Shown in pieces: positions 1-64,000 of a DNA stretch of 64,000 nucleotides. Positions within the stretch are counted from its first letter, which is position 1. Each line of letters begins with the position of its first letter. The translations under genes were made by a program, and so were the position numbers. This stretch comes from Pseudomonadota bacterium (GTDB lineage: Bacteria; Pseudomonadota; Alphaproteobacteria; Sphingomonadales; Sphingomonadaceae). Under the pieces are notes generated by a model. It saw only the letters and a list, made by a program, of their open reading frames with translations. It was not told the origin of the DNA and ran no database searches. The stretch covers positions 186,001 through 250,000 of the forward strand of contig JAJZTH010000001.1 of the NCBI GenBank assembly GCA_021849075.1, given 5' to 3'.

Positions 1-61
1 CGCCGCCGTGGCGACCGCCGTCATGGCCTATGAACTGCTGAATCAGAAGCGAAGGAAGTAA
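1..61 (+). CDS. C-terminal end of an unidentified protein (partial)
   Basis: An open frame runs in from the left edge in frame 2 and stops at TAA (59-61). Only 19 residues are visible, ending in AYELLNQKRRK. The basic tail after a hydrophobic stretch would suit a membrane protein, but this is too little to assign a family. The next gene starts one base after the stop, so the two are probably co-transcribed. Confidence 0.5.
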   Translation, partial: AAVATAVMAYELLNQKRRK

Positions 62-62
62 G

Positions 63-1346
63 ATGACAGCCGGGGGGCAGACGAACGGCGTCGGCGAAAT
101 GTGGCGGCACAAGCGGGTGCTCGCCGCCAGCCTGATCGGCACGGCGGTCGAATTTTACGACTTCTATATCTACGCCACCGCCGCCAGCCTTATCTTCCCC
201 TTCCTCTTCTTCCCCGCTTCCTCACCCACGGCGCAGCTGATGGCCTCCTATGGCAGCCTCGCCCTCGCTTTCTTCGCGCGGCCGGTGGGCGCGGCGGTGT
301 TCGGCCATTATGGCGACCGCATCGGGCGCAAGGCGACCCTCGTCGCCTCGCTCATGCTGATGGGCGGCTGCACGCTGCTGATCGGTTTCCTGCCCACTTA
401 CCAGATGATCGGCTATTGGGCGCCGCTGACCCTGTGCCTGCTGCGTTTCGGTCAGGGCTTTGGCCTTGGCGGCGAATGGGGCGGCGCGGCGCTGCTGGCG
501 GTGGAGAATGCCCCGCCCGGCTGGCGCGCGCGCTTCGGCATGTTCCCCCAGCTTGGCGCACCGGTCGGCTTCATCGCCGCCAACGGCCTGTTCCTGTTGC
601 TTGGCGCTTTCCTGACCGACGACGCCTTTTTCGAATGGGGCTGGCGCCTGCCCTTCATCGGCAGCGCGGTGCTGGTGATCCTGGGCCTGTGGGTGCGCCT
701 GAAGCTCACCGAAACGCCCGAGTTCGCCGCCGCACAGAAGGAAACGCCGCCGCCCGCCGTGCCGCTAGCGACATTGCTGTCCTCGCATCTGGGCGCGGCG
801 ATCGCCGGCACCTTCGCCTGCGCCGCCTGTTTCGCCGTCTATTATATCGCGACCGCCTTTGCCCTGGGCTATGGCACCACTGCGCTCAAGATCGACCGGG
901 AAATCTTCCTCGCGATCCAGCTGGGCGCGATCCTGTTCATGGCTTTGAGCATCATATTGGCGGGCTGGTGGTCGGATCGCACCACCCCCACCAACGCGCT
1001 CGCCTGGGGCTGCGCCGGGACGGTGCTGATGGGCCTGGTCTTTGGCCCGCTGATCGGCACGGCGGCGCTCTTCCCGATCTTCGTCGCGCTCAGCCTGGCG
1101 CTGTTCGTCATGGGTTTCATCTACGGCCCGCTCGGCGCCTACCTCCCTGCGCTCTTCCCGATCCAGCTGCGCTATACGGGGGCATCCTTCGCCTTTAACC
1201 TGGGCGGCATATTGGGCGGCGCGCTCGCCCCGATCGTCGCGACCTGGCTGATCGGGGCGCAGGGCGTGGGCCTCGTCGGCCTCTACATGTCGGCCGCCGC
1301 GCTCATCAGCCTCGCCGGCCTGTGGCGGACCAGTCGGAAGGTCTGA
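63..1346 (+). CDS. MFS transporter, metabolite:H+ symporter (MHS) type
   Basis: This 427-residue protein has about 12 hydrophobic segments and should be an inner-membrane secondary transporter. The N-terminal helix with GTAVEFYDFYIYATAA, the loop GHYGDRIGRKATL between helices 2 and 3 (about residues 82-94), and RFGQGFGLGGEWGGAALL (about 128-145) are typical of the MHS/ShiA-ProP group of the major facilitator superfamily. These proteins take up organic acids, betaines or shikimate with protons. The substrate cannot be read from the sequence. The ATG lies one base after the preceding stop, which suggests coupling to an upstream gene outside the window. The convergent acetyltransferase gene ends two bases beyond its stop. 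Confidence 0.9.
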   Translation: MTAGGQTNGVGEMWRHKRVLAASLIGTAVEFYDFYIYATAASLIFPFLFFPASSPTAQLMASYGSLALAFFARPVGAAVFGHYGDRIGRKATLVASLMLMGGCTLLIGFLPTYQMIGYWAPLTLCLLRFGQGFGLGGEWGGAALLAVENAPPGWRARFGMFPQLGAPVGFIAANGLFLLLGAFLTDDAFFEWGWRLPFIGSAVLVILGLWVRLKLTETPEFAAAQKETPPPAVPLATLLSSHLGAAIAGTFACAACFAVYYIATAFALGYGTTALKIDREIFLAIQLGAILFMALSIILAGWWSDRTTPTNALAWGCAGTVLMGLVFGPLIGTAALFPIFVALSLALFVMGFIYGPLGAYLPALFPIQLRYTGASFAFNLGGILGGALAPIVATWLIGAQGVGLVGLYMSAAALISLAGLWRTSRKV

Positions 1347-1347
1347 A

Positions 1348-1863
1348 TCAGATCGCCTTGCGCATCAACAGCATCGGCACGCCCCTGTCCTCGAATGGGC
1401 GCACCCCTTCGAAGCCGAAGCTGCGATAGAGCGGCACACCCGCCATCGTCCCCGACAGTTCGAGCGCGGCAAAGCCTTCCGCCTTCGCCGCCGCCTCGCA
1501 CAGCGACAGGATCATCGTGCCCACGCCTTTGCGGACATGATCGGGGTGGGTGTACATCGCCCGCACCCGCGCCGGCTCGCTCGCCGGATCGAGCAGCCGA
1601 TCGTCCCGTCCCGCACTATGATTGCCGCCATAGGCGGTCGCCCGCCGGCTCCACCCGCCGCAGCCCGCGATCGCTTCGCCATCCTCGATCATGAAGTAAG
1701 TGCCGTCCGCGATCAGCCGGCTGTCGAGGCCCATGAAGGCATGGCTGGCCTGCACCTGATCGGGCGTCAGATAGGTGGATTGTAGCCGGTCGATCGCCAG
1801 CGTCATCACGGCGGACAGGGCCGGTTCGTCGGCCGGCATGGCAAGGCGGTGAGTCAAGGTCAT
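1348..1863 (-). CDS. GNAT-family N-acetyltransferase
   Basis: This 171-residue protein matches the GNAT fold. The acetyl-CoA binding motif A is visible as MYTHPDHVRKGVGTMILSLC (about residues 103-122), and the C-terminal PLYRSFGFEG is the usual GNAT beta-strand/helix end. It should transfer an acetyl group from acetyl-CoA to an amine, but the acceptor is unknown. It is a cytoplasmic protein of normal single-domain length. It sits between the convergent transporter gene and the receptor gene upstream on the same strand. A 72-base gap separates it from the receptor stop, so co-transcription is possible but not shown. Confidence 0.88.
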   Translation of the reverse strand: MTLTHRLAMPADEPALSAVMTLAIDRLQSTYLTPDQVQASHAFMGLDSRLIADGTYFMIEDGEAIAGCGGWSRRATAYGGNHSAGRDDRLLDPASEPARVRAMYTHPDHVRKGVGTMILSLCEAAAKAEGFAALELSGTMAGVPLYRSFGFEGVRPFEDRGVPMLLMRKAI

Positions 1864-1935
1864 GACAATGGTCCTGCAACGGAAACGGCCGACCCCGCAA
1901 GGGACCGGCCGCCTCCGTGACAGGAAAAGGAGAGA

Positions 1936-4632
1936 TCAGAACTTAAATCCGACCCTCGCATACCAGAAACCGCCGTTAAAGCCGAAGGGCGATACGTCGG
2001 GATAGATATCGCCCGTGAAGCGGCCGCCCGTCGACGCATAAACCGGTCCCAGACCACCAGCGCGATTGTCGAACTTGTCAGGATAGTTGCTGAACAGATT
2101 CTGCACGCCCGCGCTCAGGGTAAAGGCATCGTTCAACTGGTAGCTGGCTTCAAAGTCGAAGACGAATTCGCTGCCAAAGCTCTGCTGGACATAGCTTTCG
2201 CCATTGGCGCCGGTGCCGTCGTCGAACACCTTATATTTGCCGTACCAGTTGACCCGGCCCATGATCGACAGAGGGCCACTGGACCAGTTTTCGGTCAGGA
2301 TCACGCGGGTCTTGGGCAGCGTATTCTGCAACTGCTGAATGCGCGTGTCGCTGATGATCGGCGAACCGGTTTCGGGATCGATGCCGACGCGGATCACCTT
2401 CGTCTTGTTATAGTTGAACGCCAGCGTGGTGTTGAACGTGCCCATGCCTTCGGTCGCCAGGCGATAGCTGCCGACCACATCGATACCCTGGGTACGGGTG
2501 TCGAAGGCGTTGGTCAGGAACTGCACTTCGTTGACGGTCGCATAGTTGGCCAGGCCCAGCGCCTGCAATTCGGGGCGCTGCGCGTCGGTAATGACGCGCG
2601 AACCGGTGGTGCCGATACGGTCCTTCACCTTGATGTTGTAATAGTCGATCGTCAGCGATGCGCCCGGTGCCGGCGTGAAGACGGCGCCGCCCGAGAAGCT
2701 GACCGACTCTTCCGGGCTGAGCGGCACGGCGCCCAGATATTGGGCGACCGGGCTGGCGACCGGCAGCGTCATGAATTCGATCGCGTTGGGATTGCCGGGG
2801 TTGAAGGTGGTCGCAATGCTGCTGGTGTTGGTCTGGCCCGGCGTCGGCGCGCGGAAGCCGGTGGACACGGTGCCGCGAATGGCGAACACATCGGGCACGA
2901 TGGCGTAGCGCGCTGTCGCCTTGCCCGTGGTCGCATTGCCGAAATCGGACAGATGTTCATAACGACCGGCAAAACCGAAGGAGAGCTGTTCAGTGACGTC
3001 GCCTTCGACGCTGACATACAGCCCCTTGGAATTGCGGCTGCTTTCACCCGCGATCGCCGGGCCATAACCGGGGAAGCCATTGGCCCCGACCGGCAGGGCG
3101 ACAGACAATTGGCTGCCGTCCGCATTCAGGACGGGCGTCCCATCCTGATGGAACACCAGATTCCCGGTGTACGAGCCGATTGCGTAAGAGGCAGGATCGC
3201 CCAAGCCCAATTCATAGGATTCGCGGAAATATTGGCCACCGAACGCGATCGTGATCGGGCTGGCAAAGCCGACTTCCCACGGATAGCTGAAATCCGCGTT
3301 GAAGACGGTTTCGCGCTGTTCCAGCTTGCCCAGATAAAATTCCGTCGGCGAACTAATGCCCAGCGACGGGTTCATCGTGCCGTTCATCGTATATTTCAGC
3401 GTCGACTGGCCATAGCTGCCCGACACATCATAGTTCAGGCCGAAACCGAACGTGCCCTTATAGCCGACCGTGCCCGAAATATCATCGATCTTGCCGAAGA
3501 AGATGGGCGTGAAGCCGCCCGAATAGACGCAGCTCCAATTCTGGACCAGCGGATCGGAACAGGTCGACACCTGCGTATAGTCGCGGGTCGCGGGATCATA
3601 GCCATTGGGCGCATAGACGTTCCCCCCGGCCGATCCGGTCTGGATGCCCGGCGTTGTGTTGTCGAAATCGGTGAAATAATCGTTGAAGATGCCGTTCAGG
3701 CCGAAATTGGCCGAATTGACCGACTGGCGATAGTTGAAGCTTTCTTCCTGGAAGCTGTGCCCATAATTGCCGAAATAATAGATGCTGCTGTCATCGCCCA
3801 GATCAAAGCCGCCATTCACGAAGAAGCGGTAGGATTCCATCTTGGGATTGCCATAGCGCTGCGCCAGGGCGGGCACGCCGATATCGGGCTGTTCCTGCGA
3901 CAATTCCAGCGCGCCGGGACGGGTGACGCCACGGCTGGTCTTGCCGGCGTTCACATATTCGCCGCTGATGTTGATGAAGCCATTGTCGCCCAGCTTGAAA
4001 CCGCCGTTCAGCGCAACCTGATAATCATCGCCGTCGCCGCGATAATATTGGCCATAGCGGGCATAGCCCGAAATGCCGTCCGTATCGTCGCGCAACGCCA
4101 TGTTGATGACGCCCGCGATCGCGTCGGACCCATATTGGGCCGATGCGCCGTCGCGCAGCACTTCGAACCGCTTCACCGCGATCGATGGGATTTGCGCCAA
4201 ATCCGCCGAATGCGCGCCGGCCGACTGCGCGTTGGCGCCGATCTGGACCAGTGCGGAACGGTGCATGCGCTTGCCATTGATCAGGACCAACGTCTGGTCG
4301 GGCGCCAGGCCGCGCAGGTTGGGCGGGCGCACGAAGGAGGAGCCGTCGCCGATGGCGTAGCGCGCGACCGAGAAGGAGGGGACGAGATTCTGAATCGCCT
4401 GATTCATGTCGGCGACGCCCATCTTCTGCAATTCTTCGCCGGAATAGACGTCGATCGGGGTCGGGGATTCTGCAACGGTGCGGTCGGTACGGCGGGTGCC
4501 GGTGACGATGATGGTTTGGTCCGGTGCGCCTGCCACTGCCTGCGGCGCAACATCCTGCGCAAGAACAGGCATGGAATAGAGTAGCGCGACGGCAATGGCG
4601 CCGCGAGAAATCAGACCCTCATACTTCATCAA
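1936..4632 (-). CDS. TonB-dependent outer-membrane receptor
   Basis: This 898-residue protein begins with a signal peptide ending near MPVLAQ (residue 26), followed by the TonB-box-like DQTIIVTGTRR and a plug domain (ESPTPIDVYSGEELQKMG, then LRGLAPDQTLVLINGKRMH and YGSDAIAGVINM). The rest forms a large beta-barrel rich in aromatic and Asn/Gly residues. It ends in ARVGFKF, and a terminal Phe is typical of proteins inserted by the Bam complex. It imports a substrate across the outer membrane using TonB energy; the ligand (siderophore, vitamin or oligosaccharide) is not evident. An AGGGGG ribosome-binding site lies 8 bases before the ATG. No ligand-specific partner gene is adjacent. Confidence 0.93.
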   Translation of the reverse strand: MMKYEGLISRGAIAVALLYSMPVLAQDVAPQAVAGAPDQTIIVTGTRRTDRTVAESPTPIDVYSGEELQKMGVADMNQAIQNLVPSFSVARYAIGDGSSFVRPPNLRGLAPDQTLVLINGKRMHRSALVQIGANAQSAGAHSADLAQIPSIAVKRFEVLRDGASAQYGSDAIAGVINMALRDDTDGISGYARYGQYYRGDGDDYQVALNGGFKLGDNGFINISGEYVNAGKTSRGVTRPGALELSQEQPDIGVPALAQRYGNPKMESYRFFVNGGFDLGDDSSIYYFGNYGHSFQEESFNYRQSVNSANFGLNGIFNDYFTDFDNTTPGIQTGSAGGNVYAPNGYDPATRDYTQVSTCSDPLVQNWSCVYSGGFTPIFFGKIDDISGTVGYKGTFGFGLNYDVSGSYGQSTLKYTMNGTMNPSLGISSPTEFYLGKLEQRETVFNADFSYPWEVGFASPITIAFGGQYFRESYELGLGDPASYAIGSYTGNLVFHQDGTPVLNADGSQLSVALPVGANGFPGYGPAIAGESSRNSKGLYVSVEGDVTEQLSFGFAGRYEHLSDFGNATTGKATARYAIVPDVFAIRGTVSTGFRAPTPGQTNTSSIATTFNPGNPNAIEFMTLPVASPVAQYLGAVPLSPEESVSFSGGAVFTPAPGASLTIDYYNIKVKDRIGTTGSRVITDAQRPELQALGLANYATVNEVQFLTNAFDTRTQGIDVVGSYRLATEGMGTFNTTLAFNYNKTKVIRVGIDPETGSPIISDTRIQQLQNTLPKTRVILTENWSSGPLSIMGRVNWYGKYKVFDDGTGANGESYVQQSFGSEFVFDFEASYQLNDAFTLSAGVQNLFSNYPDKFDNRAGGLGPVYASTGGRFTGDIYPDVSPFGFNGGFWYARVGFKF

Positions 4633-4890
4633 AAAAGCCCCCTATTATGTCTTTTACAGAGACCTTTTCGACATCCCCTTCCGACCCGTTTACCCTGATT
4701 TGCCAAGGTTGCAGAAATACTGGACCGAAATCATGGATTTCAGCCTCGAAGCATATTGCAACATCTGGAAACGCAAGGCTGGCACAAATCCACTTGGGGA
4801 GAAATGGCCCTTTTTTGCAGTGCCGCAAAATCTCTTGCGCATGCGAAGCCCGGACAGGCGTCCGATTTTGTCAAATCCTTGTAACACAAA
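4633..4890. other. Intergenic stretch before the receptor gene
   Basis: These 258 bases lie between the start of the TonB-dependent receptor and the rplS terminator. They should hold the receptor promoter and 5' leader on the minus strand. The stretch is more AT-rich than the flanking genes. I see the AGGGGG ribosome-binding site next to the start. I see no convincing small gene, riboswitch or Fur-type box. Confidence 0.4.
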
Positions 4891-4930
4891 GAAAAAGGCG
4901 GCACCCCCGGGGGGCACCGCCTGTTTCTTT
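4891..4930 (-). terminator. Rho-independent terminator after rplS
   Basis: Read on the minus strand, the arms GGCGG..CCCCC and GGGGG..CCGCC (4897-4908 and 4909-4921 on the plus strand) form a GC-rich hairpin with a 2-base internal mismatch. TTTTTC follows directly. It lies about 40 bases beyond the rplS stop and closes the ffh-to-rplS operon. An A-rich run also precedes the hairpin, so it might work in both directions. Confidence 0.85.
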
Positions 4931-4958
4931 TTTACAACTGTCAAGCCCGTTTGGGCTA

Positions 4959-5324
4959 TCAGCCTTCGCGATTGTCGCGGCGCTCGGCAATACGGGCGCG
5001 CTTGCCGGTGCGGCCACGCAGATAGTAAAGCTTCGCACGACGCACGACGCCGCGACGGACGACGGTGATCGAATCGATGTTGGGCGAATAGAGCGGGAAC
5101 ACGCGCTCCACGCCTTCGCCGAACGAAATCTTGCGCACGGTGAAGTTGGAACCCATGCCCTTGTTCGAACGGGCGATGCACACGCCTTCATAGTTCTGAA
5201 CGCGGCTGCGCTCGCCTTCGATGACCTTCACGCCGACGCGCAGGGTGTCGCCGGGGCGGAAGTCGGGAATATCCTTGGCGAGGGCGGCGATGCTTTCCGC
5301 CTCGATCTGCTGGATGATGTTCAT
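4959..5324 (-). CDS. rplS: 50S ribosomal protein L19
   Basis: This 121-residue protein starts at [20 protein letters not shown] and carries the L19 hallmarks [20 protein letters not shown] and [20 protein letters not shown], then the basic [25 protein letters not shown] end. L19 sits at the interface of the 30S and 50S subunits. An in-frame ATG 10 codons upstream (5354) exists, but the family starts at the MNI-type methionine. It is the last gene of the ffh-rpsP-rimM-trmD-rplS group. Its start lies 4 bases after the trmD stop, and a strong terminator follows. Confidence 0.97.
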
Positions 5325-5328
5325 AACG

Positions 5329-6066
5329 TCAGTCCTTGGTCTTTTGCTGCGCACCAGAGGGCGAACGGTCCCGAACGCCGATATGACGTTCCCAAAGGTC
5401 CGGCCGCCTTAGCCGTGTATCATTCTCCGCCTGTTGTTTCCGCCAGGCGGCGATTTTCGCATGATCCCCCGATCGCAACACTTGCGGGATCGCGCGACCC
5501 TCCCATTCCACCGGGCGGGTATAGTGCGGATATTCAAGCAGCCCCGTTTCAAAGGACTCCTCGACTCCGCTGGAAGCCGCGCCCATTACACCGGGAAGCA
5601 GCCGAACACAAGCGTCGAGCAGCAGCAAAGCCGCCATTTCTCCGCCCGATAATATGATGTCGCCCATGCTGACCTGTTCGATTGGGCGGGCGTCGAAAAT
5701 CCGCTCGTCAAACCCTTCAAAACGGCCGCACAGGATGGTCGCGCCCGGCCCCGCCGCCAGCGCGCGCACGCGGCCTTGCGTGATCGGCTTGCCGCGCGGC
5801 GTCATCGCCAGCACCGGCAGATCAGGCCGCTGGTCCAGCGCATGGTCCACCGCCTGCGCCAATATGTCGGCGCGCAGCACCATGCCCGCGCCGCCGCCCG
5901 CCGGCGTATCATCCACGGTGCGATGCCGGTCGGCGGCGAAATCGCGCATATGGATGGGGTTGCAGGACCATTTCCCATCCGCCAGCGCCCGCCCGGCCAG
6001 CGACACACCCAACGGCCCGGGAAACATTTCGGGATAGAGGGTCAGGATTTGCGCCGTGAAGCTCAT
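5329..6066 (-). CDS. trmD: tRNA (guanine37-N1)-methyltransferase
   Basis: This 245-residue protein begins [20 protein letters not shown], the standard TrmD N-terminus. The SPOUT-family knot elements are visible: [29 protein letters not shown] and [23 protein letters not shown]. TrmD uses S-adenosylmethionine to methylate G37 next to the anticodon and prevents frameshifting. The frame stays open for 73 codons upstream, but the ATG at 6066 fits the family start and overlaps the preceding stop in an ATGA. Translation is therefore probably coupled to the small membrane protein upstream. In most proteobacteria rimM lies directly upstream; here four genes intervene. Confidence 0.97.
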
Positions 6067-6344
6067 TTGCGCCGCCGCGCCCGCAACCGCGCGGCCGAAA
6101 AGCCGCCCGCAAGACAGATGATGCCGCACACCAGCAAGGTCAGCCCCAGTTGGATCAACAGGTCGGACCAAACATCGCGCCGCATCGCACCGGGAAGGAT
6201 GAACAGCAGCGGCATGGGCAGAACCAGCGCCAATGCCGTCACCGCCCTGATCCGCGGCGACCATGGCACGGTGAACAGACGCCATCCCGCCGCGACGAGG
6301 AACAACAGATAGGCGCCGAGGACAATTTGCGGAATGATGGGCAT
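6063..6344 (-). CDS. Small two- to three-helix membrane protein
   Basis: This 93-residue protein has three hydrophobic segments, at about residues 5-22, 35-52 and 64-84, and ends in the basic tail [11 protein letters not shown] recognise no named family. The ATGA overlap with trmD shows it is translated with that gene, and it lies 85 bases downstream of the serine hydrolase gene. A repeat-like hairpin sits in that gap. The codon usage matches the neighbours, so it is likely a real gene. It could be a resident of the operon or part of what was inserted between rimM and trmD. Confidence 0.75.
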
Positions 6345-6355
6345 TGGACGGCGCT

Positions 6356-6399
6356 TAGAGCGATTTCCAGTCAGATGGAACGGAAATCGCGGAAATCAA
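6356..6399. repeat. Hairpin repeat, TAGAGC...GCGGAAA family (copy 1)
   Basis: GCGATTTCC and GGAAATCGC form 9-base arms around a 13-base loop, preceded by TAGA and followed by GGAAATCAAA. The layout resembles the first half of the element at 38971-39074 (TAGAGCATTTTC ... GGAAAATGCGGAAAACAAA). It occupies the gap between the serine hydrolase stop and the start of the small membrane gene. Calling the two copies one family is inference from shared order, not close identity. Confidence 0.55.
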
Positions 6400-6429
6400 A
6401 GACGGACCAAGCAGCGCGCCGCATCCGGA

Positions 6430-7932
6430 TCAGGGCAGCTTGATCGCGATCTTGAGTTCCTGAATCTGCGCCGTCGCCGTCGGCGCCAGCAGGATCGTGC
6501 CTGCCAACCGCCCCTTTTCGCACGCCCAGGTAAAGCTGCCCGACAGATTTCCCGTTGCGGTGACAGGCGCATCGGTCTGGCACGCCCCAACCTCGCCCTT
6601 CAGGTCCGTCAGTTTTTTGCGCCAACTGTCCATGTCGTTGTCCATCAGGAAATTCATCGCCAGATGATCCTGCGCTGCGGCGACATTGCCCGCCGCATAG
6701 ATGCGCCCTGCCGCCGCATAGCCATCGCCCAGCAGCGGCGTGACCGGCACGGTCCGGGCAATCAGGGCGCCCGCCTGTTTCAACGCCACCGCAGCATCCC
6801 AGGCCGGCCCAGCGCCGCCATTATAGGTGCGGTTGGTGAAGACGAAGAGACCCACGCCATAATCCGGCATCAGCATCACATGGCTGCCATAGCCCGGATA
6901 GCCGCCGCCATGCGCCAGCGTCAGACCCAGATCGCAATCCTGCGCGATGCGCATCGCAAAACCATAAGCCGCCGCCTGTTTGCACGCCGTCGCACCGCTC
7001 CTGCCATTGCGCGCCGCCACGGTCAGAAAATTACTGCCCTCGGCCAGCATCCGCACCGCCGACCGCGACACCGGCCCGCCATCGACATCGTCCCGCGCTG
7101 GCCATGCGGACAGCAGAAAGGCGACCCAGCGCGCATAATCATTGGCGCTGGTTTGCAGCCCGCCCATTGCCCCGAAAGCGCCATCGGCCATGGTCGGCTC
7201 GACCTTCCATCGCCCCTCTTCCCAGCGATAGCCGATGGCGCGGCGCTCCTGCGGCCATTCGCTCACCTCATAACCGCTGGACGCCATACCCAGCGGCGTC
7301 AGCAGGTTGCGCTCCACATAGCGGCGATAGGGCATGGCGCTGACATTGGCGATAATCCGCCCCAGCAGCGCATAGCCGAAATTGCTATATTCATAGCGAC
7401 TGCCCGGCGCCGTACTGAACGGCACGCCCGCCGCCAGCATCTTCGTGAAATCCTCCTGCGGCAGCGGCGTCTGTCGGTCGCCCCAGGGATTGTCGTCGAT
7501 CAACCCCGCACTATGCGTCAGCAGATCACGAATGCGAATGCGCGGACTGTCCTTGGTCGGATAGGTCCAGCCGCGCATTTCGGCGACATAGGTTTCGGCC
7601 AGATCATCGAGCGACAGCTTCCCCTCATCCCGCAGCTTCAGGATCGACACCGCCGTAAACGCCTTGGTCATGGACGCGATGCGGAACAGGCTGTCGGGCG
7701 TCACCGGGCGTTTTTGCGCCAGATCCTGTACCCCAAAGCCCTTGGCGTGGATCAGGCGACCATTGGCAACGATGCCATAAACCAGCCCCGGAGCATGGCT
7801 GTCGACCTGAAAATCGGCGAACAGCTTGTCGATGTCGGGGATAGCCTGTTCGATCTTCTTCTCATCGGCCGCTTTGGCCGTCGCGGGAAGAAAGGCCAGA
7901 AGCAGCAGCAAGGGAAAGAAGCGTCGCGTCAC
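6430..7932 (-). CDS. Serine hydrolase, class C beta-lactamase / DD-peptidase-like
   Basis: This 500-residue protein starts with a signal peptide (MTRRFFPLLLLLAFLPATAKAA) and has all three motifs of the beta-lactamase/transpeptidase-like family: S87-M-T-K90, Y182-S-N184 and H341-G-G. It should be exported and act on a D-amino-acid peptide, ester or lactam bond; the substrate is unknown. A separate domain follows the catalytic core (about residues 400-500). The start is GTG, and its GTGA overlaps the vapC stop, so translation is coupled to the toxin gene. It lies inside the rimM-trmD interval, an unusual position for such an enzyme. I would not call it a resistance determinant. Confidence 0.9.
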   Translation of the reverse strand: MTRRFFPLLLLLAFLPATAKAADEKKIEQAIPDIDKLFADFQVDSHAPGLVYGIVANGRLIHAKGFGVQDLAQKRPVTPDSLFRIASMTKAFTAVSILKLRDEGKLSLDDLAETYVAEMRGWTYPTKDSPRIRIRDLLTHSAGLIDDNPWGDRQTPLPQEDFTKMLAAGVPFSTAPGSRYEYSNFGYALLGRIIANVSAMPYRRYVERNLLTPLGMASSGYEVSEWPQERRAIGYRWEEGRWKVEPTMADGAFGAMGGLQTSANDYARWVAFLLSAWPARDDVDGGPVSRSAVRMLAEGSNFLTVAARNGRSGATACKQAAAYGFAMRIAQDCDLGLTLAHGGGYPGYGSHVMLMPDYGVGLFVFTNRTYNGGAGPAWDAAVALKQAGALIARTVPVTPLLGDGYAAAGRIYAAGNVAAAQDHLAMNFLMDNDMDSWRKKLTDLKGEVGACQTDAPVTATGNLSGSFTWACEKGRLAGTILLAPTATAQIQELKIAIKLP

Positions 7933-8327
7933 CGTGTCCAGTCCTCCATTTTCAAACCGGGGATATCGGCAAAATCCTTCGGATTGCGGGTCACCAGCAC
8001 CATGCCCAGCGCAAGCGCATGGGTGCCGATCAGACGATCGAAGCTGTTTCGGCGAACGCCTGCCTGCCGCACGACGTCGGCGTAGACACGCGCAACCGCA
8101 TCATCGAAAGGCGCGACGCGCAGCAGGGTCAGGAAACTGTCGATCCGTCGCCCGTCTGCAACCGGATCGCTCGACGATCGGTTGCCCACCCGCAATTCGC
8201 CGGCAGTCACTGCCGAAACGGTCAATGCGCCGAATGATCCGGCCATGCGGTCAGCCAGAACCGCGCTGCGTCCCAGCAGAAAGTCGATGCAGACATTGGT
8301 ATCGAGCAGATAGGCAGGCGCGGTCAT
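7929..8327 (-). CDS. vapC: VapC-type PIN-domain toxin
   Basis: This 132-residue PIN-domain protein has the acidic residues of the metal-dependent RNase site: D9 in YLLDTNVCIDFLLG, E44 in TAGELRVG and D97 in SFDRLIGTHALALG. VTRNPKDFADIPGL is the usual PIN C-terminus. VapC toxins cleave RNA, often initiator tRNA or 23S rRNA, and are held inactive by the partner antitoxin. The gene overlaps vapB by an ATGA and the downstream hydrolase by a GTGA, so three genes are translationally linked. The catalytic residues are intact, so it is probably active. Confidence 0.93.
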   Translation of the reverse strand: MTAPAYLLDTNVCIDFLLGRSAVLADRMAGSFGALTVSAVTAGELRVGNRSSSDPVADGRRIDSFLTLLRVAPFDDAVARVYADVVRQAGVRRNSFDRLIGTHALALGMVLVTRNPKDFADIPGLKMEDWTR

Positions 8328-8596
8328 GCGGCTTGCGTCGCACCGCCATTGCCGCGCCAGTCACGCTCATCCTGATTGATGTCGCCCCGGCCATCGGCCA
8401 TGAAGCCGGCAGACATACTGCCATAAAGCCCCATCAATATATCGCGCGAACGATCCTGCTTCCAGAAGGAGAAACTGCCGTCGTCATGCGGAACGAGCAT
8501 GACCTCTTCCCCATCGGAAAGGCCCAATGTACGCGGCAGGCGCAAAGCCAGGCTGTTGCCCGACTTGAAGACCTTGGCCTTATATTCTTCGCCCAT
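8324..8596 (-). CDS. vapB: VapB-type antitoxin, AbrB/SpoVT DNA-binding
   Basis: This 90-residue protein begins with a swapped-hairpin AbrB domain, KAKVFKSGNSLALRLPRTLGL, then EEVMLVPHDDGSFSFW. This domain binds DNA as a dimer. The C-terminal half (about residues 50-90), rich in Asp, Gly and Arg, should wrap around the toxin. It overlaps vapC by 4 bases. An inverted repeat covering its ribosome-binding site (8605-8620) is a likely operator for self-repression. The rimM stop lies only about 32 bases upstream, so rimM read-through may also transcribe it. Confidence 0.92.
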   Translation of the reverse strand: MGEEYKAKVFKSGNSLALRLPRTLGLSDGEEVMLVPHDDGSFSFWKQDRSRDILMGLYGSMSAGFMADGRGDINQDERDWRGNGGATQAA

Positions 8597-8604
8597 GGCG
8601 CAGC

Positions 8605-8629
8605 CTCCGTATATACGGAGTGTATATAC
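8605..8629 (-). promoter_or_regulatory. Probable VapBC operator
   Basis: A perfect 16-base palindrome, CTCCGTATATACGGAG (8605-8620), is followed by a second GTATATAC (8622-8629), 13 bases from the first. The palindrome contains the GGAG ribosome-binding site of vapB, and the second half-site touches the rimM stop codon. Such paired palindromes next to AbrB-type antitoxin genes usually bind the toxin-antitoxin complex. Binding here is inferred. Confidence 0.7.
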
Positions 8630-9123
8630 TATTCCGCGAAAGCCGCGTCAATCACAGCGCCATCCTCGCTCAGCGTGACGACGTGCATGGGCGCCATGAA
8701 ACGCTTGCCGGGCTTGTCGTCGACGGAAGGCCGCTGAACCTCGACAATGTCGCCCGCGCCGAAATTCTCGACCGCGACGATCTCACCCAGCGCTTCGCCG
8801 GTGCTGGAGGTGCAGGGCAAGCCGATCAGGTCGGCATGATAATATTCGCCCTCGCCCAGTTCGGGCAGGGCGGAACGGGGCACGGTCAGTTCGGTGCCAC
8901 GCAGGGCTTCGGCCGCGCTCCGGTCGCCAATTTCGGCGAAACGAGCGACCGCGCCATTGGGGCCGGGACGCACCGACTTCAACGTCAATGTGCGCCCCGC
9001 CACATCAAAGCCCTTGTAGCTTTTGAGGCTTTCCACCCCTTCGCCAAAGAGCTTCAAACGGACTTCGCCCGCCACGCCATGCGCGCCGATGATGACGGCG
9101 AGAGTGACGGGCTTGTCGGTCAA
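8629..9123 (-). CDS. rimM: Ribosome maturation factor RimM
   Basis: This 164-residue protein has the RimM N-terminal motif IIGAHGVAGEVRLKLF and a PRC-barrel second half (EYYHADLIGLPCTSS ... GEIVAVENFGAGDIVEVQRP ... FMAPMHVVTLSEDGAVIDA). RimM binds S19 on the 30S subunit and assists maturation of the 16S rRNA head. The start lies 5 bases after the rpsP stop, the usual arrangement. Its stop codon overlaps the second half of the vapBC operator, suggesting that the toxin-antitoxin unit was placed exactly at the gene end. Confidence 0.95.
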   Translation of the reverse strand: MTDKPVTLAVIIGAHGVAGEVRLKLFGEGVESLKSYKGFDVAGRTLTLKSVRPGPNGAVARFAEIGDRSAAEALRGTELTVPRSALPELGEGEYYHADLIGLPCTSSTGEALGEIVAVENFGAGDIVEVQRPSVDDKPGKRFMAPMHVVTLSEDGAVIDAAFAE

Positions 9124-9128
9124 GATGC

Positions 9129-9566
9129 TCAGCCTTCAGCCGATTCTTCAGCCGGGGCTTCTTCAGCAGCCGGAGCAGCGGCGGCCTCAGCGGCAGCGGC
9201 CTTGGCGGCTTCGGCAGCTTCAGCGGCTTCGGCAGCCTTGGCGGCGCGGTCTTCAGCGCGGTCCTTGGCCTTCTGACCCGGCTCAGCCTTGTTCGGGTTG
9301 TTGCGGGCAGCGCGTTCCTTCACGCCGGCGGCGTCCAGGAAGCGGGCGACGCGATCGGTCGGCTGGGCGCCAGCGGCAACCCAGTGCTTTGCGCGCTCAA
9401 CGTCCAGAACGACGCGCTTTTCGTCGCCCTTGGGCAGAACGGGGTTGTAGCTGCCGATGCGCTCGATGAACTTGCCGTCACGCGGCGCGCGGCTGTCGGC
9501 CACGACGATGCGATAATAAGGACGCTTCTTGGAGCCGCCGCGCGACAGACGGATGGAGGTTGCCAT
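9129..9566 (-). CDS. rpsP: 30S ribosomal protein S16 with Ala/Glu-rich tail
   Basis: Residues 1-80 of this 145-residue protein are a standard S16: [36 protein letters not shown], and [21 protein letters not shown]16 is an early 30S assembly protein. Beyond about residue 85 the protein continues with a charged, Ala- and Glu-rich low-complexity tail of about 60 residues (repeated AAEA). Bacterial S16 proteins are often only 80-90 residues; long tails occur in alphaproteobacteria. The tail is likely disordered or helical on the ribosome surface. The gene follows ffh after 118 bases that contain a palindromic repeat. Confidence 0.95.
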
Positions 9567-9604
9567 GGAAATAGACCTTTCTAACTAACTGCTTTGTTTA
9601 GGGT

Positions 9605-9677
9605 CGTCATCCCAGCGATAGCTGGCGCCTCTCTCCCCCGAAGGAGAAGTGAAGCCCCAGCTTTCGCTGGGATGACG
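9605..9677. repeat. Palindromic repeat, CGTCATCCCAGCGA family, intergenic copy
   Basis: Arms of 21 bases at 9605-9625 and 9657-9677 match as an inverted repeat with one mismatch, around a 31-base loop. The element lies between the ffh stop and the rpsP start, so the transcript can fold it. The core CGTCATCCCAGCGA recurs inside mtaB at 15443. It looks like a REP-type element of the host genome. Confidence 0.82.
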
Positions 9678-9684
9678 GGTTACT

Positions 9685-11166
9685 TCACTTCTTCATGAAA
9701 TTCTGAAAGCCCGGCGGCAGCTTGGGCATGTTGCCGCCCAGACCACCAAGGCCGCCCAGCCCCGACAGGTCGGGCGGGCCGCCCGCGCCACCATCGGGAC
9801 CGCCCAGCCCACCAAGGCCGCCCATGCCGCCACCGGTGAACATCTTGGCCAGCCCTTTCAGGCCGCCCATCTTGCGGATCTTTTTCATCGCCGTTTCCAT
9901 CTCCTGATGCATTTTCAGGAGACGGTTGACGTCCTGCACGGTCCGGCCGGCACCCTTGGCGATGCGGATCTTGCGCTTGGCGTTGATCAGGGCGGGCTTT
10001 TCCCGCTCCTTGGGCGTCATGGAGCCGATCATGGCGTCCAGATGGATCAGCGTCTTGTCGTTCGCGCCGCTATTGGCCATCGCCGCCTGCGCCTTTTTGA
10101 GGCCCGGCAGCATGCCCGCCAGCGCGCCCAGGCCGCCCATGCGGCGCATCTGATTAAGCTGCGCGCGCAGGTCGTTCATGTCGAACTGACCCTTGGCCAT
10201 CTTCTTGGCCAGCTTGTCGGCTTCCTCGGCGTCGATCGTCTCGGCGGCCTTTTCGACCAGCGAAACCACATCGCCCATGCCCAGGATGCGCTGGGCGACA
10301 CGGGCCGGATGGAAAGGCTCGATCGCGTCCAGCTTTTCGCCGGTGCCCGCAAACTTGATCGGACGGCCCGTGACGGCGCGCATCGACAATGCTGCGCCAC
10401 CGCGGGCGTCGCCGTCCATACGGGTCAGCACCACGCCGGTCAGCGGCACCTGCGCCGAGAAGCTGGTCGCGACGTTCACTGCGTCCTGCCCGGTCAGCGA
10501 GTCGACCACCAGCAGGATTTCGGCCGGCGTCGCCACATCGGCAACCGCCTTCATCTCGTCCATCAGCGCCTGATCGACGTGCAGACGACCGGCGGTGTCG
10601 AGCATGACGACGTCGAAGCCCTGAAGCTTGGCCGCCTGAAGCGCGCGCTTGGCGATATCGACCGGCTGCTGCCCGGCGATGATCGGCAGGGTCGCAACAT
10701 CCGTCTGCGTGCCCAGCACCGCCAGCTGCTCCTGCGCGGCGGGGCGCTGCACGTCGAGCGACGCCATCAACACCTTCTTGCGCTCGCGCTCCTTCAGGCG
10801 CTTGGCGATCTTGGCGGTGGAGGTGGTCTTACCCGAACCCTGCAAACCGACCATCATGATGACGGCGGGCGGGGTCACATCGATCATCAGGTCCGACGTA
10901 TCCGAACCCAGCGTCTCGGTCAGCGTGTCGGAGACGATCTTGACGACCATCTGGCCGGGCGTAACCGACCGCAGCACATCGCTGCCCACAGCGCGCTCGG
11001 TCGCCTGATCGACGAACTGGCGCACGACCGGCAGCGCGACGTCGGCCTCCAGCAGCGCGATTCGCACCTCACGCATCGCGGCGCGGACATCGTCCTCCGT
11101 AAGCGCACCGCGCCCACGCAGTTTGTCGAATACCCCACCGAGACGATCGCTTAGCGAATCGAACAT
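9685..11166 (-). CDS. ffh: Signal recognition particle protein (SRP54 homologue)
   Basis: This 493-residue protein has the N domain (FDSLSDRLGGVFDKLRGRG), the GTPase G domain with GLQGSGKTTSTAKIA, SLDVQRPAAQEQL, DTAGRLH and TRMDGDARGGAAL, and a Met-rich M domain (FDMNDLRAQLNQMRRMGG ... GLKGLAKMF). The C-terminus is Gly/Leu-rich. Ffh binds 4.5S RNA and signal sequences and delivers ribosomes to FtsY, encoded at 16457. I chose the ATG at 11166 because GAGG sits 5 bases upstream; in-frame GTG codons at 11169 and 11172 overlap that site. It heads the ffh-rpsP-rimM-trmD-rplS group. Confidence 0.96.
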   Translation of the reverse strand: MFDSLSDRLGGVFDKLRGRGALTEDDVRAAMREVRIALLEADVALPVVRQFVDQATERAVGSDVLRSVTPGQMVVKIVSDTLTETLGSDTSDLMIDVTPPAVIMMVGLQGSGKTTSTAKIAKRLKERERKKVLMASLDVQRPAAQEQLAVLGTQTDVATLPIIAGQQPVDIAKRALQAAKLQGFDVVMLDTAGRLHVDQALMDEMKAVADVATPAEILLVVDSLTGQDAVNVATSFSAQVPLTGVVLTRMDGDARGGAALSMRAVTGRPIKFAGTGEKLDAIEPFHPARVAQRILGMGDVVSLVEKAAETIDAEEADKLAKKMAKGQFDMNDLRAQLNQMRRMGGLGALAGMLPGLKKAQAAMANSGANDKTLIHLDAMIGSMTPKEREKPALINAKRKIRIAKGAGRTVQDVNRLLKMHQEMETAMKKIRKMGGLKGLAKMFTGGGMGGLGGLGGPDGGAGGPPDLSGLGGLGGLGGNMPKLPPGFQNFMKK

Positions 11167-11324
11167 CACCACCTCATTTGGGCCAAAAGGCCCGGAAAAT
11201 CTTGCCTACCCATCAAACGACAAAATCGCCGGCGGGCGAAACTTCGCCGGCCAGCGTCCATCCGATGCCCCTCTTGGGCGTCCTGGAGTCGTCAGGATAT
11301 CAGACGGCACGCCGCCCGATTGCA

Positions 11325-11349
11325 GGGCGCCCTTAACGCAAGGGCGCCC
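11325..11349. repeat. Perfect 10-bp hairpin
   Basis: GGGCGCCCTT (11325-11334) and AAGGGCGCCC (11340-11349) form a perfect stem with a 5-base loop, 14 bases beyond the stop of the membrane protein gene. No T-tract follows on the minus strand, so it is at best a weak terminator or an mRNA-stabilising structure. Confidence 0.5.
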
Positions 11350-11362
11350 GTGATGCAAGCGA

Positions 11363-12085
11363 TCAGGCTGGTGAGAGCGCCATTACCAGCGCACCGATCG
11401 GCGGGCTTGCCGCCAGCGATGGAATGGCCATGCCCTCCACAGTGATGACGATGGCGCCCACACCATAGGCCGGATGCACCCGCCGCCGCGAAATCAGGTC
11501 ATAGACGACCGCGATGGACAGATACAGAAGCTGCATCCCCAGCACCGCCAGCCCACTTAACGGACCTAGCAACGGCATGGGCAGAATACGGCCGAAGGCA
11601 GGACCGATGATCGCGATCATCGTGCAGATCATCAGGCGGCGATGCCAGTCGGTGCGCCGTCTGGCCTGAATGGCCAGCGTCAACAGCAGGACGAAGGCCG
11701 TCAATTCCAGCAGGCTGAGCGCCATGAAAATGCGCGGCGTGAAGAAAGGCGGTACGCGATCCAGCCGCACCGCCATGCAGGCGGTCAGCAGACCCAGCGG
11801 CACCATCGCCACCGCCAGCCCCACCGCGGTCCAGCCCAGTCGCCGATGCAGCCCCATCGTACCGCGCCGAACCAGCGCCGCCTGCACCACGAATAGCAAA
11901 GTCCATGCCATGAACACCGCGCCATGGACATGCACCCAATAGGGCGCCCGACCGGCATCCACCAGCCCGCGCAGCGCGAAAGATCCAAAACCACCGATGA
12001 CCGTGACCGCAATGAATACGGCCATGGCCAGAAAAAAGCCGTTCTCGCGCGCGGTGACGCGCGGCGGCATAGCTATCGCATCCAT
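11363..12085 (-). CDS. Polytopic membrane protein of unknown function
   Basis: This 240-residue protein has about six or seven membrane-spanning segments. It carries paired motifs LHRRLGWTAVGLA and WHRRLMICTMIAIIGPAFGR at the cytoplasmic ends of helices, and HVHGAVFMAW in an early helix. The conserved His residues would suit haem or metal binding, but that is inference. The ATG at 12085 was chosen because the 74 codons upstream look non-coding (Cys/Arg-rich). It is divergent from the amino-acid permease across 178 bases that should hold both promoters. Confidence 0.75.
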   Translation of the reverse strand: MDAIAMPPRVTARENGFFLAMAVFIAVTVIGGFGSFALRGLVDAGRAPYWVHVHGAVFMAWTLLFVVQAALVRRGTMGLHRRLGWTAVGLAVAMVPLGLLTACMAVRLDRVPPFFTPRIFMALSLLELTAFVLLLTLAIQARRRTDWHRRLMICTMIAIIGPAFGRILPMPLLGPLSGLAVLGMQLLYLSIAVVYDLISRRRVHPAYGVGAIVITVEGMAIPSLAASPPIGALVMALSPA

Positions 12086-12263
12086 GGGAAGCCCTTTCGC
12101 TCGATTACCCTGATGCGACCCTTTGCCTGTCGTTGACGCCTTTCTATCAGAAGCGCAGGGGCAAGACGACCGGGCGCTGCATATCCCGTCAGCGCTTGCG
12201 CAAAATCTTGTTATACGCCAGCACAACAGCCCGCAGACGATGTAAGGGGGAGCAAAAGACGCC

Positions 12264-13661
12264 ATGAGTTGGACACGCCGCAAGCCGATGGAGGCGATGA
12301 CGCCCAAGGACGCGGGCCATCAGATGGCGCGCACCCTATCCTGGCCGCATCTGCTGGCGCTGGGCGTCGGCGCGATCGTCGGCACCGGCATCCTGACCCT
12401 GATCGGCGTCGGCGCGGATCGCGCCGGCCCAGCCGTCCTGCTCTCCTTCGCCATTGCCGGCGCGATCTGCGCCTGCGCCGCGCTCGCCTATGCCGAACTC
12501 TCCACCATGATGCCGGCGGCGGGCAGCGCCTATAGCTACTCTTATGTCGTGCTGGGCGAAGGCATCGCCTGGATCGTGGGCTGGTCGCTCATTCTGGAAT
12601 ATAGTCTGGTCGTGTCGACCGTGGCGGTCGGCTGGTCGGGCTATGCCGCCCCGCTGCTGACGCCGCTGGGCTTTCCCGAACTGCTCACCAAAGGGCCGGA
12701 ACTGGGCGGCCTCATCAACCTGCCCGCCATATTCATCATCGCGGTGGTCGCGGGGCTGCTGATGTTCGGCACGCGGGAAAGCGCGCGCCTCAACACCATC
12801 CTCGTCCTCATCAAGATCGTGACGCTCAGCCTGTTCGTCGCCTATGCCCTGCCCGCCTTCGACGCAGCCAATCTCGATCCGTTCATGCCTTTCGGCTTCG
12901 CCAAGCATATGGGACCGGACGGGGTCGAGCGCGGGGTGATGGCCGCCGCCGCAATCATCTTCTTCGCCTTTTACGGCTTCGACGCCATTTCGACGGCGGC
13001 GGAAGAGGCCAAGAACCCGGATCGCGACCTTGCCATCGGCATCGTCGGATCGCTGATCGTCTGCACGCTCATCTATGTGCTGGTGGCCGCCGCCGCGATC
13101 GGCGCCCTGCCCTTCACCCGCTTTGCCGACAGCCCGGAGCCGCTGGCGCTTATCCTGCGTGAAATGGGACAGGGCGGCATCGCCCGCATCGTCGCCATCG
13201 CCGCCGTGATCGCGCTGCCAACGGTACTGCTGGGCTTCCTCTATGGCCAGAGCCGCATCTTTCTGGTGATGGCGCGCGACGGCTTCCTGCCGCAATCGCT
13301 GGCCCGCATTTCAAAGCGCGGCACCCCCGCCCGCATCACGGCCGTAACCGCTATGCTGGTCTCCATCATCGCCGGCGTCCTGCCGATCGACGAAATCGCC
13401 GCTCTGGCGAACGCCGGCACGCTGATCGCCTTCACCGCCGTCGGCTTGTGCCTGCTGGTGCTGCGCAAGCGCGCGCCTGACCTCAAGCGCCCCTTCCGCA
13501 CGCCCGCCGCCTGGGTCGTGGGCATCGGCGCAGTCGCGGGCTGCGCCTATCTGTTCCTCAGCCTGCCGATGAAGACGATCATGGCTTGTCTCATCTGGAA
13601 CGCGATCGGGCTGTTGGTCTATTTTCTCTATGGGCAAAGAAGGGCGAGCGCTGCCCGCTAA
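12264..13661 (+). CDS. APC-superfamily amino-acid permease
   Basis: This 465-residue protein has about 12 transmembrane helices. GVGAIVGTGILTLIGVGADRAGPAVLLSF (given here in part: GVGAIVGTGILTLIG) is the APC helix-1 substrate motif, and IIFFAFYGFDAISTAAEEAKNP (in part: FYGFDAISTAAEEAKNP) with YGQSRIFLVMARDGFLP are typical of the cationic amino-acid transporter branch. It should import amino acids or polyamines across the inner membrane; the substrate is not determined. A GGGGGAG ribosome-binding site lies before the ATG. The convergent higA gene ends two bases beyond its stop. Confidence 0.9.
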   Translation: MSWTRRKPMEAMTPKDAGHQMARTLSWPHLLALGVGAIVGTGILTLIGVGADRAGPAVLLSFAIAGAICACAALAYAELSTMMPAAGSAYSYSYVVLGEGIAWIVGWSLILEYSLVVSTVAVGWSGYAAPLLTPLGFPELLTKGPELGGLINLPAIFIIAVVAGLLMFGTRESARLNTILVLIKIVTLSLFVAYALPAFDAANLDPFMPFGFAKHMGPDGVERGVMAAAAIIFFAFYGFDAISTAAEEAKNPDRDLAIGIVGSLIVCTLIYVLVAAAAIGALPFTRFADSPEPLALILREMGQGGIARIVAIAAVIALPTVLLGFLYGQSRIFLVMARDGFLPQSLARISKRGTPARITAVTAMLVSIIAGVLPIDEIAALANAGTLIAFTAVGLCLLVLRKRAPDLKRPFRTPAAWVVGIGAVAGCAYLFLSLPMKTIMACLIWNAIGLLVYFLYGQRRASAAR

Positions 13662-13663
13662 GC

Positions 13664-13960
13664 TCAAGCCGCCAGCGGCTTGACCGCCAACTCATCCGCA
13701 TGTTGGCGCGCCATGGCCAGATCGTAGCGCGTCTGCATCCGCATCAGCGTTTCAGCATCGATACCGCACAGCTTTTCGAAGCGAAGCGCCATTTCCGCCG
13801 TCAGGTCTTGCCGCTGATTGAGCAGGCGGCTGACCGTCTGCCGGGTGACGCCCAGATGACCGGCAAGATCGCCCAGCTTCAAACCATGCGCCTCGACAAT
13901 CTCCGTCCGCAACCAGTCGCCAGGATGAATGGCCAGCGACGCATGCATTTTAAGCGCCAT
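13664..13960 (-). CDS. higA: HigA-family antitoxin (XRE helix-turn-helix)
   Basis: This 98-residue protein has the HigA/VapI layout: [16 protein letters not shown], then the helix-turn-helix KLGDLAGHLGVTRQTVSRLLNQ (in part: LAGHLGVTRQTVSRLLNQ), then LTAEMALRFEKLCGIDAETL. It should neutralise the HigB toxin encoded just upstream and repress the operon. The order toxin-then-antitoxin is characteristic of higBA. The two genes overlap by 11 bases. Confidence 0.92.
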   Translation of the reverse strand: MALKMHASLAIHPGDWLRTEIVEAHGLKLGDLAGHLGVTRQTVSRLLNQRQDLTAEMALRFEKLCGIDAETLMRMQTRYDLAMARQHADELAVKPLAA

Positions 13961-14240
13961 GATAATCCTCCAAATCCATATCCGTCAGCGCGCCCTGTTC
14001 GCTGACCCGAAACGTCAAACGCCAGTTGCGGGTCACTGTCATCGACCATGTACCGACGCGATCGCCGGTTAACGGGTGCAATCCGTAATTGGGCGGCTGA
14101 GCCAACACATCCAGCGACGTTGCCGCATCTATGAAAACCAGCATCTTGCGTAGTCGGGCCACATCACCGACCAAGCCTTTGGCGTTGCCGGTCTCGAAAA
14201 AGCGGCGCAGCCCCTTATGCGCGATGCTTTCGATCTCCAT
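13950..14240 (-). CDS. higB: HigB-family toxin (RelE-like mRNA interferase)
   Basis: This 96-residue protein has the HigB features IAHKGLRRFFETGNAKGL, PNYGLHPLTGDRVGTWSM and NWRLTFRV before an acidic end. HigB toxins bind the ribosome A site and cleave mRNA. It is the first gene of the pair and overlaps higA. The basic and aromatic residues used by the family (the Arg in NWRLTFR and the His of YGLHPL) are present, so it is probably functional. Confidence 0.92.
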   Translation of the reverse strand: MEIESIAHKGLRRFFETGNAKGLVGDVARLRKMLVFIDAATSLDVLAQPPNYGLHPLTGDRVGTWSMTVTRNWRLTFRVSEQGALTDMDLEDYHGA

Positions 14241-14242
14241 AT

Positions 14243-14259
14243 GTAACGCGATAGGTTAC
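14243..14259 (-). promoter_or_regulatory. Probable HigBA operator
   Basis: GTAAC and GTTAC form inverted half-sites 7 bases apart just upstream of higB, and another GTTAC lies at 14284-14288. A palindrome at this place is typical of operators bound by the antitoxin helix-turn-helix. The promoter also faces dapF, which starts about 80 bases away on the other strand. Confidence 0.6.
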
Positions 14260-14337
14260 GCCGGGGAAAATGTCAACCAAGACGTTACATTCTGCATCCG
14301 CTGGCGTTTTGATGCCATTCCCATTACATGCGCGCCC

Positions 14338-15138
14338 ATGGGACGTTTTTCGAAGATGCATGGCCTGGGCAATGATTTCGTCGTGATCGACGCGCGCGAA
14401 GGCGCGGTCGACATGACGGAGGCGCGCGCCCGCGCCATTGCCGATCGCCATGCCGGCATCGGCTGCGATCAGTTGATCGTGATCGGGCAAAGCGACGATG
14501 CCGATGTATCGATGCAGATTTTCAACGCGGATGGCAGCGAAGTGGAAGCCTGCGGCAACGCCACCCGCTGCGTCCCTCTGTTCGTCGGCCGCGACGTGCT
14601 GATCCGCACCAAGGCAGGGCTGCTTGATGCGAAAAGCGTCGACGGCGGCGCCAGCGTCGACATGGGCGCGCCGCGCTTCGACTGGGATGCGATCCCCCTC
14701 GCCTACCCCATGGACACGCTGACAATGGGCGCCAGCTGGGAAGATCTGCCCACCCCCGCCGCCGTCAATGTCGGCAACCCGCATGTCATCTTCTTCGTGG
14801 ACGATCTCGACACTGTGAACTTCGACCGGCTGGGACCGCTGATCGAGCATGATCCGCTGTTTCCCGCGCGCGTGAACGTCAATTTTGCGCAGGTGATCGG
14901 CGACAATCATATCCGCCTGGTCGTATGGGAACGCGGCGCGGGCCTGACGCGCGCCTGCGGCACCGGCGCTTGCGCCACCGCCGTCGCCGCTATCCGTCGC
15001 AAGCTGATGACCGGCCCCGTCACCGTCAGCCTGCCGGGCGGCGACCTCGTCATCGCATGGGCGCCCGGCGGCGCCATTCGCATGACCGGCCCCGCCACCC
15101 ATGTCTTCGACGGCGAGGCCGACTGGTCCCGTTTCTGA
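14338..15138 (+). CDS. dapF: Diaminopimelate epimerase
   Basis: This 266-residue protein starts MGRFSKMHGLGNDFVVID, the family N-terminus. The two catalytic cysteines are present: C72 in VEACGNATRC and C207 in TRACGTGACATAV. DapF converts LL- to meso-diaminopimelate for lysine and peptidoglycan synthesis in the cytoplasm. The frame is open 69 codons upstream but that part overlaps higB and is not family-like. The genes mtaB and ftsY follow closely, a gene order common in sphingomonads and other alphaproteobacteria. Confidence 0.97.
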   Translation: MGRFSKMHGLGNDFVVIDAREGAVDMTEARARAIADRHAGIGCDQLIVIGQSDDADVSMQIFNADGSEVEACGNATRCVPLFVGRDVLIRTKAGLLDAKSVDGGASVDMGAPRFDWDAIPLAYPMDTLTMGASWEDLPTPAAVNVGNPHVIFFVDDLDTVNFDRLGPLIEHDPLFPARVNVNFAQVIGDNHIRLVVWERGAGLTRACGTGACATAVAAIRRKLMTGPVTVSLPGGDLVIAWAPGGAIRMTGPATHVFDGEADWSRF

Positions 15139-15143
15139 CCGCC

Positions 15144-16460
15144 ATGCCCGGCCCTGACATCATCACCATGGGCTGTCGCCTCAACATCGCGGAGAGCGAG
15201 GCGATACGCGACATGGCGGCGGGACAGGATGACCTGATCGTCGTCAACAGCTGCGCCGTGACCGCCGAAGCAGTCCGCCAGACCCGGCAGGCGATCCGCC
15301 GCGCCAAGCGGGAACGGCCCGACGCCCGCATCCTCGTCACCGGTTGCGCCGCCCAGACCGAACCCCAGACCTTCGCCGCCATGGCCGAAGTCGACGGCGT
15401 CATCGGCAACCGGGAGAAGATGGAGGCGGCAACCTACCTCCCGTCATCCCAGCGAAGGCTGGGATCTCAGGCGATAGGGCGCGACGTTGGGCCTGAGATG
15501 CCAGCCTTCGCATCCATGGCGGAAAAGGTGCGCGTCTCCGACATCATGGCCGTGCGCGACACCGCGCCGCACATGGCCAGCGCTTTTGCCGACCATGCCC
15601 GCGCCTTTCTGGAGGTGCAAAATGGCTGCGACCATCGCTGCACCTTCTGCATCATCCCCTATGGCCGGGGGAACAGCCGCTCCGTCCCAGCCGGCGCAGT
15701 GATCGACAAGGCCAAACAACTGGTCGACGCGGGCTATAGCGAAATCGTGCTGACCGGCGTGGACGTCACCAGCTATGGCCCGGACCTGCCCGGCAGCCCC
15801 TCGCTCGGCCTGTTGATCGAACGCATATTGAAGGGCGTGCCCGACCTCCCCCGCCTGCGCCTCTCCTCAATCGACAGCGTGGAGATTGACGAGCGGCTGT
15901 TCGATCTGATCGCGCACGAGCCGCGCATGATGCCGCATCTGCATCTGTCGCTTCAGGCCGGCGACGACATGATCCTCAAGCGCATGAAACGCCGTCACGG
16001 CCGCGCCGACGCCATCGCCATCGTCCAGCGCGTCAAAGCCGCCCGCCCGGACATCAGCATCGGCGCGGACATCATCGCCGGCTTCCCGACCGAGGATGAC
16101 GCCATGTTCGAAAACAGCCTGAGGCTGGTCAACGAATGCGACATCGTTCACGGCCATATCTTCCCCTATTCGCCCCGCGCCGGCACGCCCGCCGCGCGGA
16201 TGCCGCAGGTGGACCGCACGACGATCAAGGCCCGCGCCGCCCGCCTGCGCGACGCCTGCGCCGCCCGCCGCGACGACTGGCTGCGCAGCCTGATCGGCGC
16301 CACGCAATCAGTGCTGGTCGAACGCAGCGGCATGAGCGGCCATGCCGAAAATTTCGCCCCGGTGCGTTTCGCATCGGCACAGCCCCCTTCCTCCATCGTG
16401 CGCGCGACAATCACGGGCCTTGAGAATGGCGCCCTGATCGCGCAAGAGGCGCAACAATGA
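15144..16460 (+). CDS. mtaB: tRNA (N6-threonylcarbamoyladenosine37-C2) methylthiotransferase
   Basis: This 438-residue radical-SAM enzyme has the N-terminal UPF0004 domain (ITMGCRLNIAESEAIRDMA, NSCAVTAEAVRQTRQAIRR, VTGCAAQTEPQTFA) and the radical-SAM motif C162-x3-C166-x2-C169 in NGCDHRCTFCIIPYGRG. It adds a methylthio group to t6A37 of tRNAs. Between about residues 101 and 125, just before AEKVRVSDIMAVRDTAPH, the protein carries an extra segment encoded by a REP-like palindrome (15442-15515), in frame. The C-terminal TRAM domain looks short. The stop overlaps ftsY in ATGA. Confidence 0.93.
   Translation: MPGPDIITMGCRLNIAESEAIRDMAAGQDDLIVVNSCAVTAEAVRQTRQAIRRAKRERPDARILVTGCAAQTEPQTFAAMAEVDGVIGNREKMEAATYLPSSQRRLGSQAIGRDVGPEMPAFASMAEKVRVSDIMAVRDTAPHMASAFADHARAFLEVQNGCDHRCTFCIIPYGRGNSRSVPAGAVIDKAKQLVDAGYSEIVLTGVDVTSYGPDLPGSPSLGLLIERILKGVPDLPRLRLSSIDSVEIDERLFDLIAHEPRMMPHLHLSLQAGDDMILKRMKRRHGRADAIAIVQRVKAARPDISIGADIIAGFPTEDDAMFENSLRLVNECDIVHGHIFPYSPRAGTPAARMPQVDRTTIKARAARLRDACAARRDDWLRSLIGATQSVLVERSGMSGHAENFAPVRFASAQPPSSIVRATITGLENGALIAQEAQQ
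15442..15515. repeat. Palindromic repeat, CGTCATCCCAGCGA family, inside mtaB
   Basis: Arms of 21 bases at 15452-15472 and 15491-15511 match as an inverted repeat with one mismatch, around an 18-base loop. The left edge CGTCATCCCAGCGAAGGCTGG matches the ffh-rpsP element at 9605. The insertion is a multiple of three and adds about 24-25 residues (SSQRRLGSQAIG to MPAFAS) to MtaB without a stop codon. Confidence 0.85.
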
Positions 16461-17398
16461 CTGATAATAGCGGCACCAGCTGGCGCGACCGTCTCTTTGG
16501 CGGCCTGAAGCGCACATCCGACAGGCTCGGCGACAATCTGACCGGCCTTTTCACCAAGGCCGCGCTCGACGCGCAGACGCTCGACGAGATTGAGGAAGCG
16601 CTGATCGTCTCCGACCTTGGTCCCGCCATGGCCGCGCGCGTGCGCGATCGCCTGGCCGAAGGGCGCTATAACAAGGAACTGACCGAGGAATATCTGCGCG
16701 AGATTATCGCGGAGGAGATTGAGAAGACCCTCGCGCCGGTGGCCCGCCCGCTGGAGATCGAGGCGTTCCCGCGGCCGCAGGTCATATTGGTGATCGGCGT
16801 CAACGGCTCGGGCAAGACCACCACCATCGCCAAGCTCGCCAATAATTTCCTGGAACAGGATTATGGCGTGATGCTGGCGGCGGGCGACACCTTCCGCGCG
16901 GCGGCCATCGGCCAGTTGAAGGTCTGGGCCGAGCGCCTCGGCATTCCCATCGTCGCGGGCAAGGAGGGCGGCGACGCCGCCGGCATCGTGTTCGACGCGG
17001 TCAAACAGGCGACCGCCACCGGCATCGACGTGCTGATCGTCGACACCGCCGGCCGTCTCCAGAACAAGACCGAGTTGATGGACGAACTGGCCAAGGTGCG
17101 CCGCGTGCTGGGCCGGTTGAACCCCGCCGCCCCGCACGACGTTGTGCTGGTGCTGGATGCCACCACGGGACAAAATGCGTTGAACCAGATCGAAGTCTTC
17201 AAGGAAACCGCGCAGGTGACGGGGCTGGTCATGACCAAGCTGGACGGCACGGCGCGCGGCGGCGTGCTGGTCGCGGCGGCGGAAAAATATCGCCTGCCCA
17301 TCCATGCGATCGGCGTGGGCGAAAAGATCGAGGATCTGCGCCCCTTCGATCCGGGCGACATGGCGCGCGCCATTGCGGGGACGGCCTATGCCCGCTGA
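16457..17398 (+). CDS. ftsY: Signal recognition particle receptor FtsY
   Basis: This 313-residue protein has the SRP GTPase NG domain: GVNGSGKTTTIAKLA, AAGDTFRAAAIGQLKVW, VDTAGRLQNKTELMDEL and VMTKLDGTARGGVLV. It is the docking partner of Ffh at the membrane. It lacks the long acidic A domain of E. coli FtsY, as usual in alphaproteobacteria. The ATG overlaps the mtaB stop, and yciB starts inside its last codons. Confidence 0.96.
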   Translation: MTDNSGTSWRDRLFGGLKRTSDRLGDNLTGLFTKAALDAQTLDEIEEALIVSDLGPAMAARVRDRLAEGRYNKELTEEYLREIIAEEIEKTLAPVARPLEIEAFPRPQVILVIGVNGSGKTTTIAKLANNFLEQDYGVMLAAGDTFRAAAIGQLKVWAERLGIPIVAGKEGGDAAGIVFDAVKQATATGIDVLIVDTAGRLQNKTELMDELAKVRRVLGRLNPAAPHDVVLVLDATTGQNALNQIEVFKETAQVTGLVMTKLDGTARGGVLVAAAEKYRLPIHAIGVGEKIEDLRPFDPGDMARAIAGTAYAR

Positions 17399-18050
17399 CA
17401 CCAAATCCGCTGCAAAGCCTGCCCATAATGGCACCTTGTCGCTGGCGCTCGATTTCGGGCCGCTGCTGGTCTTCTTCCTGACCTATAAGGGCGCGGGCTG
17501 GATCTGGGGTGCGGGCAATCCGATCACCGCCATGACCTTCGGCACCGCCGCCTTCATGGCGGCCATCGTGATCGCGGTGATCATCTCCAAAGTGAAGCTG
17601 GGCCGCGTTTCCCCGATGCTCTGGCTGTCCGCGCTGCTGATCCTCTTTTTCGGCGGCCTCACCATCTATTTCCACGATCAGCGCTTCATCCAGTTGAAGC
17701 CCACCATCATCTACGCTTTCTTTGCGTTGATGCTGTTCGCCGGGCTGCTGCGCGGCAAGCCGCTGCTCAAATATCTGCTTCAGGCGGCCTATGACGGGCT
17801 GACGCACGAAGGCTGGCTCAAATTGTCCCGCAACTGGGCGCTGTTCTTCGTCGCCATGGCCATCGCAAACGAGGTCATGCGCCGTTCGATGAGCTTCGAC
17901 GCCTGGCTGGCGGTCAAGGTGTGGGGCGTCACCATCGTATCGGTCGTCTTCGCTGCCGCCAACATACCGATGCTGCTGCGCCATGGTCTGACGTTGGGCG
18001 ATGGCCCCGACAGCGACGAGGTCGGCGAAACCACCCCGCCACAGGGTTGA
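17388..18050 (+). CDS. yciB: Inner-membrane septation protein A (YciB/IspZ family)
   Basis: This 220-residue protein has about five membrane segments and the family motifs LDFGPLLVFFLTYK, FHDQRFIQLKPTIIYAFFA (in part: DQRFIQLKPTIIY) and WALFFVAMAIANEVMRR. YciB/IspZ proteins are linked to cell envelope synthesis and septation, though the biochemical role is unsettled. The ATG overlaps the end of ftsY by 11 bases, consistent with an operon dapF-mtaB-ftsY-yciB. Confidence 0.92.
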   Translation: MPADTKSAAKPAHNGTLSLALDFGPLLVFFLTYKGAGWIWGAGNPITAMTFGTAAFMAAIVIAVIISKVKLGRVSPMLWLSALLILFFGGLTIYFHDQRFIQLKPTIIYAFFALMLFAGLLRGKPLLKYLLQAAYDGLTHEGWLKLSRNWALFFVAMAIANEVMRRSMSFDAWLAVKVWGVTIVSVVFAAANIPMLLRHGLTLGDGPDSDEVGETTPPQG

Positions 18051-18278
18051 TCCTGTTCAAACGGGGGGAGCAACCCGGTCAGCCAAACCGCCTCTTTCGG
18101 TCAGCTTTCGACACGAATTTCTGCGATCGTTTCGCAATAGGCACATATCTGTTTTCTTGGGCGTTAGGGCAGCATATGGGAAGCGGCGGAGGCGTCCACG
18201 CCCCGCATGGACCATAGACTCAACCGGCCGCGCCAGCCCGCGCACGGCCGTCCCATAACGAACCCGAGGAGTTCCGCC

Positions 18279-18893
18279 ATGGCCTTTGTTCTGCCCGACC
18301 TGCCCTATGCCAAGGATGCCTTCGGCGACATCCTGTCGGTCGAAACCTTCGATTTCCATCACGGCAAGCATCACAATGCCTATGTCGTGAAGGCCAATGA
18401 ACTGGTCGCCGCCGACGAAAGCCTGCAGGGCAAGTCGCTGGTCGAACTGATCAAGTCGTCCAAGGGCGGCCTGTTCAACCAGGTCGGCCAGATCTGGAAC
18501 CACACTTTCTACTGGAACTCGCTGTCGCCGGTGAAGACCGCTCCGACCGGCGAACTGCTCGCCAAGATCGAGGAAGCCTTCGGTTCGGTCGACGCGCTCA
18601 TTGAAAAGCTCAAGGCAGAGGCCGTCGGTCACTTCGCCAGCGGCTGGGCCGCGCTGATCCTGAAGGACGGCAAGCTGGAAGTGACCAGCTATCATGACGC
18701 CGACACCCCCGTCGCGCATGAAGGCCACGCCCCGTTGCTGATCCTCGATGTGTGGGAACATGCCTATTATATCGACTATCGCAACCTGCGCCCGGCCTAT
18801 GCCGAAAAGCTGCTGAAGGAAGCGATCAACTGGGATTTCGCCGCCCTCAATCTGGACGGCGAAGGCGCCAGCCGCGCCGACCAGCCGGCCTGA
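18279..18893 (+). CDS. sodB: Superoxide dismutase, Fe type
   Basis: This 204-residue protein has the metal ligands H27, H75, D157 and H161 (the last two in LILDVWEHAYYIDYRN). Q71 in NQVGQIWNHTFYWN comes from the position that marks Fe-SOD in E. coli SodB. It converts superoxide to peroxide and oxygen in the cytoplasm and has no signal peptide. A GAGGA ribosome-binding site precedes the ATG, and 228 bases separate it from yciB, enough for its own promoter. A strong terminator follows. Confidence 0.96.
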   Translation: MAFVLPDLPYAKDAFGDILSVETFDFHHGKHHNAYVVKANELVAADESLQGKSLVELIKSSKGGLFNQVGQIWNHTFYWNSLSPVKTAPTGELLAKIEEAFGSVDALIEKLKAEAVGHFASGWAALILKDGKLEVTSYHDADTPVAHEGHAPLLILDVWEHAYYIDYRNLRPAYAEKLLKEAINWDFAALNLDGEGASRADQPA

Positions 18894-18919
18894 TAGCCGG
18901 CAAGTCCGATCAGATAGAA

Positions 18920-18949
18920 TGGGCCGGCCATGCGCCGGCCCATTTTTTA
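18920..18949 (+). terminator. Rho-independent terminator after sodB
   Basis: TGGGCCGGC (18920-18928) and GCCGGCCCA (18934-18942) form a perfect 9-base stem with a 5-base loop, followed by TTTTTT. It ends the sodB transcript 26 bases after the stop. Confidence 0.93.
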
Positions 18950-19011
18950 TAAAGAGTTTCTTAAGCGCCGCCATCCATCATCGCTGCTCCGGGGATACGG
19001 AGTGCCAAGCG

Positions 19012-19446
19012 ATGGATATTGGCGAACTGCGATTGCAGCATGCGGAAATCGGCCGCGCGGCCGACCGGCTGGCCGAACTGACCGCCATACCCGACAAACC
19101 CACGACCGTAGGCGCGATCCGCTGGCATCTGGCCCGATTGCTGATGACCCATCTCGCGCTGGAAGACCGGATACTCTATCCCGCGTTGTTGCAGGCCGAC
19201 GATGCCGATGTGCGCGCGGCGACCCAGACCCTGCAAATCGATACCGGCAGGCTGGCGGAGCATTTTTCCCTCTATATGACGGCATGGAGCGATGATCGGA
19301 TCGCGCGGGAATGGCCTTCATTCTGCCGCGAAACGCATCAGATGCTGTCCACCTTGCGCAAGCGGATCGAACGGGAAGAAGAGACGCTTTATCCCCTGGC
19401 GGATCAGATACGCCATCCCGTTCGCCTGAACCAGCGAACCGGCTGA
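19012..19446 (+). CDS. Hemerythrin HHE-domain protein
   Basis: This 144-residue all-helical protein has the spaced His/Glu pattern of the HHE cation-binding family: LQHAEI (residue 8 region), IRWHLARLLMTHLALEDRILYP, LAEHFSLYM, ETHQML and EEETLYPLADQI. Such proteins bind a di-iron centre and take part in oxygen, nitric oxide or iron handling. The ATG is preceded by CGGAG. It lies after the sodB terminator, so it is transcribed separately. A link with oxidative stress is suggested only by the neighbour. Confidence 0.82.
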   Translation: MDIGELRLQHAEIGRAADRLAELTAIPDKPTTVGAIRWHLARLLMTHLALEDRILYPALLQADDADVRAATQTLQIDTGRLAEHFSLYMTAWSDDRIAREWPSFCRETHQMLSTLRKRIEREEETLYPLADQIRHPVRLNQRTG

Positions 19447-19451
19447 AACGA

Positions 19452-20984
19452 TCAGGCGGCCTCCAGCTGCGCGACAAACAGGTCGGCGGCGCGTTGCAAC
19501 TCCTGCGCGGTTTGCGATAAGCCCGATGCAGCGCTGGACACGCGGCTGGACAGATTTTCATTGTCGCGCGCCACATCGGCCACATCTTCCATCTGCCGCG
19601 TCATGACGGCGGCGTCGCGCGCCGTATCACGGGCCGTCTGACCGATGGCGGCGGTCGCATCCCGCTGGTCCGCCACCGCCCGCTGGATCGCGTCGGCCGC
19701 CTCCGCCAGTTGCTGCACGGCGCCCGCAACATCGGACAAGGCCCCTTGCGCCACCCCCGCCCCCTGCCGGGCAGACCAGGCCAGCGTATGTATCTCACCG
19801 GTGGCGTTGGCCGCCTGTCCGGCCAATTGCTTGACCTCGCCCGCGACCACGGCAAAGCCGCGCCCAACCTCCCCGGCCCGCGCCGCCTCTATCGTTGCAT
19901 TGAGCGCCAACAAATTGGTGCGCGCCGCGATTTCCGTAATCGAATCGGCGAAACTGGTGATCGACGTGGTGCGCCCCTCCAGTTCGCGCATGGCCTGATG
20001 ACCGGTGGTCGACACGCGCTGCGCCTCCCCGCCCAGCGTCGCCTGCTGATGCGCCGCCGCGGCGATGGCGGAGATGGATTCGGACAAAGTCTCGATCCGC
20101 TGCGCCAGCATGGCGGCATTAGCCGACGATTGTTCAGCGACTTGGACAGTTCCGGCGGTGCCTGCACTCGCCCGTTGCGCCAGTCGATTGAGCTGCTGCG
20201 CCGAATCATCCAGATCGCGCGCCGCCGCGCCAACCGCGCCGACGATTTCGGCCATGGACTGGCGAAAATCACGCGCCAGTTGCACTGTCGCTGCACGCCG
20301 TTCGGACGCCATGCGCGCCTTTTCCATTTCCTGCTGATCGCGCAATTGCGCCGCTCGGGCATCGGCGTCACGGCTGACCGCCATGGCTGCCTCTGCCGCC
20401 GTCCGGCCCTGTTCGGCCTGCTGCGCCAGTTGCCCGGCGTGCGAAACATGGTCGTCCAGCGCCAGCAGCATCGCCCGCAGGCGCACGGTCAGGTAACATA
20501 GCACCATCGCCTGCGCGACGACCGCCACGCCATGGATCGCCACGCGGCCGACATTGGCGCTGTCCGGGAAGACCCAGGCCGGCGCTGCAAAGTTCAGCAA
20601 CAGGTGATGAAGCGCCGTCAGCGTCGCGCCCAGCAGGATCGGCCGCCAATCATACAGCAGCGCCAGCCCGGCCAGCGCCACGAAGAAGAACATATGCCCA
20701 TCCATCTGCCAGCGGTGGCCTGACAGAAGATAAAGACCGATCGCCGGCTGCGCCGCCGCCAGCGTGCCCATCAGCATCCGCACATCCAGATCGCGCCGAT
20801 GACGCAATATCTGCACCGTCGGCAGGATGTTGATGAGGATGGACAGCAGAAAGGCCCGGCCGGCATGGCCGACCGGCAATATCAGCCCGCCAATCCCCAG
20901 CGTGATCGTCCAGAGCCAATTGGCGAACATCAGTATCTGCAAGCCTTGCAAACGCAGGCGATCGAGGCCGTTAATGCCAGTCAT
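19452..20984 (-). CDS. Methyl-accepting chemotaxis protein with six-helix membrane domain
   Basis: This 510-residue protein has six hydrophobic segments in its first 190 residues with no periplasmic domain. A cytoplasmic coiled-coil signalling domain follows, with the highly conserved hairpin tip [20 protein letters not shown] and [15 protein letters not shown]. No HAMP domain or CheR-binding pentapeptide is obvious. A sensor of this shape probably detects a membrane-associated signal such as redox or energy state. I took the ATG at 20984, where the hydrophobic part begins and which overlaps the upstream small gene by ATGA; the upstream frame is Arg-rich and non-coding. The che operon lies 3 kb away on the same strand. 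Confidence 0.9.
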
Positions 20985-21295
20985 GGGCGCGCCTCCGCAC
21001 AACCACCGACCTGTGTCGACAAGAGGAGAATGCCGCGCCGCAACAATGGCCCCGACAGAGCGGCCCGCTGTCCATCGACCAGTAATGACCCCGCCCATGG
21101 CCCGGCCGAAACCAGCCGGGCACCATGGCGCACGGCTTCGGCGGCGAGCACGCCCCTGGCCTTCCCCGTCATCGGCACCAGCAGGATACGCCCCTGTGCG
21201 GGTGGGGCCGCATAGAGGGCGGCGATGCCGAACAGGGTGAGAGCGCACTGCCCGATCAAGAGCAGGCTGGGCCGGAATGAGGCGCGACAAGACAT
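20981..21295 (-). CDS. Small protein with N-terminal membrane segment, coupled to the chemoreceptor
   Basis: This 104-residue protein has one hydrophobic segment ([19 protein letters not shown]) that could be a signal peptide or anchor. A short mixed region follows with [19 protein letters not shown] and [16 protein letters not shown] recognise no family. Its ATGA overlap with the chemoreceptor gene shows coupled translation, so it may act with the receptor, for example as a small periplasmic partner. That is inference. Confidence 0.7.
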
Positions 21296-21329
21296 TGCGC
21301 CGCTTTAAGAATCATTGGTAAGGATAGAA

Positions 21330-21641
21330 TTAAGGCTGACCGTCCGTCAGGCCCAATGCCGCCGCCAGTTCATCCAGATCGGCGCCCGGCCGCACCAGCA
21401 GCCATTCCCGACTGTCGGCGCCATCCACCACGGTCACGGCCCCTTTCGGGCAAACGCCAAGGCAGTTCACCTCCACCACGCCCGCCGCAGCCTTGCGCCC
21501 TTTCTTGAGCGACAGATGCCGGCGCAGCGCCTTGGCCAGCCGCTCATCACCATCCGGGCCAAAACCGCCATCCAGCTTTTTGGAGCATTTGCGGCAGATC
21601 AAAGCGACATTGCGCCAGTTTGCCCGGACATGCTCCTTCAA
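21330..21641 (-). CDS. Thioredoxin-like [2Fe-2S] ferredoxin-type protein
   Basis: This 103-residue protein has two cysteine pairs, ALICRKCSKKL (about residues 16-19) and VNCLGVCPKGAVTVV (about 59-63). The spacing matches thioredoxin-fold 2Fe-2S ferredoxins. It may pass electrons or serve in metal or cluster metabolism; the partner is unknown. It overlaps the J-domain gene by 4 bases and follows it in the same transcript. Confidence 0.8.
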   Translation of the reverse strand: MKEHVRANWRNVALICRKCSKKLDGGFGPDGDERLAKALRRHLSLKKGRKAAAGVVEVNCLGVCPKGAVTVVDGADSREWLLVRPGADLDELAAALGLTDGQP

Positions 21642-22186
21642 CCGGCGGCTCCGCGGGGCTTCCAGGTCCGCCGCTCCTCGGCGGCGCGCAACACCTCATA
21701 GGCGGCCTGGATCGTCTGGAACCGCACCGCCGCATCGGCGTCGCCAGGCTTCACGTCGGGATGATATTCCTTGGCCAGCCGCCGCCAGCTTTTCTTCACC
21801 GCGTCGAAATCGGCATCATCCTCCAGTTCCAGCGCGGCAAGGGCGTGAAGCTCGTCCCGCGACCGGCTGCCATCGCCCGGTCCGCCCCAGCCATGATAGG
21901 CGCTGGACTGAAAACCGCTCGCATCGCGGCGCTCGTCCCGCTCGCGCTGGGCGCGCTCTTCCTGCTCCAGCCCCTGAAAATAGTCCCAGTTGCGGTTATA
22001 TTCCGCGGCATGATCACCGCAGAAATACCAGCGATCGCGGCTGTTGGGGGATTTGGGCGCGGGGCAGTCGCCTGGCTTGTCGCACCCATGCCGATCGCAC
22101 AGGCGAACCTGTTGCGCTTCACGCGATGCGCCATAGCTGCGCCAGCGGGGAAATCCCCAGTCATTGGATCGGCTCTGTCTTGCCAT
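21638..22186 (-). CDS. J-domain protein with N-terminal Cys-rich motif
   Basis: This 182-residue protein has a C-terminal J domain (about residues 115-180) with the essential HPD in AKEYHPDVKPGD. J domains stimulate DnaK ATPase. The N-terminal half holds a Cys/His cluster, RLCDRHGCDKPGDCPAP and YFCGDHAAEYNRNWDYF, that may bind zinc. It lacks the Gly/Phe and zinc-finger regions of DnaJ itself and is an alphaproteobacterial type. I took the ATG at 22186, because upstream codons run into rnpB-proximal sequence. The ferredoxin-like gene follows by ATGA overlap. Confidence 0.88.
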   Translation of the reverse strand: MARQSRSNDWGFPRWRSYGASREAQQVRLCDRHGCDKPGDCPAPKSPNSRDRWYFCGDHAAEYNRNWDYFQGLEQEERAQRERDERRDASGFQSSAYHGWGGPGDGSRSRDELHALAALELEDDADFDAVKKSWRRLAKEYHPDVKPGDADAAVRFQTIQAAYEVLRAAEERRTWKPRGAAG

Positions 22187-22246
22187 CCGGCCAGAATAGG
22201 GATTGGGGCGGCAAAACGCCACCCCGCCGCAGCGCAGCATGACTGA

Positions 22247-22674
22247 AATTTCGCCAGAGGGCCTGTAAGCCGGGTTCTGTCCACTCCCCAAAGCCGAAGA
22301 TCTGGCGGAGATAGGCGACCATTCCTCTAGGGAACGGATTGCTCCGTTCCTCAAGCAACCAACCCGGGCGATCTCGGTCGAAACAGACCTAGCAACCTTG
22401 CGATTGCGCGCCGCCCCTATTCGGTCTTGCTCCCGGTGGGGTTTACCGTGCCGCCTTGCGTTGCCGCAGACGCGGTGCGCTCTTACCGCACCCTTTCAAT
22501 TTCACCCGACCGAAGTCTTAGGGCCAAAGCCCTGGGCGACCTGCTTTCTGTTGCACTGTCCCTTGGATCACTCCAGCCGGCCGTTAGCCGGCACCGTCAT
22601 TTCGTGGAGCCCGGACTTTCCTCGCCGTGGAAGTTACCCGCCACGCCGCGGCCGCCCGGCCCTCTGGCGAAACG
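22247..22674 (-). ncRNA. rnpB: RNase P RNA
   Basis: On the minus strand the conserved GAGGAAAGTCCGGGCTCCAC (complement of about 22604-22623) and the 3' element ACAGAACCCGGCTTACAGG (complement of 22262-22280) are present. The ends TTTCGCCAGAGG and CCTCTGGCGAAA pair to form helix P1. The length of about 428 bases fits type A bacterial RNase P RNA. It processes the 5' ends of precursor tRNAs together with RnpA. The exact ends are estimated from P1. Confidence 0.95.
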
Positions 22675-22711
22675 CGCCCTTAGACCGATTCGACCGGCCC
22701 GTCACCCTTAA

Positions 22712-23410
22712 TCAGTCGTCGCCCCGGGGCTTGGGCAACAGCAAGGCCAGCAGGATGGCGCGACATTCGCCATCGATGATCCCGTCGATCAGTTCGGGCC
22801 GGAAGCGGCGCTGAAAGGCGACAACCGCCGGCTGCGGTTCGGCAATGTCATAGCCGAAGCGTTCCAGCGCCAGCATGAAACCGCCATCGGTCCAGTGCGG
22901 GTCCATCAGATTCTTGGTTGGGCGCGGCAGCGCCAGCCGCAGACGCGCCAATTGCCCCCAGGGGAAAAGCTCGCCCGGGTCCTGCTTGCGGGCGGGCGCA
23001 ATATCGCTGTGGCCCACGATATTGCCGCGCGTAATCCGGTGGCGCTGAACGATGTCGTGCACCAGCGGGATCAGCGATCCCATCTGCGCGTCCGGGAACG
23101 GGCGATAGCCCCATTCATGGCCGGGATTGACGATTTCGATGCCGATGCTGGCGGAATTGACGTCATCGATGCCGCGCCAATGCGACCGCCCTGCGTGCCA
23201 GGCCCTTTTGGCTTCATCGACCATATGGACGATCTGGCCATCCTCCGTAACGACATAATGCGCCGAAACCTTGGCTTCCTGGTTCGCCAGCCATTGAATC
23301 GCGCTCTGGGCGTCGGGCATCCCGGTATAATGCAGCACCAGCATGGTGACAGGCAAAGCGCGCTCGTCGAAATTGGGCGACGGCGTTTCGATCATGGGAA
23401 TGTCAGTCAT
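22712..23410 (-). CDS. N-acetylmuramoyl-L-alanine amidase (AmpD/AmiD type)
   Basis: This 232-residue protein is an amidase_2 family zinc enzyme: H27 in LVLHYTGM, H134 in GHSDIAPARKQDPG and D144 are the metal ligands. SIGIEIVNPGHEWGYRPFP contains the catalytic Glu region. It cuts the bond between muramic acid and the peptide in wall fragments. No signal peptide is evident, so it may recycle muropeptides in the cytoplasm like AmpD, although the C-terminal region (about residues 160-232) resembles AmiD-type enzymes. I took the ATG at 23410 (MTDIPMIETPSPNFDER). The gene is transcribed towards rnpB. Confidence 0.9.
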   Translation of the reverse strand: MTDIPMIETPSPNFDERALPVTMLVLHYTGMPDAQSAIQWLANQEAKVSAHYVVTEDGQIVHMVDEAKRAWHAGRSHWRGIDDVNSASIGIEIVNPGHEWGYRPFPDAQMGSLIPLVHDIVQRHRITRGNIVGHSDIAPARKQDPGELFPWGQLARLRLALPRPTKNLMDPHWTDGGFMLALERFGYDIAEPQPAVVAFQRRFRPELIDGIIDGECRAILLALLLPKPRGDD

Positions 23411-23562
23411 CGGGAAAGGCCAGTCACTTCCAGCAGTTCGGTCATCGCGCCCTTCCGGCTCACCTTTTTTTTGCCGGCGGCCTGAAGACGACAATGACGA
23501 AGAGCGGCGCAGCAATCAAGCAGGGTTAAGGACCGACAACCAAATCCCTGCAATAGGGCGGT

Positions 23563-24441
23563 TCAGCCAACCCCGCGCATCGCCCGGTCGGCATTGTTCG
23601 ATGCCAGCGCCTTGGGCGCATAGCCGCCGCGAAAATCGGCATGGGGGGCAAAGTCATCGCCCTGCCCGATCATCGTTTCGCCCGCCCCCAACAGCAACAC
23701 CGATCCGGCATGGCTATGCCGGGCTAGCAGATGCAGCACCGCCTGACGCCGCTCTGCCGTGAAATAGAGCAGGACATTGCGGCACAGCAGCAGGTCGAAC
23801 TCACCCGACGGCGCACGCGGATCGAACAGATTATCCTGCCGGAATTCGATCATCCGGCGCAGTTCGGCATTGGCCCGCCATTCCTCGCCATGCGGCTCGA
23901 ACCATTTGATGAGATCGCCAACGCCCAGCCCGCGTTGCACATCCATCTGCGAAAAAATGCCCGATCGCGCCTGCTCGATGGCGGCGGAGGAAATGTCGGT
24001 CGCCAATATCTCGATGCGCCATCCCGACCAGCGCGCCGCTTCATTGCGCAGCCGGATCGCCAGCGAATAGGCTTCCTGCCCGGTCGAACAGCCCGCGCTC
24101 CAGATGCGCAAGGTCCGCTCCTCCTGTCGATCCTCCTGGATGCGGGGCAGAATCTGGCGATGGATCATGTCGAAGACCTGAAGATCGCGGAAGAAGCTGC
24201 TTTCATTGTTGAGGAGGGCGTTGACCACATCCTCTTCCAGCCTCGCATTGCGCCTGCGCACCACCTGCGCCGCCAGATCATCTATATCGCGCAGATTGTG
24301 GGCGCGCAGCACCGGCCGCAGCGCCGTTTCCATCCGCCAGGCGCGCCCTTCCGACAAAATCTGTCCGGTTCTCGCTTCCAGCAACCCCGAAAGGATGCGG
24401 GCCGCGCCCTGCAGAATGGCGTCAGGCGGAGGAATCGCCAT
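23563..24441 (-). CDS. cheR: Chemotaxis methyltransferase CheR
   Basis: This 292-residue protein has the N-terminal CheR helical domain and a SAM-binding domain with RIWSAGCSTGQEAYSLAI, ILATDISSAAIEQAR and LLLCRNVLLYF. It methylates glutamates on chemoreceptors. Its ATG shares one base with the cheB stop (TGATG). It is the last gene of the cheA-W-Y-B-R series. The final residues after ETMIG contain a short extension with no known role. Confidence 0.95.
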   Translation of the reverse strand: MAIPPPDAILQGAARILSGLLEARTGQILSEGRAWRMETALRPVLRAHNLRDIDDLAAQVVRRRNARLEEDVVNALLNNESSFFRDLQVFDMIHRQILPRIQEDRQEERTLRIWSAGCSTGQEAYSLAIRLRNEAARWSGWRIEILATDISSAAIEQARSGIFSQMDVQRGLGVGDLIKWFEPHGEEWRANAELRRMIEFRQDNLFDPRAPSGEFDLLLCRNVLLYFTAERRQAVLHLLARHSHAGSVLLLGAGETMIGQGDDFAPHADFRGGYAPKALASNNADRAMRGVG

Positions 24442-25529
24442 CAGGCGGCCACCCGGCCGCGCCGCGCAACAAAATTCATGATCGACAAAGGCTCCATCAC
24501 GGCGCAGGTCAGCCCCGCGCCGGCCACTGATCCGGGCATGCCCCACACCACGCTGCTCGCTTCATCCTGAGCAACGATCCAACCGCCGGCGGCGACGATA
24601 TCCCGCGCGCCGACGGTGCCGTCGCGGCCCATGCCGGTCAGGACAATCCCCGCCGCCCCCGCGCCATAGACTTCTGCCATGCTGGCGAACATCGGATCGA
24701 CGCCGGGCAGGTTGCCGGCCGGCGTGCGTTCCGGGGTCAGGACGATGTTGACCCGGCCATGCAGGCCGCGCCGCACCTGCAGATTGGCGTCGCCGGGCGC
24801 GACATAGACGGTGTCGGGCGCCAGCAAATCGCCGGTTTCGGCGACCTTCACGCGCAGGCTGGTCATGCGCGCCAGCTGCTGGGCGAAATAGCCGGTGAAG
24901 CTGACAGGCAGATGTTGCGTCAGCAGCACCGGCACGCCCAGCGGCGCGGCAAGCCCCTGAAATAATTGCCCCAGCGCATGGATGCCCCCGGTCGATGCGC
25001 CCACGCCGAGGCATGCGAGCGGCGCATCCGCGGGCACCGCCGTCGCCGCCGGTGTCGACACGCGCGGCATCGGCAGCGCCGTCGGCCGATCGCCGAACAA
25101 CCGGTTCAGCCGCTCGATCAGCGCCTGTGGAAATTGTTCGCCAAAGCTGCCGCTGCCCGGCTTCGATACGATATCGCTGGCGCCCAGCGCCAGCGCCTCG
25201 ACCGCCGCAGCACTGCCCTCCTCGCACTTGCCCGACAGGATCGCGACCTTGACCGACGGATTGGCGCGCAAAATCTGCGGCAAGGCGGCAAGACCGCTCT
25301 GACCCGGCAATTCGATGTCGAGCAGGATCAGGTCTACCGCATGGTCCGCCAGATAGCCCAGCGCATGTTCCGCGCTGTTGGTCTTGTGCGCGACGCTATA
25401 GCCCGGATCGGCGTTAAGTATCCGTTCGATGACGGTGCGGACGACGACCGAATCGTCGACCACCAGCGTACGCACCTTGCCGGGGTCTTTTCTGGGACTG
25501 GCATGTATCGGCATGATGGCTGTCATCAT
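24441..25529 (-). CDS. cheB: Chemotaxis methylesterase CheB
   Basis: This 362-residue protein has a receiver domain (TLVVDDSVVV, phospho-acceptor D71 in LLDIELPG, conserved Lys in SKPGSG) and the methylesterase domain with the catalytic triad S179 (GVGASTGG), H206 (TQHLP) and D303 (GMGRDG). It removes methyl groups from receptors and is activated by CheA. All key residues are intact. It lies between cheY and cheR. Confidence 0.96.
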   Translation of the reverse strand: MMTAIMPIHASPRKDPGKVRTLVVDDSVVVRTVIERILNADPGYSVAHKTNSAEHALGYLADHAVDLILLDIELPGQSGLAALPQILRANPSVKVAILSGKCEEGSAAAVEALALGASDIVSKPGSGSFGEQFPQALIERLNRLFGDRPTALPMPRVSTPAATAVPADAPLACLGVGASTGGIHALGQLFQGLAAPLGVPVLLTQHLPVSFTGYFAQQLARMTSLRVKVAETGDLLAPDTVYVAPGDANLQVRRGLHGRVNIVLTPERTPAGNLPGVDPMFASMAEVYGAGAAGIVLTGMGRDGTVGARDIVAAGGWIVAQDEASSVVWGMPGSVAGAGLTCAVMEPLSIMNFVARRGRVAA

Positions 25530-25594
25530 GAAGGCTTTCTGCGCGGTAGAAAAAGAACGGGGGTGAACTCCCGAAATGGCATGTCGACGGGGGT

Positions 25595-25960
25595 TTAAAT
25601 GACCCCCACGATCGCCAGCTTGCTTTCCAGCGTCTCCCGGTCGAACGGCTTCATGACATATTCGTCGGCCCCGGCTTCGACCGCCGCCTTGATATGGCTG
25701 ATGCCATTTTCAGTGGTGCAGAAGATGATCTTGGGTCGAGCGGTCATCTTCGCGCTCGACAGAGCCTGAAGAAACTCCATGCCGCTCATGACCGGCATGT
25801 TCCAGTCCAGCAGGACGACGTCCGGCGCGGACGCTTCACACTGGGTCAGTGCGTCTTGCCCGTCCACCGCCTCGCTGACGCTGAGGTCCAGCGATTCGAG
25901 TATGTGGCGCGCCACCTTGCGGATGACCTTGCTATCGTCGACGACCAGGCAGTTTTTCAT
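25595..25960 (-). CDS. cheY: Chemotaxis response regulator CheY-like (single receiver domain)
   Basis: This 121-residue protein is one receiver domain: acidic pair D8-D9 in LVVDDSKVIRK, phospho-acceptor D52 in LLDWNMPVMSG, Thr at 82-83 in IIFCTTE and K104 in VMKPFD. It carries the phosphate from CheA to the flagellar motor or to another output. No flagellar gene is in the window. The gap of 65 bases to cheB and 85 to cheW still suits one operon. Confidence 0.94.
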   Translation of the reverse strand: MKNCLVVDDSKVIRKVARHILESLDLSVSEAVDGQDALTQCEASAPDVVLLDWNMPVMSGMEFLQALSSAKMTARPKIIFCTTENGISHIKAAVEAGADEYVMKPFDRETLESKLAIVGVI

Positions 25961-26045
25961 GAAGCGTCCCTTGAGTTTTTTTTACGTCCCGTTGACCCGG
26001 GCTTAATTGGCAATGGCGAGGATTTGGTAAACGACCAAAGGAGGA

Positions 26046-26483
26046 TCAGGCCGCTTGTGCGACCGCGCCCCCTTCGATGAAGGCGGCCAGCGAAACCAGC
26101 AGCCAGGGATGGCCTTCATGTTCGACCAACGCGCGCGCATAGGGCGTCCAGGCCGGGCCGAGCTGACCGCGCAGCGGCAACTCCCCTTCCGGCACGCGGC
26201 AGATGTCCGACACGCCGTCGACCATCAGGCCATAGCTATGCCCGCTGATGTTGGCGATGATGGCCAGGCTGCGTCGTTCGGGCGGCGTCGGCCGACCATG
26301 GATCAGGGCGGCGACGTCGATGATGGTAAGCACGCGGCTGCGCAGCGCGGAAAGGCCGGCGACATGCGCGCCCATGCCCGGCACCGGCGATATGTCGGTC
26401 AGGCGGACAACCGCCTCCACCTCGCACGCATCAACGGCGATCCGCGTGTCGGCCAGGGTGGCGAGAAGATAAAGCTGGTCCAT
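26046..26483 (-). CDS. cheW: Chemotaxis coupling protein CheW
   Basis: This 145-residue protein is a single CheW domain: QLYLLATLADTRIAVDACEV at the start, then VAGLSALRSRVLTIIDVAALI and YGLMVDGVSDICRVPEGELP. It joins CheA to receptors. It starts 9 bases after the cheA stop. Confidence 0.94.
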   Translation of the reverse strand: MDQLYLLATLADTRIAVDACEVEAVVRLTDISPVPGMGAHVAGLSALRSRVLTIIDVAALIHGRPTPPERRSLAIIANISGHSYGLMVDGVSDICRVPEGELPLRGQLGPAWTPYARALVEHEGHPWLLVSLAAFIEGGAVAQAA

Positions 26484-26492
26484 ATGCGCCCC

Positions 26493-28865
26493 TTAACTCC
26501 GCTGCCCGGCGATCGCCGCCATCAGCGCCGCCTGATCATAACGATAGATGCTGCCATCCTGCGGCCCGACCGGACGCGGCGATGCGCGCAGTTGGACGAC
26601 GCGGCATCCCATGATTTCCGCCGCTTGCGCCGCGCCGGCATCGGCGCATAGCACAACGTCTTCGGGATCGACGATGGCGTCCACCGGCAGCCCCAGCACT
26701 ACATCATGCCCTGCCTGCCGCAGCAGCGGCGCCAATATTTCCCGCGTCCAGCCGTCTTCGGCATCGGCCAGCAGGCATCGGCCCATCGCTCGCTCGACGA
26801 TGCTCTCTTCAGGCAGGGCCGCGAACAGGGCGAAGGGATTGACCACCTCCAGATGTTCGCCGTCAATCACGGCGACGCCGCTCAGCAGGCCATGCATTGC
26901 GACCATATCGGGCACCGCAGGCATCTGAACAATGTCCAGCACCGCCGCCACCGGGTAACAGGCTTCCCGTCGGTCGTCCTTCAGCCGCAGGGCCGATACC
27001 TTGTCGCGATCAAACTGGCACAGGCCGTTGGCGACCGGCACCAGCCGACCGTCCAGCCGCACGAAGGCGCGACCGCCCGACCGGCCGAACAGGCGCGCAT
27101 CGACATCCTCGACCCGTTCGATCAGTGACAGCTTGAGCAGCCGCTTTTCGCCCGACAATTCCTCGAAACGCAGCGCGGCGACCATTTCCACGCCGGTCTG
27201 CGCATCCGCCGCCTCTTCGCGCTGCCGCGCGGCGCGATCGTCGATGATGTTGGGCAAGCGCGCCGCATTGGCGAGGCCGGCCGCGTCCAGCAGCAGCATC
27301 GGCTTGCCATTGTCGGGCAGAGTCATGCCGGCATAGACGCCCGTCGCCATCACCAGCGGCGATGCGGGACGGATCACCAGTTCCTCATGATTGTCGACCG
27401 CCGACACGCCCATGGCAAAGGGCACGCCCGTCGCCGATCGCACCACCATGATGGCGCGCGGCCCGGACTGGACGGGCTTTTCCATGCCCAGCACATCTTC
27501 CAGATCGATCATCGAATGGCGGACCGACCGGATGGTGGCGATCTGTGCCCCGCCGACCTGGCTGATCTGCAGCGTCTCATTATTGTCATGCAGGATTTCG
27601 ACCACGGCGGCGCGCGGGATCGCGAAATGCTGGCCGCCGGCCCGCACGATCAGGCCCGGAATGATGGTCAGCGTCAGCGGCACGCGCAGCGTGATCGTCA
27701 GCCCCTGCCCCGGATGATTGTCGAGCGCGATGACGCCGCCGATCCGCTCCACATTGGCGCGCACCACATCCATGCCGACGCCCCGGCCCGAAATGGCCGT
27801 CACCTGGTTGGCGGTGGACAGGCCAGGCTGGAAGATCAGGTCCAGCTTCTCCTGCTCGCCCATGCGCGCGGCGGCATCCGGCGTCAGGCGGCCGGCCAGC
27901 ACGGATTTTTCGACCAGCCGCGCCGTATCGATGCCCGCGCCATCGTCGGCGATGGCGATGACGATCTGGTTGCCGGACTGGCGCGCTTCGACGCGCAGGC
28001 TGCCCATTTCCGGCTTCCCGGCGGCGCGGCGCTTCTCCGGCGTCTCGATGCCATGGTCGATGCTGTTGCGCACGATATGGGTGAGCGGGTCGACGACCAT
28101 CTCCACCATCTCGCGGTCCATTTCGACGTCCCCGCCCTCCAGCGTCAGGTCGATGCGCTTGCCAAGTTCCCGCCCCAGATCGCGCACCATGCGCGGGATC
28201 GCGGCGAACAGGCGGTCGACGCGCTGCATGCGGGTCTTGGAAATCACATCGCGCATGTCCGCGACACAGGTGGACAGGCGCTCGAACACATTGTCCAGTT
28301 CGGGGTCGGCGGTGCGTTCGCGCAGCTTGCGCGACAATTCGTTGCGCGCCAGCACCATGTCCGACACGCCGTTCATCAACTGATCGATCAGGCTCAATGG
28401 CAGGCGGATCGTGCGCGGGCCGGACTGGGCGCCGCCCTGCCGCGCGACCGCGACAGGCGCCTGCACCTTGCCCACAGTCTCCACGACCGCTTCATCGGGC
28501 ATGGCGCTGAGCGCGCCGATCAGAAAATCGTCATTCTCGTTGGGCAGGGCCGCGCCGATCGCCACCGCCTCGGCCAGTTCGCCGATCCGGTCCATGATGC
28601 CCAGCACCGCGCTGACCGTGGCGGGATCGGGACTGCGATTACCGGCGCGAATCTCCGACAGCACATCTTCGGCGGCGTGACTCAGCCGTTCGAATCGCGG
28701 CAGGTTCAGGAAGCCGCAGCTGCCCTTGACCGTGTGAAAGAAACGGAAAATCGCGTCCAGCCGGTCGCGATCCGACGGATCAGCCTCCCAGGCGACGACT
28801 TCGCCGGCGAGCGCTTCCAGCGTCTCCTGCGTTTCCGATATAAATTCCTGTAGTAGCTCGTCCAT
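26493..28865 (-). CDS. cheA: Chemotaxis histidine kinase CheA, with degenerate C-terminal receiver
   Basis: This 790-residue protein has an HPt domain (H44 in FHTVKGSCGF), a dimerisation domain (about 155-230), an ATPase domain (HIVRNSIDHG, DDGAGID at 307-313, GRGVGMDVV at 360-368) and a CheW-like domain (about 405-535). A second CheW-like region (about 570-690) and a degenerate receiver (about 695-790, LLADAEDGWTREILAPLLRQ, with LCADAG where the phospho-Asp would lie) follow. No separate CheY-binding P2 domain is seen between HPt and dimerisation parts. I took the ATG at 28865, which fits the HPt start. It heads the operon. Confidence 0.94.
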   Translation of the reverse strand: MDELLQEFISETQETLEALAGEVVAWEADPSDRDRLDAIFRFFHTVKGSCGFLNLPRFERLSHAAEDVLSEIRAGNRSPDPATVSAVLGIMDRIGELAEAVAIGAALPNENDDFLIGALSAMPDEAVVETVGKVQAPVAVARQGGAQSGPRTIRLPLSLIDQLMNGVSDMVLARNELSRKLRERTADPELDNVFERLSTCVADMRDVISKTRMQRVDRLFAAIPRMVRDLGRELGKRIDLTLEGGDVEMDREMVEMVVDPLTHIVRNSIDHGIETPEKRRAAGKPEMGSLRVEARQSGNQIVIAIADDGAGIDTARLVEKSVLAGRLTPDAAARMGEQEKLDLIFQPGLSTANQVTAISGRGVGMDVVRANVERIGGVIALDNHPGQGLTITLRVPLTLTIIPGLIVRAGGQHFAIPRAAVVEILHDNNETLQISQVGGAQIATIRSVRHSMIDLEDVLGMEKPVQSGPRAIMVVRSATGVPFAMGVSAVDNHEELVIRPASPLVMATGVYAGMTLPDNGKPMLLLDAAGLANAARLPNIIDDRAARQREEAADAQTGVEMVAALRFEELSGEKRLLKLSLIERVEDVDARLFGRSGGRAFVRLDGRLVPVANGLCQFDRDKVSALRLKDDRREACYPVAAVLDIVQMPAVPDMVAMHGLLSGVAVIDGEHLEVVNPFALFAALPEESIVERAMGRCLLADAEDGWTREILAPLLRQAGHDVVLGLPVDAIVDPEDVVLCADAGAAQAAEIMGCRVVQLRASPRPVGPQDGSIYRYDQAALMAAIAGQRS

Positions 28866-28942
28866 TCCCAACCGGCCCCACGATGCGCGCATCGGCACCA
28901 TGGCGGGGCGTGGTTAAGGCGTCGTTAAAGGCGCGACGAACG

Positions 28943-28976
28943 GAAAAAGGCGCCGCGATCCCATCGCGACGCCTTT
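28943..28976 (-). terminator. Rho-independent terminator after the small lipoprotein gene
   Basis: On the minus strand GGCGTCGCGAT and ATCGCGGCGCC pair with one G-U and a short loop, followed by TTTTTCCG. It lies about 28 bases beyond the lipoprotein stop and before cheA, separating the two transcripts. Confidence 0.85.
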
Positions 28977-29003
28977 GTCATGCTGCTGCACGCAGCCCTG
29001 AAA

Positions 29004-29273
29004 TTACTGCTTCTTTTCGACCGCGTCGCCGGCCTTCTCGCCCGCCTCGCGGGTGGCGTCAGCCTTGTTTTCCAGCGCGTCGGCAGCGTTTTCAGCCGCA
29101 TTTTCCGCGTTGCCGGTCAGATTGTCGGCCATCGCCTCCATATTGTCGGCCTGGTTATCGAGCGCATCCGCCTGATTCTCGTAAACATTCTCAACCTTGT
29201 TTTCCTGCTTGGAATCGCACGCGGCGAGCGCGACCATGCTGGCAAGGCCAAGGATTGTGACGAAAGTTTTCAC
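29004..29273 (-). CDS. Small amphipathic lipoprotein, Asn/Ala/Glu-rich
   Basis: This 89-residue protein has a lipoprotein signal (MKTFVTILGLASMVALAAC) with lipobox LAAC. The mature part is almost wholly low-complexity and helical, with repeated NQADALDNQADNMEAMADN and NAENAAENAADALENKADA motifs that suggest a long amphipathic helix or coiled coil. I recognise no named family; LEA-like or Lpp-like behaviour are possibilities. The start is GTG at 29273, with AGGAG 7 bases upstream. The longer frame upstream (to 29321) lacks such a site and would bury the signal. Confidence 0.82.
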   Translation of the reverse strand: MKTFVTILGLASMVALAACDSKQENKVENVYENQADALDNQADNMEAMADNLTGNAENAAENAADALENKADATREAGEKAGDAVEKKQ

Positions 29274-29420
29274 GGCGTTTTCTCCTGTTCTGCGCCCCCA
29301 TGGGCTACCGTACTTGGACAAGGCGCCAGCCGCTCGCAGGCAGCCGGCCGACCCTGACGCCGATCAACCGGCCGCATCCGCTATGGTTCCCGCAACCGAC
29401 TCGCTTCGTCGCATAAAGGC

Positions 29421-29858
29421 TTATTTTTTGAGCGAATCCCGGATTTCGCGCAGCAACAGCACATCTTCAGGCGTTGGCGCGGGGGCGGCCGGCGCGGGTT
29501 CGGGCTTGGCGGTCAGCTTGTTCATCACCTTGACCAGCAGAAAGATGATGAAGGCCAGAATGAGGAAATTGACCAGCACGGTCAGAAACTGGCCCCATCC
29601 GAACATGGCGACGCCCGCCGCCTTCAGATCGGCATAGCTTTCAGGATTGCCCGTGAACCCGGCGGGCAATTCGCCCAGCCGAATGAAGTAGCGCGAAAAG
29701 TCCGCCCCACCAAAGATGAATCCGACCACCGGCATGATCAGGTCGTCGGTCAGCGATTTGGTAATGGTGGCGAACGCGCCGCCGATGATGACACCGACGG
29801 CCAGGTCCATCACATTGCCGCGATTGATGAATGTCTTGAATTCCGAAATCAGCCCCAT
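29421..29858 (-). CDS. mscL: Large-conductance mechanosensitive channel MscL
   Basis: This 145-residue protein starts [20 protein letters not shown] and has two membrane segments (about residues 15-45 and 80-108), the first with the pore-lining [15 protein letters not shown]. The C-terminal helix is [15 protein letters not shown]. MscL opens under membrane tension to release solutes in osmotic downshock. An Ala/Pro linker (about 117-130) is the only unusual part. It is divergent from lemA, 103 bases away. Confidence 0.95.
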
Positions 29859-29961
29859 GTGTGAAATCCCTTGTACTGGCTGTGATAATGACAGGATGGC
29901 CCGTTGCGCCGCGCCGGGCAACGCCCTATTTCCACCAGCGAAACAAAGCCGAGGATGTTCC

Positions 29962-30564
29962 ATGACGCAGCTGCGCCGCATCTCCACCCTTCTTCTTCCC
30001 CTGTTCGGGGCCTTCGCCCTGTCCGCCTGCGGCATCAACAGCGTGCCGACCGCCGAGGAGGAGGCAAAGGCCAAATGGGCCGATGTGCAGGCCCAATATC
30101 AGCGCCGCGCCAACCTGACCGGCAATCTGGTCGCCACGGTGAAGGCCGCCGGCAAGCAGGAACAGGCAACGCTGACCGCCGTGACCGAAGCGCGCGCCAA
30201 GGCGACATCGGTGCAGATCAACGCCGACGACCTGTCCGACCCGGCGAAGGTCGCCCAGTTCCAGGCGGCGCAGGCGCAGCTCAGCCAGGGCCTTGGCCGC
30301 CTGCTCGCCTCGGTCGAAGCCTATCCTGACCTCAAGACCAACGAAAATTACTTGCAACTCCAGTCGCAGCTGGAGGGCACGGAAAACCGCATCGCCGTCG
30401 CCATCCGCGACTATAATGGCGCGGTGCAGGCGTATAACACCCGCATCCGCACCTTCCCCGACGCGATCGGCGCGAAGCTGATCCATGGCGCCAAGCCCAT
30501 GGCCCCGTTCCAGGCGACGACGCCGGGCGCGGAAGAAGCGCCGAAGGTCGATTTCGGCAATTAA
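29962..30564 (+). CDS. lemA: LemA-family lipoprotein
   Basis: This 200-residue protein has a lipoprotein signal with lipobox LSAC (C23) and the LemA coiled-coil body: [25 protein letters not shown] (in part: [20 protein letters not shown]), [20 protein letters not shown] and [11 protein letters not shown]. LemA proteins have an extracytoplasmic helical domain of unsettled role. The two TPM-domain genes follow, a frequent pairing. The ATG at 29962 fits the signal sequence start. Confidence 0.93.
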
Positions 30565-30568
30565 GGCG

Positions 30569-31375
30569 ATGCTGCGCCGCCTGCTCCTGATCCTCACGCT
30601 GCTGGCCATCGCGCCGGCAGCGTGGGCGCAGAGCTTTCCCGCTTTCGACGACAAGGGCGTGGTCGACGCCGCCAATCTGCTCGACCCGGCACAGGAACAG
30701 GCGCTAAGCCAAAAGCTGATCGCGCAGAAAAAGGCGAGCGGGCGATCGCTGGTGGTGGCGACCATTCCTGATCTTCAGGGCTATGACATTCGCGATTATG
30801 GCTATCGCCTTGGCCGCGCTTGGGCGATCGGCGACAAGCAAAATCAAGGCGCGATACTGATCATCGCCCCGTCCGAACGGAAAATCGGGATCGAGGTCGG
30901 CTATGGCCTGGAAGGCGTGCTGACCGACGCCCTTTCCTCCCAGATCATTCGCAATGCCATCAGCCCGCGCTTCAAGGCTGGCGACATGGCCGGTGGCATC
31001 AATGCCGGCGTGGACGAAATCACGACCTTACTCGCCCTGCCCCCGGATCAGGCGCGGCAGCGCGCGGCGGCGGCCGAAAACAATGCCCGCAAACAGGATG
31101 ATGGCGGTGGCGCGATTATCGGCTTCTGGGTGATATTGTTCATCGTCTTCTTCGTCGCCCTGCCGCTGCTGTCGCGTGCGCGCGGCGGCAGGCGTTACCG
31201 CCGTGGCGGCGGCGTTCCGCCCGTCATCATCTGGGGGCCGGGCACCGGCAGTTCCGGTTGGGGATCGGGCGGCGGTGGCGGCTGGGGCGGATCGAGCTGG
31301 GGCGGCGGCGACAGCGGCGGCGGCTTTTCGGGCGGCGGCAGCTTCGGCGGCGGCGGCGCGTCGGGGGACTGGTGA
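30569..31375 (+). CDS. TPM-domain (YgcG-type) membrane protein with Gly-rich tail
   Basis: This 268-residue protein has a signal peptide (MLRRLLLILTLLAIAPAAWAQ), a TPM domain (about residues 25-160: VVDAANLLDPAQEQALSQKL, VATIPDLQGYDIRDYGYRL, IEVGYGLEGVLTDALSSQII), one membrane segment (about 188-206) and a tail of about 50 residues dominated by Gly, Ser and Trp. TPM domains occur with LemA and in photosystem repair factors; a phosphatase activity has been proposed. It starts 5 bases after lemA and overlaps the next gene by one base. Confidence 0.9.
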   Translation: MLRRLLLILTLLAIAPAAWAQSFPAFDDKGVVDAANLLDPAQEQALSQKLIAQKKASGRSLVVATIPDLQGYDIRDYGYRLGRAWAIGDKQNQGAILIIAPSERKIGIEVGYGLEGVLTDALSSQIIRNAISPRFKAGDMAGGINAGVDEITTLLALPPDQARQRAAAAENNARKQDDGGGAIIGFWVILFIVFFVALPLLSRARGGRRYRRGGGVPPVIIWGPGTGSSGWGSGGGGGWGGSSWGGGDSGGGFSGGGSFGGGGASGDW

Positions 31376-32052
31376 TGCAGCTTCATCTTACACAGGCCGA
31401 TCATGACCTCGTCTCTGCGGCCGTCACGCAGGCGGAGGCGCATACGTCGGGCGAGATCGTCACCATCGTCGCGCGCCGGTCCGACAGCTATCATGATGTC
31501 GGCCTCAGCTGGGCGGCGGCGGCGGTGTTCATCGCACTGGCGCTGATGACGGCCTTTCCCGTCCAACTGCGCGCCTTCCTGTCGATGCTGCTGCTCGACT
31601 GGGAGCATGAACTGGCCGACTGGAAACTGCTGATGGGGCTGCTCGGCCTCCTCATCCTCAAATTCCTGGTGGTGCGTTATCTGCTGGCGATCATGCCGCT
31701 GCGCATGCTGATGACGCCGCGCGCGACCAAGGCGCGGCGTGTGCGGCGGCGGGCCATATTGCTGTTCCGCACCGCAGCCGAAGCGCGCACGCGCGGGCGC
31801 ACCGGCGTCCTCCTCTATCTCTCGCTCGATGAACATCGCGCCGAAATCGTCGCCGATCGCGCCATCAATGAAAAGGTCGCGCCTGAAGCCTGGGGCGAAG
31901 CGATGGCCGCCCTGATCGATGCGATCCGCGCCGGCCGGGCTGGCGATGGCCTTGCAGAGGCGATACGGCAGGTCGGCATCGTATTGGCCGCGCATTTCCC
32001 GCGCGATGACGATGACGTCAATGAACTCCCGGACAGGCTGATCGAATTATGA
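31375..32052 (+). CDS. Second TPM-domain protein with internal transmembrane hairpin
   Basis: This 225-residue protein has the first TPM strand region (VSAAVTQAEAHTSGEIVTIV, residues about 13-32), then two hydrophobic segments (about 43-60 and 83-108), then the rest of the domain (RGRTGVLLYLSLDEHRAEIV, DAIRAGRAGDGLAEAIRQVG, and the end ELPDRLIEL). It has no signal peptide, unlike the gene before it. Its ATG shares a base with the previous stop, and its end overlaps the NUDIX gene by 4 bases. Confidence 0.82.
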   Translation: MQLHLTQADHDLVSAAVTQAEAHTSGEIVTIVARRSDSYHDVGLSWAAAAVFIALALMTAFPVQLRAFLSMLLLDWEHELADWKLLMGLLGLLILKFLVVRYLLAIMPLRMLMTPRATKARRVRRRAILLFRTAAEARTRGRTGVLLYLSLDEHRAEIVADRAINEKVAPEAWGEAMAALIDAIRAGRAGDGLAEAIRQVGIVLAAHFPRDDDDVNELPDRLIEL

Positions 32053-32591
32053 GCGACCCCGACTGGCATGCCCCCGAACAGATTATGTGGGAAGGCCGGT
32101 TCATCACCGCCAAGACTCGGGGCAAATGGGAATATGTCGGCCGCGCGCGCGGCATCCATGCCGCCGTCATCCTGGCGATCGATGACGCCGCCGATGGCCG
32201 CCATGTCATCCTGGTCGATCAATATCGCGTACCGCTCGGCCGGCGCTGCATCGAACTGCCCGCCGGCCTTGTCGGCGACGAACAGGAAGGCGAGGACGCC
32301 GGCATCGCCGCCGCGCGCGAACTGGAGGAAGAAACCGGCTATCGCCCTGCCCGGCTCGAATCGCTGGGCCAGTTTTACAGCTCGCCCGGCATGGTGTCGG
32401 AAAGCTTCACCCTGTTTCGCGCCCATGATCTGAAAAAGACCGGCGATGGCGGCGGAGTGGATGACGAGGACATCCATGTCCATCGCGTACCGATAGACGG
32501 CATCGCCGATCAAATCGCCGCGTGGCGTGAGCAGGGCTATGCAATGGATGTGAAACTGCTGTTGCTCCTCGGCGCGGGCATGCTTGCGTAA
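32049..32591 (+). CDS. NUDIX hydrolase, ADP-sugar pyrophosphatase type
   Basis: This 180-residue protein has a NUDIX box, GEDAGIAAARELEEETGYRP (about residues 80-98), which binds the divalent metal. The upstream VDQYRVPLGRRCIELPAGLV and downstream YSSPGMVSESFTLF resemble ADP-ribose pyrophosphatases. It hydrolyses a nucleoside diphosphate linked to another moiety. The ATGA overlap places it in the lemA-TPM transcript, a less usual partner. Confidence 0.92.
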   Translation: MSDPDWHAPEQIMWEGRFITAKTRGKWEYVGRARGIHAAVILAIDDAADGRHVILVDQYRVPLGRRCIELPAGLVGDEQEGEDAGIAAARELEEETGYRPARLESLGQFYSSPGMVSESFTLFRAHDLKKTGDGGGVDDEDIHVHRVPIDGIADQIAAWREQGYAMDVKLLLLLGAGMLA

Positions 32592-32667
32592 GAGTCTGTT
32601 TGGAAATGCGCCTCTGGCGCATCCGCACCGAAAATGCGCTCTTTCGCGCATTTTCCAAATAGACTCT
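32592..32667. repeat. 76-bp two-hairpin element, copy 1
   Basis: Outer ends GAGTCTGTTTGGAAA and TTTCCAAATAGACTC are inverted repeats with one mismatch. Inside are two hairpins, ATGCGCC/GGCGCAT and GAAAATGCGC/GCGCATTTTC. A second copy at 57026-57101 differs at about five positions. It starts directly after the NUDIX stop and lies between two convergent genes. Confidence 0.88.
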
Positions 32668-32677
32668 AAGAACGCAA

Positions 32678-33133
32678 TCAAGGCACCCGATAGCAGCCGG
32701 CCACCCGATCAAGCGCCAGCGTCAGCACCAGCTTGCCCGCGCGGCCGGGCCAGCCCAGCGCCTTTTCCGCAGTGACCAGCCCTTCTCCGGCGCAGGCGAC
32801 ACGCCAGAGAATATCCGCCAGCCCCGGCCCGGCGGCCTGCATCGCTGCGTCGAACCGTTCCCGCGCAGACAGTTGCGCCACCGTGGGATCAGCCCGCCGC
32901 TCCGGTCCACGCCGGCCACCACTGCGCGGCGCAGCATCCCAGCACATCGTCACCCGCGCGCCCAGCCCCGCTTTCTCCCAGTCCGCGCGCAACAGATCGC
33001 CGGCGACAAAATGCCGATCGCTCAGATGGCCGCGCGCATGCAGCCAGCTGAGCGGCGATTCGCCCAGATTGACCATCACCCGCTGCGGCCTGCCGTCCGG
33101 CCCCTCGATCATCTGTTCGACATGACTGGCCAT
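32678..33133 (-). CDS. DUF6456-like protein
   Basis: This 151-residue protein has a C-terminal domain that I recognise as DUF6456 (ERFDAAMQAAGPGLADILWR ... TAEKALGWPGRAGKLVLTLALDRVA). This domain occurs in alphaproteobacteria, often in helix-turn-helix proteins. No function is known. The N-terminal half is charged and variable (QRVMVNLGESPLSWLHARG). The ATG at 33133 fits better than the start at 33202, since the extra 23 codons overlap the promoter region of the divergent XRE gene, 95 bases away. Confidence 0.75.
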   Translation of the reverse strand: MASHVEQMIEGPDGRPQRVMVNLGESPLSWLHARGHLSDRHFVAGDLLRADWEKAGLGARVTMCWDAAPRSGGRRGPERRADPTVAQLSARERFDAAMQAAGPGLADILWRVACAGEGLVTAEKALGWPGRAGKLVLTLALDRVAGCYRVP

Positions 33134-33228
33134 GCGCGCCTCCTCAGGAAAAAGCTGTCGCTGCGGACTTGCCACGCCGGATAATCTGTAGGAAAGATAC
33201 AACCAAATAGGTTATCGAAAGCATTTTC

Positions 33229-33792
33229 ATGATCACCCGCATTCGCGAGGTTCGCAAGGCCAAAGGGCTGACCCTGGAACAGGTTGGCGCCCTGTGCGAT
33301 CCGCGCACCACCGCCCAGACGATCGGGCGACTGGAAACCGGCACGCGCACCGTATCGGTCAACTGGCTGAACCGGATCGCGCTGGCGCTGGGCGTCACCA
33401 GCGCAGAACTGGTCGCTTTGCCGGGACAGGCCGAAGTGCCCGTCGCCGCCCTGCTCGGTCCCGACGGCGTGCGCGCGCCCACCCGCGCACTCACCCTGCC
33501 CCCGCCGATCGCGTCGGACGGCATGGTCGGCGTGCAGGTAGGGGCCAGTATCGGCGATTATCGCGCGGGCGACGCCATCTGGTGCCGCCGCATTGCGCCG
33601 GAGGATTTTGGCAGCGCGTTGAACCGCGACATTTTGCTGCCGCGCCCCGCCGGGCGCTTCCTGTTCGGCCGGCTGATCGGGCGGGAAGGCGACCGGCTGC
33701 AACTGCTGCCGCTGGGCGCGGGTACGCGCCAACTGGTGCTGACCGACCCGCCATGGGCCGCCGTGGCCGAACAGCTCGTCCGACGTCTCTAG
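33229..33792 (+). CDS. XRE-family transcriptional regulator
   Basis: This 187-residue protein begins with a helix-turn-helix domain (residues 1-62: MITRIREVRKAKGLTLEQVG, TAQTIGRLETGTRTVSVNWL, ALGVTSAEL). The C-terminal part (about 90-187) is a beta-rich region, GDAIWCRRI, RDILLPRPAGRFLFGRLIGR, that looks like a small sensing or peptidase-fold domain as in CI/LexA-like regulators, but no Ser/Lys dyad is clear. It is divergent from the DUF6456-like gene and may regulate it. The target is unknown. Confidence 0.8.
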   Translation: MITRIREVRKAKGLTLEQVGALCDPRTTAQTIGRLETGTRTVSVNWLNRIALALGVTSAELVALPGQAEVPVAALLGPDGVRAPTRALTLPPPIASDGMVGVQVGASIGDYRAGDAIWCRRIAPEDFGSALNRDILLPRPAGRFLFGRLIGREGDRLQLLPLGAGTRQLVLTDPPWAAVAEQLVRRL

Positions 33793-33849
33793 CTAATTCA
33801 TCGCTCTGCGCTTAACCAAGCATCAAAGCTGTGCATGCAAAGTAGAACC

Positions 33850-35022
33850 ATGACGCTCAATGTTCTCATGCTATCGACCCTGTTCCCCGACATCAGCCGA
33901 CCCAATTTCGGCGTGTTCGTGGAACGGCAGGCGCGCGAACTGGCCAGCCGCCCGGAAGCCGACGTCACCGTCATCGCGCCGGTCGGCCTGCCGCCATGGC
34001 CGCTGTCGCTGGCGGGCCGCTATGCGCCGCTGCGCGCGCTGCCGCGCAAGGAGCGCTGGCGGGAACTGACCGTCTATCGCCCGACCTTTCCAATCATCCC
34101 CAAATTTGGCGGCCGTACCAATGTGACCACCATGACCCGCGCCATCCTGCCGCTGGTTCGCCGGCTGCATGCGGAAAAGCCGTTCGACGTGATCGACGCC
34201 AGCTTCTTCTTCCCCGACGGGCCGGTGGCGCAGCGCCTGTCAAAGGCGCTCGGCATCCCCTATTCGGTCAAAGCGCGCGGCGCGGACATTCATTATTGGG
34301 GCACGCAAAGCGGCACCCGCAAGATGGTGCGGCAGGCGGCGGACGGCGCAGCCGGGTTGCTTGCCGTATCGGATGCCATGCGCCGGTCGATGGCCCGCAT
34401 GGGCATCGATGCGGACAAGGTCCGGGTCCATTATACCGGGGTCGATCTCGACACGTTCGAACTGACCGATCGCGCCGCAGCCAAGGCGGCGCTGGATTTC
34501 AACGGTCCCGTCGTGCTCAGCGTCGGCGCGCTGATCCCGCGCAAGGGACAGGATCTGCTGGTGCGCGCGCTGCCCCAATTGCCCGGCGTCACACTGCTGC
34601 TGGCCGGTCAGGGGCGATATCGGCGCACGCTGGAAAATCTGGCGCAGGAACTGGGCGTCGAACGCCGCATCGGCTTTCTGGGATCGGTCCCGCATCACAA
34701 GCTGCCGCGCATCTTTGCCGCTGCCGATATCATGGCGCTGCCGTCCGAATCGGAAGGGCTGGCCAATGCCTGGGTTGAAGCGCTGGCCTGCGGCACGCCG
34801 ATCGTCATCAGCGATGTCGGCGGGGCGCGCGAACTGCTCGACCGGCCGGAGGCGGGGCGGATCGTGGAGCGCGATCCCGAAGCCATAGCAGAGGCCATCC
34901 GCGCCCTGTTGGACAATCCTCCGTCGCAGGCCGCCGTGCGCGCATCGGCGCTGCGCTTCACCTGGCAGGCGAATGGCGACACGCTGCTCGCGCATTTGCA
35001 GGGCATCGCCGCCGGCTCATAA
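33850..35022 (+). CDS. Glycosyltransferase, GT4 family
   Basis: This 390-residue protein has a GT-B fold: an N-terminal domain (LNVLMLSTLFPDISRPNFG, GIPYSVKARGADIHYWG) and a C-terminal domain with VGALIPRKGQDLLVRALPQL, LGSVPHHKLPRIFAAADIMA and PSESEGLANAWVEALACGTP, the nucleotide-sugar binding signature of GT4. It probably adds a sugar to an exopolysaccharide or glycolipid in the cytoplasm. I prefer the ATG at 33850; 33835 is possible. Its end overlaps the convergent molybdoenzyme-like gene by 6 bases. Confidence 0.92.
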   Translation: MTLNVLMLSTLFPDISRPNFGVFVERQARELASRPEADVTVIAPVGLPPWPLSLAGRYAPLRALPRKERWRELTVYRPTFPIIPKFGGRTNVTTMTRAILPLVRRLHAEKPFDVIDASFFFPDGPVAQRLSKALGIPYSVKARGADIHYWGTQSGTRKMVRQAADGAAGLLAVSDAMRRSMARMGIDADKVRVHYTGVDLDTFELTDRAAAKAALDFNGPVVLSVGALIPRKGQDLLVRALPQLPGVTLLLAGQGRYRRTLENLAQELGVERRIGFLGSVPHHKLPRIFAAADIMALPSESEGLANAWVEALACGTPIVISDVGGARELLDRPEAGRIVERDPEAIAEAIRALLDNPPSQAAVRASALRFTWQANGDTLLAHLQGIAAGS

Positions 35023-36645
35023 AGTGGGCGGCGCCAACCGCGCCCGGCCATCGGGCGTCGGAAAATGCCCGCCATCGAACGGCACTTCGCCCCAGCGCCA
35101 GGGCGTCAGTTCGTCATAGGCCGGGTTGGAGATTGGCGCGTGCCGCTTCAGGTTCAGCAGGCGCGCGCCATCATTGCGATAGGCGGTCAGCCGCACATGC
35201 TCGCGATACAGGTCCGCCGCCCGCTCATAATGAAAGGCGTCGCCCCAACCCATCGCCTGCGCCACCTTCGTTACCGCCCACCAGTCGGGCTTCGCCTCCC
35301 CCGGCAGCGGGAAAAGGCGGCGCTGCCGACTGATCAGGCGATCGGGTCCAGTCAATGTGCCATCCTTCTCGACGCCCGCCGGCGATGGCAGCAACACATC
35401 GGCGTCCTCCATACCTTCCCCCCGATCGCGACTGGCGATGACGAATGGCAGGGTCGCGCGCGCCTGTCGCAGCCAGGGCAACGCCTCGTCATCCCGGCCA
35501 ATGCTCCACAGCGCTTTGATGCGCCCGGCATGCATCGCCTCTTCCACTGCGCCCGGCGCCTGCGCGATCAGATGCGCGCCCCAGAAGCGCGTCACCTCGG
35601 CCCGGGCCTGCGGCGAAAAATCCCGATGCGCCGCCAGATCCCCGGTCAGACAGCCGACTTCCCGCCCGCCCATGGCGTTGGCCTGACCGCTCAGCAGAAA
35701 GGGATTGTTGCCCGGCCGGCCAATGGCCCCCTTCGCCAGATGCAGGTTCACTACGGCGCTCGCCACGCCGCTGCCTTCCCCGTCATCCCACAGCGTCACC
35801 AACCGTCCAGACGACGCCATCGCATCATAGAAGGCCCGCACCTCAGCCGTTGGCAGACCGCATTCGCGCGCCACCGACCAGATGTCGCACCCCGGCCGCA
35901 ACCCGTCCCAAAAGCCAGCCGGCATCGCCACATGCCGGTCCAGAAAGCCCTGATCGACCGCGCCTATATCCTGACAGTGCAGCAGCAATCCGGTCAGCAG
36001 CCGCGCCATGCTCCCGCGCGCCACCACCAGACTTATGTCCGCCAGGCCATGCCCCTGCGGCGCAGCCCCCTCCGTCACCTGAATCAGCTGCACCCCCTGT
36101 GCCTCCCGGGCCGCCTGCACCCGGTCCATCAGCACCGGATATCGCAGCGCCGCGCGATCCCCCAGCAGCAACAGCGTTTCGGCCTGCTCGATATCCTCAA
36201 TCGCAGCGGGCATAACGGGCGCGCCAAAAGCGGCGCGCAGCGACTGATGCGCCCCATTCATGTCCCATAGCGCATAAATCTGCGCCGACCCGAAAAAGCC
36301 CTTCATCAGCTTGTTGGCGGCATAATAATCCTCGGTCAGCAAATTGCCCGCCACATGCAGCGCAATGCTGCCCGGGCCATGGCGATCGAGAATAGCCTTC
36401 AGCCTGCGGGCGACATGCGCAATCGCCCGATCCCATCCGATCCGCCGTCCACCCACCATCGGGTGCAGCAGGCGACCGTCCAACGTCGACATCTCCGCCA
36501 GCCCCTCGCCGCGCGCGCAAAGCTGACCGCCATTGACCGGATGCATCCGGTCCCCTTCGATCAACAGGCTGCGATCATCGCCGGTTATGGCGCGTATGCC
36601 GCACCCCGCGCCGCATTGGCCGCACAGGCTTCGCACGATCGCCAT
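35017..36645 (-). CDS. Truncated molybdopterin oxidoreductase-like protein (NasA-like)
   Basis: This 542-residue protein has the N-terminal Fe-S motif C8-x2-C11-x3-C15-x27-C43 and the assimilatory nitrate reductase-like text STLDGRLLHPMVGGRRIGWD, ANKLMKGFFGSAQIY, SGQANAMGGREVGCL and GRVVV-type loops. NasA-like enzymes are about 700-900 residues; this one ends at HFPTPDGRARLAPPTL, where the C-terminal dinucleotide-binding domain should begin. The segment ALWDMNGAHQSLRAAFG has Trp127 near where NasA/NapA have the Mo-ligand Cys. It may be inactive, or a reduced form with another role. It is divergent from modA, 122 bases away. Confidence 0.82.
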   Translation of the reverse strand: MAIVRSLCGQCGAGCGIRAITGDDRSLLIEGDRMHPVNGGQLCARGEGLAEMSTLDGRLLHPMVGGRRIGWDRAIAHVARRLKAILDRHGPGSIALHVAGNLLTEDYYAANKLMKGFFGSAQIYALWDMNGAHQSLRAAFGAPVMPAAIEDIEQAETLLLLGDRAALRYPVLMDRVQAAREAQGVQLIQVTEGAAPQGHGLADISLVVARGSMARLLTGLLLHCQDIGAVDQGFLDRHVAMPAGFWDGLRPGCDIWSVARECGLPTAEVRAFYDAMASSGRLVTLWDDGEGSGVASAVVNLHLAKGAIGRPGNNPFLLSGQANAMGGREVGCLTGDLAAHRDFSPQARAEVTRFWGAHLIAQAPGAVEEAMHAGRIKALWSIGRDDEALPWLRQARATLPFVIASRDRGEGMEDADVLLPSPAGVEKDGTLTGPDRLISRQRRLFPLPGEAKPDWWAVTKVAQAMGWGDAFHYERAADLYREHVRLTAYRNDGARLLNLKRHAPISNPAYDELTPWRWGEVPFDGGHFPTPDGRARLAPPTL

Positions 36646-36767
36646 CTTAGCGGGAAAGCCGGGCCGGCAGGGCGGAGCGCGCCATCATCGGCGGATGCCT
36701 AGCGGAAGATGGAGGCGGACAAAAGCCCATGGTTGCGCCGTTGCCGCACTGGGCGCACATAGGCGGC

Positions 36768-37538
36768 ATGATCCAGTTGCTCGCCCGCCTCATCGCGCTC
36801 ACCCTTTTGCTGCTCACGCCAATCGCGCAGGCCGCCCCTTCCGATCGCGGACCCGTGGTGCTGGCCGCCGCCAGCCTGCAGGAATCGATGACCGCCGCCG
36901 CCGATGCATGGGCGGCGCAAGGGCATGCGCGCCCCACCCTCTCCTTTGCCGGATCATCCGCCCTCGCCCGCCAGATCCGGGCCGGCGCCCCTGCCGATCT
37001 GTTCCTGTCCGCTGACGAAGAATGGATGACCGATGTCGAACGCGCCGGCCTGCTGGCGCGCGGCACCCGGGTCAATGTCGCGGGCAATGCGCTGGTGCTG
37101 ATCGCGCCGGCAAAGCGGCCGGTTCGCCTGCGCATCGGCAAGGGCATGCCGCTGGCCCGCGCGTTGGGCAATGGACGCCTCGCCATGGCCAACCCGGATG
37201 CCGTGCCGGCCGGCAAATATGGCAAGGCGGCGTTGACCGCATTGGGCGTTTGGCCATCCGTCGCCGGCAAGGTTGCGCGCGGCGACAATGTTCGTGCGGC
37301 GCTGGCGCTGGTGGAGCGGGGCGAAACGCCGCTTGGCATCGTCTACGCCACCGACGCGCGCGCATCGAAGGATGTGCAGGTCGTGGGCACGTTCCCGTCC
37401 TATAGCCATGCGCCGATCCGCTATCCGCTCGCCCGGCTCAAGGGCAGCCGTCATCCCGACGCCGAAGCCTTTCGTCGCTTTCTGCTGTCGCGCGCGGGCA
37501 AGGCCATCCTCGCCCGCTACGGCTTCACCGCCCCCTGA
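36768..37538 (+). CDS. modA: Molybdate ABC transporter, substrate-binding protein
   Basis: This 256-residue protein has a signal peptide (to about ...IAQA) and the ModA motifs VLAAASLQESMTAAADAWA, LSFAGSSALARQIRAGAPAD, LFLSADEEWM and NPDAVPAGKYGKAAL. It binds molybdate or tungstate in the periplasm. I took the ATG at 36768 because the 13 codons before it are not signal-like. The permease follows after 121 bases. The molybdoenzyme-like gene lies divergently upstream, so the region looks like a molybdenum-use cluster. Confidence 0.95.
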   Translation: MIQLLARLIALTLLLLTPIAQAAPSDRGPVVLAAASLQESMTAAADAWAAQGHARPTLSFAGSSALARQIRAGAPADLFLSADEEWMTDVERAGLLARGTRVNVAGNALVLIAPAKRPVRLRIGKGMPLARALGNGRLAMANPDAVPAGKYGKAALTALGVWPSVAGKVARGDNVRAALALVERGETPLGIVYATDARASKDVQVVGTFPSYSHAPIRYPLARLKGSRHPDAEAFRRFLLSRAGKAILARYGFTAP

Positions 37539-37659
37539 CCGCAAGCCTTTCGTGCGGATCAATCGCAATGCATGGCCTCTTCCGATCCGCGTGAAAGCCT
37601 GTCAAAAACCGGTGCATAATGCTGCCTGATCCCCCTTCCGCCTTGCGCGCCAGCCGCGC

Positions 37660-38364
37660 ATGACCTGGTTGCCAACGCCGGAAGAATGGGGCGTCATCAC
37701 CCTGTCGCTTCAGGTCAGCCTGATCGCGGTCGCAGCGATGCTGCCGATTGCCTTTGGCCTTGCCTGGCTGCTGGCGCGGCGGCGCTTTCCGGGCTTGCTG
37801 CTGCTGGAAACGCTCGTCTATCTGCCTCTGGTCGTACCGCCAGTGGTCACGGGATGGCTGCTGCTGATTTTGTTCGGTGCGAACGGTCCGATCGGCCGAT
37901 GGATGCTTGACTGGTTCGGGATCACCCTGTTGTTCCGCTGGACCGGCGCAGCGCTCGCCGCGGCGATCATGGCGATGCCGCTAATGGTCCGCGCGATGCG
38001 CCTGTCGATCGAAGCCATAGACAGGCGCTTGGAGGATGCTGCGCGCACTCTTGGCGCATCGCACTGGCGCCTGTTCTGGACGATATCGCTGCCACTGGCC
38101 CTGCCCGGCATATTGGCCGGAACGATGCTGGGCTTCGCCCGCTCCATTGGCGAATTTGGTGCGACGATCACCTTCGTTTCCGACATTCCGGGCGAAACCC
38201 GCACCCTGCCAATCGCCATCTATGCCGCACTTCAGGTCCCCGGCGGCGAAGCCATGGTCAGCCGTTTCGCCATAATTTCGGTCTTGCTGTCGCTCGGCGC
38301 ATTGCTGCTGTCGGAACTGATGGCCCGCCGCTTCACCTATGGACGGGCCGTGCATGTCCTTTGA
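37660..38364 (+). CDS. modB: Molybdate ABC transporter, permease
   Basis: This 234-residue inner-membrane protein has about five or six helices and the ABC permease signature EAIDRRLEDAARTLGASHWRLF (in part: DAARTLGASHWRLFWTISLP), followed by GFARSIGEFGATITFVSDIPG. It forms the membrane channel for molybdate. Its stop overlaps the modC start by 11 bases. Confidence 0.95.
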   Translation: MTWLPTPEEWGVITLSLQVSLIAVAAMLPIAFGLAWLLARRRFPGLLLLETLVYLPLVVPPVVTGWLLLILFGANGPIGRWMLDWFGITLLFRWTGAALAAAIMAMPLMVRAMRLSIEAIDRRLEDAARTLGASHWRLFWTISLPLALPGILAGTMLGFARSIGEFGATITFVSDIPGETRTLPIAIYAALQVPGGEAMVSRFAIISVLLSLGALLLSELMARRFTYGRAVHVL

Positions 38365-38968
38365 CATCGATGTCCGCCGCCGGATCGGCGACCGCACCAT
38401 CGCCTTGCAGTTTCGCACCGGCCCGGGCCTTATCGCGCTGGTCGGACCTTCAGGCGTCGGCAAGACCAGCCTGCTGAACATGGTCGCCGGACTGCTAAAG
38501 CCCGATGCAGGACATATCGCCATCAATGGCACCACGCTGTTTGACAGCGCCGCGGGCATTGATGTGCCAGTAGCGCAGCGCCGGGCCGGCTATGTTTTTC
38601 AGGACATGCGCCTCTTCCCGCATCTACGGGTTCAGGCCAATCTTCTCTATGGCCGACCCAAGAGCGGCAGCCTGGCGTTCAGTGACGTCGTGAGGTTTCT
38701 GGGTATCGGTCATTTGCTCGATCGCATGCCCTCCACCTTGTCGGGCGGCGAAGCCAAGCGCGTGGCGATCGGCCGGGCGCTCCTGTCCGATCCGGCCTTT
38801 CTGCTGATGGATGAACCGCTGTCATCGCTCGACCCCGCCCGGCAGGAAGAGATCATGATCGAAATCGGACGGCTGCGGGACCAGTTCGCGCTGCCGATCC
38901 TCTATGTCACCCACAGTCCGGCCGAAGCCGAACGGCTGGCGACCCAAACCATCCGCCTGAACGTCTGA
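38354..38968 (+). CDS. modC: Molybdate ABC transporter, short ATP-binding protein
   Basis: This 204-residue protein has Walker A GPSGVGKTS, the signature LSGGEAKRVAIGRALL, Walker B FLLMDEPLSSLD and the H-loop VTHSPAEAE. It powers molybdate uptake. E. coli ModC has about 350 residues with a C-terminal TOBE domain that binds molybdate; here the protein ends at the nucleotide-binding domain, so that regulatory domain is absent. The Q in the usual LSGGEQ is Ala here. Confidence 0.93.
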   Translation: MSFDIDVRRRIGDRTIALQFRTGPGLIALVGPSGVGKTSLLNMVAGLLKPDAGHIAINGTTLFDSAAGIDVPVAQRRAGYVFQDMRLFPHLRVQANLLYGRPKSGSLAFSDVVRFLGIGHLLDRMPSTLSGGEAKRVAIGRALLSDPAFLLMDEPLSSLDPARQEEIMIEIGRLRDQFALPILYVTHSPAEAERLATQTIRLNV

Positions 38969-38970
38969 CC

Positions 38971-39074
38971 TAGAGCATTTTCGAAGCAGATGGCACCATC
39001 TGCTGGCTCGGAAAATGCGGAAAACAAAAGAAAAATAGAGCGTGATCCGATTCAGTATGAACGGATTACGCTCT
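38971..39074. repeat. Composite hairpin repeat after modC
   Basis: Two hairpins are joined by an A-rich linker. The first has TAGAGCATTTTCG and CGGAAAATGC with AGCAGATGG/CCATCTGCT inside. The second is AGAGCGTGATCCG (39037-39049) paired with CGGATTACGCTCT (39062-39074), one mismatch. It lies between convergent modC and kpsS and might also serve as a transcription end for both. The first part resembles the shorter repeat at 6356. Confidence 0.75.
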
Positions 39075-39093
39075 GGCCTCCCGAAACAGGGGA

Positions 39094-40377
39094 TCAGCTG
39101 GCCAGCAGGCTCAACCTGCCATTGCGGCCGGGACGAACCGGGAATTCCGCAATGCCATGGCCGGCTCGATCGGCCCGGGTCAGCCGTTCGACCGCGTTGG
39201 CGACCAGCATCTCCAGCCCTTCATCGCTCAACAGGCCGCCATGGATCAGGCAGCGATCGATCAGCACCCGTTTGAACGCCGCATAGAGACCCATGTCCGG
39301 CTGGTGCGGCGCACCCCAGAAATCATCCAGCGCGCCATCGTGAACGACGCCGGGGATCTTGTAGACCGCATGTCCCAGCACGATCACCGGCTTGCCGGCA
39401 TTGAGCGCCAGCGTGCCGACCGTGCTGTTGACAGTGACGACGCCCAGCGACTTGTCCACCACGTCGGCAATGTCCCAGTCCGCCAGATAGAAGACGCGAT
39501 CGGCCACGCCATAATAGCGCGCCAGCCGCTTCGTCAGCCCGTTCCACCCGACCAGGCCCGGGTCGAGCGGATGCCGTTTCACCACCAGCGAGACGCCCTC
39601 GGGCGCATGGCGGGCGAAACTCTTGATCACGAAACGCAGCGCAGCGCGCATATTGCCAAAGGGCGAATGAACGCGGATCTGATAATCGGAATTGAGTTGC
39701 AACGGCAGGGTGAAATAGGGCTGGTCCTTCACCTTGGCCCATTCCGCCCGTGAGCAGCGGGCATAGCTTTTGCGCCGCACCAGCTTCCAGCACCAGGCAA
39801 CTGATTCCATCAGGAAACTATGGGGCCGATGGGTGGTGTAGAACGGGAAATAGGGGCGCATCAACGCCCCCGCCAACCCGTTGCGCATCGTGTTGCGCGC
39901 GCGCATCCTGAAATAGGATGGCACGCGCGGACGGGCTTCCTCGCCGCCGTCCGGCAAGTCGCGGGCCTGATCGCGATACCATTTGGGATCGAGCGGCAGG
40001 GTCGAATTGCCGTTCACGCCATCATCCTGCAACGTCAGGAAATCGGGCCGGATATAGCCTTCCTCCACCACATGGACGCGCACATTGCGCAGCCGCGCCA
40101 TGCCATGCGCCGACGCATGATAGGGGCGGCAGTCGCCATAGAGGACCAGATCGGTAATGCCGTGATTGACGACGAAATCGTCGAAGAAGAGCGGCCAGTT
40201 GCGAAATGTCCCGCGATAGTCCGTCGCCTCGCCCGGCCAGTCGATCTTGTCGCCGCCATTGATGTTGATCCGCAGCGCCCGATGCCCCCGATCGCGCAGC
40301 GCCTGCGCCAGCATCGCGAAATAAGGGCCATGTGGCCCCTGCAGAAACAGGAAAGTTTTCACGGGCGCTTCAACCAT
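39094..40377 (-). CDS. kpsS: Capsule polysaccharide export / Kdo-transferase KpsS-like
   Basis: This 427-residue protein has KpsS motifs: FLFLQGPHGPYFAMLAQALR at the start, DLVLYGDCRPYH, VHVVEEGYIRPDFLTLQDD, VVKRHPLDPG and VTVNSTVGTLALNAGKPVIV. KpsS adds the first beta-Kdo to the lipid anchor of group 2 capsules, in the cytoplasm. It overlaps kpsC by 8 bases. The two should act together to build the Kdo linker. Confidence 0.92.
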   Translation of the reverse strand: MVEAPVKTFLFLQGPHGPYFAMLAQALRDRGHRALRININGGDKIDWPGEATDYRGTFRNWPLFFDDFVVNHGITDLVLYGDCRPYHASAHGMARLRNVRVHVVEEGYIRPDFLTLQDDGVNGNSTLPLDPKWYRDQARDLPDGGEEARPRVPSYFRMRARNTMRNGLAGALMRPYFPFYTTHRPHSFLMESVAWCWKLVRRKSYARCSRAEWAKVKDQPYFTLPLQLNSDYQIRVHSPFGNMRAALRFVIKSFARHAPEGVSLVVKRHPLDPGLVGWNGLTKRLARYYGVADRVFYLADWDIADVVDKSLGVVTVNSTVGTLALNAGKPVIVLGHAVYKIPGVVHDGALDDFWGAPHQPDMGLYAAFKRVLIDRCLIHGGLLSDEGLEMLVANAVERLTRADRAGHGIAEFPVRPGRNGRLSLLAS

Positions 40378-42043
40378 GAAGAAACTCTGCCGACAAAGTC
40401 ATAAAACGCCGTAACTTCCCCTGTAATATTCGCAGCCGAATGAGAAACGTCACCGGCGGCGTCGACCCGTTCGCCAATCGGTCCACCATGACTTCAGGAC
40501 CACATGGCAATTGCGTTACGGGATCGATATAACGAGGATAGAGAATGAGGGCGGCGGCGACAAGCTGATCCACGGTGAGTTGACGACCACGGCGACCAGT
40601 CGATTTAGCAAGGTCGCGGGTCAGCCCCCATCCGGCATAGAAGGGCATGCCGTGCACCGTTACGGAACGCCCCCGCATCAGCGCCTCGAACCCGGTCAGC
40701 GAGGAGAGGACATGCACCTCGTCCACCGCCTGCACCAACTCCATCAGCGGCGCGCCGGTGTCGATCGCATCGGCATGGGCCAGCACCACCGCATCGGGCA
40801 GATGCCCCTTGCGATGGCCGGCCTGCACATCGGGATGCGGGCGATAGACGATCCAGGCATCCGGTTCGGCCCGCCGCACCCGCGCCAGAAAATCGAGATT
40901 GCCGTCGACGCCGGCGCCACCCAGCCGCACCGACAGATCATCGTCCACCTGCCCGACCGCCAGCACGGTGCGACGTCCCTTGGGCAGGCCGATCATCTCG
41001 CCCGCGTCCTGGCCATATTTGGTGACGCCCGACGCACAGATGCGGGTGCGCAGCCGCCGCGCCCGATCCACCAGCCCGGTCGAAAAGGCGTGGGTGGCGA
41101 GCAGGCTCTCCAGATCATTGGCGGCGCGGGCGTTATAGTAGATGCCGGTCCGGTCGACCACGACGGACCCCGGCGGATGCAGCGCCGCGCCCAGCCCCCG
41201 CGACCGCAGGAACCCGTCCTCCACCCGCGCCACGCGCACGCCCAGCCCGGCCGCCTCCTGCGGCAGCGTCGGCGGCACGCGCGAGGGCCAGATCGCCAGC
41301 GCCCCGCCCTGCTGCCGTGCGCGCCGCAGCCCGCGCACGGGCGACAGGAAAGGCGGCGCACGCAACCCGTCCCACAGGAAATGGCTTATCGCCTCACGCT
41401 TCCAGAAGGCCATGCCGCTCGCCGCCGCTATGCCCCGATTGCCCTCCAGATGCCGCCGCCAGTCGGCCAGCTGCTCCACCGCCTGCATGGCGTCGATCGC
41501 TTCGCCGGAAAAACAGTCGCGATAGCTGGCCGCGCCGATCCGGGCGCGCAGGGTCGCGCGCAACAGTGCCGCATCAATCTGCGCGCCGTCAGGGCCAAAA
41601 GCCGGCACGTTCAGCAGGCCGGCGATCAGCGCCAGCTCGTCGTCGGGCGCCGCATGCACGGCGCGGGCCTGCCCGATCAGCGCCCAGGGGTCGCAACAGG
41701 CAGGCAGCCGCACGCCCGCCAGATCCGTCGCCCCAGCGCCAGCGGCCGGCACGATGCCGATCTCCTGCGGCAGCAATCCGGCCAGCGCCTGCGGTGAAAC
41801 CGGCACAGCATCGCGCACCACCAGCTTCACGCCAGTCGGCCGATGCCCCCAGAAATCGCCGCCCACCTGCGCCTGCGCAATGGCGTCCAGCACCGCATCA
41901 TCAATATGCGCGACAGCCTGCCCCTGGGCAGGCGCACTGATCGCCGCAACCAACGGCGCGATCCCGGGAAAGGGCGGAGAACGCAGGAACAGCGCAGCCG
42001 TCACGACCGGCCCACGCCCTTGGACAGCGTTGTCCAGCCGCAT
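40370..42043 (-). CDS. kpsC: Capsule Kdo-transferase KpsC-like, short N-terminal part
   Basis: This 557-residue protein has the KpsC motifs RVARVEDGFLRSRGLGA, VVDRTGIYYNARAANDLE, VLAVGQVDDDLSVRLGG, YRPHPDVQAG and LTGFEALMRGRSVTVHGMPF. E. coli KpsC (about 675 residues) carries two Kdo-transferase modules; here the C-terminal one is clear (about residues 250-540) and the first 240 residues match poorly and look reduced. It should extend the Kdo linker started by KpsS. It overlaps kpsS in the same transcript. Confidence 0.9.
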   Translation of the reverse strand: MRLDNAVQGRGPVVTAALFLRSPPFPGIAPLVAAISAPAQGQAVAHIDDAVLDAIAQAQVGGDFWGHRPTGVKLVVRDAVPVSPQALAGLLPQEIGIVPAAGAGATDLAGVRLPACCDPWALIGQARAVHAAPDDELALIAGLLNVPAFGPDGAQIDAALLRATLRARIGAASYRDCFSGEAIDAMQAVEQLADWRRHLEGNRGIAAASGMAFWKREAISHFLWDGLRAPPFLSPVRGLRRARQQGGALAIWPSRVPPTLPQEAAGLGVRVARVEDGFLRSRGLGAALHPPGSVVVDRTGIYYNARAANDLESLLATHAFSTGLVDRARRLRTRICASGVTKYGQDAGEMIGLPKGRRTVLAVGQVDDDLSVRLGGAGVDGNLDFLARVRRAEPDAWIVYRPHPDVQAGHRKGHLPDAVVLAHADAIDTGAPLMELVQAVDEVHVLSSLTGFEALMRGRSVTVHGMPFYAGWGLTRDLAKSTGRRGRQLTVDQLVAAALILYPRYIDPVTQLPCGPEVMVDRLANGSTPPVTFLIRLRILQGKLRRFMTLSAEFLHG

Positions 42044-42139
42044 CGCGCAGCGTCAATCATGATGCCAGACAAAGCCCCTGCACGGGCCATGGCTATTTCC
42101 TCCATAGTCGCTCATCCATGCGAGCGTCTGACGGGAAGG

Positions 42140-43435
42140 TCAAGAAACAGAGGCTGTTACTTCTTCGATCAGATCGGTGACGATGTCGAAATAGTCACGC
42201 CATGTCGGCGCGCGCCAGACGGCGATGCGCGCCAGTTGAGCGGCTCGATCCGGGGCATCGGGCTGGCTATACTGTTCGATCGCGCGCATCCATCCGATCC
42301 CGTCGAGCGGATCGAGATAATCGGGCGCGTCGCCGCCCACTTCGCGATGGGCGATGATGTCGCTGCAAATCACCGGCACGCCCGCCGCCAGCGCCTCGAC
42401 CACCGGCATGCCAAACCCTTCGATAAAGGACGGCATCAGCATCGCCCGCGCCTGCGCCACCAGCGCCTGCATCCGGTTGTCGGACACTTCGCCCGCCTCG
42501 ATCACATGGCCGCGCAGTGCCTCGCCGCGCTCCAGCATGTCGATGACATTCTCATTTTCCCAGCCACGCCGTCCCACCAGCACCAGCACCGGCGCGGCAT
42601 CCCCCAGCCGGTCGACCAGCCGCCGCCAGATGTTGAGCAGCAACAGGTGGTTTTTCCGCGGCTCGATGGTGGAAATATAGACGAAATAGGGCCGATCCGG
42701 CACCTCGTCCGTCCGACTGGAAAAGATATCCGCCGGGTCCGCGCCGAAATGGGCGACGCGAATCGCTCGCCCATCCAGCCCGCGCTGCAAATGGGGTTCC
42801 AGCGCGTCGATCGTCGCCTGGCTGTTGCCGATGATCCCGGTCGCATGGCGATCGATCGTGCGCACGCGCTTGCGATGCTCGTCCGCCCCCTGCGGCCGGG
42901 CGAATTCGGGATGGCTCAGCGGAATAACGTCATGCACCAGCGTCACCAGTTTCGCGCCCTCCGCGCGCAGGATCGCGCCGACCTGCGTCTCATCATCCAG
43001 ATGATGGGGCGACACCTGCAAATAGATGCGCGGCCCCATCGCGCGCGGCACCGGGCGCGGGCGCGTGGCGAACATGTGGCGGATCACCGCCGCCTTGCTC
43101 TCCGCCGCGTCGGTCGATCCGGCATTGCGCCATTTGGCCGCCGTAAAGGCCAGGAACTGGCGCACGGCCGAATTGCTCAGCCGACCATAATAGCCGCCGG
43201 CCGGATGCACCGCCGCAAAGGCCAACCGGTCGGGAATCCGCTCCAGCAATTCGCGGGCATAGACATATTCGACCCGGTCGATCCCGGTCGGCGCGGGATG
43301 GAAGGCGCGCGACAGCAGCCGCGATACGTCCAATATGACCTCGCTCTCACCCCGTGCGCCGGCAAATTGCGCGCTGGCCCGCTTGGACCGCAGGGCCAGC
43401 CGCGCGCCGGGCGCATTGAAAGGACGCAAAGCCAT
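42140..43435 (-). CDS. Glycosyltransferase family 1/4 protein
   Basis: This 431-residue protein has a GT4-like C-terminal domain: YFVYISTIEPRKNHLLLLNI, LVLVGRRGWENENVI, HVIEAGEVSDNRM and MLMPSFIEGFGMPVVEALAA. The N-terminal domain has ILDVSRLLSRAFHPAPTGID and LVTLVHDVIPLSHPEF, typical of mannosyl- or other transferases in exopolysaccharide loci. It lies 96 bases upstream of kpsC on the same strand and may be part of capsule synthesis. The donor sugar is unknown. Confidence 0.9.
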   Translation of the reverse strand: MALRPFNAPGARLALRSKRASAQFAGARGESEVILDVSRLLSRAFHPAPTGIDRVEYVYARELLERIPDRLAFAAVHPAGGYYGRLSNSAVRQFLAFTAAKWRNAGSTDAAESKAAVIRHMFATRPRPVPRAMGPRIYLQVSPHHLDDETQVGAILRAEGAKLVTLVHDVIPLSHPEFARPQGADEHRKRVRTIDRHATGIIGNSQATIDALEPHLQRGLDGRAIRVAHFGADPADIFSSRTDEVPDRPYFVYISTIEPRKNHLLLLNIWRRLVDRLGDAAPVLVLVGRRGWENENVIDMLERGEALRGHVIEAGEVSDNRMQALVAQARAMLMPSFIEGFGMPVVEALAAGVPVICSDIIAHREVGGDAPDYLDPLDGIGWMRAIEQYSQPDAPDRAAQLARIAVWRAPTWRDYFDIVTDLIEEVTASVS

Positions 43436-43477
43436 GTCAGCGCCTATCCCACGGCCGGTTCGTGAAGAAAAACGTCA

Positions 43478-43918
43478 TCAGAATTGCGCGCGAATCTCTT
43501 CGGCCAGCGCCTGCAGCGCATCCTTGTCGGCCATGGCGCCCGCACCATGGGCAGCGAACCCCTTGGGGTCGCCCTCCCAGCGCGGCAGGATATGGACATG
43601 GAGATGGAATATGGTCTGCCCCGCCGGCGCGCCGTTAAACTGGGCGATCTGGATGCCGTCGGGGTTCAACGCCTTGCGAATGGCGGTGGCGACCTTCTTG
43701 GTGGTCGCCATCACCTGGGCCAGCGCCTCCTCCTCCATCTCCAGCAGGTTGCGCGCCTTGGACCATTTGGAAATGACCAGCGCATGCCCCCGCGTCTGCG
43801 GCATGATGTCCAGAAAGGCGAAGGTCGCGTCATCCTCATAGAGCTTGGTCGACGGAATTTTGCCCTGAAGGATCAGGGCAAAGATATTGGCTTCGTCGTA
43901 AATGCCGTCGAGGCTCAT
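43478..43918 (-). CDS. HIT-family nucleotide-binding hydrolase
   Basis: This 146-residue protein has the HIT motif FHLHVHILPRW and the N-terminal IFALILQGKIPSTKLYEDD with AFLDIMPQTRGHALVI. Such enzymes hydrolyse AMP-linked or other nucleotide conjugates. Together with its length, it resembles bacterial Hit/HinT. It lies 9 bases after the scoB stop and may be read with the CoA-transferase genes. Confidence 0.93.
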   Translation of the reverse strand: MSLDGIYDEANIFALILQGKIPSTKLYEDDATFAFLDIMPQTRGHALVISKWSKARNLLEMEEEALAQVMATTKKVATAIRKALNPDGIQIAQFNGAPAGQTIFHLHVHILPRWEGDPKGFAAHGAGAMADKDALQALAEEIRAQF

Positions 43919-43927
43919 GAAACGCCC

Positions 43928-44563
43928 TTAGCTGATATAATGGGCGCTCGTCTTAGCAGCGACTTCTTCCGCCGTCACGCCCGGCGCCAACTCCACCAAC
44001 TTGAACGGGCTGTCATGGTCCGGGCGCTGGAATACGCACAGGTCGGTGACGATCATGTCGACCACATTCTTGCCCGTCAGCGGCAGGGTGCATTCGGGGA
44101 TGAACTTCGCGTCGCCATTTTTGGACGTATGCTCCATCACCACGATGATCTTCTTGACGCCCGCGACCAGATCCATCGCGCCGCCCATGCCCTTGATCAT
44201 CTTGCCGGGGATCATCCAGTTGGCGATGTCGCCATTTTCCGCGACTTCCATCGCGCCCAGCACAGTCAGGTCGATATGCCCGCCCCGGATCATGGCGAAA
44301 CTGTCAGAGCTGGAAAAATAGGCCGACTGCGGCAATTCGCTGATCGTCTGCTTGCCCGCATTGATCAGGTCGGCGTCCTCCTCGCCCTCATAGGGAAAGG
44401 GACCGATGCCCAGCATGCCATTTTCCGACTGGAGCGTCACTTCCACGCCGTCGGGAATATGGTTCGCCACCAGCGTCGGGATGCCGATGCCCAGATTCAC
44501 ATAGAAACCGTCCTTGAGTTCCTTCGCCGCCCGCGCGGCCATCTCGTCACGAGTCCAGGGCAT
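43928..44563 (-). CDS. scoB: 3-oxoacid CoA-transferase, subunit B
   Basis: This 211-residue protein has the beta-subunit signature [20 protein letters not shown] and the catalytic Glu in [14 protein letters not shown], with [19 protein letters not shown]. With ScoA it moves CoA from succinyl-CoA to acetoacetate or a related 3-oxoacid. The family normally has the A-subunit gene directly before it, but here a phosphatase gene sits between them. The ATG at 44563 is the family start. Confidence 0.95.
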
Positions 44564-44565
44564 CC

Positions 44566-45453
44566 TTATTTCTCCGCTCTGGCGGGCAATTCCCACCTTT
44601 TGTCCATCGGAAACACATCGTCATAACCGCCGGCCAGCCCGCTGCCATAAACGGGGTTGGGCAGCACGAACCAGCCATTGCCCCACAGCCCCGCGACAGA
44701 CGCCTGCAGCGTCATGGCGCGGCGCGGGCCGGGTGCCGGCTTGCCCACATTGAACAGGTCGGAAAAATCGCCCAGCTGGTCGCCGCCCATGGCGATGACG
44801 CAATATTTGGCGGCGATCGTCGCCCGGCGGCCATCCTTGCGCGATCCCATGGCATCGTCACCGCTCAGATACAGCGTCTGACCATGCACCGCATCGCCCA
44901 GCCCAGCCGCCCTGATCGCGCGCACCGTCGCGTCGGCATTGGCGGCCGACCGGTTGGTGTTGAAGATCACCGTCACGCCCAGCGCCCGCAGCCCCGCGAC
45001 CCCCCGGTCCGCACCCGGCACCGGCCCGACCGCGCCTTCGCCGGTCTTTTCCCACGCATCCCAGTCGGTCGGATTATAGCCTTTGCCGGTCTTGGCATCA
45101 TGATATTCGAAGCCGGTGTTCAGCATCACCGTTTCGTCCACATCGAACACGGCCGCAAAAGGCTTGTCGCCACAAGGCACGAATGCCGGTGCGGCCAGGC
45201 TCGCCCCGTCCGCCAGCACCACGCTGTCGGCCGGACGCGCCTTCACCTTCGCCGCCGCATAGATCAGCAGCGCATTCCACGCCTGCGCCGAAATCGCCGC
45301 GCCCTCGCCCGATCCGTAGAGATATTGCATCCCGGCCGGCGGGTTGGCGGGCGCGCTGGCGGGAACAGGCGCAACCGGCGTCGCCGGCACCGTCGCACAG
45401 GCCGCCAGCGGCGCGAGCAACAGCGCTGGGATTGCGCGCTTCATCATGGACAT
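44566..45453 (-). CDS. HAD-superfamily acid phosphatase, predicted lipoprotein
   Basis: This 295-residue protein has a lipoprotein signal with lipobox LAAC (C19) and a class B-like HAD phosphatase domain: [19 protein letters not shown] (nucleophile D104, D106), [15 protein letters not shown] and [12 protein letters not shown]. The architecture resembles lipoprotein e (P4), a 5'-nucleotidase/acid phosphatase, and it probably acts in the periplasm. Its start shares one base with the scoA stop, and its stop is two bases before scoB. Its function in a ketone-body operon is unclear. Confidence 0.9.
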
Positions 45454-46169
45454 CAGGCCGCTTCCCGCGCCCGCGTCGTGCGAAACTCGATCTTCTTGTC
45501 ATAGGGCGCGCCGATGATCATGCGCTTCACATAAATACCCGGCAGGTGGATCGCGTCGGGATCGAGCGTGCCGGTCGGCACCACTTCCTCGACTTCCGCG
45601 ATGCAGATTTTCGCCGCGGTCGCCATCGGCGCGTTGAAATTGCGCGCAGTCTTGCGGAAGATCAGGTTGCCGCTCTCGTCGGCCTTCCACCCCTTGATGA
45701 TCGCCACGTCGGCAAAGATGCCGCGCTCCAGGATATAATCCTGCCCGTCGAAGCTCTTCACTTCCTTGCCCTCGGCCACCTGCGTACCCACGCCGGTCTT
45801 GGTATAGAAGCCGGGAATGCCGGCCCCGCCCGCGCGGCAGCGCTCCGCCAGCGTCCCCTGCGGGCAGAATTCGACTTCCAGTTCGCCCGCCAGAAACTGC
45901 CGCTCAAACTCCTTATTCTCGCCGACATAGGAAGAGATCATCTTCTTCACCTGCCGCGTGCGCAGCAACTTGCCCAGCCCTTCGCCATCGATGCCGGCAT
46001 TGTTGCTGGCGATCGTCAGATCCTTGACCCCCGAATCGCGAATCGCATCGATCAGCCGTTCGGGAATGCCGCACAGGCCAAAGCCGCCCGCGCACAGATG
46101 CATCCCGTCGAACAGCAATCCGTCCAGCGCAGACACGGCATCGGGGTAGAGCTTTCTGGCCATCGGCAT
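45453..46169 (-). CDS. scoA: 3-oxoacid CoA-transferase, subunit A
   Basis: This 238-residue protein has the alpha-subunit motifs [36 protein letters not shown] and [20 protein letters not shown]. It pairs with ScoB. Two in-frame ATGs (46169 and 46163) share an AGGAAGG site. A divergent LysR gene begins 83 bases upstream and probably controls the operon. Confidence 0.95.
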
Positions 46170-46206
46170 CCATCCTTCCTGAAATTTCGCGCCACCCTAT
46201 GCAGGC

Positions 46207-46223
46207 ATACCGATCAATACCAA
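46207..46223. promoter_or_regulatory. Possible LysR binding region between scoA and its regulator
   Basis: The direct repeats ATACCGA (46207-46213) and ATACCAA (46217-46223) lie one helical turn apart in the 83-base divergent gap. This arrangement fits a LysR-type regulator binding upstream of its own gene and the target operon. No footprint is available, so this is a guess from position. Confidence 0.35.
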
Positions 46224-46252
46224 TGATTTGTTTTTTCGGATAAGCCAAAACA

Positions 46253-47143
46253 ATGTCTATCAATCGCATCGCTTTCTATCATCTCGAAACGCTGCTCTGG
46301 ATCGCGCGGCTGGGCACCTTCGCGGCGGCGGCGGCGCGCCTCAACACCACCCAGCCCGCCATTTCGGCGCGCGTGCGCGAACTGGAAAATCATCTCGGCA
46401 CCGCGCTTTTCCGGCGCGACGGGCGGATGATGGCGCTGACGCCTGCCGGGCGCGCGCTGGTGCGCGAAAGCGAACCGCTCTGGGCGCGCTTTCAGGGCCT
46501 GTTGATGGGTTGCAGCGACATATCGGGCGCAAGCGGCATCATCCGCATCGGCGCGGGAGAAATTGCGGCGGCCAGCTGCCTGCCCGGCTTCGTCGCGCAA
46601 TTGGGCCGCGACCTGCCCCATGTCAGTCTGGAGGTCGACATTGCGCTGACCGCCGACCTCATCCAGCAGCTCGCCTCGGGCCATGCCGACCTTGCCTTCG
46701 CCGCCGGCCGGATCGCACATCCCATGCTGCGCACCGCGCCGATCGGCAGCGTCGACCTGCTCTGGCTTGCCAGCCCCGCGACCATGGCGCGGATGGACGC
46801 CGCCCGCACGCCGATCTGGTCGCTCTCCAACCTCTCGCCGCTCTACCGCATCATGAAGGACGCCATTGCCGCATCGGCCCTGGCCGATTGCCCGTTGAAC
46901 CTATGCAACAATGTCCGCACCATGATCGACATCGTGCTGGAGGGCGGCGGCATCGGCATCTTCCCCCGCCCCATGGCGCGCGCGCAACTGGCCAGCGGCG
47001 CGCTGATCCCGGTGCCCGGCGCGCCATCCATGCCCCCTGTCGATTTCCACGTCGCCGTCCGCGCCGCCGAAGCCGACCCGCTGGTGCTCACGATCTTCGA
47101 CCGCGCCAGCCAGTTGGAGTTGCGAGGAGAAAGCCGAACCTGA
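46253..47143 (+). CDS. LysR-family transcriptional regulator
   Basis: This 296-residue protein has the winged helix-turn-helix domain (FYHLETLLWIARLGTFAAAA, TTQPAISARVRELENHLGTA) followed by a periplasmic-binding-like effector domain (SGIIRIGAGEIAAASCLPGF, NNVRTMIDIVLEGGGIGIFP). It is divergent from scoA and is the likely regulator of the CoA-transferase genes. Its inducer is unknown. Confidence 0.93.
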   Translation: MSINRIAFYHLETLLWIARLGTFAAAAARLNTTQPAISARVRELENHLGTALFRRDGRMMALTPAGRALVRESEPLWARFQGLLMGCSDISGASGIIRIGAGEIAAASCLPGFVAQLGRDLPHVSLEVDIALTADLIQQLASGHADLAFAAGRIAHPMLRTAPIGSVDLLWLASPATMARMDAARTPIWSLSNLSPLYRIMKDAIAASALADCPLNLCNNVRTMIDIVLEGGGIGIFPRPMARAQLASGALIPVPGAPSMPPVDFHVAVRAAEADPLVLTIFDRASQLELRGESRT

Positions 47144-47176
47144 ACGCTGTGATCGAAGGGGTGGATTCCTGCCATT

Positions 47177-47265
47177 CCCCTCCCGCACGCGGGAGGGGTA
47201 GCGAGACTTAATGAGCGTAGCGAATTTAGTCGCAGCGGGGTGGGCTGTTGCGACGTCCAGCCCCC
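47177..47265. repeat. REP-type element after the LysR gene
   Basis: CCCCTCCCGC and GCGGGAGGGG (47177-47186, 47189-47198) form a perfect 10-base stem. A tail follows, GCAGCGGGGTGGGC and the C-rich run to about 47265. The hairpin and GGGGTGGGC tail resemble those of the element before ccoG (61764). It occupies the gap between the LysR and thiSG genes, which otherwise holds nothing I recognise. Confidence 0.7.
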
Positions 47266-47371
47266 CCCCGCATCCGCCTGTCCTACAGGCCCTCGCCCGG
47301 CTATGGCTCAAACTTCCATATGCGATATGCGAGAAGTTAGAGAATTTTCGCGGATGAACGCGCCCCGTGCT

Positions 47372-48373
47372 TCAGATCAACCCGGCCAGCGGACTCGACG
47401 GATCGGCATACATGCGCTTGCCCATGCGCCCGGCGCGATAGGCCATGCGGCCGGCCTCGACCCCCGCTTTCATCGCGGCGGCCATCAGCACCGGGTCCTT
47501 CGCCTCGGCGATCGCGGTGTTCATCAGTACGCCGGTGCAGCCCAGCTCCATCGCTACCGTCGCTTCGGACGCGGTGCCCACGCCCGCATCGACCAGCACC
47601 GGCAATTTCGTGCCCTCCACGATCAGGCGGATCGTCACCTTGTTCTGGATGCCCAGACCCGAACCGATCGGCGCGCCCAACGGCATGATCGCCACCGCGC
47701 CCGCATCCTCCAGCCGCTTGGCCGCGATCGGATCATCGACGCAATAGACCATCGGCTTGAAGCCTTCCTTGGCGAGGACTTCCGTAGCCCGCAGCGTCTC
47801 CACCATGTCGGGATACAGGGTGCGCGCCTCGCCCAGCACTTCAAGCTTCACCAGATCCCAACCGCCCGCCTCGCGCGCCAGCCGCAGGGTGCGGATTGCA
47901 TCCTCGCCCGTAAAGCAGCCCGCCGTGTTGGGCAGATAGGTGATCTTCTTCGGATCGATAAAGTCGGTCAGCATCGGCGCCTTGGGATCGGACACATTGA
48001 CCCGGCGCACCGCCACGGTCACGATTTCCGCGCCCGAAGCCGCCACCGCCGCCGCATTCTGCTCAAAGCTCTTATATTTGCCCGTGCCCACGATCAGGCG
48101 CGAACGGAACGTCTTGTCCGCCACGGTCCAGCTATCGTCATCGACAGACGCCACATCGCCGCCACCGACAAAATGCACGATCTCCAACTCGTCGCCATCC
48201 TCGACCGCCACCTGCGCCAGCGTGGAGCGCGGCACCACTTCCAGATTGCGCTCCACCGCCACTTTTTCCGGCACGAAACCCAGTTCGCTCGCGAGGTCCG
48301 CCAGCGTCAGCCCGTCACGGATGCGGCGATGTTCGCCATTGATGCGGATGGAAATGGTGCCGTCTATGCTCAC
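47372..48373 (-). CDS. thiG: ThiS-ThiG fusion (sulfur carrier / thiazole synthase)
   Basis: This 333-residue protein joins a ThiS-like ubiquitin-fold domain (residues 1-72, ending in FVGGG) to a full ThiG ([34 protein letters not shown] with the Schiff-base Lys176, [34 protein letters not shown]). ThiS carries sulfur as a thiocarboxylate at its terminal Gly-Gly; here that motif is internal. ThiG builds the thiazole ring of thiamine. The start is GTG at 48373 with GGGAAAG just upstream. No TPP riboswitch was seen. Confidence 0.92.
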
Positions 48374-48487
48374 TATGCTTTCCCGAATGGCGAAGTGTCT
48401 CGACTAGGCGGGACACGAGAGGCTAAGGATCGTGGCCGCATATAGGGGCGGCCTTGCCCGCCTAGCAACAGCAGAAGGGGCCTCGTC

Positions 48488-48928
48488 TTGGCCGACACGC
48501 GCAAAATCTACGTCCTCAATGGCCCGAACCTCAACATGCTGGGCACCCGAGAGCCGGAAATTTACGGCTATGACACGCTGGACGATATCGCCGAACGGAT
48601 GGAGGACGCCGCCAGTCGTGCCCATGTGGAGATTGATTTCCGCCAGTCTAACCATGAAGGCCATCTGGTCGACTGGTTGCAAGAAGCCCATGCGGAAGGG
48701 GCGCATGCCGTCATCATCAACCCGGGCGCCTACACCCACACATCGATCGCCCTGCATGACGCGATCAAGGGCATCACCGTGCCGGTGATCGAAATCCACC
48801 TGTCAAACCCGCATGCGCGCGAGCCTTTCCGCCACAAAAGCTATGTCGGCATGGCGGCGAAGGGAACCATCGCCGGCTTTGGCCCCATGTCCTATATGCT
48901 GGCGCTGGAAGCCGCGCTCGAACTGTAA
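48488..48928 (+). CDS. aroQ: 3-dehydroquinate dehydratase, type II
   Basis: This 146-residue protein has [20 protein letters not shown] (catalytic Tyr region, Y26) and [20 protein letters not shown] (catalytic His104). It performs the third step of the shikimate pathway as a dodecamer. The start is TTG at 48488 with GAAGGGG upstream; no in-frame ATG gives the full N-terminus. accB and accC follow, the usual order in alphaproteobacteria. Confidence 0.95.
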
Positions 48929-49011
48929 CTCGACACACGAAAGTTGCGCTTTGCCGTAAATGCGCATAGGCGCGGGCACAAGAAACGATATTCACCGGCC
49001 AGGGACTTCAC

Positions 49012-49497
49012 ATGACCGACAAACAAGAAAAGGGCGCAATGCAGGTGGACGTACAGCTGGTGCGCGATCTCGCAGCGCTGCTGGACGACACCAACCTCAC
49101 CGAAATCGAGGTCGAGGACGGCGACCGCAAGATCCGCGTCGCCCGCAAGGTCGGCGGCGCGCCGGCTGCTGTTTATGCTCCCGCCCCGGTTGCCGCGCCC
49201 GTCGCGGCAGCCCCTGTGGCGGTCGCCGCGCCTGCCGCCGCCGCCGAACCCGCTCTTCCGGCCGGCAATGTGGTGAAGTCGCCGATCGTGGGTACCGCCT
49301 ATCTTTCGGCCGAACCGGGCGCTGCGCCGTTCGCGCGCGTTGGTGCGCAGGTCAAGGCTGGCGAAACCGTCCTGATCGTGGAAGCCATGAAGGTCATGAA
49401 CGCGATCACCGCGCCCGTCGCCGGCACGGTCAAGGCCGTGCTGGTCGATAATGGCCAGCCGGTCGAATATGACCAGCCGCTGATCGTCATCGAATAA
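49012..49497 (+). CDS. accB: Biotin carboxyl carrier protein of acetyl-CoA carboxylase
   Basis: This 161-residue protein has an N-terminal helical region, an Ala/Pro-rich linker (about residues 50-84) and a biotinyl domain with the target K127 in [11 protein letters not shown]. It carries CO2 from AccC to the carboxyltransferase in the first step of fatty-acid synthesis. It lies 14 bases before accC. Confidence 0.96.
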
Positions 49498-49511
49498 GGC
49501 CCGCTCCACTT

Positions 49512-50864
49512 ATGGCCATCGAAAAACTGCTGATCGCCAATCGCGGCGAGATCGCGCTTCGCATCCACCGCGCCTGTCATGAAATGGGCATCAAGACCGT
49601 CGCGGTGCACTCCACCGCCGACGCCGACGCCATGCATGTGCGCCTTGCCGACGAAGCGATCTGCATCGGACCGCCTGCTGCCAAGGACAGCTATCTCAAC
49701 ATCGCCGCGATCATCTCTGCGGCGGAGATCAGCGGCGCGGATGCGATTCACCCGGGCTATGGCTTCCTGTCGGAAAACGCCAAGTTCGCTGAAATCGTCG
49801 AAGCCCATGGCCTCGCCTTCGTCGGTCCCAAGCCCGAACATATCCGCACCATGGGCGACAAGATCGAAGCCAAGCGCACCGCTGGCGCGCTCGGCCTGCC
49901 GCTCGTCCCCGGTTCGGACGGCGCGGTCAGCGATGTCGAGGAAGCCAAGGCCATTGCCGAAGCCGCCGGCTACCCGGTGATCATCAAGGCCGCGTCCGGC
50001 GGCGGCGGCCGCGGCATGAAAGTCTGCACCTCGCCCGACGACCTGGAAACGCTGATGCAGCAGGCCGGTTCGGAAGCGAAGGCCGCCTTTGGCGACGCGA
50101 CCGTCTATATCGAAAAATATCTCGGCAATCCGCGCCACATCGAAATTCAGGTGTTCGGCGACGGCAATGGCAACGCCATCCATCTGGGCGAACGTGACTG
50201 CTCGCTCCAGCGCCGCCACCAGAAGGTGCTGGAAGAAGCCCCCTCCCCCGTGCTGAGCCAAGCCGAACGGGAACAGATTGGCGGCGTCTGTGCCAAGGCG
50301 ATGGCCGACATGGGCTATCGCGGCGCCGGCACCATTGAATTCCTGTGGGAAAATGGCGAATTCTATTTCATCGAGATGAACACCCGCCTTCAGGTGGAGC
50401 ATCCGGTGACGGAAATGATCACCGGTCTCGATCTGGTGCGCGAACAGATTCGCGTCGCCGAAGGCAAGCCGCTGTCGGTCGCTCAGGAAGACATTCGCTT
50501 CACCGGCCATGCGATCGAATGCCGCATCAACGCCGAAGATCCCCGGACCTTCGCGCCTTCGCCTGGCACCGTCACTAGCTATCACGTCCCCGGCGGCATG
50601 CATGTCCGCGTCGATAGCGGCCTGTATCAGGGCTATAAGGTGCCGCCCTATTATGACTCCATGATCGGCAAGCTGATCGTCTATGGCCGCACCCGTGAGG
50701 GCGCGATCATGCGGCTGAAGCGCGCGCTGGAGGAATATGTGATCGAAGGGATGAAGACCACCATCCCGCTGCATCAGGCGCTGCTGACCGATCCCGAGTT
50801 TCTTGATGGCGATTACACCATCAAGTGGCTGGAGGAATGGCTTGCGAAGCAGGACGGCCAGTGA
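49512..50864 (+). CDS. accC: Biotin carboxylase of acetyl-CoA carboxylase
   Basis: This 450-residue protein has the ATP-grasp fold: [20 protein letters not shown] at the start, [54 protein letters not shown] and [21 protein letters not shown] (in part: [17 protein letters not shown]). It carboxylates biotin on AccB using ATP and bicarbonate. All motifs are intact. The stop overlaps the arsC-like gene by GTGA. Confidence 0.97.
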
Positions 50865-51205
50865 AGGCAACCATCTGGCATAACCCCAAATGCGGGACTT
50901 CGCGCAAGACGCTGGCGATTCTGGAAGAAGCGCCCGGTGTCGAGGTGGAGGTGGTCGAATATTTGAAGACCCCCTTCACCCGCGACAAGCTGGTCCAGCT
51001 GTTCGCCGACGCCGGGATGACCCCGGCGGACGCGATCCGCAAAATGGGCACCGATGTTGAGGAACGCGGCCTGCCCGACATGCCGGCGGATGCGATCCTC
51101 GACGCAATGGCCGCCAATCCCGCCTATGTGAACCGTCCCTTCGTGGAGACGGAAAAGGGCGTCCGCTTCTGCCGCCCGCAGGACAAGGTTCTTGAAATCC
51201 TGTGA
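50861..51205 (+). CDS. arsC: ArsC-family arsenate reductase-like protein
   Basis: This 114-residue protein has the glutaredoxin-linked ArsC motif [11 protein letters not shown] (C11) and [29 protein letters not shown] and [18 protein letters not shown]. The family reduces arsenate or, as Spx/YffB-like members, has other roles. The start is GTG at 50861, overlapping the accC stop by GTGA. An in-frame ATG lies further upstream within accC. Arsenic genes are not nearby, so the arsenate role is uncertain. Confidence 0.9.
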
Positions 51206-51207
51206 TT

Positions 51208-51245
51208 ATCAGCCGCTTGTCACATCCACGTAACAAACGGCTGAT
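51208..51245 (+). terminator. Possible hairpin terminator after arsC
   Basis: ATCAGCCG (51208-51215) and CGGCTGAT (51238-51245) could pair around a 22-base loop. Only a short T pair follows, so this is weak. It may end the aroQ-accB-accC-arsC transcript before the ParA gene. Confidence 0.35.
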
Positions 51246-51288
51246 TTGAGCGCTTGCTTTGACGGTGGGAAGCCGTAGCTTCCCCTTC

Positions 51289-52038
51289 ATGGCAAAGGAA
51301 CCGGCATTGGCGACCATCGCCGTCTACAGCCTCAAAGGCGGCGTAGGCAAAACCACCTTCGCGATCAATCTGGCCTGGGCTTCGGCCTCCATATCCCGGC
51401 GACGCACCCTGTTGTGGGACCTCGACCCGCAAGGCGCATCAAGCTGGCTGATCCAGACCGACCAGACCAGTCGGGACGCCGCACAGGCAATCTTCAGCAA
51501 GGATGTCGACATCCGAAAGCTGATCCAGCCGTCCACCGTGCCGGGGCTGGACCTGATCGCCGCTGACACATCGCTGCGCGGCCTCGACCATCTCTTCCGC
51601 GAGATGGACAAGAAGAAGCGGCTCGCCAAACTGATCGAAAGCCTGGGGCGCGATTATGATCGCATCATTCTCGATTGCCCGCCGGGTCTCACCGAAACCA
51701 GCGAACAGGTGCTGCGCGCCGCCGACCTGATCGTCATCCCGGTCATCCCGTCCCCGCTGTCGCAACGCGCCATGGGGGAAGTCGCCCGCTATCTAGTCCA
51801 GCGTGGCGGCAGCCATGCGCCGATCATGCCGGTCTATTCGATGGTCGACCGCCGCCGCAGCCTGCACCGTGCGGCGCTGGAAAGCCAGTCGGGCTGGCAC
51901 GCCATCCCGATGGCCAGCACGATCGAGCAAATGACGGTGCGCCGCAAACCGCTCGGCGCCTTCGCCCCCACATCGCCGCCGGCGCAGGCGTTCGCCGCGC
52001 TATGGACCCAGGTCGAACGGCAATTGCTGGCGCGCTGA
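51289..52038 (+). CDS. Orphan ParA/MinD-family ATPase
   Basis: This 249-residue protein has the deviant Walker A YSLKGGVGKTTFAINLA, switch I/II region LLWDLDPQGASSWL and RIILDCPPGLTETSEQVLR. ParA-type ATPases move DNA or protein clusters. No ParB gene or parS site lies next to it, and the MTVGS codons before 51289 look non-coding, so I took MAKEPALATIAVYS as the start. It could be a Soj-type or other positioning ATPase. Confidence 0.88.
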   Translation: MAKEPALATIAVYSLKGGVGKTTFAINLAWASASISRRRTLLWDLDPQGASSWLIQTDQTSRDAAQAIFSKDVDIRKLIQPSTVPGLDLIAADTSLRGLDHLFREMDKKKRLAKLIESLGRDYDRIILDCPPGLTETSEQVLRAADLIVIPVIPSPLSQRAMGEVARYLVQRGGSHAPIMPVYSMVDRRRSLHRAALESQSGWHAIPMASTIEQMTVRRKPLGAFAPTSPPAQAFAALWTQVERQLLAR

Positions 52039-52047
52039 ACCGGCGCT

Positions 52048-54408
52048 TCAGCCGATCGCGCGCTGTACCGTCGTCGGGAACAAGCGGGCAGCATCGCCGG
52101 CGGGCATTGGCCGGCCGAAATAATAGCCCTGCACTTTCTGGCAGCCCAGTCGCCGCACCATATCCAGCTCTGCCTGCGTCTCGACGCCCTCGGCCGTGGT
52201 CGCCATGCCCAGACTGTCGGCCAGCGTCACGACGGCACGAATGATCGCCAGACTTTCGGCGGTATTCCGCGACGCGCCAACCACGAAGCTGCGGTCGATC
52301 TTGATCGTGTTGAACCGCGTCCGGCTAAGATAGCCCAGCGAGCTATAGCCGGTGCCGAAATCGTCCAGCGACAACTGAATGCCCAGCGCCAGCAGCTGGT
52401 CCAGCACCCGGAGCGCGCCCGCATCATCAGTCATGAACACGCTTTCGGTGACTTCCAGCTCCAGCCGGCTCGACTCCAGCCCGCTCTGCGCCAGCGCCGA
52501 TACGACCGCCGCCACGAAGCTGGGATGGGCCAGTTGCTCAGCTGATACGTTCACCGCGATGCGGACCGCATCGGGCCAGTTCGCCGCCTCCCGGCAGGCG
52601 GTGCGCAGCACCCACTCACCGATCGGGCCGATCAGCCGCGCTTCCTCTGCCACGGGGATGAACCTGACCGGAGAGATGGGTCCCATCTCCGGATGGGTCC
52701 AGCGCACCAATGCCTCGAACCCGACGATCCTCTCCTCTCCGGCGTCGACCACCGGCTGATAGAGAATATGCAACTGATCCTTCTCCAACGCCTCGCGCAG
52801 CGCCAGTTCCAGCTGGCGACGCTCTTCCGCCTGTGCATGGAGTTGCGGCTCATAGGCGCAGTGCAGCCCGCCGCCTTCCCCCTTGGCGCGATACAGCGCC
52901 AGATCGGCGCTGCGGATCAGCGCTTCGGCTTCCTGCCCATCCGCCGGCGACAGTGCGGACCCGACCGACGCGCCGACATGCAGAATATGTTGATCCACCT
53001 GATAGGGAGCGGACAGGGCGGTGATGATGGCCGACGCCAGACGCGGAACCGCCACGCCATCAGAGATGCGCGGCATCACCACGGCAAATTCGTCGCCGCC
53101 GATCCGGCCGCAAAAATCGTCACCGGTACAGACCGTCAACAACCGGCGCGCAACCTGACTCAGCAACTTGTCGCCGATCTGGTGGCCCAGCGTGTCGTTG
53201 ACCGCTTTGAACCGGTCCAGATCTATCATCAAATAGGCGCAACCAGGCGACCGGCCATGGGCGGCCTCCAAAGCATGATCCAGCGCCTCGCGCAAATGGC
53301 TGCGATTGGGCAGGCCGGTCAGCGGATCGAAGCGCGCCAGCTGCGCGATCTTGTCGGCCGATTCGCGCTGCGCCGTCACATCGGAGCCGACGCCCCGAAA
53401 TCCCTGGAAAACGCCCTGCTCGTCATGCCGGGGCGATGCGGATAGTTCCCACCAGCGCCATTGTCCCTGCACCTCCACCGGCAGCACCAGATTGCTGAAG
53501 CTTTCGCGTTGCTTGAGATGCTCGGCCAGGCTGCGCAGCCCGGCGGCGAAGCGGCCGCTTTCCCATCCGCTGCCCGCCAGCAGCTGCACCAGGGACGCGC
53601 CTTCCAGCTGTGCCGGCGTCCGGCCCAGCATTTCGGCCAGTCGCGCCGACACGCCCGTCAGCTGCCGCATCGCGTCCGTCTGCCACAGCCAGTCCGATCC
53701 CCCCGCCTCATATTCGCGCAGCAGCAGGCTGACGACCTCGGTCTTCTCCACCAGTTGCGCGGTGGCGCTATGCTGCCGTCCAAATGTATGGGCATAGATG
53801 AGGCAGCCGCCCAGCAACGAGAGCGCATAGCTGCTCGACAGCGCCCGCAGCGGCAGTTCACCACCCGCATGGAACATGGCGAACAATCCTGCGATGCACG
53901 GCAACAGGAAAGCGATGGCCGACAGCGGCACGGCGGCATAGCTGATCGCCCCGCACACCATGACACAGCTGATCAGGGTCCAGAGCGCCACCAGTTGCTC
54001 CGTATCGCCCGAATGGGAAATCAGCGCCATGCAGACCGCCCAGACGCTGCCATGCAACAATGCACCCACAGCATGCCGCCACAGATCGGCCGCAGACAAA
54101 TCCTCGGACCCGGCTCGTTTCCGCGGCCGGTCGAGCAGCAGACTGGCCAGGCTGACCGCGACCAGCGATACGCTCCATCCATTGAGCAACCAGGGCGGAC
54201 AGCAGCGGAAAAAAACCTGCCACAAGAACAACAGGCCGCAGATGTTCATGACATGCCGCAAGACCGCCACGCCGTCGGCGGAGCGCAACTGCGCGTCCAA
54301 AACGCGCATGCCTGCCGCATCGCCAATCGCAGACATCCCCATCATGGCGCGCATGGTGATGCGCACCTGATCCTTCGGTTCTGCGACTGGTTCCTGCTTG
54401 CTACCCAC
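52048..54408 (-). CDS. Membrane-bound PAS-GGDEF-EAL signalling protein
   Basis: This 786-residue protein has about six N-terminal membrane segments (about residues 50-220), a PAS-like region (about 240-345), a GGDEF domain (GRIGGDEFAVVMPRI, near residue 437) and an EAL domain (VGFEALVRWTHPE near 563, LDDFGTGYSSLGYLSR near 688). GGDEF makes and EAL degrades cyclic di-GMP; both active-site texts are intact, so the net direction cannot be read. It should tie a membrane or redox signal to motility or biofilm. It is convergent with the ParA gene. Confidence 0.93.
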   Translation of the reverse strand: MGSKQEPVAEPKDQVRITMRAMMGMSAIGDAAGMRVLDAQLRSADGVAVLRHVMNICGLLFLWQVFFRCCPPWLLNGWSVSLVAVSLASLLLDRPRKRAGSEDLSAADLWRHAVGALLHGSVWAVCMALISHSGDTEQLVALWTLISCVMVCGAISYAAVPLSAIAFLLPCIAGLFAMFHAGGELPLRALSSSYALSLLGGCLIYAHTFGRQHSATAQLVEKTEVVSLLLREYEAGGSDWLWQTDAMRQLTGVSARLAEMLGRTPAQLEGASLVQLLAGSGWESGRFAAGLRSLAEHLKQRESFSNLVLPVEVQGQWRWWELSASPRHDEQGVFQGFRGVGSDVTAQRESADKIAQLARFDPLTGLPNRSHLREALDHALEAAHGRSPGCAYLMIDLDRFKAVNDTLGHQIGDKLLSQVARRLLTVCTGDDFCGRIGGDEFAVVMPRISDGVAVPRLASAIITALSAPYQVDQHILHVGASVGSALSPADGQEAEALIRSADLALYRAKGEGGGLHCAYEPQLHAQAEERRQLELALREALEKDQLHILYQPVVDAGEERIVGFEALVRWTHPEMGPISPVRFIPVAEEARLIGPIGEWVLRTACREAANWPDAVRIAVNVSAEQLAHPSFVAAVVSALAQSGLESSRLELEVTESVFMTDDAGALRVLDQLLALGIQLSLDDFGTGYSSLGYLSRTRFNTIKIDRSFVVGASRNTAESLAIIRAVVTLADSLGMATTAEGVETQAELDMVRRLGCQKVQGYYFGRPMPAGDAARLFPTTVQRAIG

Positions 54409-54452
54409 GCGCCCGCGTTAGCAGGCCGGGGTTAGCAATCCGTAACCTTGGC

Positions 54453-56192
54453 TCAGGCGGCGATGTCGTAGGGGCGAATTTCGCCGGTCAGATAGAGATT
54501 GCGTGCCTTGGACCGGCTGAGCTTGCCCGAACTGGTGCGCGGCAGGGTGCGGGGCGGCACCAGTTCCACGACGCAGTTCATGCCGGTGATGGCGCGCACC
54601 CGCTCGCGAATCTGATCGCGCAGGCGGGACCGCTCCTCATTGTCCGATGTGCGGCAATGGACCAGCACGGCGGGCGCTTCCTCGCCGCCAGGCGTCGTGA
54701 TCGCGAAGGCGGCGATGTCGCCCTGCTTGAAGCCAGGCAGCTGTTCGACCGCCCATTCGATATCCTGCGGCCAGTGATTCTTGCCGTTGATGATGATCAT
54801 GTCCTTGGCGCGGCCGACAATGTAGAGATAGCCATCGGACAGATAGCCCATGTCGCCCGTATCCAGCCAGCCATCAGCCATGCAGGCGTCGGTCGCCGCC
54901 TGATCGCGGAAATAACCGACCATCAGCGACGGGCCGGTGGTCCACACCTTACCGATCTGGCGCTCGGCCATCAGACCGCCATCCTCGTCGCGAATTTCCA
55001 CGATCATGTCCTTGGCGGGCTTGCCGCAATTGACGATCGAGCGGAAACGCTGCGGACGGCCTTCGGGCGCGGCGCCGCCAGACAGATCGGTTTCTTCGAC
55101 CAGTTCGACGATGATGCCTTCGCCCGGGGGCATGATGGTGACGGCCAGCGTCGCTTCGGCCAGGCCATAGCTGGGCAGGAACGCCTTGGGGCTGAAACCC
55201 GCGTCGGCAAAGGCGTCGACGAAGCTCTGCATCACGTCGGGACGGATCATGTCCGCGCCATTGCCCGCAAGGCGCCAGCGCGACAGGTCGAAGCGGTCTG
55301 CCGCCTTGGTCTGGCTCGACATGCGACGCGCGCAAATGTCGTAGCCAAAGGTCGGCGAATAGCTGATCGAGGTGCCCTCATTGCGGCTGATCAGGTCCAG
55401 CCAGGCCAGCGGACGACGAGCGAAATCCTCCGTCTTCATATAGTCGGTCGACACCTGATTGGCGACGGGCGACAGGAAGCAGCCGACCAGACCCATGTCA
55501 TGATACCAGGGCAGCCAGCTGATGCAGCGATCGCTGTCCTGCACTTCCATGCCATGGCTGTGCGCCGACAGGTTGCTGAGCAGCGCGTGATGCGTCACCG
55601 CGACGCCATGGGGGAAGCGGGTCGAGCCGCTCGAATATTGCAGATAGGCGATTTCGTGCGGCTGCGCCTGCGGCAGATCGACGGGAATCGATTCGCGCGC
55701 CAGGAAATCTTCGAACGCGATGCTTTCGACCGCCTTCTGACGGCCCGCTTCGCCCGCCATCTCTTCCAGTTCCTTGGGGAAGAGGAACAGCATCGGGTCA
55801 CAGCTGGACAGCTGGACATTGAGCTGGTCGATATAGCTGTCCTTGCCGCCAAAGCTGGTCGGCAGCGGCAGCGGCACCGGCCAGGCGCCGGCATAGACGA
55901 TGCCGAAGAACAGCGTCGCGAAATCCGGCCCGGTTTCAGCCACCAGCGCGATGCGGTCTTCCGGCTTCACGCCATGCGCGATCAGGCGATGGGCGCAGGC
56001 GATGGCGTCGGCGCGCATCTCGCTGAACGGATAGGGCCGCGCCAGATTGCCGCGCGCATCATGGAAATTGAGGCCGCGTTTGCCCTGCGCCGCATAGTCC
56101 AGCGCCTCGCCCAGCGTCTCGAAATCCGAAAAGCGGCGCGGCAGGTCATCGGTGGTCGGCGTCGGTGCCATCATCTCTTGCGAACCCGTCAT
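54453..56192 (-). CDS. Fatty acyl-AMP ligase-like adenylate-forming enzyme
   Basis: This 579-residue protein has the ANL motif YLQYSSGSTRFPHGVAVTH and the later YGLAEATLAV, GWLDTGDMGYLSDGYLYIVG and KNHWPQDIEWAVEQLPG. The text resembles fatty acyl-AMP ligases, which activate acids for transfer to an acyl carrier protein rather than to CoA. No carrier protein or polyketide synthase gene is adjacent, so the acceptor is unknown. It could feed lipid synthesis in this outer membrane. It is divergent from recX. Confidence 0.88.
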   Translation of the reverse strand: MTGSQEMMAPTPTTDDLPRRFSDFETLGEALDYAAQGKRGLNFHDARGNLARPYPFSEMRADAIACAHRLIAHGVKPEDRIALVAETGPDFATLFFGIVYAGAWPVPLPLPTSFGGKDSYIDQLNVQLSSCDPMLFLFPKELEEMAGEAGRQKAVESIAFEDFLARESIPVDLPQAQPHEIAYLQYSSGSTRFPHGVAVTHHALLSNLSAHSHGMEVQDSDRCISWLPWYHDMGLVGCFLSPVANQVSTDYMKTEDFARRPLAWLDLISRNEGTSISYSPTFGYDICARRMSSQTKAADRFDLSRWRLAGNGADMIRPDVMQSFVDAFADAGFSPKAFLPSYGLAEATLAVTIMPPGEGIIVELVEETDLSGGAAPEGRPQRFRSIVNCGKPAKDMIVEIRDEDGGLMAERQIGKVWTTGPSLMVGYFRDQAATDACMADGWLDTGDMGYLSDGYLYIVGRAKDMIIINGKNHWPQDIEWAVEQLPGFKQGDIAAFAITTPGGEEAPAVLVHCRTSDNEERSRLRDQIRERVRAITGMNCVVELVPPRTLPRTSSGKLSRSKARNLYLTGEIRPYDIAA

Positions 56193-56360
56193 ATTGGTTA
56201 ACCCAATGTCTTCAAAATCGTGAAACCGCGGCCGCTAGCAGCTTTGACCGCCATTTGCACCGCCTATTCCATTCCAGCGTCGCTTATTAGCCGACAAGGC
56301 GCGGTAAAATTCCGGCCCGACTGTGGCATAAAGATGGCGCATCGGTCATTAGATGTCGAC

Positions 56361-56882
56361 ATGACCGGCAAACGCCTCCCTCCGCCGCTCGATGAAGCGG
56401 CGCTGCGCGACATGGCGCTGCGCCATGTCGCGCGCTTTGCGACCAGCCGGGGCAAGCTGCTGGCCTATCTCAATCGCAAGATCCGGGAGCGCGGCTGGGG
56501 CGGCGAGCAGCCTGCCGATCCCGATGGCCTGGCCGACCGCTTCGTGGCGCTGGGCTATATCGACGATGCGGGCTATGCCGTGATGAAGAGCGCGTCGCTC
56601 AGCCGGCGCGGCTATGGCGCGCGGCGCATCGGCGAGGCGCTGCGCGCGGCAGGCATTGCCGAGGGCGACCGGGAGCAGGCCGATGCCCAGACCGCTTCGG
56701 ACGCCTGGAGCGCGGCGGACCGCTTTGCCCGACGCAAGCGGATCGGTCCCTACGCCCCCGCCCCGCTCGACCCCAAGCAACGCGAAAAGGCGATCGCCGC
56801 CTTCCTGCGTGCGGGTCATGCCCATGCCATCGCCCGCCGCTGGGTCGATGCCGCGCCCGGCGAGGCGATGGAAGAGGAATGA
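56361..56882 (+). CDS. recX: Regulatory protein RecX
   Basis: This protein of about 173 residues has RecX-type helical repeats: RDMALRHVARFATSRGKLLA, YLNRKIRERG, DRFVALGYIDDAGYAVMKSA and RRGYGARRIGEALRAAGIAE. RecX limits RecA filament growth. The start is uncertain: MTGKRLPPPLDE (56361) fits alphaproteobacterial RecX, but an ATG at 56334 is also in frame. recA is not in the window. It is divergent from the acyl-AMP ligase gene. Confidence 0.83.
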   Translation: MTGKRLPPPLDEAALRDMALRHVARFATSRGKLLAYLNRKIRERGWGGEQPADPDGLADRFVALGYIDDAGYAVMKSASLSRRGYGARRIGEALRAAGIAEGDREQADAQTASDAWSAADRFARRKRIGPYAPAPLDPKQREKAIAAFLRAGHAHAIARRWVDAAPGEAMEEE

Positions 56883-57025
56883 GCCAATACCGGTCCGCCG
56901 CGACGATCGGGCGGCGACAATTGCGAAACTTCTCTAACTTCGTGCGTGTCATCAATGGAAAGTCAGCCCATAGCCGCCCCACGCCCTGTAGGACAGCCGC
57001 AGGCGAGTGATGCACGCGCCCCTTT

Positions 57026-57101
57026 GAGCCTGTTTGGAAAGGCGCTTCTGGCGCATCCGCACCGAAAATGCGCTCCTTCGCGCATTTTCCAAACAGACTC
57101 T
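57026..57101. repeat. 76-bp two-hairpin element, copy 2
   Basis: Outer ends GAGCCTGTTTGGAAA and TTTCCAAACAGACTC pair with one mismatch. The inner hairpins GGCGC...GCGC and GAAAATGCGC/GCGCATTTTC match those of copy 1 at 32592. About five of 76 positions differ between the copies. It lies between recX and the FNR-type regulator gene. Confidence 0.88.
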
Positions 57102-57152
57102 TACGCATATTTACGGATAGGTCGCCGCCTGCCGCCGCGTCATGCAGCCCCA

Positions 57153-57896
57153 ATGGATATGCGATTTGACATGGCGCAAAAGACCGCCGCCGCCCCGATG
57201 GCCCGCAACTGCGGCGGGCAATCCTGCGACACGTGCGTCGTGCGCGACCATGCGATCTGCGCTGACCTCAATGATGCCGACCGCGAGGCGCTGAGCCGGA
57301 TCGGGCGTCGTGTCGCGCTGCATGCCGGGCAGACGGTGATGTGGGAGGGCGACGACAGCACCGTCGTCGCCAATGTCATCGAAGGGACGCTCAAGCTCGC
57401 CACCTCCACCGGCGACGGGCGCGAACAGATTGTCGGCGTGGTCTATGCCTCCGACTTTATCGGCCGTCCCTTCGGCGCGCGCACGCCCCATAGCGTCACC
57501 GCGCTGACCGACGCCCGGCTCTGCCTGTTTCCGCGCGGGGCCTTTGACGGCTTTGCGATGCGCCATGGCGAATTGCAGCACCGGTTGCTGCAACGGACGC
57601 TGGATGACCTGGATCGCACACGCGACTGGATGCTGCTGCTGGGGCGCAAGACCGCGCGGGAGAAGGTCGCCACCTTCCTGCTGGACATGGGCCGCCGCCT
57701 GCGCGCGGACGCGGACGGGGTGATAGAACTGCCTTTGTCGCGCCAGCAGATCGCCGATGTGCTGGGCATCACCATTGAAACCGTATCGCGCCAGATGACC
57801 GAAATGAAGCGCGAGGGCGTGATCGATCTGGTCGGCCGGCGCGGCGTGCGGCTGGTGGATATTGGCGCGCTGGAGGCGCTGGCGGAGGCGGGTTAA
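57153..57896 (+). CDS. fnrL: FNR-type oxygen-sensing transcriptional regulator
   Basis: This 247-residue protein has N-terminal cysteines C25-x2-C28-x7-C36 (CDTCVVRDHAIC) and a central C124 in ARLCLFP, the set used to bind a [4Fe-4S] cluster in FNR. The cAMP-binding-like domain (WEGDDSTVVANVIEGTLKLA) precedes a helix-turn-helix with SRQQIADVLGITIETVSRQM, where E-x2-SR fits an FNR-type TTGA recognition. It should activate genes when oxygen falls. The ATG at 57153 is likely; later ATGs are possible. It stands just before the cco genes and is their probable activator. Confidence 0.9.
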   Translation: MDMRFDMAQKTAAAPMARNCGGQSCDTCVVRDHAICADLNDADREALSRIGRRVALHAGQTVMWEGDDSTVVANVIEGTLKLATSTGDGREQIVGVVYASDFIGRPFGARTPHSVTALTDARLCLFPRGAFDGFAMRHGELQHRLLQRTLDDLDRTRDWMLLLGRKTAREKVATFLLDMGRRLRADADGVIELPLSRQQIADVLGITIETVSRQMTEMKREGVIDLVGRRGVRLVDIGALEALAEAG

Positions 57897-57904
57897 GCCA
57901 ACAT

Positions 57905-58008
57905 CCGTTCGTTTCGAGCGAAGTTGAGAAACGAGGCAAAGCGGAGTTCAGCACAGTCAGACGCGCATGGCGCATTATCCGCTTCTCGACCATGCTCGAA
58001 GCGAACGG
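57905..58008. repeat. REP-type imperfect inverted repeat before ccoN
   Basis: CCGTTCGTTTCGAGCGAAGT (57905 on) and the reverse of the segment ending GAAGCGAACGG (58008) pair with about six mismatches around a central loop. The sequence matches a repeat type that I know from sphingomonad genomes. It lies between the FNR gene and ccoN. Confidence 0.75.
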
Positions 58009-58080
58009 AACTTGCTATTGCAGCGGCCTCTCCCCCTGCCCCCCCTACGCACTATCCCGTAAAGACCCGCCCCGCCGCTT

Positions 58081-58094
58081 TTGAGAGAGGTCAA
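58081..58094 (+). promoter_or_regulatory. FNR/FixK-type box before ccoN
   Basis: TTGAGAGAGGTCAA contains the core TTGA-N6-TCAA of FNR-family sites and starts 73 bases upstream of the ccoN ATG. The consensus is TTGAT-N4-ATCAA, so the outer T/A are not kept. The position suits activation of the cco operon at low oxygen by the FNR-type protein encoded just upstream. Confidence 0.7.
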
Positions 58095-58153
58095 AGCATA
58101 AGGGCGGCGTCCGTGCGAAGGGCGTCGCAAAATCCTTTTGCGGGGACAGGTCG

Positions 58154-59812
58154 ATGGACAGACTGGTTTTGCGGACGGGCGGCTGGTTCGCGCTGGCGCT
58201 GATCGCCTTTGCGGCGATGCTGGCGGCGCGGGACGGCGGCTTTGCCGTCCATATGGGGATAGTGAGCGCGGTGGCGCTGGGGCTGGCCGTCTATGCCATG
58301 CGCAGCGCCGATTATGCCGGCTTTGCGCGCGGCCTTCTGAAGATGCCGGCCGATCAGGGCAAATATTATGACGATGTGATCCGCTGGGGCGTGATCGCCA
58401 CCGTCTTCTGGGGGCTGGCCGGTTTCCTCGCCGGCCTCTACATCGCCTTGCAACTGGCCTTTCCGACGCTCAACCTTGGCATCGAATATACCAGCTTCGG
58501 TCGGCTGCGCCCGCTGCACACATCGGCGGTGATCTTCGCCTTTGGCGGCAATGCGCTGCTGTCCACCAGCTTCTATGTCGTGCAGCGCACCTGTCGCGCC
58601 CGGCTGTTCGCGCCGAAACTCGCCGACTTCGTCTTCTGGGGATATCAGCTATTCATCGTGTTGGCGGCGACCGGCTATCTGCTGGGCATTACCGAAGGCA
58701 AGGAATATGCCGAGCCGGAATGGTATGTCGACCTGTGGCTGACGATCGTCTGGGTCTGTTACCTGATCGTCTTCGGCGGCACCGTCATCAAGCGCAGCGA
58801 GCCGCATATCTATGTGGCCAACTGGTTCTACCTCGCCTTCATCCTGACGATCGCGATGCTGCACATCGTCAACAATCTGTCCATGCCGGTCAGCCTGCTC
58901 GGCTCCAAAAGCTATAGCGCCTTTGCGGGCGTGCAGGATGCGCTGACGCAATGGTGGTATGGCCATAATGCGGTGGGCTTCTTCCTGACCGCCGGCTTCC
59001 TGGCCATGATGTATTATTTCGTGCCCAAGCAGGCGGAACGACCGGTCTACAGCTATCGCCTGTCGATCATCCACTTCTGGTCGCTGATCTTCCTCTATAT
59101 CTGGGCGGGTCCGCACCATCTGCACTACACCGCCCTGCCCGACTGGGCGCAGACTTTGGGCATGGTCTTTTCGATCATGCTGTGGATGCCCAGCTGGGGC
59201 GGGATGATCAACGGCCTGATGACGCTGAACGGCGCATGGGACAAGATCCGCACCGATCCGATCATCCGCATGATGGTGATGGCGCTGGCCTTTTACGGCA
59301 TGTCGACCTTCGAAGGACCGGTCATGTCGGTGAAGGCGGTCAACAGCCTGAGCCACTATACCGACTGGACGATCGGCCATGTGCATAGCGGCGCGCTGGG
59401 CTGGAACGGCCTCATCACCTTCGCCTGCCTCTATTATCTGACGCCGCGCCTGTGGAAGCGGGAACGGCTGTACAGCCTGCGCCTCGTCAACTGGCACTTC
59501 TGGCTCGCGACGCTGGGGATCGTTCTCTACGCCGCCGCCATGTGGGTTGCGGGCATCATGCAGGGGCTGATGTGGCGCGAATATGGGGCCGACGGCTATC
59601 TGGTCTACAGCTTCTCCGAAGTCGTTAGCGCGATGCTGCCCATGTATCTGATCCGCGCGGCGGGCGGGCTGATGTATCTGGCGGGTGCGATCATCATGGC
59701 CTGGAACATCGGCATGACCATCGCGGGCAAACCGCTGCGCGACGAAAAGCCGATGCGCGACGCGGCCTATGATCCGGCGGCCGACAAACCCCTCATGCCT
59801 GCTGCCAACTAA
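58154..59812 (+). CDS. ccoN: Cytochrome cbb3 oxidase subunit I
   Basis: This 552-residue protein has about 12 membrane helices and CcoN motifs: [53 protein letters not shown] and [14 protein letters not shown], whose histidines bind haem b, haem b3 and CuB. It reduces oxygen with high affinity at the inner membrane. A FNR-like box lies upstream. Its stop precedes ccoO by 112 bases holding a repeat. Confidence 0.97.
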
Positions 59813-59816
59813 AGTC

Positions 59817-59896
59817 CCGTTCGCCCTGAGCCTGTCGAAGGGCCGTCCTTTTCTTCCGAAGAAAGGACAGGGCTTCGACAGGCTCAGCCCGAACGG
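59817..59896. repeat. REP-type repeat between ccoN and ccoO
   Basis: Left arm CCGTTCGCCCTGAGCCTGTC and the right arm GACAGGCTCAGCCCGAACGG pair with two mismatches, with a smaller GTCCTTT/AAGGAC hairpin in the loop. The core GTTCGCCCTGAGCCTGTCGA is a common repeat of sphingomonad genomes by my memory. It separates ccoN from ccoO within one likely transcript. Confidence 0.82.
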
Positions 59897-59924
59897 AATT
59901 AAGGTTCCTTCGAGGACAAAGACA

Positions 59925-60686
59925 ATGACAAGCAAACCAAAGGGTAGGTTTTTCGACCATGGTAAGCTGGAGCGGAATATCTCACTGCTCGGCATTTGCG
60001 CACTGGTTACTGTCGCCATTGGCGGCATCGTGGAAATCGCGCCGCTCTTCTGGATCGACAACACGATCGAGAAGGTGGAGGGGGTGCGCCCCTATACCCC
60101 GCTCGAACTGGCGGGCCGGAACATCTATATCCGCGAAGGCTGTTACAACTGCCACAGCCAGATGATCCGCCCCTTTCGCGACGAGACGGAACGCTATGGC
60201 CATTACAGCTTGGCGGCAGAAAGCATGTACGACCATCCTTTCCAATGGGGGTCGAAACGCACCGGGCCGGACCTGGCGCGCGTCGGCGGCCGCTATTCGG
60301 ACGAATGGCATGTCCAGCATTTGAAAGACCCGCGCGCCGTGGTGCCGGAGTCCATTATGCCGACCTACCCCTTCCTCGCGGCAAGGGAGCTGAACAGCGG
60401 CGACATGCGTGGCGATCTGACCGCGCTGACGCGGGTGGGTGTGCCCTATAGCAAGGAAGATGTGGCGAAGGCCAATGACGACCTGAAGGCGCAGGCCGAT
60501 CCCAATGCCGACGCCGCGGACCTGCTCAAACGCTATCCCAAGGCGCAGCAACGCGATTTCGACGGCAATCCGGCGAAGCTGACCGAGATGGATGCGCTGG
60601 TCGCCTATCTCCAGATGATCGGCACGCTGGTCGATGTGGACGCGGCCAAGCCCCAGGAAGACCAGAAAGGGCAGGAGCAGCGATGA
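59925..60686 (+). CDS. ccoO: Cytochrome cbb3 oxidase subunit II (monohaem)
   Basis: This 253-residue protein has an N-terminal membrane anchor (about residues 18-45) and one haem c site, C73-x2-C76-H77 in [15 protein letters not shown]. It passes electrons to CcoN on the periplasmic side. I took the ATG at 59925 after the repeat; upstream codons come from that repeat. The stop overlaps ccoQ by ATGA. Confidence 0.96.
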
Positions 60687-60853
60687 CGTACGAGGCGCTT
60701 CGCCACTTCGCCGACAGCTGGGGGTTGGTCTTCATGGGGGTGAGCTACCTCATCCTCGTAGGCTGGCACTTTCTGCCGCGCGGCCGCCGGCACAGCCGCG
60801 ACGCCGCCACGATGATCTTCAGGGACAGGGATACGGAGGCCGACCATGGCTGA
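60683..60853 (+). CDS. ccoQ: Cytochrome cbb3 oxidase subunit CcoQ
   Basis: This 56-residue protein starts [20 protein letters not shown] and has one membrane segment (about residues 13-30) followed by a basic tail ([19 protein letters not shown]). The size and position between ccoO and ccoP identify CcoQ/FixQ, which stabilises the oxidase. It overlaps ccoO by 4 bases and ccoP by 8, so all are coupled. Confidence 0.92.
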
Positions 60854-61757
60854 CGGACAGGACAAGAATATCGATGCCACCACCGGCACCGAACTCAAAG
60901 GGCATGAATGGGACGGCATCGCCGAACTGGATACGCCGCTGCCGCGCTGGTGGCTATGGACCTTCTACGCGACCATTATCTTCGCGATCGGCTATGTGAT
61001 CGCCTATCCGGCGATCCCGATGCTGCATGATTATACCCGCGGGATGATGGGCTGGTCGAGCCGGGGCGCGCTGGCAAAGGAGCTGGCCGCGCGGGAAGCG
61101 GAAATCGCGCCGCTGCGCCGGGCGATCGCCGACACCGCCATCACCGACCTGCCCGGCAAGCCGCAACTGATGCAGGCGGCGGTCGAGGGCGGCCGCGCCG
61201 CGTTCAAGGTCCATTGCGTCCAGTGCCATGGATCGGGCGCGGCGGGGGCGAAGGGCTATCCCAACCTGAATGATGACGACTGGCTGTGGGGCGGCGATTT
61301 GGCGACGATCGAAAAGACGATCACCGACGGCGTGCGCAATCCGAACCATGACGCGACCCGTGTGTCGATGATGCCCGCCTTTGGCCGCGACCAGTTGCTG
61401 ACCGGGGCGCAGGTCAATGATGTGGTGGCGCATGTCCGCGTCATCAGCCGGCAAGACCGGCCAAGCGCTGCGTCACAGCGCGGGGCGAAACTGTTCGCCG
61501 ACAATTGCGCGGTTTGCCATGGCCCGGATGGCAAGGGCACGCGGGCGCTGGGCGCACCCAACCTGACCGACGGCATCTGGCTCTATGGCGGCGATACGGA
61601 CACGATCCACGAAACCGTGTGGAACAGCCGCCAGGGCGTGATGCCGCGCTGGGACGACAAGCTGGACAAGGCGACGATCCGCATGCTGGCCACCTATGTC
61701 CATAGCTTGGGCGGCGGCGAAGCAACGCTGGTGGAAGCGGGCAATGGTGTGGAGTGA
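60846..61757 (+). CDS. ccoP: Cytochrome cbb3 oxidase subunit III (dihaem)
   Basis: This 303-residue protein has an N-terminal anchor (about residues 36-56) and two haem c sites, C124-x2-C127-H128 and C221-x2-C224-H225. It receives electrons from cytochrome c or the bc1 complex. It also has MMPAFG and RWDDKL axial-ligand-type regions. Its start lies inside the end of ccoQ. A repeat element follows before ccoG. Confidence 0.96.
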   Translation: MADGQDKNIDATTGTELKGHEWDGIAELDTPLPRWWLWTFYATIIFAIGYVIAYPAIPMLHDYTRGMMGWSSRGALAKELAAREAEIAPLRRAIADTAITDLPGKPQLMQAAVEGGRAAFKVHCVQCHGSGAAGAKGYPNLNDDDWLWGGDLATIEKTITDGVRNPNHDATRVSMMPAFGRDQLLTGAQVNDVVAHVRVISRQDRPSAASQRGAKLFADNCAVCHGPDGKGTRALGAPNLTDGIWLYGGDTDTIHETVWNSRQGVMPRWDDKLDKATIRMLATYVHSLGGGEATLVEAGNGVE

Positions 61758-61763
61758 GGCATT

Positions 61764-61896
61764 CCTCCCCGACACGGGGAGGTGGCAGCCCGAAGGGCTG
61801 ACGGAGGGGGTGGGCCTCCGGGCGCAAGTCTTGTATCTGGAGGCACACCCCCTCCACCACCGCTTCGCGGCGGTCCCCCTCCCCGTGCCGGGGAGG
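61764..61896. repeat. Paired REP unit (BIME-like) before ccoG
   Basis: Two hairpins, CCTCCCC/GGGGAGG at 61764-61782 and again at 61878-61896, flank a central inverted repeat GGAGGGGGTGGGCCTCC / GGAGGCACACCCCCTCC with one mismatch. Read from both ends, these are two inverted copies of one repeat unit. The right end, GGGGAGGAGAGG, merges into the ccoG ribosome-binding site. Confidence 0.85.
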
Positions 61897-61901
61897 AGAG
61901 G

Positions 61902-63335
61902 ATGCTGATGCCAGCCGGCTCCTCCACCCTCTATGAGAAGCGCAAGGGCGTCTATCCCAAGGCGGTCGATGGTTTCTATCGCCGCCTGAAATGGGCGATC
62001 ATGGCCGTCACGCTGGCGATCTACTGGGGCACGCCCTGGCTGCGCTGGGATCGCGGGCCTTATGCGCCGGATCAGGCGGTGCTGATCGATCTGGCACATC
62101 GGCGTTTTTACCTGTTCGCGATCGAGATATGGCCGCATGAATTTTATTATGTCGCGGGCCTGCTCATCATGGCGGGGATCGGGCTGTTTCTGGTGACGTC
62201 CGCCGTGGGCCGGGCCTGGTGCGGCTATGCCTGTCCGCAGACGGTGTGGACGGACCTCTACCAGCATGTCGAACGCTTTATCGACGGCGACCGCAATGCG
62301 CAGATAAAGCTGGCAAAGGCCCCCTGGAGCGTCGCAAAGCTGACCCGGCGGCTGACGAAATGGGGCGTGTGGCTGGCCATCGCCTTCGCCACCGGCGGCG
62401 CATGGATTTTCTATTTCGCCGATGCGCCCACGCTCCTCCATGATGTCTGGGCGGGCAGCGCCGCGCCGGTCGCCTATGCCACCATGGCCGTGCTGACCGC
62501 CACGACCCTGCTGCTGGGCGGCTTCATGCGCGAACAGGTATGCATCTATATGTGCCCCTGGCCGCGCATCCAGACGGCGATGCTGGACGAAAAATCGCTG
62601 GTCGTCACCTATAAGGACTGGCGTGGCGAACAACGCGGCAGCGTCAAGAAGGCGCAGGCCAGCCCCGATCTGTTCGGCGACTGTATTGACTGCAACCAGT
62701 GCGTCGCGGTCTGCCCCACCGGCATCGATATCCGGGAAGGGCCACAGGTCGGCTGCATCACCTGCGCCCTGTGCATCGACGCCTGTGACAAGGTGATGCG
62801 CCAAGTCGGGCGACAGCGCGGGCTGATCGACTATTGCACGCAGGAGGATGTGGAGGCGGAGAAACAGGGCGCTCCTCCCCGTCGCGCCCTCAAGACGCTG
62901 CTGCGCCCCCGCACATTGGCCTATGCGGCGGTGTGGCTGTCGATCGGCGCGGCAATGCTGTTCGCGCTGGGCGCGCGCACCCGGATCGACATCGCCGCGC
63001 AGCAGGATCGCAACCCGATCTTCGTGCGGCTGTCCGACGGGGCGATCCGCAACGCCTATATGGTCAAGGTCCGCAATATGGAGGCGCGGCCGCGCCCGGT
63101 GACGGTCGCTATAGAGGGGCTGCCCGACGCGATGCTGTGGACCGACGCCATGCCGCGCGAACAGGCCATGGCGACCGTCACCGCCACCGTTCCTGCCGAC
63201 AGCGTGGCCAAGCTGCGCCTGTTCATCGCCGCTCCTGCCCCCGGACCGCAGCGGCAGGATTTCGCCTTCACCGTCCGCGCCACCGACCGCGAAGGCGGCG
63301 GCGACAGCGAACCCGCCCGTTTCGAAAGGCCCTGA
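61902..63335 (+). CDS. ccoG: Cbb3 oxidase assembly protein CcoG (RdxA/FixG), Fe-S
   Basis: This 477-residue protein has membrane helices and several cysteine groups: AWCGYACPQTVWTDLYQHVE, CIYMCPWPRIQTAMLDE, and two ferredoxin-type clusters in DCIDCNQCVAVCPTGIDI and CITCALCIDACDKVM. CcoG is a copper-handling oxidoreductase needed for cbb3 assembly. The ATG at 61902 (or 61908) is preceded by GAGGAGAGG, which is the end of the repeat element. The frame remains open back through the repeat. Confidence 0.94.
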   Translation: MLMPAGSSTLYEKRKGVYPKAVDGFYRRLKWAIMAVTLAIYWGTPWLRWDRGPYAPDQAVLIDLAHRRFYLFAIEIWPHEFYYVAGLLIMAGIGLFLVTSAVGRAWCGYACPQTVWTDLYQHVERFIDGDRNAQIKLAKAPWSVAKLTRRLTKWGVWLAIAFATGGAWIFYFADAPTLLHDVWAGSAAPVAYATMAVLTATTLLLGGFMREQVCIYMCPWPRIQTAMLDEKSLVVTYKDWRGEQRGSVKKAQASPDLFGDCIDCNQCVAVCPTGIDIREGPQVGCITCALCIDACDKVMRQVGRQRGLIDYCTQEDVEAEKQGAPPRRALKTLLRPRTLAYAAVWLSIGAAMLFALGARTRIDIAAQQDRNPIFVRLSDGAIRNAYMVKVRNMEARPRPVTVAIEGLPDAMLWTDAMPREQAMATVTATVPADSVAKLRLFIAAPAPGPQRQDFAFTVRATDREGGGDSEPARFERP

Positions 63336-63338
63336 GAT

Positions 63339-63791
63339 ATGATCCGTCGCTTCACCGGCTGGCACATGACCGGCATATTGGTCGCCTTCTTTGCTGTGGT
63401 GATCGCCGTCAATATGCTGATGGCGACCGTCGCGATCCGCTCCTTCGGCGGCACGGTGGTCGACAACAGCTATGTCGAAAGCCAGAAGTTCAACCGCTAT
63501 CTGGCGCAGGCGCGGGCGCAGGATCGGCTCCGCTGGACGGATAATGTCGCGCTGGACCAAGGCCGCCATGTCACGCTGGCGCTGAGCGATGGCGCGGGCG
63601 CGCCGATCCGTGATGCCCGCATCGCGGCAGTGGCGCAGCATCCGCTGGGCCGCGCGCCCGATATTGCCCTGCTCTTCCATGAAGTCACGCCGGGTCATTA
63701 TGTCAGCAATGTCCGCCTGCCCGCCGGCCGCTGGCAATTGCGCGCCGATATCAACAGTGATGCGCAGCATCTGTTGCGGGAGGTTTTCTGA
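63339..63791 (+). CDS. ccoH: Cbb3 oxidase assembly protein CcoH (FixH)
   Basis: This 150-residue protein has one membrane segment (about residues 9-31) followed by a FixH-like domain: GGTVVDNSYVESQKFNRYLA, DARIAAVAQHPLGRAPDIAL and LPAGRWQLRADINSD. It helps cbb3 assembly with CcoI. It starts 3 bases after ccoG and ends one base into ccoI. Confidence 0.93.
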   Translation: MIRRFTGWHMTGILVAFFAVVIAVNMLMATVAIRSFGGTVVDNSYVESQKFNRYLAQARAQDRLRWTDNVALDQGRHVTLALSDGAGAPIRDARIAAVAQHPLGRAPDIALLFHEVTPGHYVSNVRLPAGRWQLRADINSDAQHLLREVF

Positions 63792-64000
63792 TGGCGACCC
63801 AGCCTGTTTTTGCCGAGGCCCCCGCCCCCGACAACATCGAAAGCCTGTTCGCCGTGCCCGCGCTCCATTGCGCCGGCTGCATCGCCAAGATCGAAAATGG
63901 CCTCGCCAAAGTGCCGGGCATTGAAGGCGCACGGGTCAACATGACGGCCAGGCGCGTCGCCATCCGCCATGATCCCGCGCTTAGCCCGCCGGAACTGAAG
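63791..64000 (+). CDS. ccoI: Copper-transporting P-type ATPase CcoI (partial, N-terminus)
   Basis: Seventy codons are visible before the window ends. After MATQPVFAEAPAPDN they show a heavy-metal-binding domain with LHCAGCIAKIENGLAKVPG (CAGC). This matches the N-terminus of CcoI/FixI, the copper exporter that loads the cbb3 oxidase. Position after ccoH supports this. The rest lies outside the window. Confidence 0.9.
   Translation, partial: MATQPVFAEAPAPDNIESLFAVPALHCAGCIAKIENGLAKVPGIEGARVNMTARRVAIRHDPALSPPELK

Follow-up and report, generated by a model that had tools for sequence, protein, structure and literature searches.

A tRNA-modifying enzyme gene in a sphingomonad genome carries a palindromic repeat inside its coding sequence. 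How did such a repeat come to lie within a reading frame, and is the segment it encodes merely tolerated or put to use? The gene lies in the window, the whole 64,000-nt stretch of DNA that was analysed, which is part of a 3.67-Mb draft genome (G000). It is mtaB (15144..16460, plus strand), encoding a tRNA (t6A37) methylthiotransferase of 438 amino acids. The protein passes the cut-off of the equivalog model TIGR01579 (433.2 versus 357.05 bits), and among the matches listed its closest named loci are mostly Sphingobium.

A REP dimer in the linker of MtaB

MtaB contains a UPF0004 domain (PF00919; residues 6–88, 15159..15407, plus strand) and a radical SAM domain (PF04055; residues 157–329, 15612..16130, plus strand), and the repeat lies in the linker between them. 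Two 25-nt hairpins, arranged head to head, form an 80-nt palindrome at 15442..15521 on the plus strand. A covariance model identifies it as an in-frame REP dimer of the CGTC-1 type, here called family F1 (61.1 bits, E 1.8e-16 for the window). The left REP (15442..15466, plus strand) has a CGTC tag, an 8-bp stem, and a 4-nt loop, in the same register as in other aligned elements. A 30-nt spacer (15467..15496, plus strand) follows, of a class that spacer comparison finds in the mtaB elements of loci L030, L032, and L035 as well. The right REP (15497..15521, minus strand) has a diverged outer stem in the element alignment (row L211). A repeat finder places the arms at 15441–15472 and 15491–15522, 32 nt each and 81% complementary; the inner ~20 bp are almost perfect and the right arm is diverged in its outer part.

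The original prediction had placed an in-frame palindrome here. The palindrome is real and extends to 15521/15522, 6 nt beyond the end first given. Its left edge, CGTCATCCCAGCGA, had been matched to an intergenic element at 9605 and is identical to 9605–9618, within an intergenic F1 element at 9605..9677 that scores 48.7 and 44.7 bits on the two strands. With up to two mismatches this left-edge pattern occurs six times in the window, against 1.22 expected, and none of 100 shuffles was as high. Translation agrees that the element keeps the reading frame and holds no stop codon. The linker of this MtaB is 38 residues long versus 14 in the commonest empty form, giving 24 extra residues where about 24–25 had been anticipated.

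This MtaB and an uninserted homologue were modelled with AlphaFold2, at mean pLDDT values of 75.5 and 78.1. Corresponding elements flank the linker in both, and the stretch adjoining it is weak in both. Insert residues 109–123 fall in a low-confidence part of the model (pLDDT <50). The uninserted homologue's linker (about residues 91–110) is modelled with fair confidence (pLDDT 76–83), so the description "flexible" lacks support from the models for uninserted linkers. When this MtaB is aligned with the solved MiaB structure 7mjz, a gap covers part of the insert.

The F1 family and known palindromic repeats

The 14-nt left-edge pattern matches the whole genome 27 times with at most one mismatch, and the reversed pattern not at all. 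A dimer covariance model built from 24 elements gave 49 matches, corresponding to at least 26 distinct places; this is a lower bound, with 150 of 3730 candidates scored and distinct places counted by hand. The description of the palindrome as REP-like, and as occurring at other genomic sites, is thus borne out. We examined the open frames around all 26 places. Three elements lie in frame within Pfam-supported genes: the one in mtaB, half an element in glyS, and a single arm in a gene for a class V aminotransferase. The other 23, judged by eye, lie outside genes, before a start codon, or in implausible frames only. The single arm in the aminotransferase gene (L262:1501-1622, G000:C20:97815) is read as SLRWDD, and by our reading that gene is cysteine-desulfurase-like. 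Elsewhere in the genome, a different palindrome, CGTCACCCCGTGCTTGATCCGGGGTC, with an inverted partner adjoins an F1-type element (L265:1622-1705, G000:C56:23393). Some F1 copies have a variant left arm, longer by about 20 nt (CCCGAAGGGCGGCGTCAGCCAA-like); they lie inside mtaB (L033, L037) and, in this genome, between genes (L026/L253).

The conserved unit of the family is the REP hairpin, with its within-arm stems. Across the 24-element alignment, 99.2% of cells in the within-arm 8-bp stems are paired, against a shuffled mean of 90.0, and 30 cells carry double changes versus 4.7 in shuffles (0 of 500 as high). Among 70 distinct elements there are 86 compensated within-arm double changes, 56 of them not common to the other arm. 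One long hairpin was considered as the conserved unit and rejected, since arm-to-arm pairing is 90.0% against 88.9% in shuffles (34 of 500 as high). Arm-to-arm double-change cells (11 versus 5.8, 7 of 500 as high) and the covariation score (1 of 500 as high) do exceed shuffles, as would be expected of related arms; the within-arm stems are far stronger. Rfam at its gathering threshold returned no match in the window between 9000 and 18000. The Y1/RAYT transposase family PF01797 was searched as a candidate mover, with no matches in this 95.6% complete draft genome, and a RAYT encoded here was accordingly dropped as candidate; a PF01797 match is present in 23 of 94 genomes of the same genus.

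Rickettsia palindromic elements (RPE) are palindromes found in frame within protein genes. The mtaB element is like them in this respect; the hosts and genes differ, and the two are likened by description only. The main text of a report on CGTC REPs equates RPE-6 with CGTC-1 and RPE-4 with CGTC-4 (PMC3733652; Di Nocera et al. 2013). It describes alphaproteobacterial CGTC REPs without a dedicated transposase, and CGTC-1 REPs as head-to-head dimers, some of them intragenic. Intragenic dimers coding for 20–30 amino acids are given there for several species, and recB is hit at roughly the same position in two Xanthomonas species. Intragenic REPs are named for S. chlorophenolicum and S. wittichii, and REPs in tRNA synthetase genes for E. 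litoralis and S. alaskensis. That main text makes no mention of MiaB or of a methylthiotransferase. The original view that few sphingomonad cases are known needs correction: REPs in sphingomonad genes were already in this text, and dozens lie at the mtaB linker.

F1 resembles the CGTC-1 REPs as described there in its CGTC tag, its 8-bp stem beginning with AT, its 4-nt loop, and its head-to-head dimers. The unpaired tag CGTC begins the left arm here and is found in 22 of 24 aligned elements (exception L042:2437, with AGTC; L015 ends in GACA). The first stem pair is A-U in 23 of the 24, in both helices, and the loop occupies gap-free alignment columns 13–16 and 75–78. Matches to the dimer model at 26 or more genome places reflect the head-to-head arrangement, with single REPs not tallied apart. 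The tail is CTC both here and in the alignment consensus, with CCA in a few rows; for CGTC-1 the text gives CCA for "most" (PMC3733652). REPINs, which are moved by RAYTs, are like F1 in that two inverted REP hairpins and a spacer act as a unit, as outlined in the available text of PMC3116915 and PMC2817692. They differ in their GTAG tag, in contrast to the CGTC of F1, and in the lack of a PF01797 match in this genome. We found no paper on palindromes in MtaB in the literature searched, in which most subscription papers and supplements were outside reach. Unlike the cases in the main text of the CGTC-1 report, the mtaB linker takes several families, in two frames and in dozens of species, and has empty, nested, decayed, and frame-broken forms. 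What is known already is thus the CGTC-1 class and REPs inside genes, sphingomonads included; what is new is a multi-family, fast-turnover hotspot in the MtaB linker.

The same linker across the genus and beyond

We compared 94 genomes of the same genus. MtaB was found in 91, and all 91 loci were read; the other three (G023, G058, G064) gave weaker matches only, and no locus was taken. Locus L088 (G078) has an F1 element, its spacer 32 nt long, at which the reading frame is broken; a draft sequence error may be the cause. Because of this break, neither the linker counts nor the tree include the locus. The linker was defined as the stretch between IGNxEK and xSDIM, and each of the 90 readable linkers was scored against its own shuffles. 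By score, 22 carry F1 and 18 carry F2, a family unrelated to F1 (CGTTCGTGTCGAGCGAAGTCGAGACACG). L044 (F1) and L106 (F2) were added by eye, for a total of 42 in which either family sits, whole or as a remnant, at the same linker place. Scores of F4 exceeded shuffles in L067 and L113 and were left uncounted. Presence of the segment in all relatives had been named beforehand as grounds for dropping the prediction; a recognised F1 or F2 element is absent from 48 of the 90 linkers. These uninserted linkers are 13–23 residues long in 47 cases and 41 in L067. Inserted linkers span 17–64 residues, the short ones being remnants, and at least 7 of the 42 hold partial elements or scars by eye (L043, L059, L063, L064, L068, L073, L106). 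The linker comparison thus points to a tolerated insertion, as originally proposed.

F2 is read in two frames. Frame 1 (VRVERSRDT...DFARSER) occurs in L038, L051, L056, and L057 and as a remnant in L043; frame 2 (PFVSSEVEKR...FSTSLETNG) occurs in 14 others, the frames being our own assignment. In L058 and L061 a further family is nested within F1. F2 also occurs outside mtaB, with eight distinct arms in the fetched loci, this genome included. Across the genus, REP-size inserts within MtaB number 38 at the linker and 1 elsewhere, plus 31 at the N-terminal end that we read as frame continued upstream of the start.

At residue 6 of the linker, Tyr stands in 38 of the 42 inserted and Phe in 35 of the 48 uninserted forms. 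As proven co-change this was rejected, the independent pairs (9 on starred branches) being non-significant (median p 0.125). In-frame survival could reflect use of the segment instead of tolerance. The hairpin or extra peptide might be kept for a function, such as an mRNA hairpin that slows ribosomes at the domain boundary or a peptide that tunes the enzyme; unrelated palindromes would then recur at one place as they do, and the Phe/Tyr difference could be compensation. Yet that difference does not hold over independent pairs, more than half of the same-genus linkers do without a recognised element, F2 occurs in two reading frames, decay to remnants is common, and the right stem of this very mtaB copy has diverged. 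We regard such a function as very unlikely to explain the pattern.

The pattern extends beyond the genus, with other repeats in the linker of further Sphingomonadaceae. Among 80 named loci listed, 32 have inserts of at least 7 residues at the linker, 34 have them at the N-terminal end (again, by our reading, frame upstream of the start), and 4 at one C-terminal place; these loci overlap the genus set, with the same linker strings, and the counts are not added together. Long linkers with a hairpin occur in Rhizorhapis, Blastomonas, Sphingosinicella, and Sphingomonas, among others. A third family, CGTTAGTGCTGAGCCTGTCGAAGC, lies in the linkers of L197 and L174 (two uncultured genomes), and with up to three mismatches it matches those genomes 33 and 63 times, the reversed pattern never. 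As a repeat family the S. cavernae linker palindrome found no support: only its own two arms match (up to three mismatches). Among linkers of at least 25 residues in L161–L208, 13 of 19 have a z of -2.5 or lower against mononucleotide shuffles and 6 do not; long linkers without a hairpin thus exist, L067 (41 residues) being an example from the genus set. Class-wide, 113 of 133 genomes have an MtaB match, most aligned without a REP-size gap. Single alignments in G220, G179, G199, G169, and G205 are 20–32 residues longer than the query stretch covered, and a few alignments start close to the linker (for example, G126 and G203).

We took up glyS, the gene for GlyRS beta, because the survey of this genome had found a half element there. 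From 93 genomes with a match we compared the best 30, a selection that disfavours inserts, and by eye REP translations lie between WLVEEGIV and ADLAEQ in 7 of the 30 and between ANILKKE and ELSY in 6. At a third place in glyS (L266–L295), between NNLRFPV and AEGDLLDFF, there are unrelated inserts of about 15–80 residues that do not look like REPs. mtaB is a clear REP site, though not the sole one. A search with the F1 peptide, biased by a query in the mtaB frame, was followed up by inspecting frames at eight loci, with further long-frame matches, such as those in G048, G033, and G022, left aside; none of the eight was convincing as another coding insertion, and three frames looked spurious. 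In L224, L230, L234, L226, and L232 the F1 element stands before the likely start of a neighbouring gene, by our reading pgk (L224, L230, and L234, three other species), rpsP, and ddl. An F1 element also stands just before the presumed pgk of this genome (L240).

Movers that recognise the linker DNA would account for one place in MtaB taking unrelated families, and for glyS showing only two such places among the 30 loci compared. Uninserted linkers, however, are not like F1 or F2 above their own shuffles, families with different ends share the linker, and the exact insertion point varies by codons between loci. Such site-specific insertion is therefore quite improbable.

Turnover of the elements and the reading frame

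The F1 spacer is divisible by three in 15 of 16 mtaB copies (exception G078) versus 9 of 34 elements elsewhere that were not found by the peptide search (Fisher p 8e-6), or 27 of 54 with those found (Fisher p 0.0014), in tests that ignore relatedness. The MiaB paralogue has no REP-size excess in 93 full-length or nearly full-length matches, the largest being 10 residues; a 94th match (G040) is partial.

Linker contents change between close relatives. In the pairs L037/L055, L043/L083, and L039/L052, the 48-nt windows adjoining the linker are 0.94–1.00 identical and the linker differs; the other pairs compared are less alike. On a tree of the flanks, at least 33 changes among four states are needed, against a shuffled mean of 37.4 (5 of 200 shuffles reach so low a count). 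Starred branches require at least seven changes for F1 and at least eight and at least three for the two F2 frames. These 33 changes overstate the number of insertions, because the F1 spacers of L028, L030, L032, and L035 are 0.77–0.90 alike, against 0.60–0.70 at best to the 54 elements elsewhere. Their likeness suggests that some F1 alleles share descent or were exchanged.

A few old insertions, spread by interspecies recombination or kept by descent and often lost, might then explain most of the pattern, and the four loci with similar spacers do lie apart in the flank tree. A separate insertion is nevertheless needed for each unrelated family, for each of the two F2 frames, and for each F1 spacer class, of which there are at least two. 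We infer from the separate families, frames, and spacer classes perhaps six or more insertions in place of 33 changes. As the account of most of the pattern, a few old insertions are rather doubtful; the lowered count is compatible with the reading we prefer.

In that reading, which we hold to be probable, the MtaB linker tolerates differences in length and keeps REP insertions that preserve the frame, and the segment in this genome is a REP dimer turned into coding sequence. It builds on direct observations: what the repeat is and where it lies, its recurrence, the several families and two F2 frames, the spacer-length rule, and the clean paralogue. REPs of several unrelated families would spread in these genomes, and those landing in the linker between the UPF0004 and radical SAM domains would survive because it tolerates extra residues, provided that the net length keeps the frame. 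The repeat would be translated as a flexible stretch. Elements may then erode by in-frame deletion, be nested into by other repeats, or be replaced, in part perhaps through short-tract exchange between species. Selection would act on the enzyme's reading frame and be blind to both the repeat and its peptide.

Coding palindromes have mostly been reported gene by gene. The MtaB linker offers a natural series at one site, with near-identical flanks and a clean paralogue: across dozens of species its alleles are empty, filled, nested, decayed, or frame-broken. A caution follows for annotation: where a sphingomonad protein shows PAFAGMT, VERSRDT, or a similar string, the source can be a translated repeat and not a conserved domain. 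A bolder version, which we consider unlikely, holds that the linker is a docking port where REP families repeatedly become protein and where the state of the port (element, frame, and length) is selected and tunes MtaB. If true, selfish hairpins would time and again supply a core tRNA-modifying enzyme with new segments. With the MtaB series, mere tolerance and actual use of REP-coded segments can be put to the test against each other.
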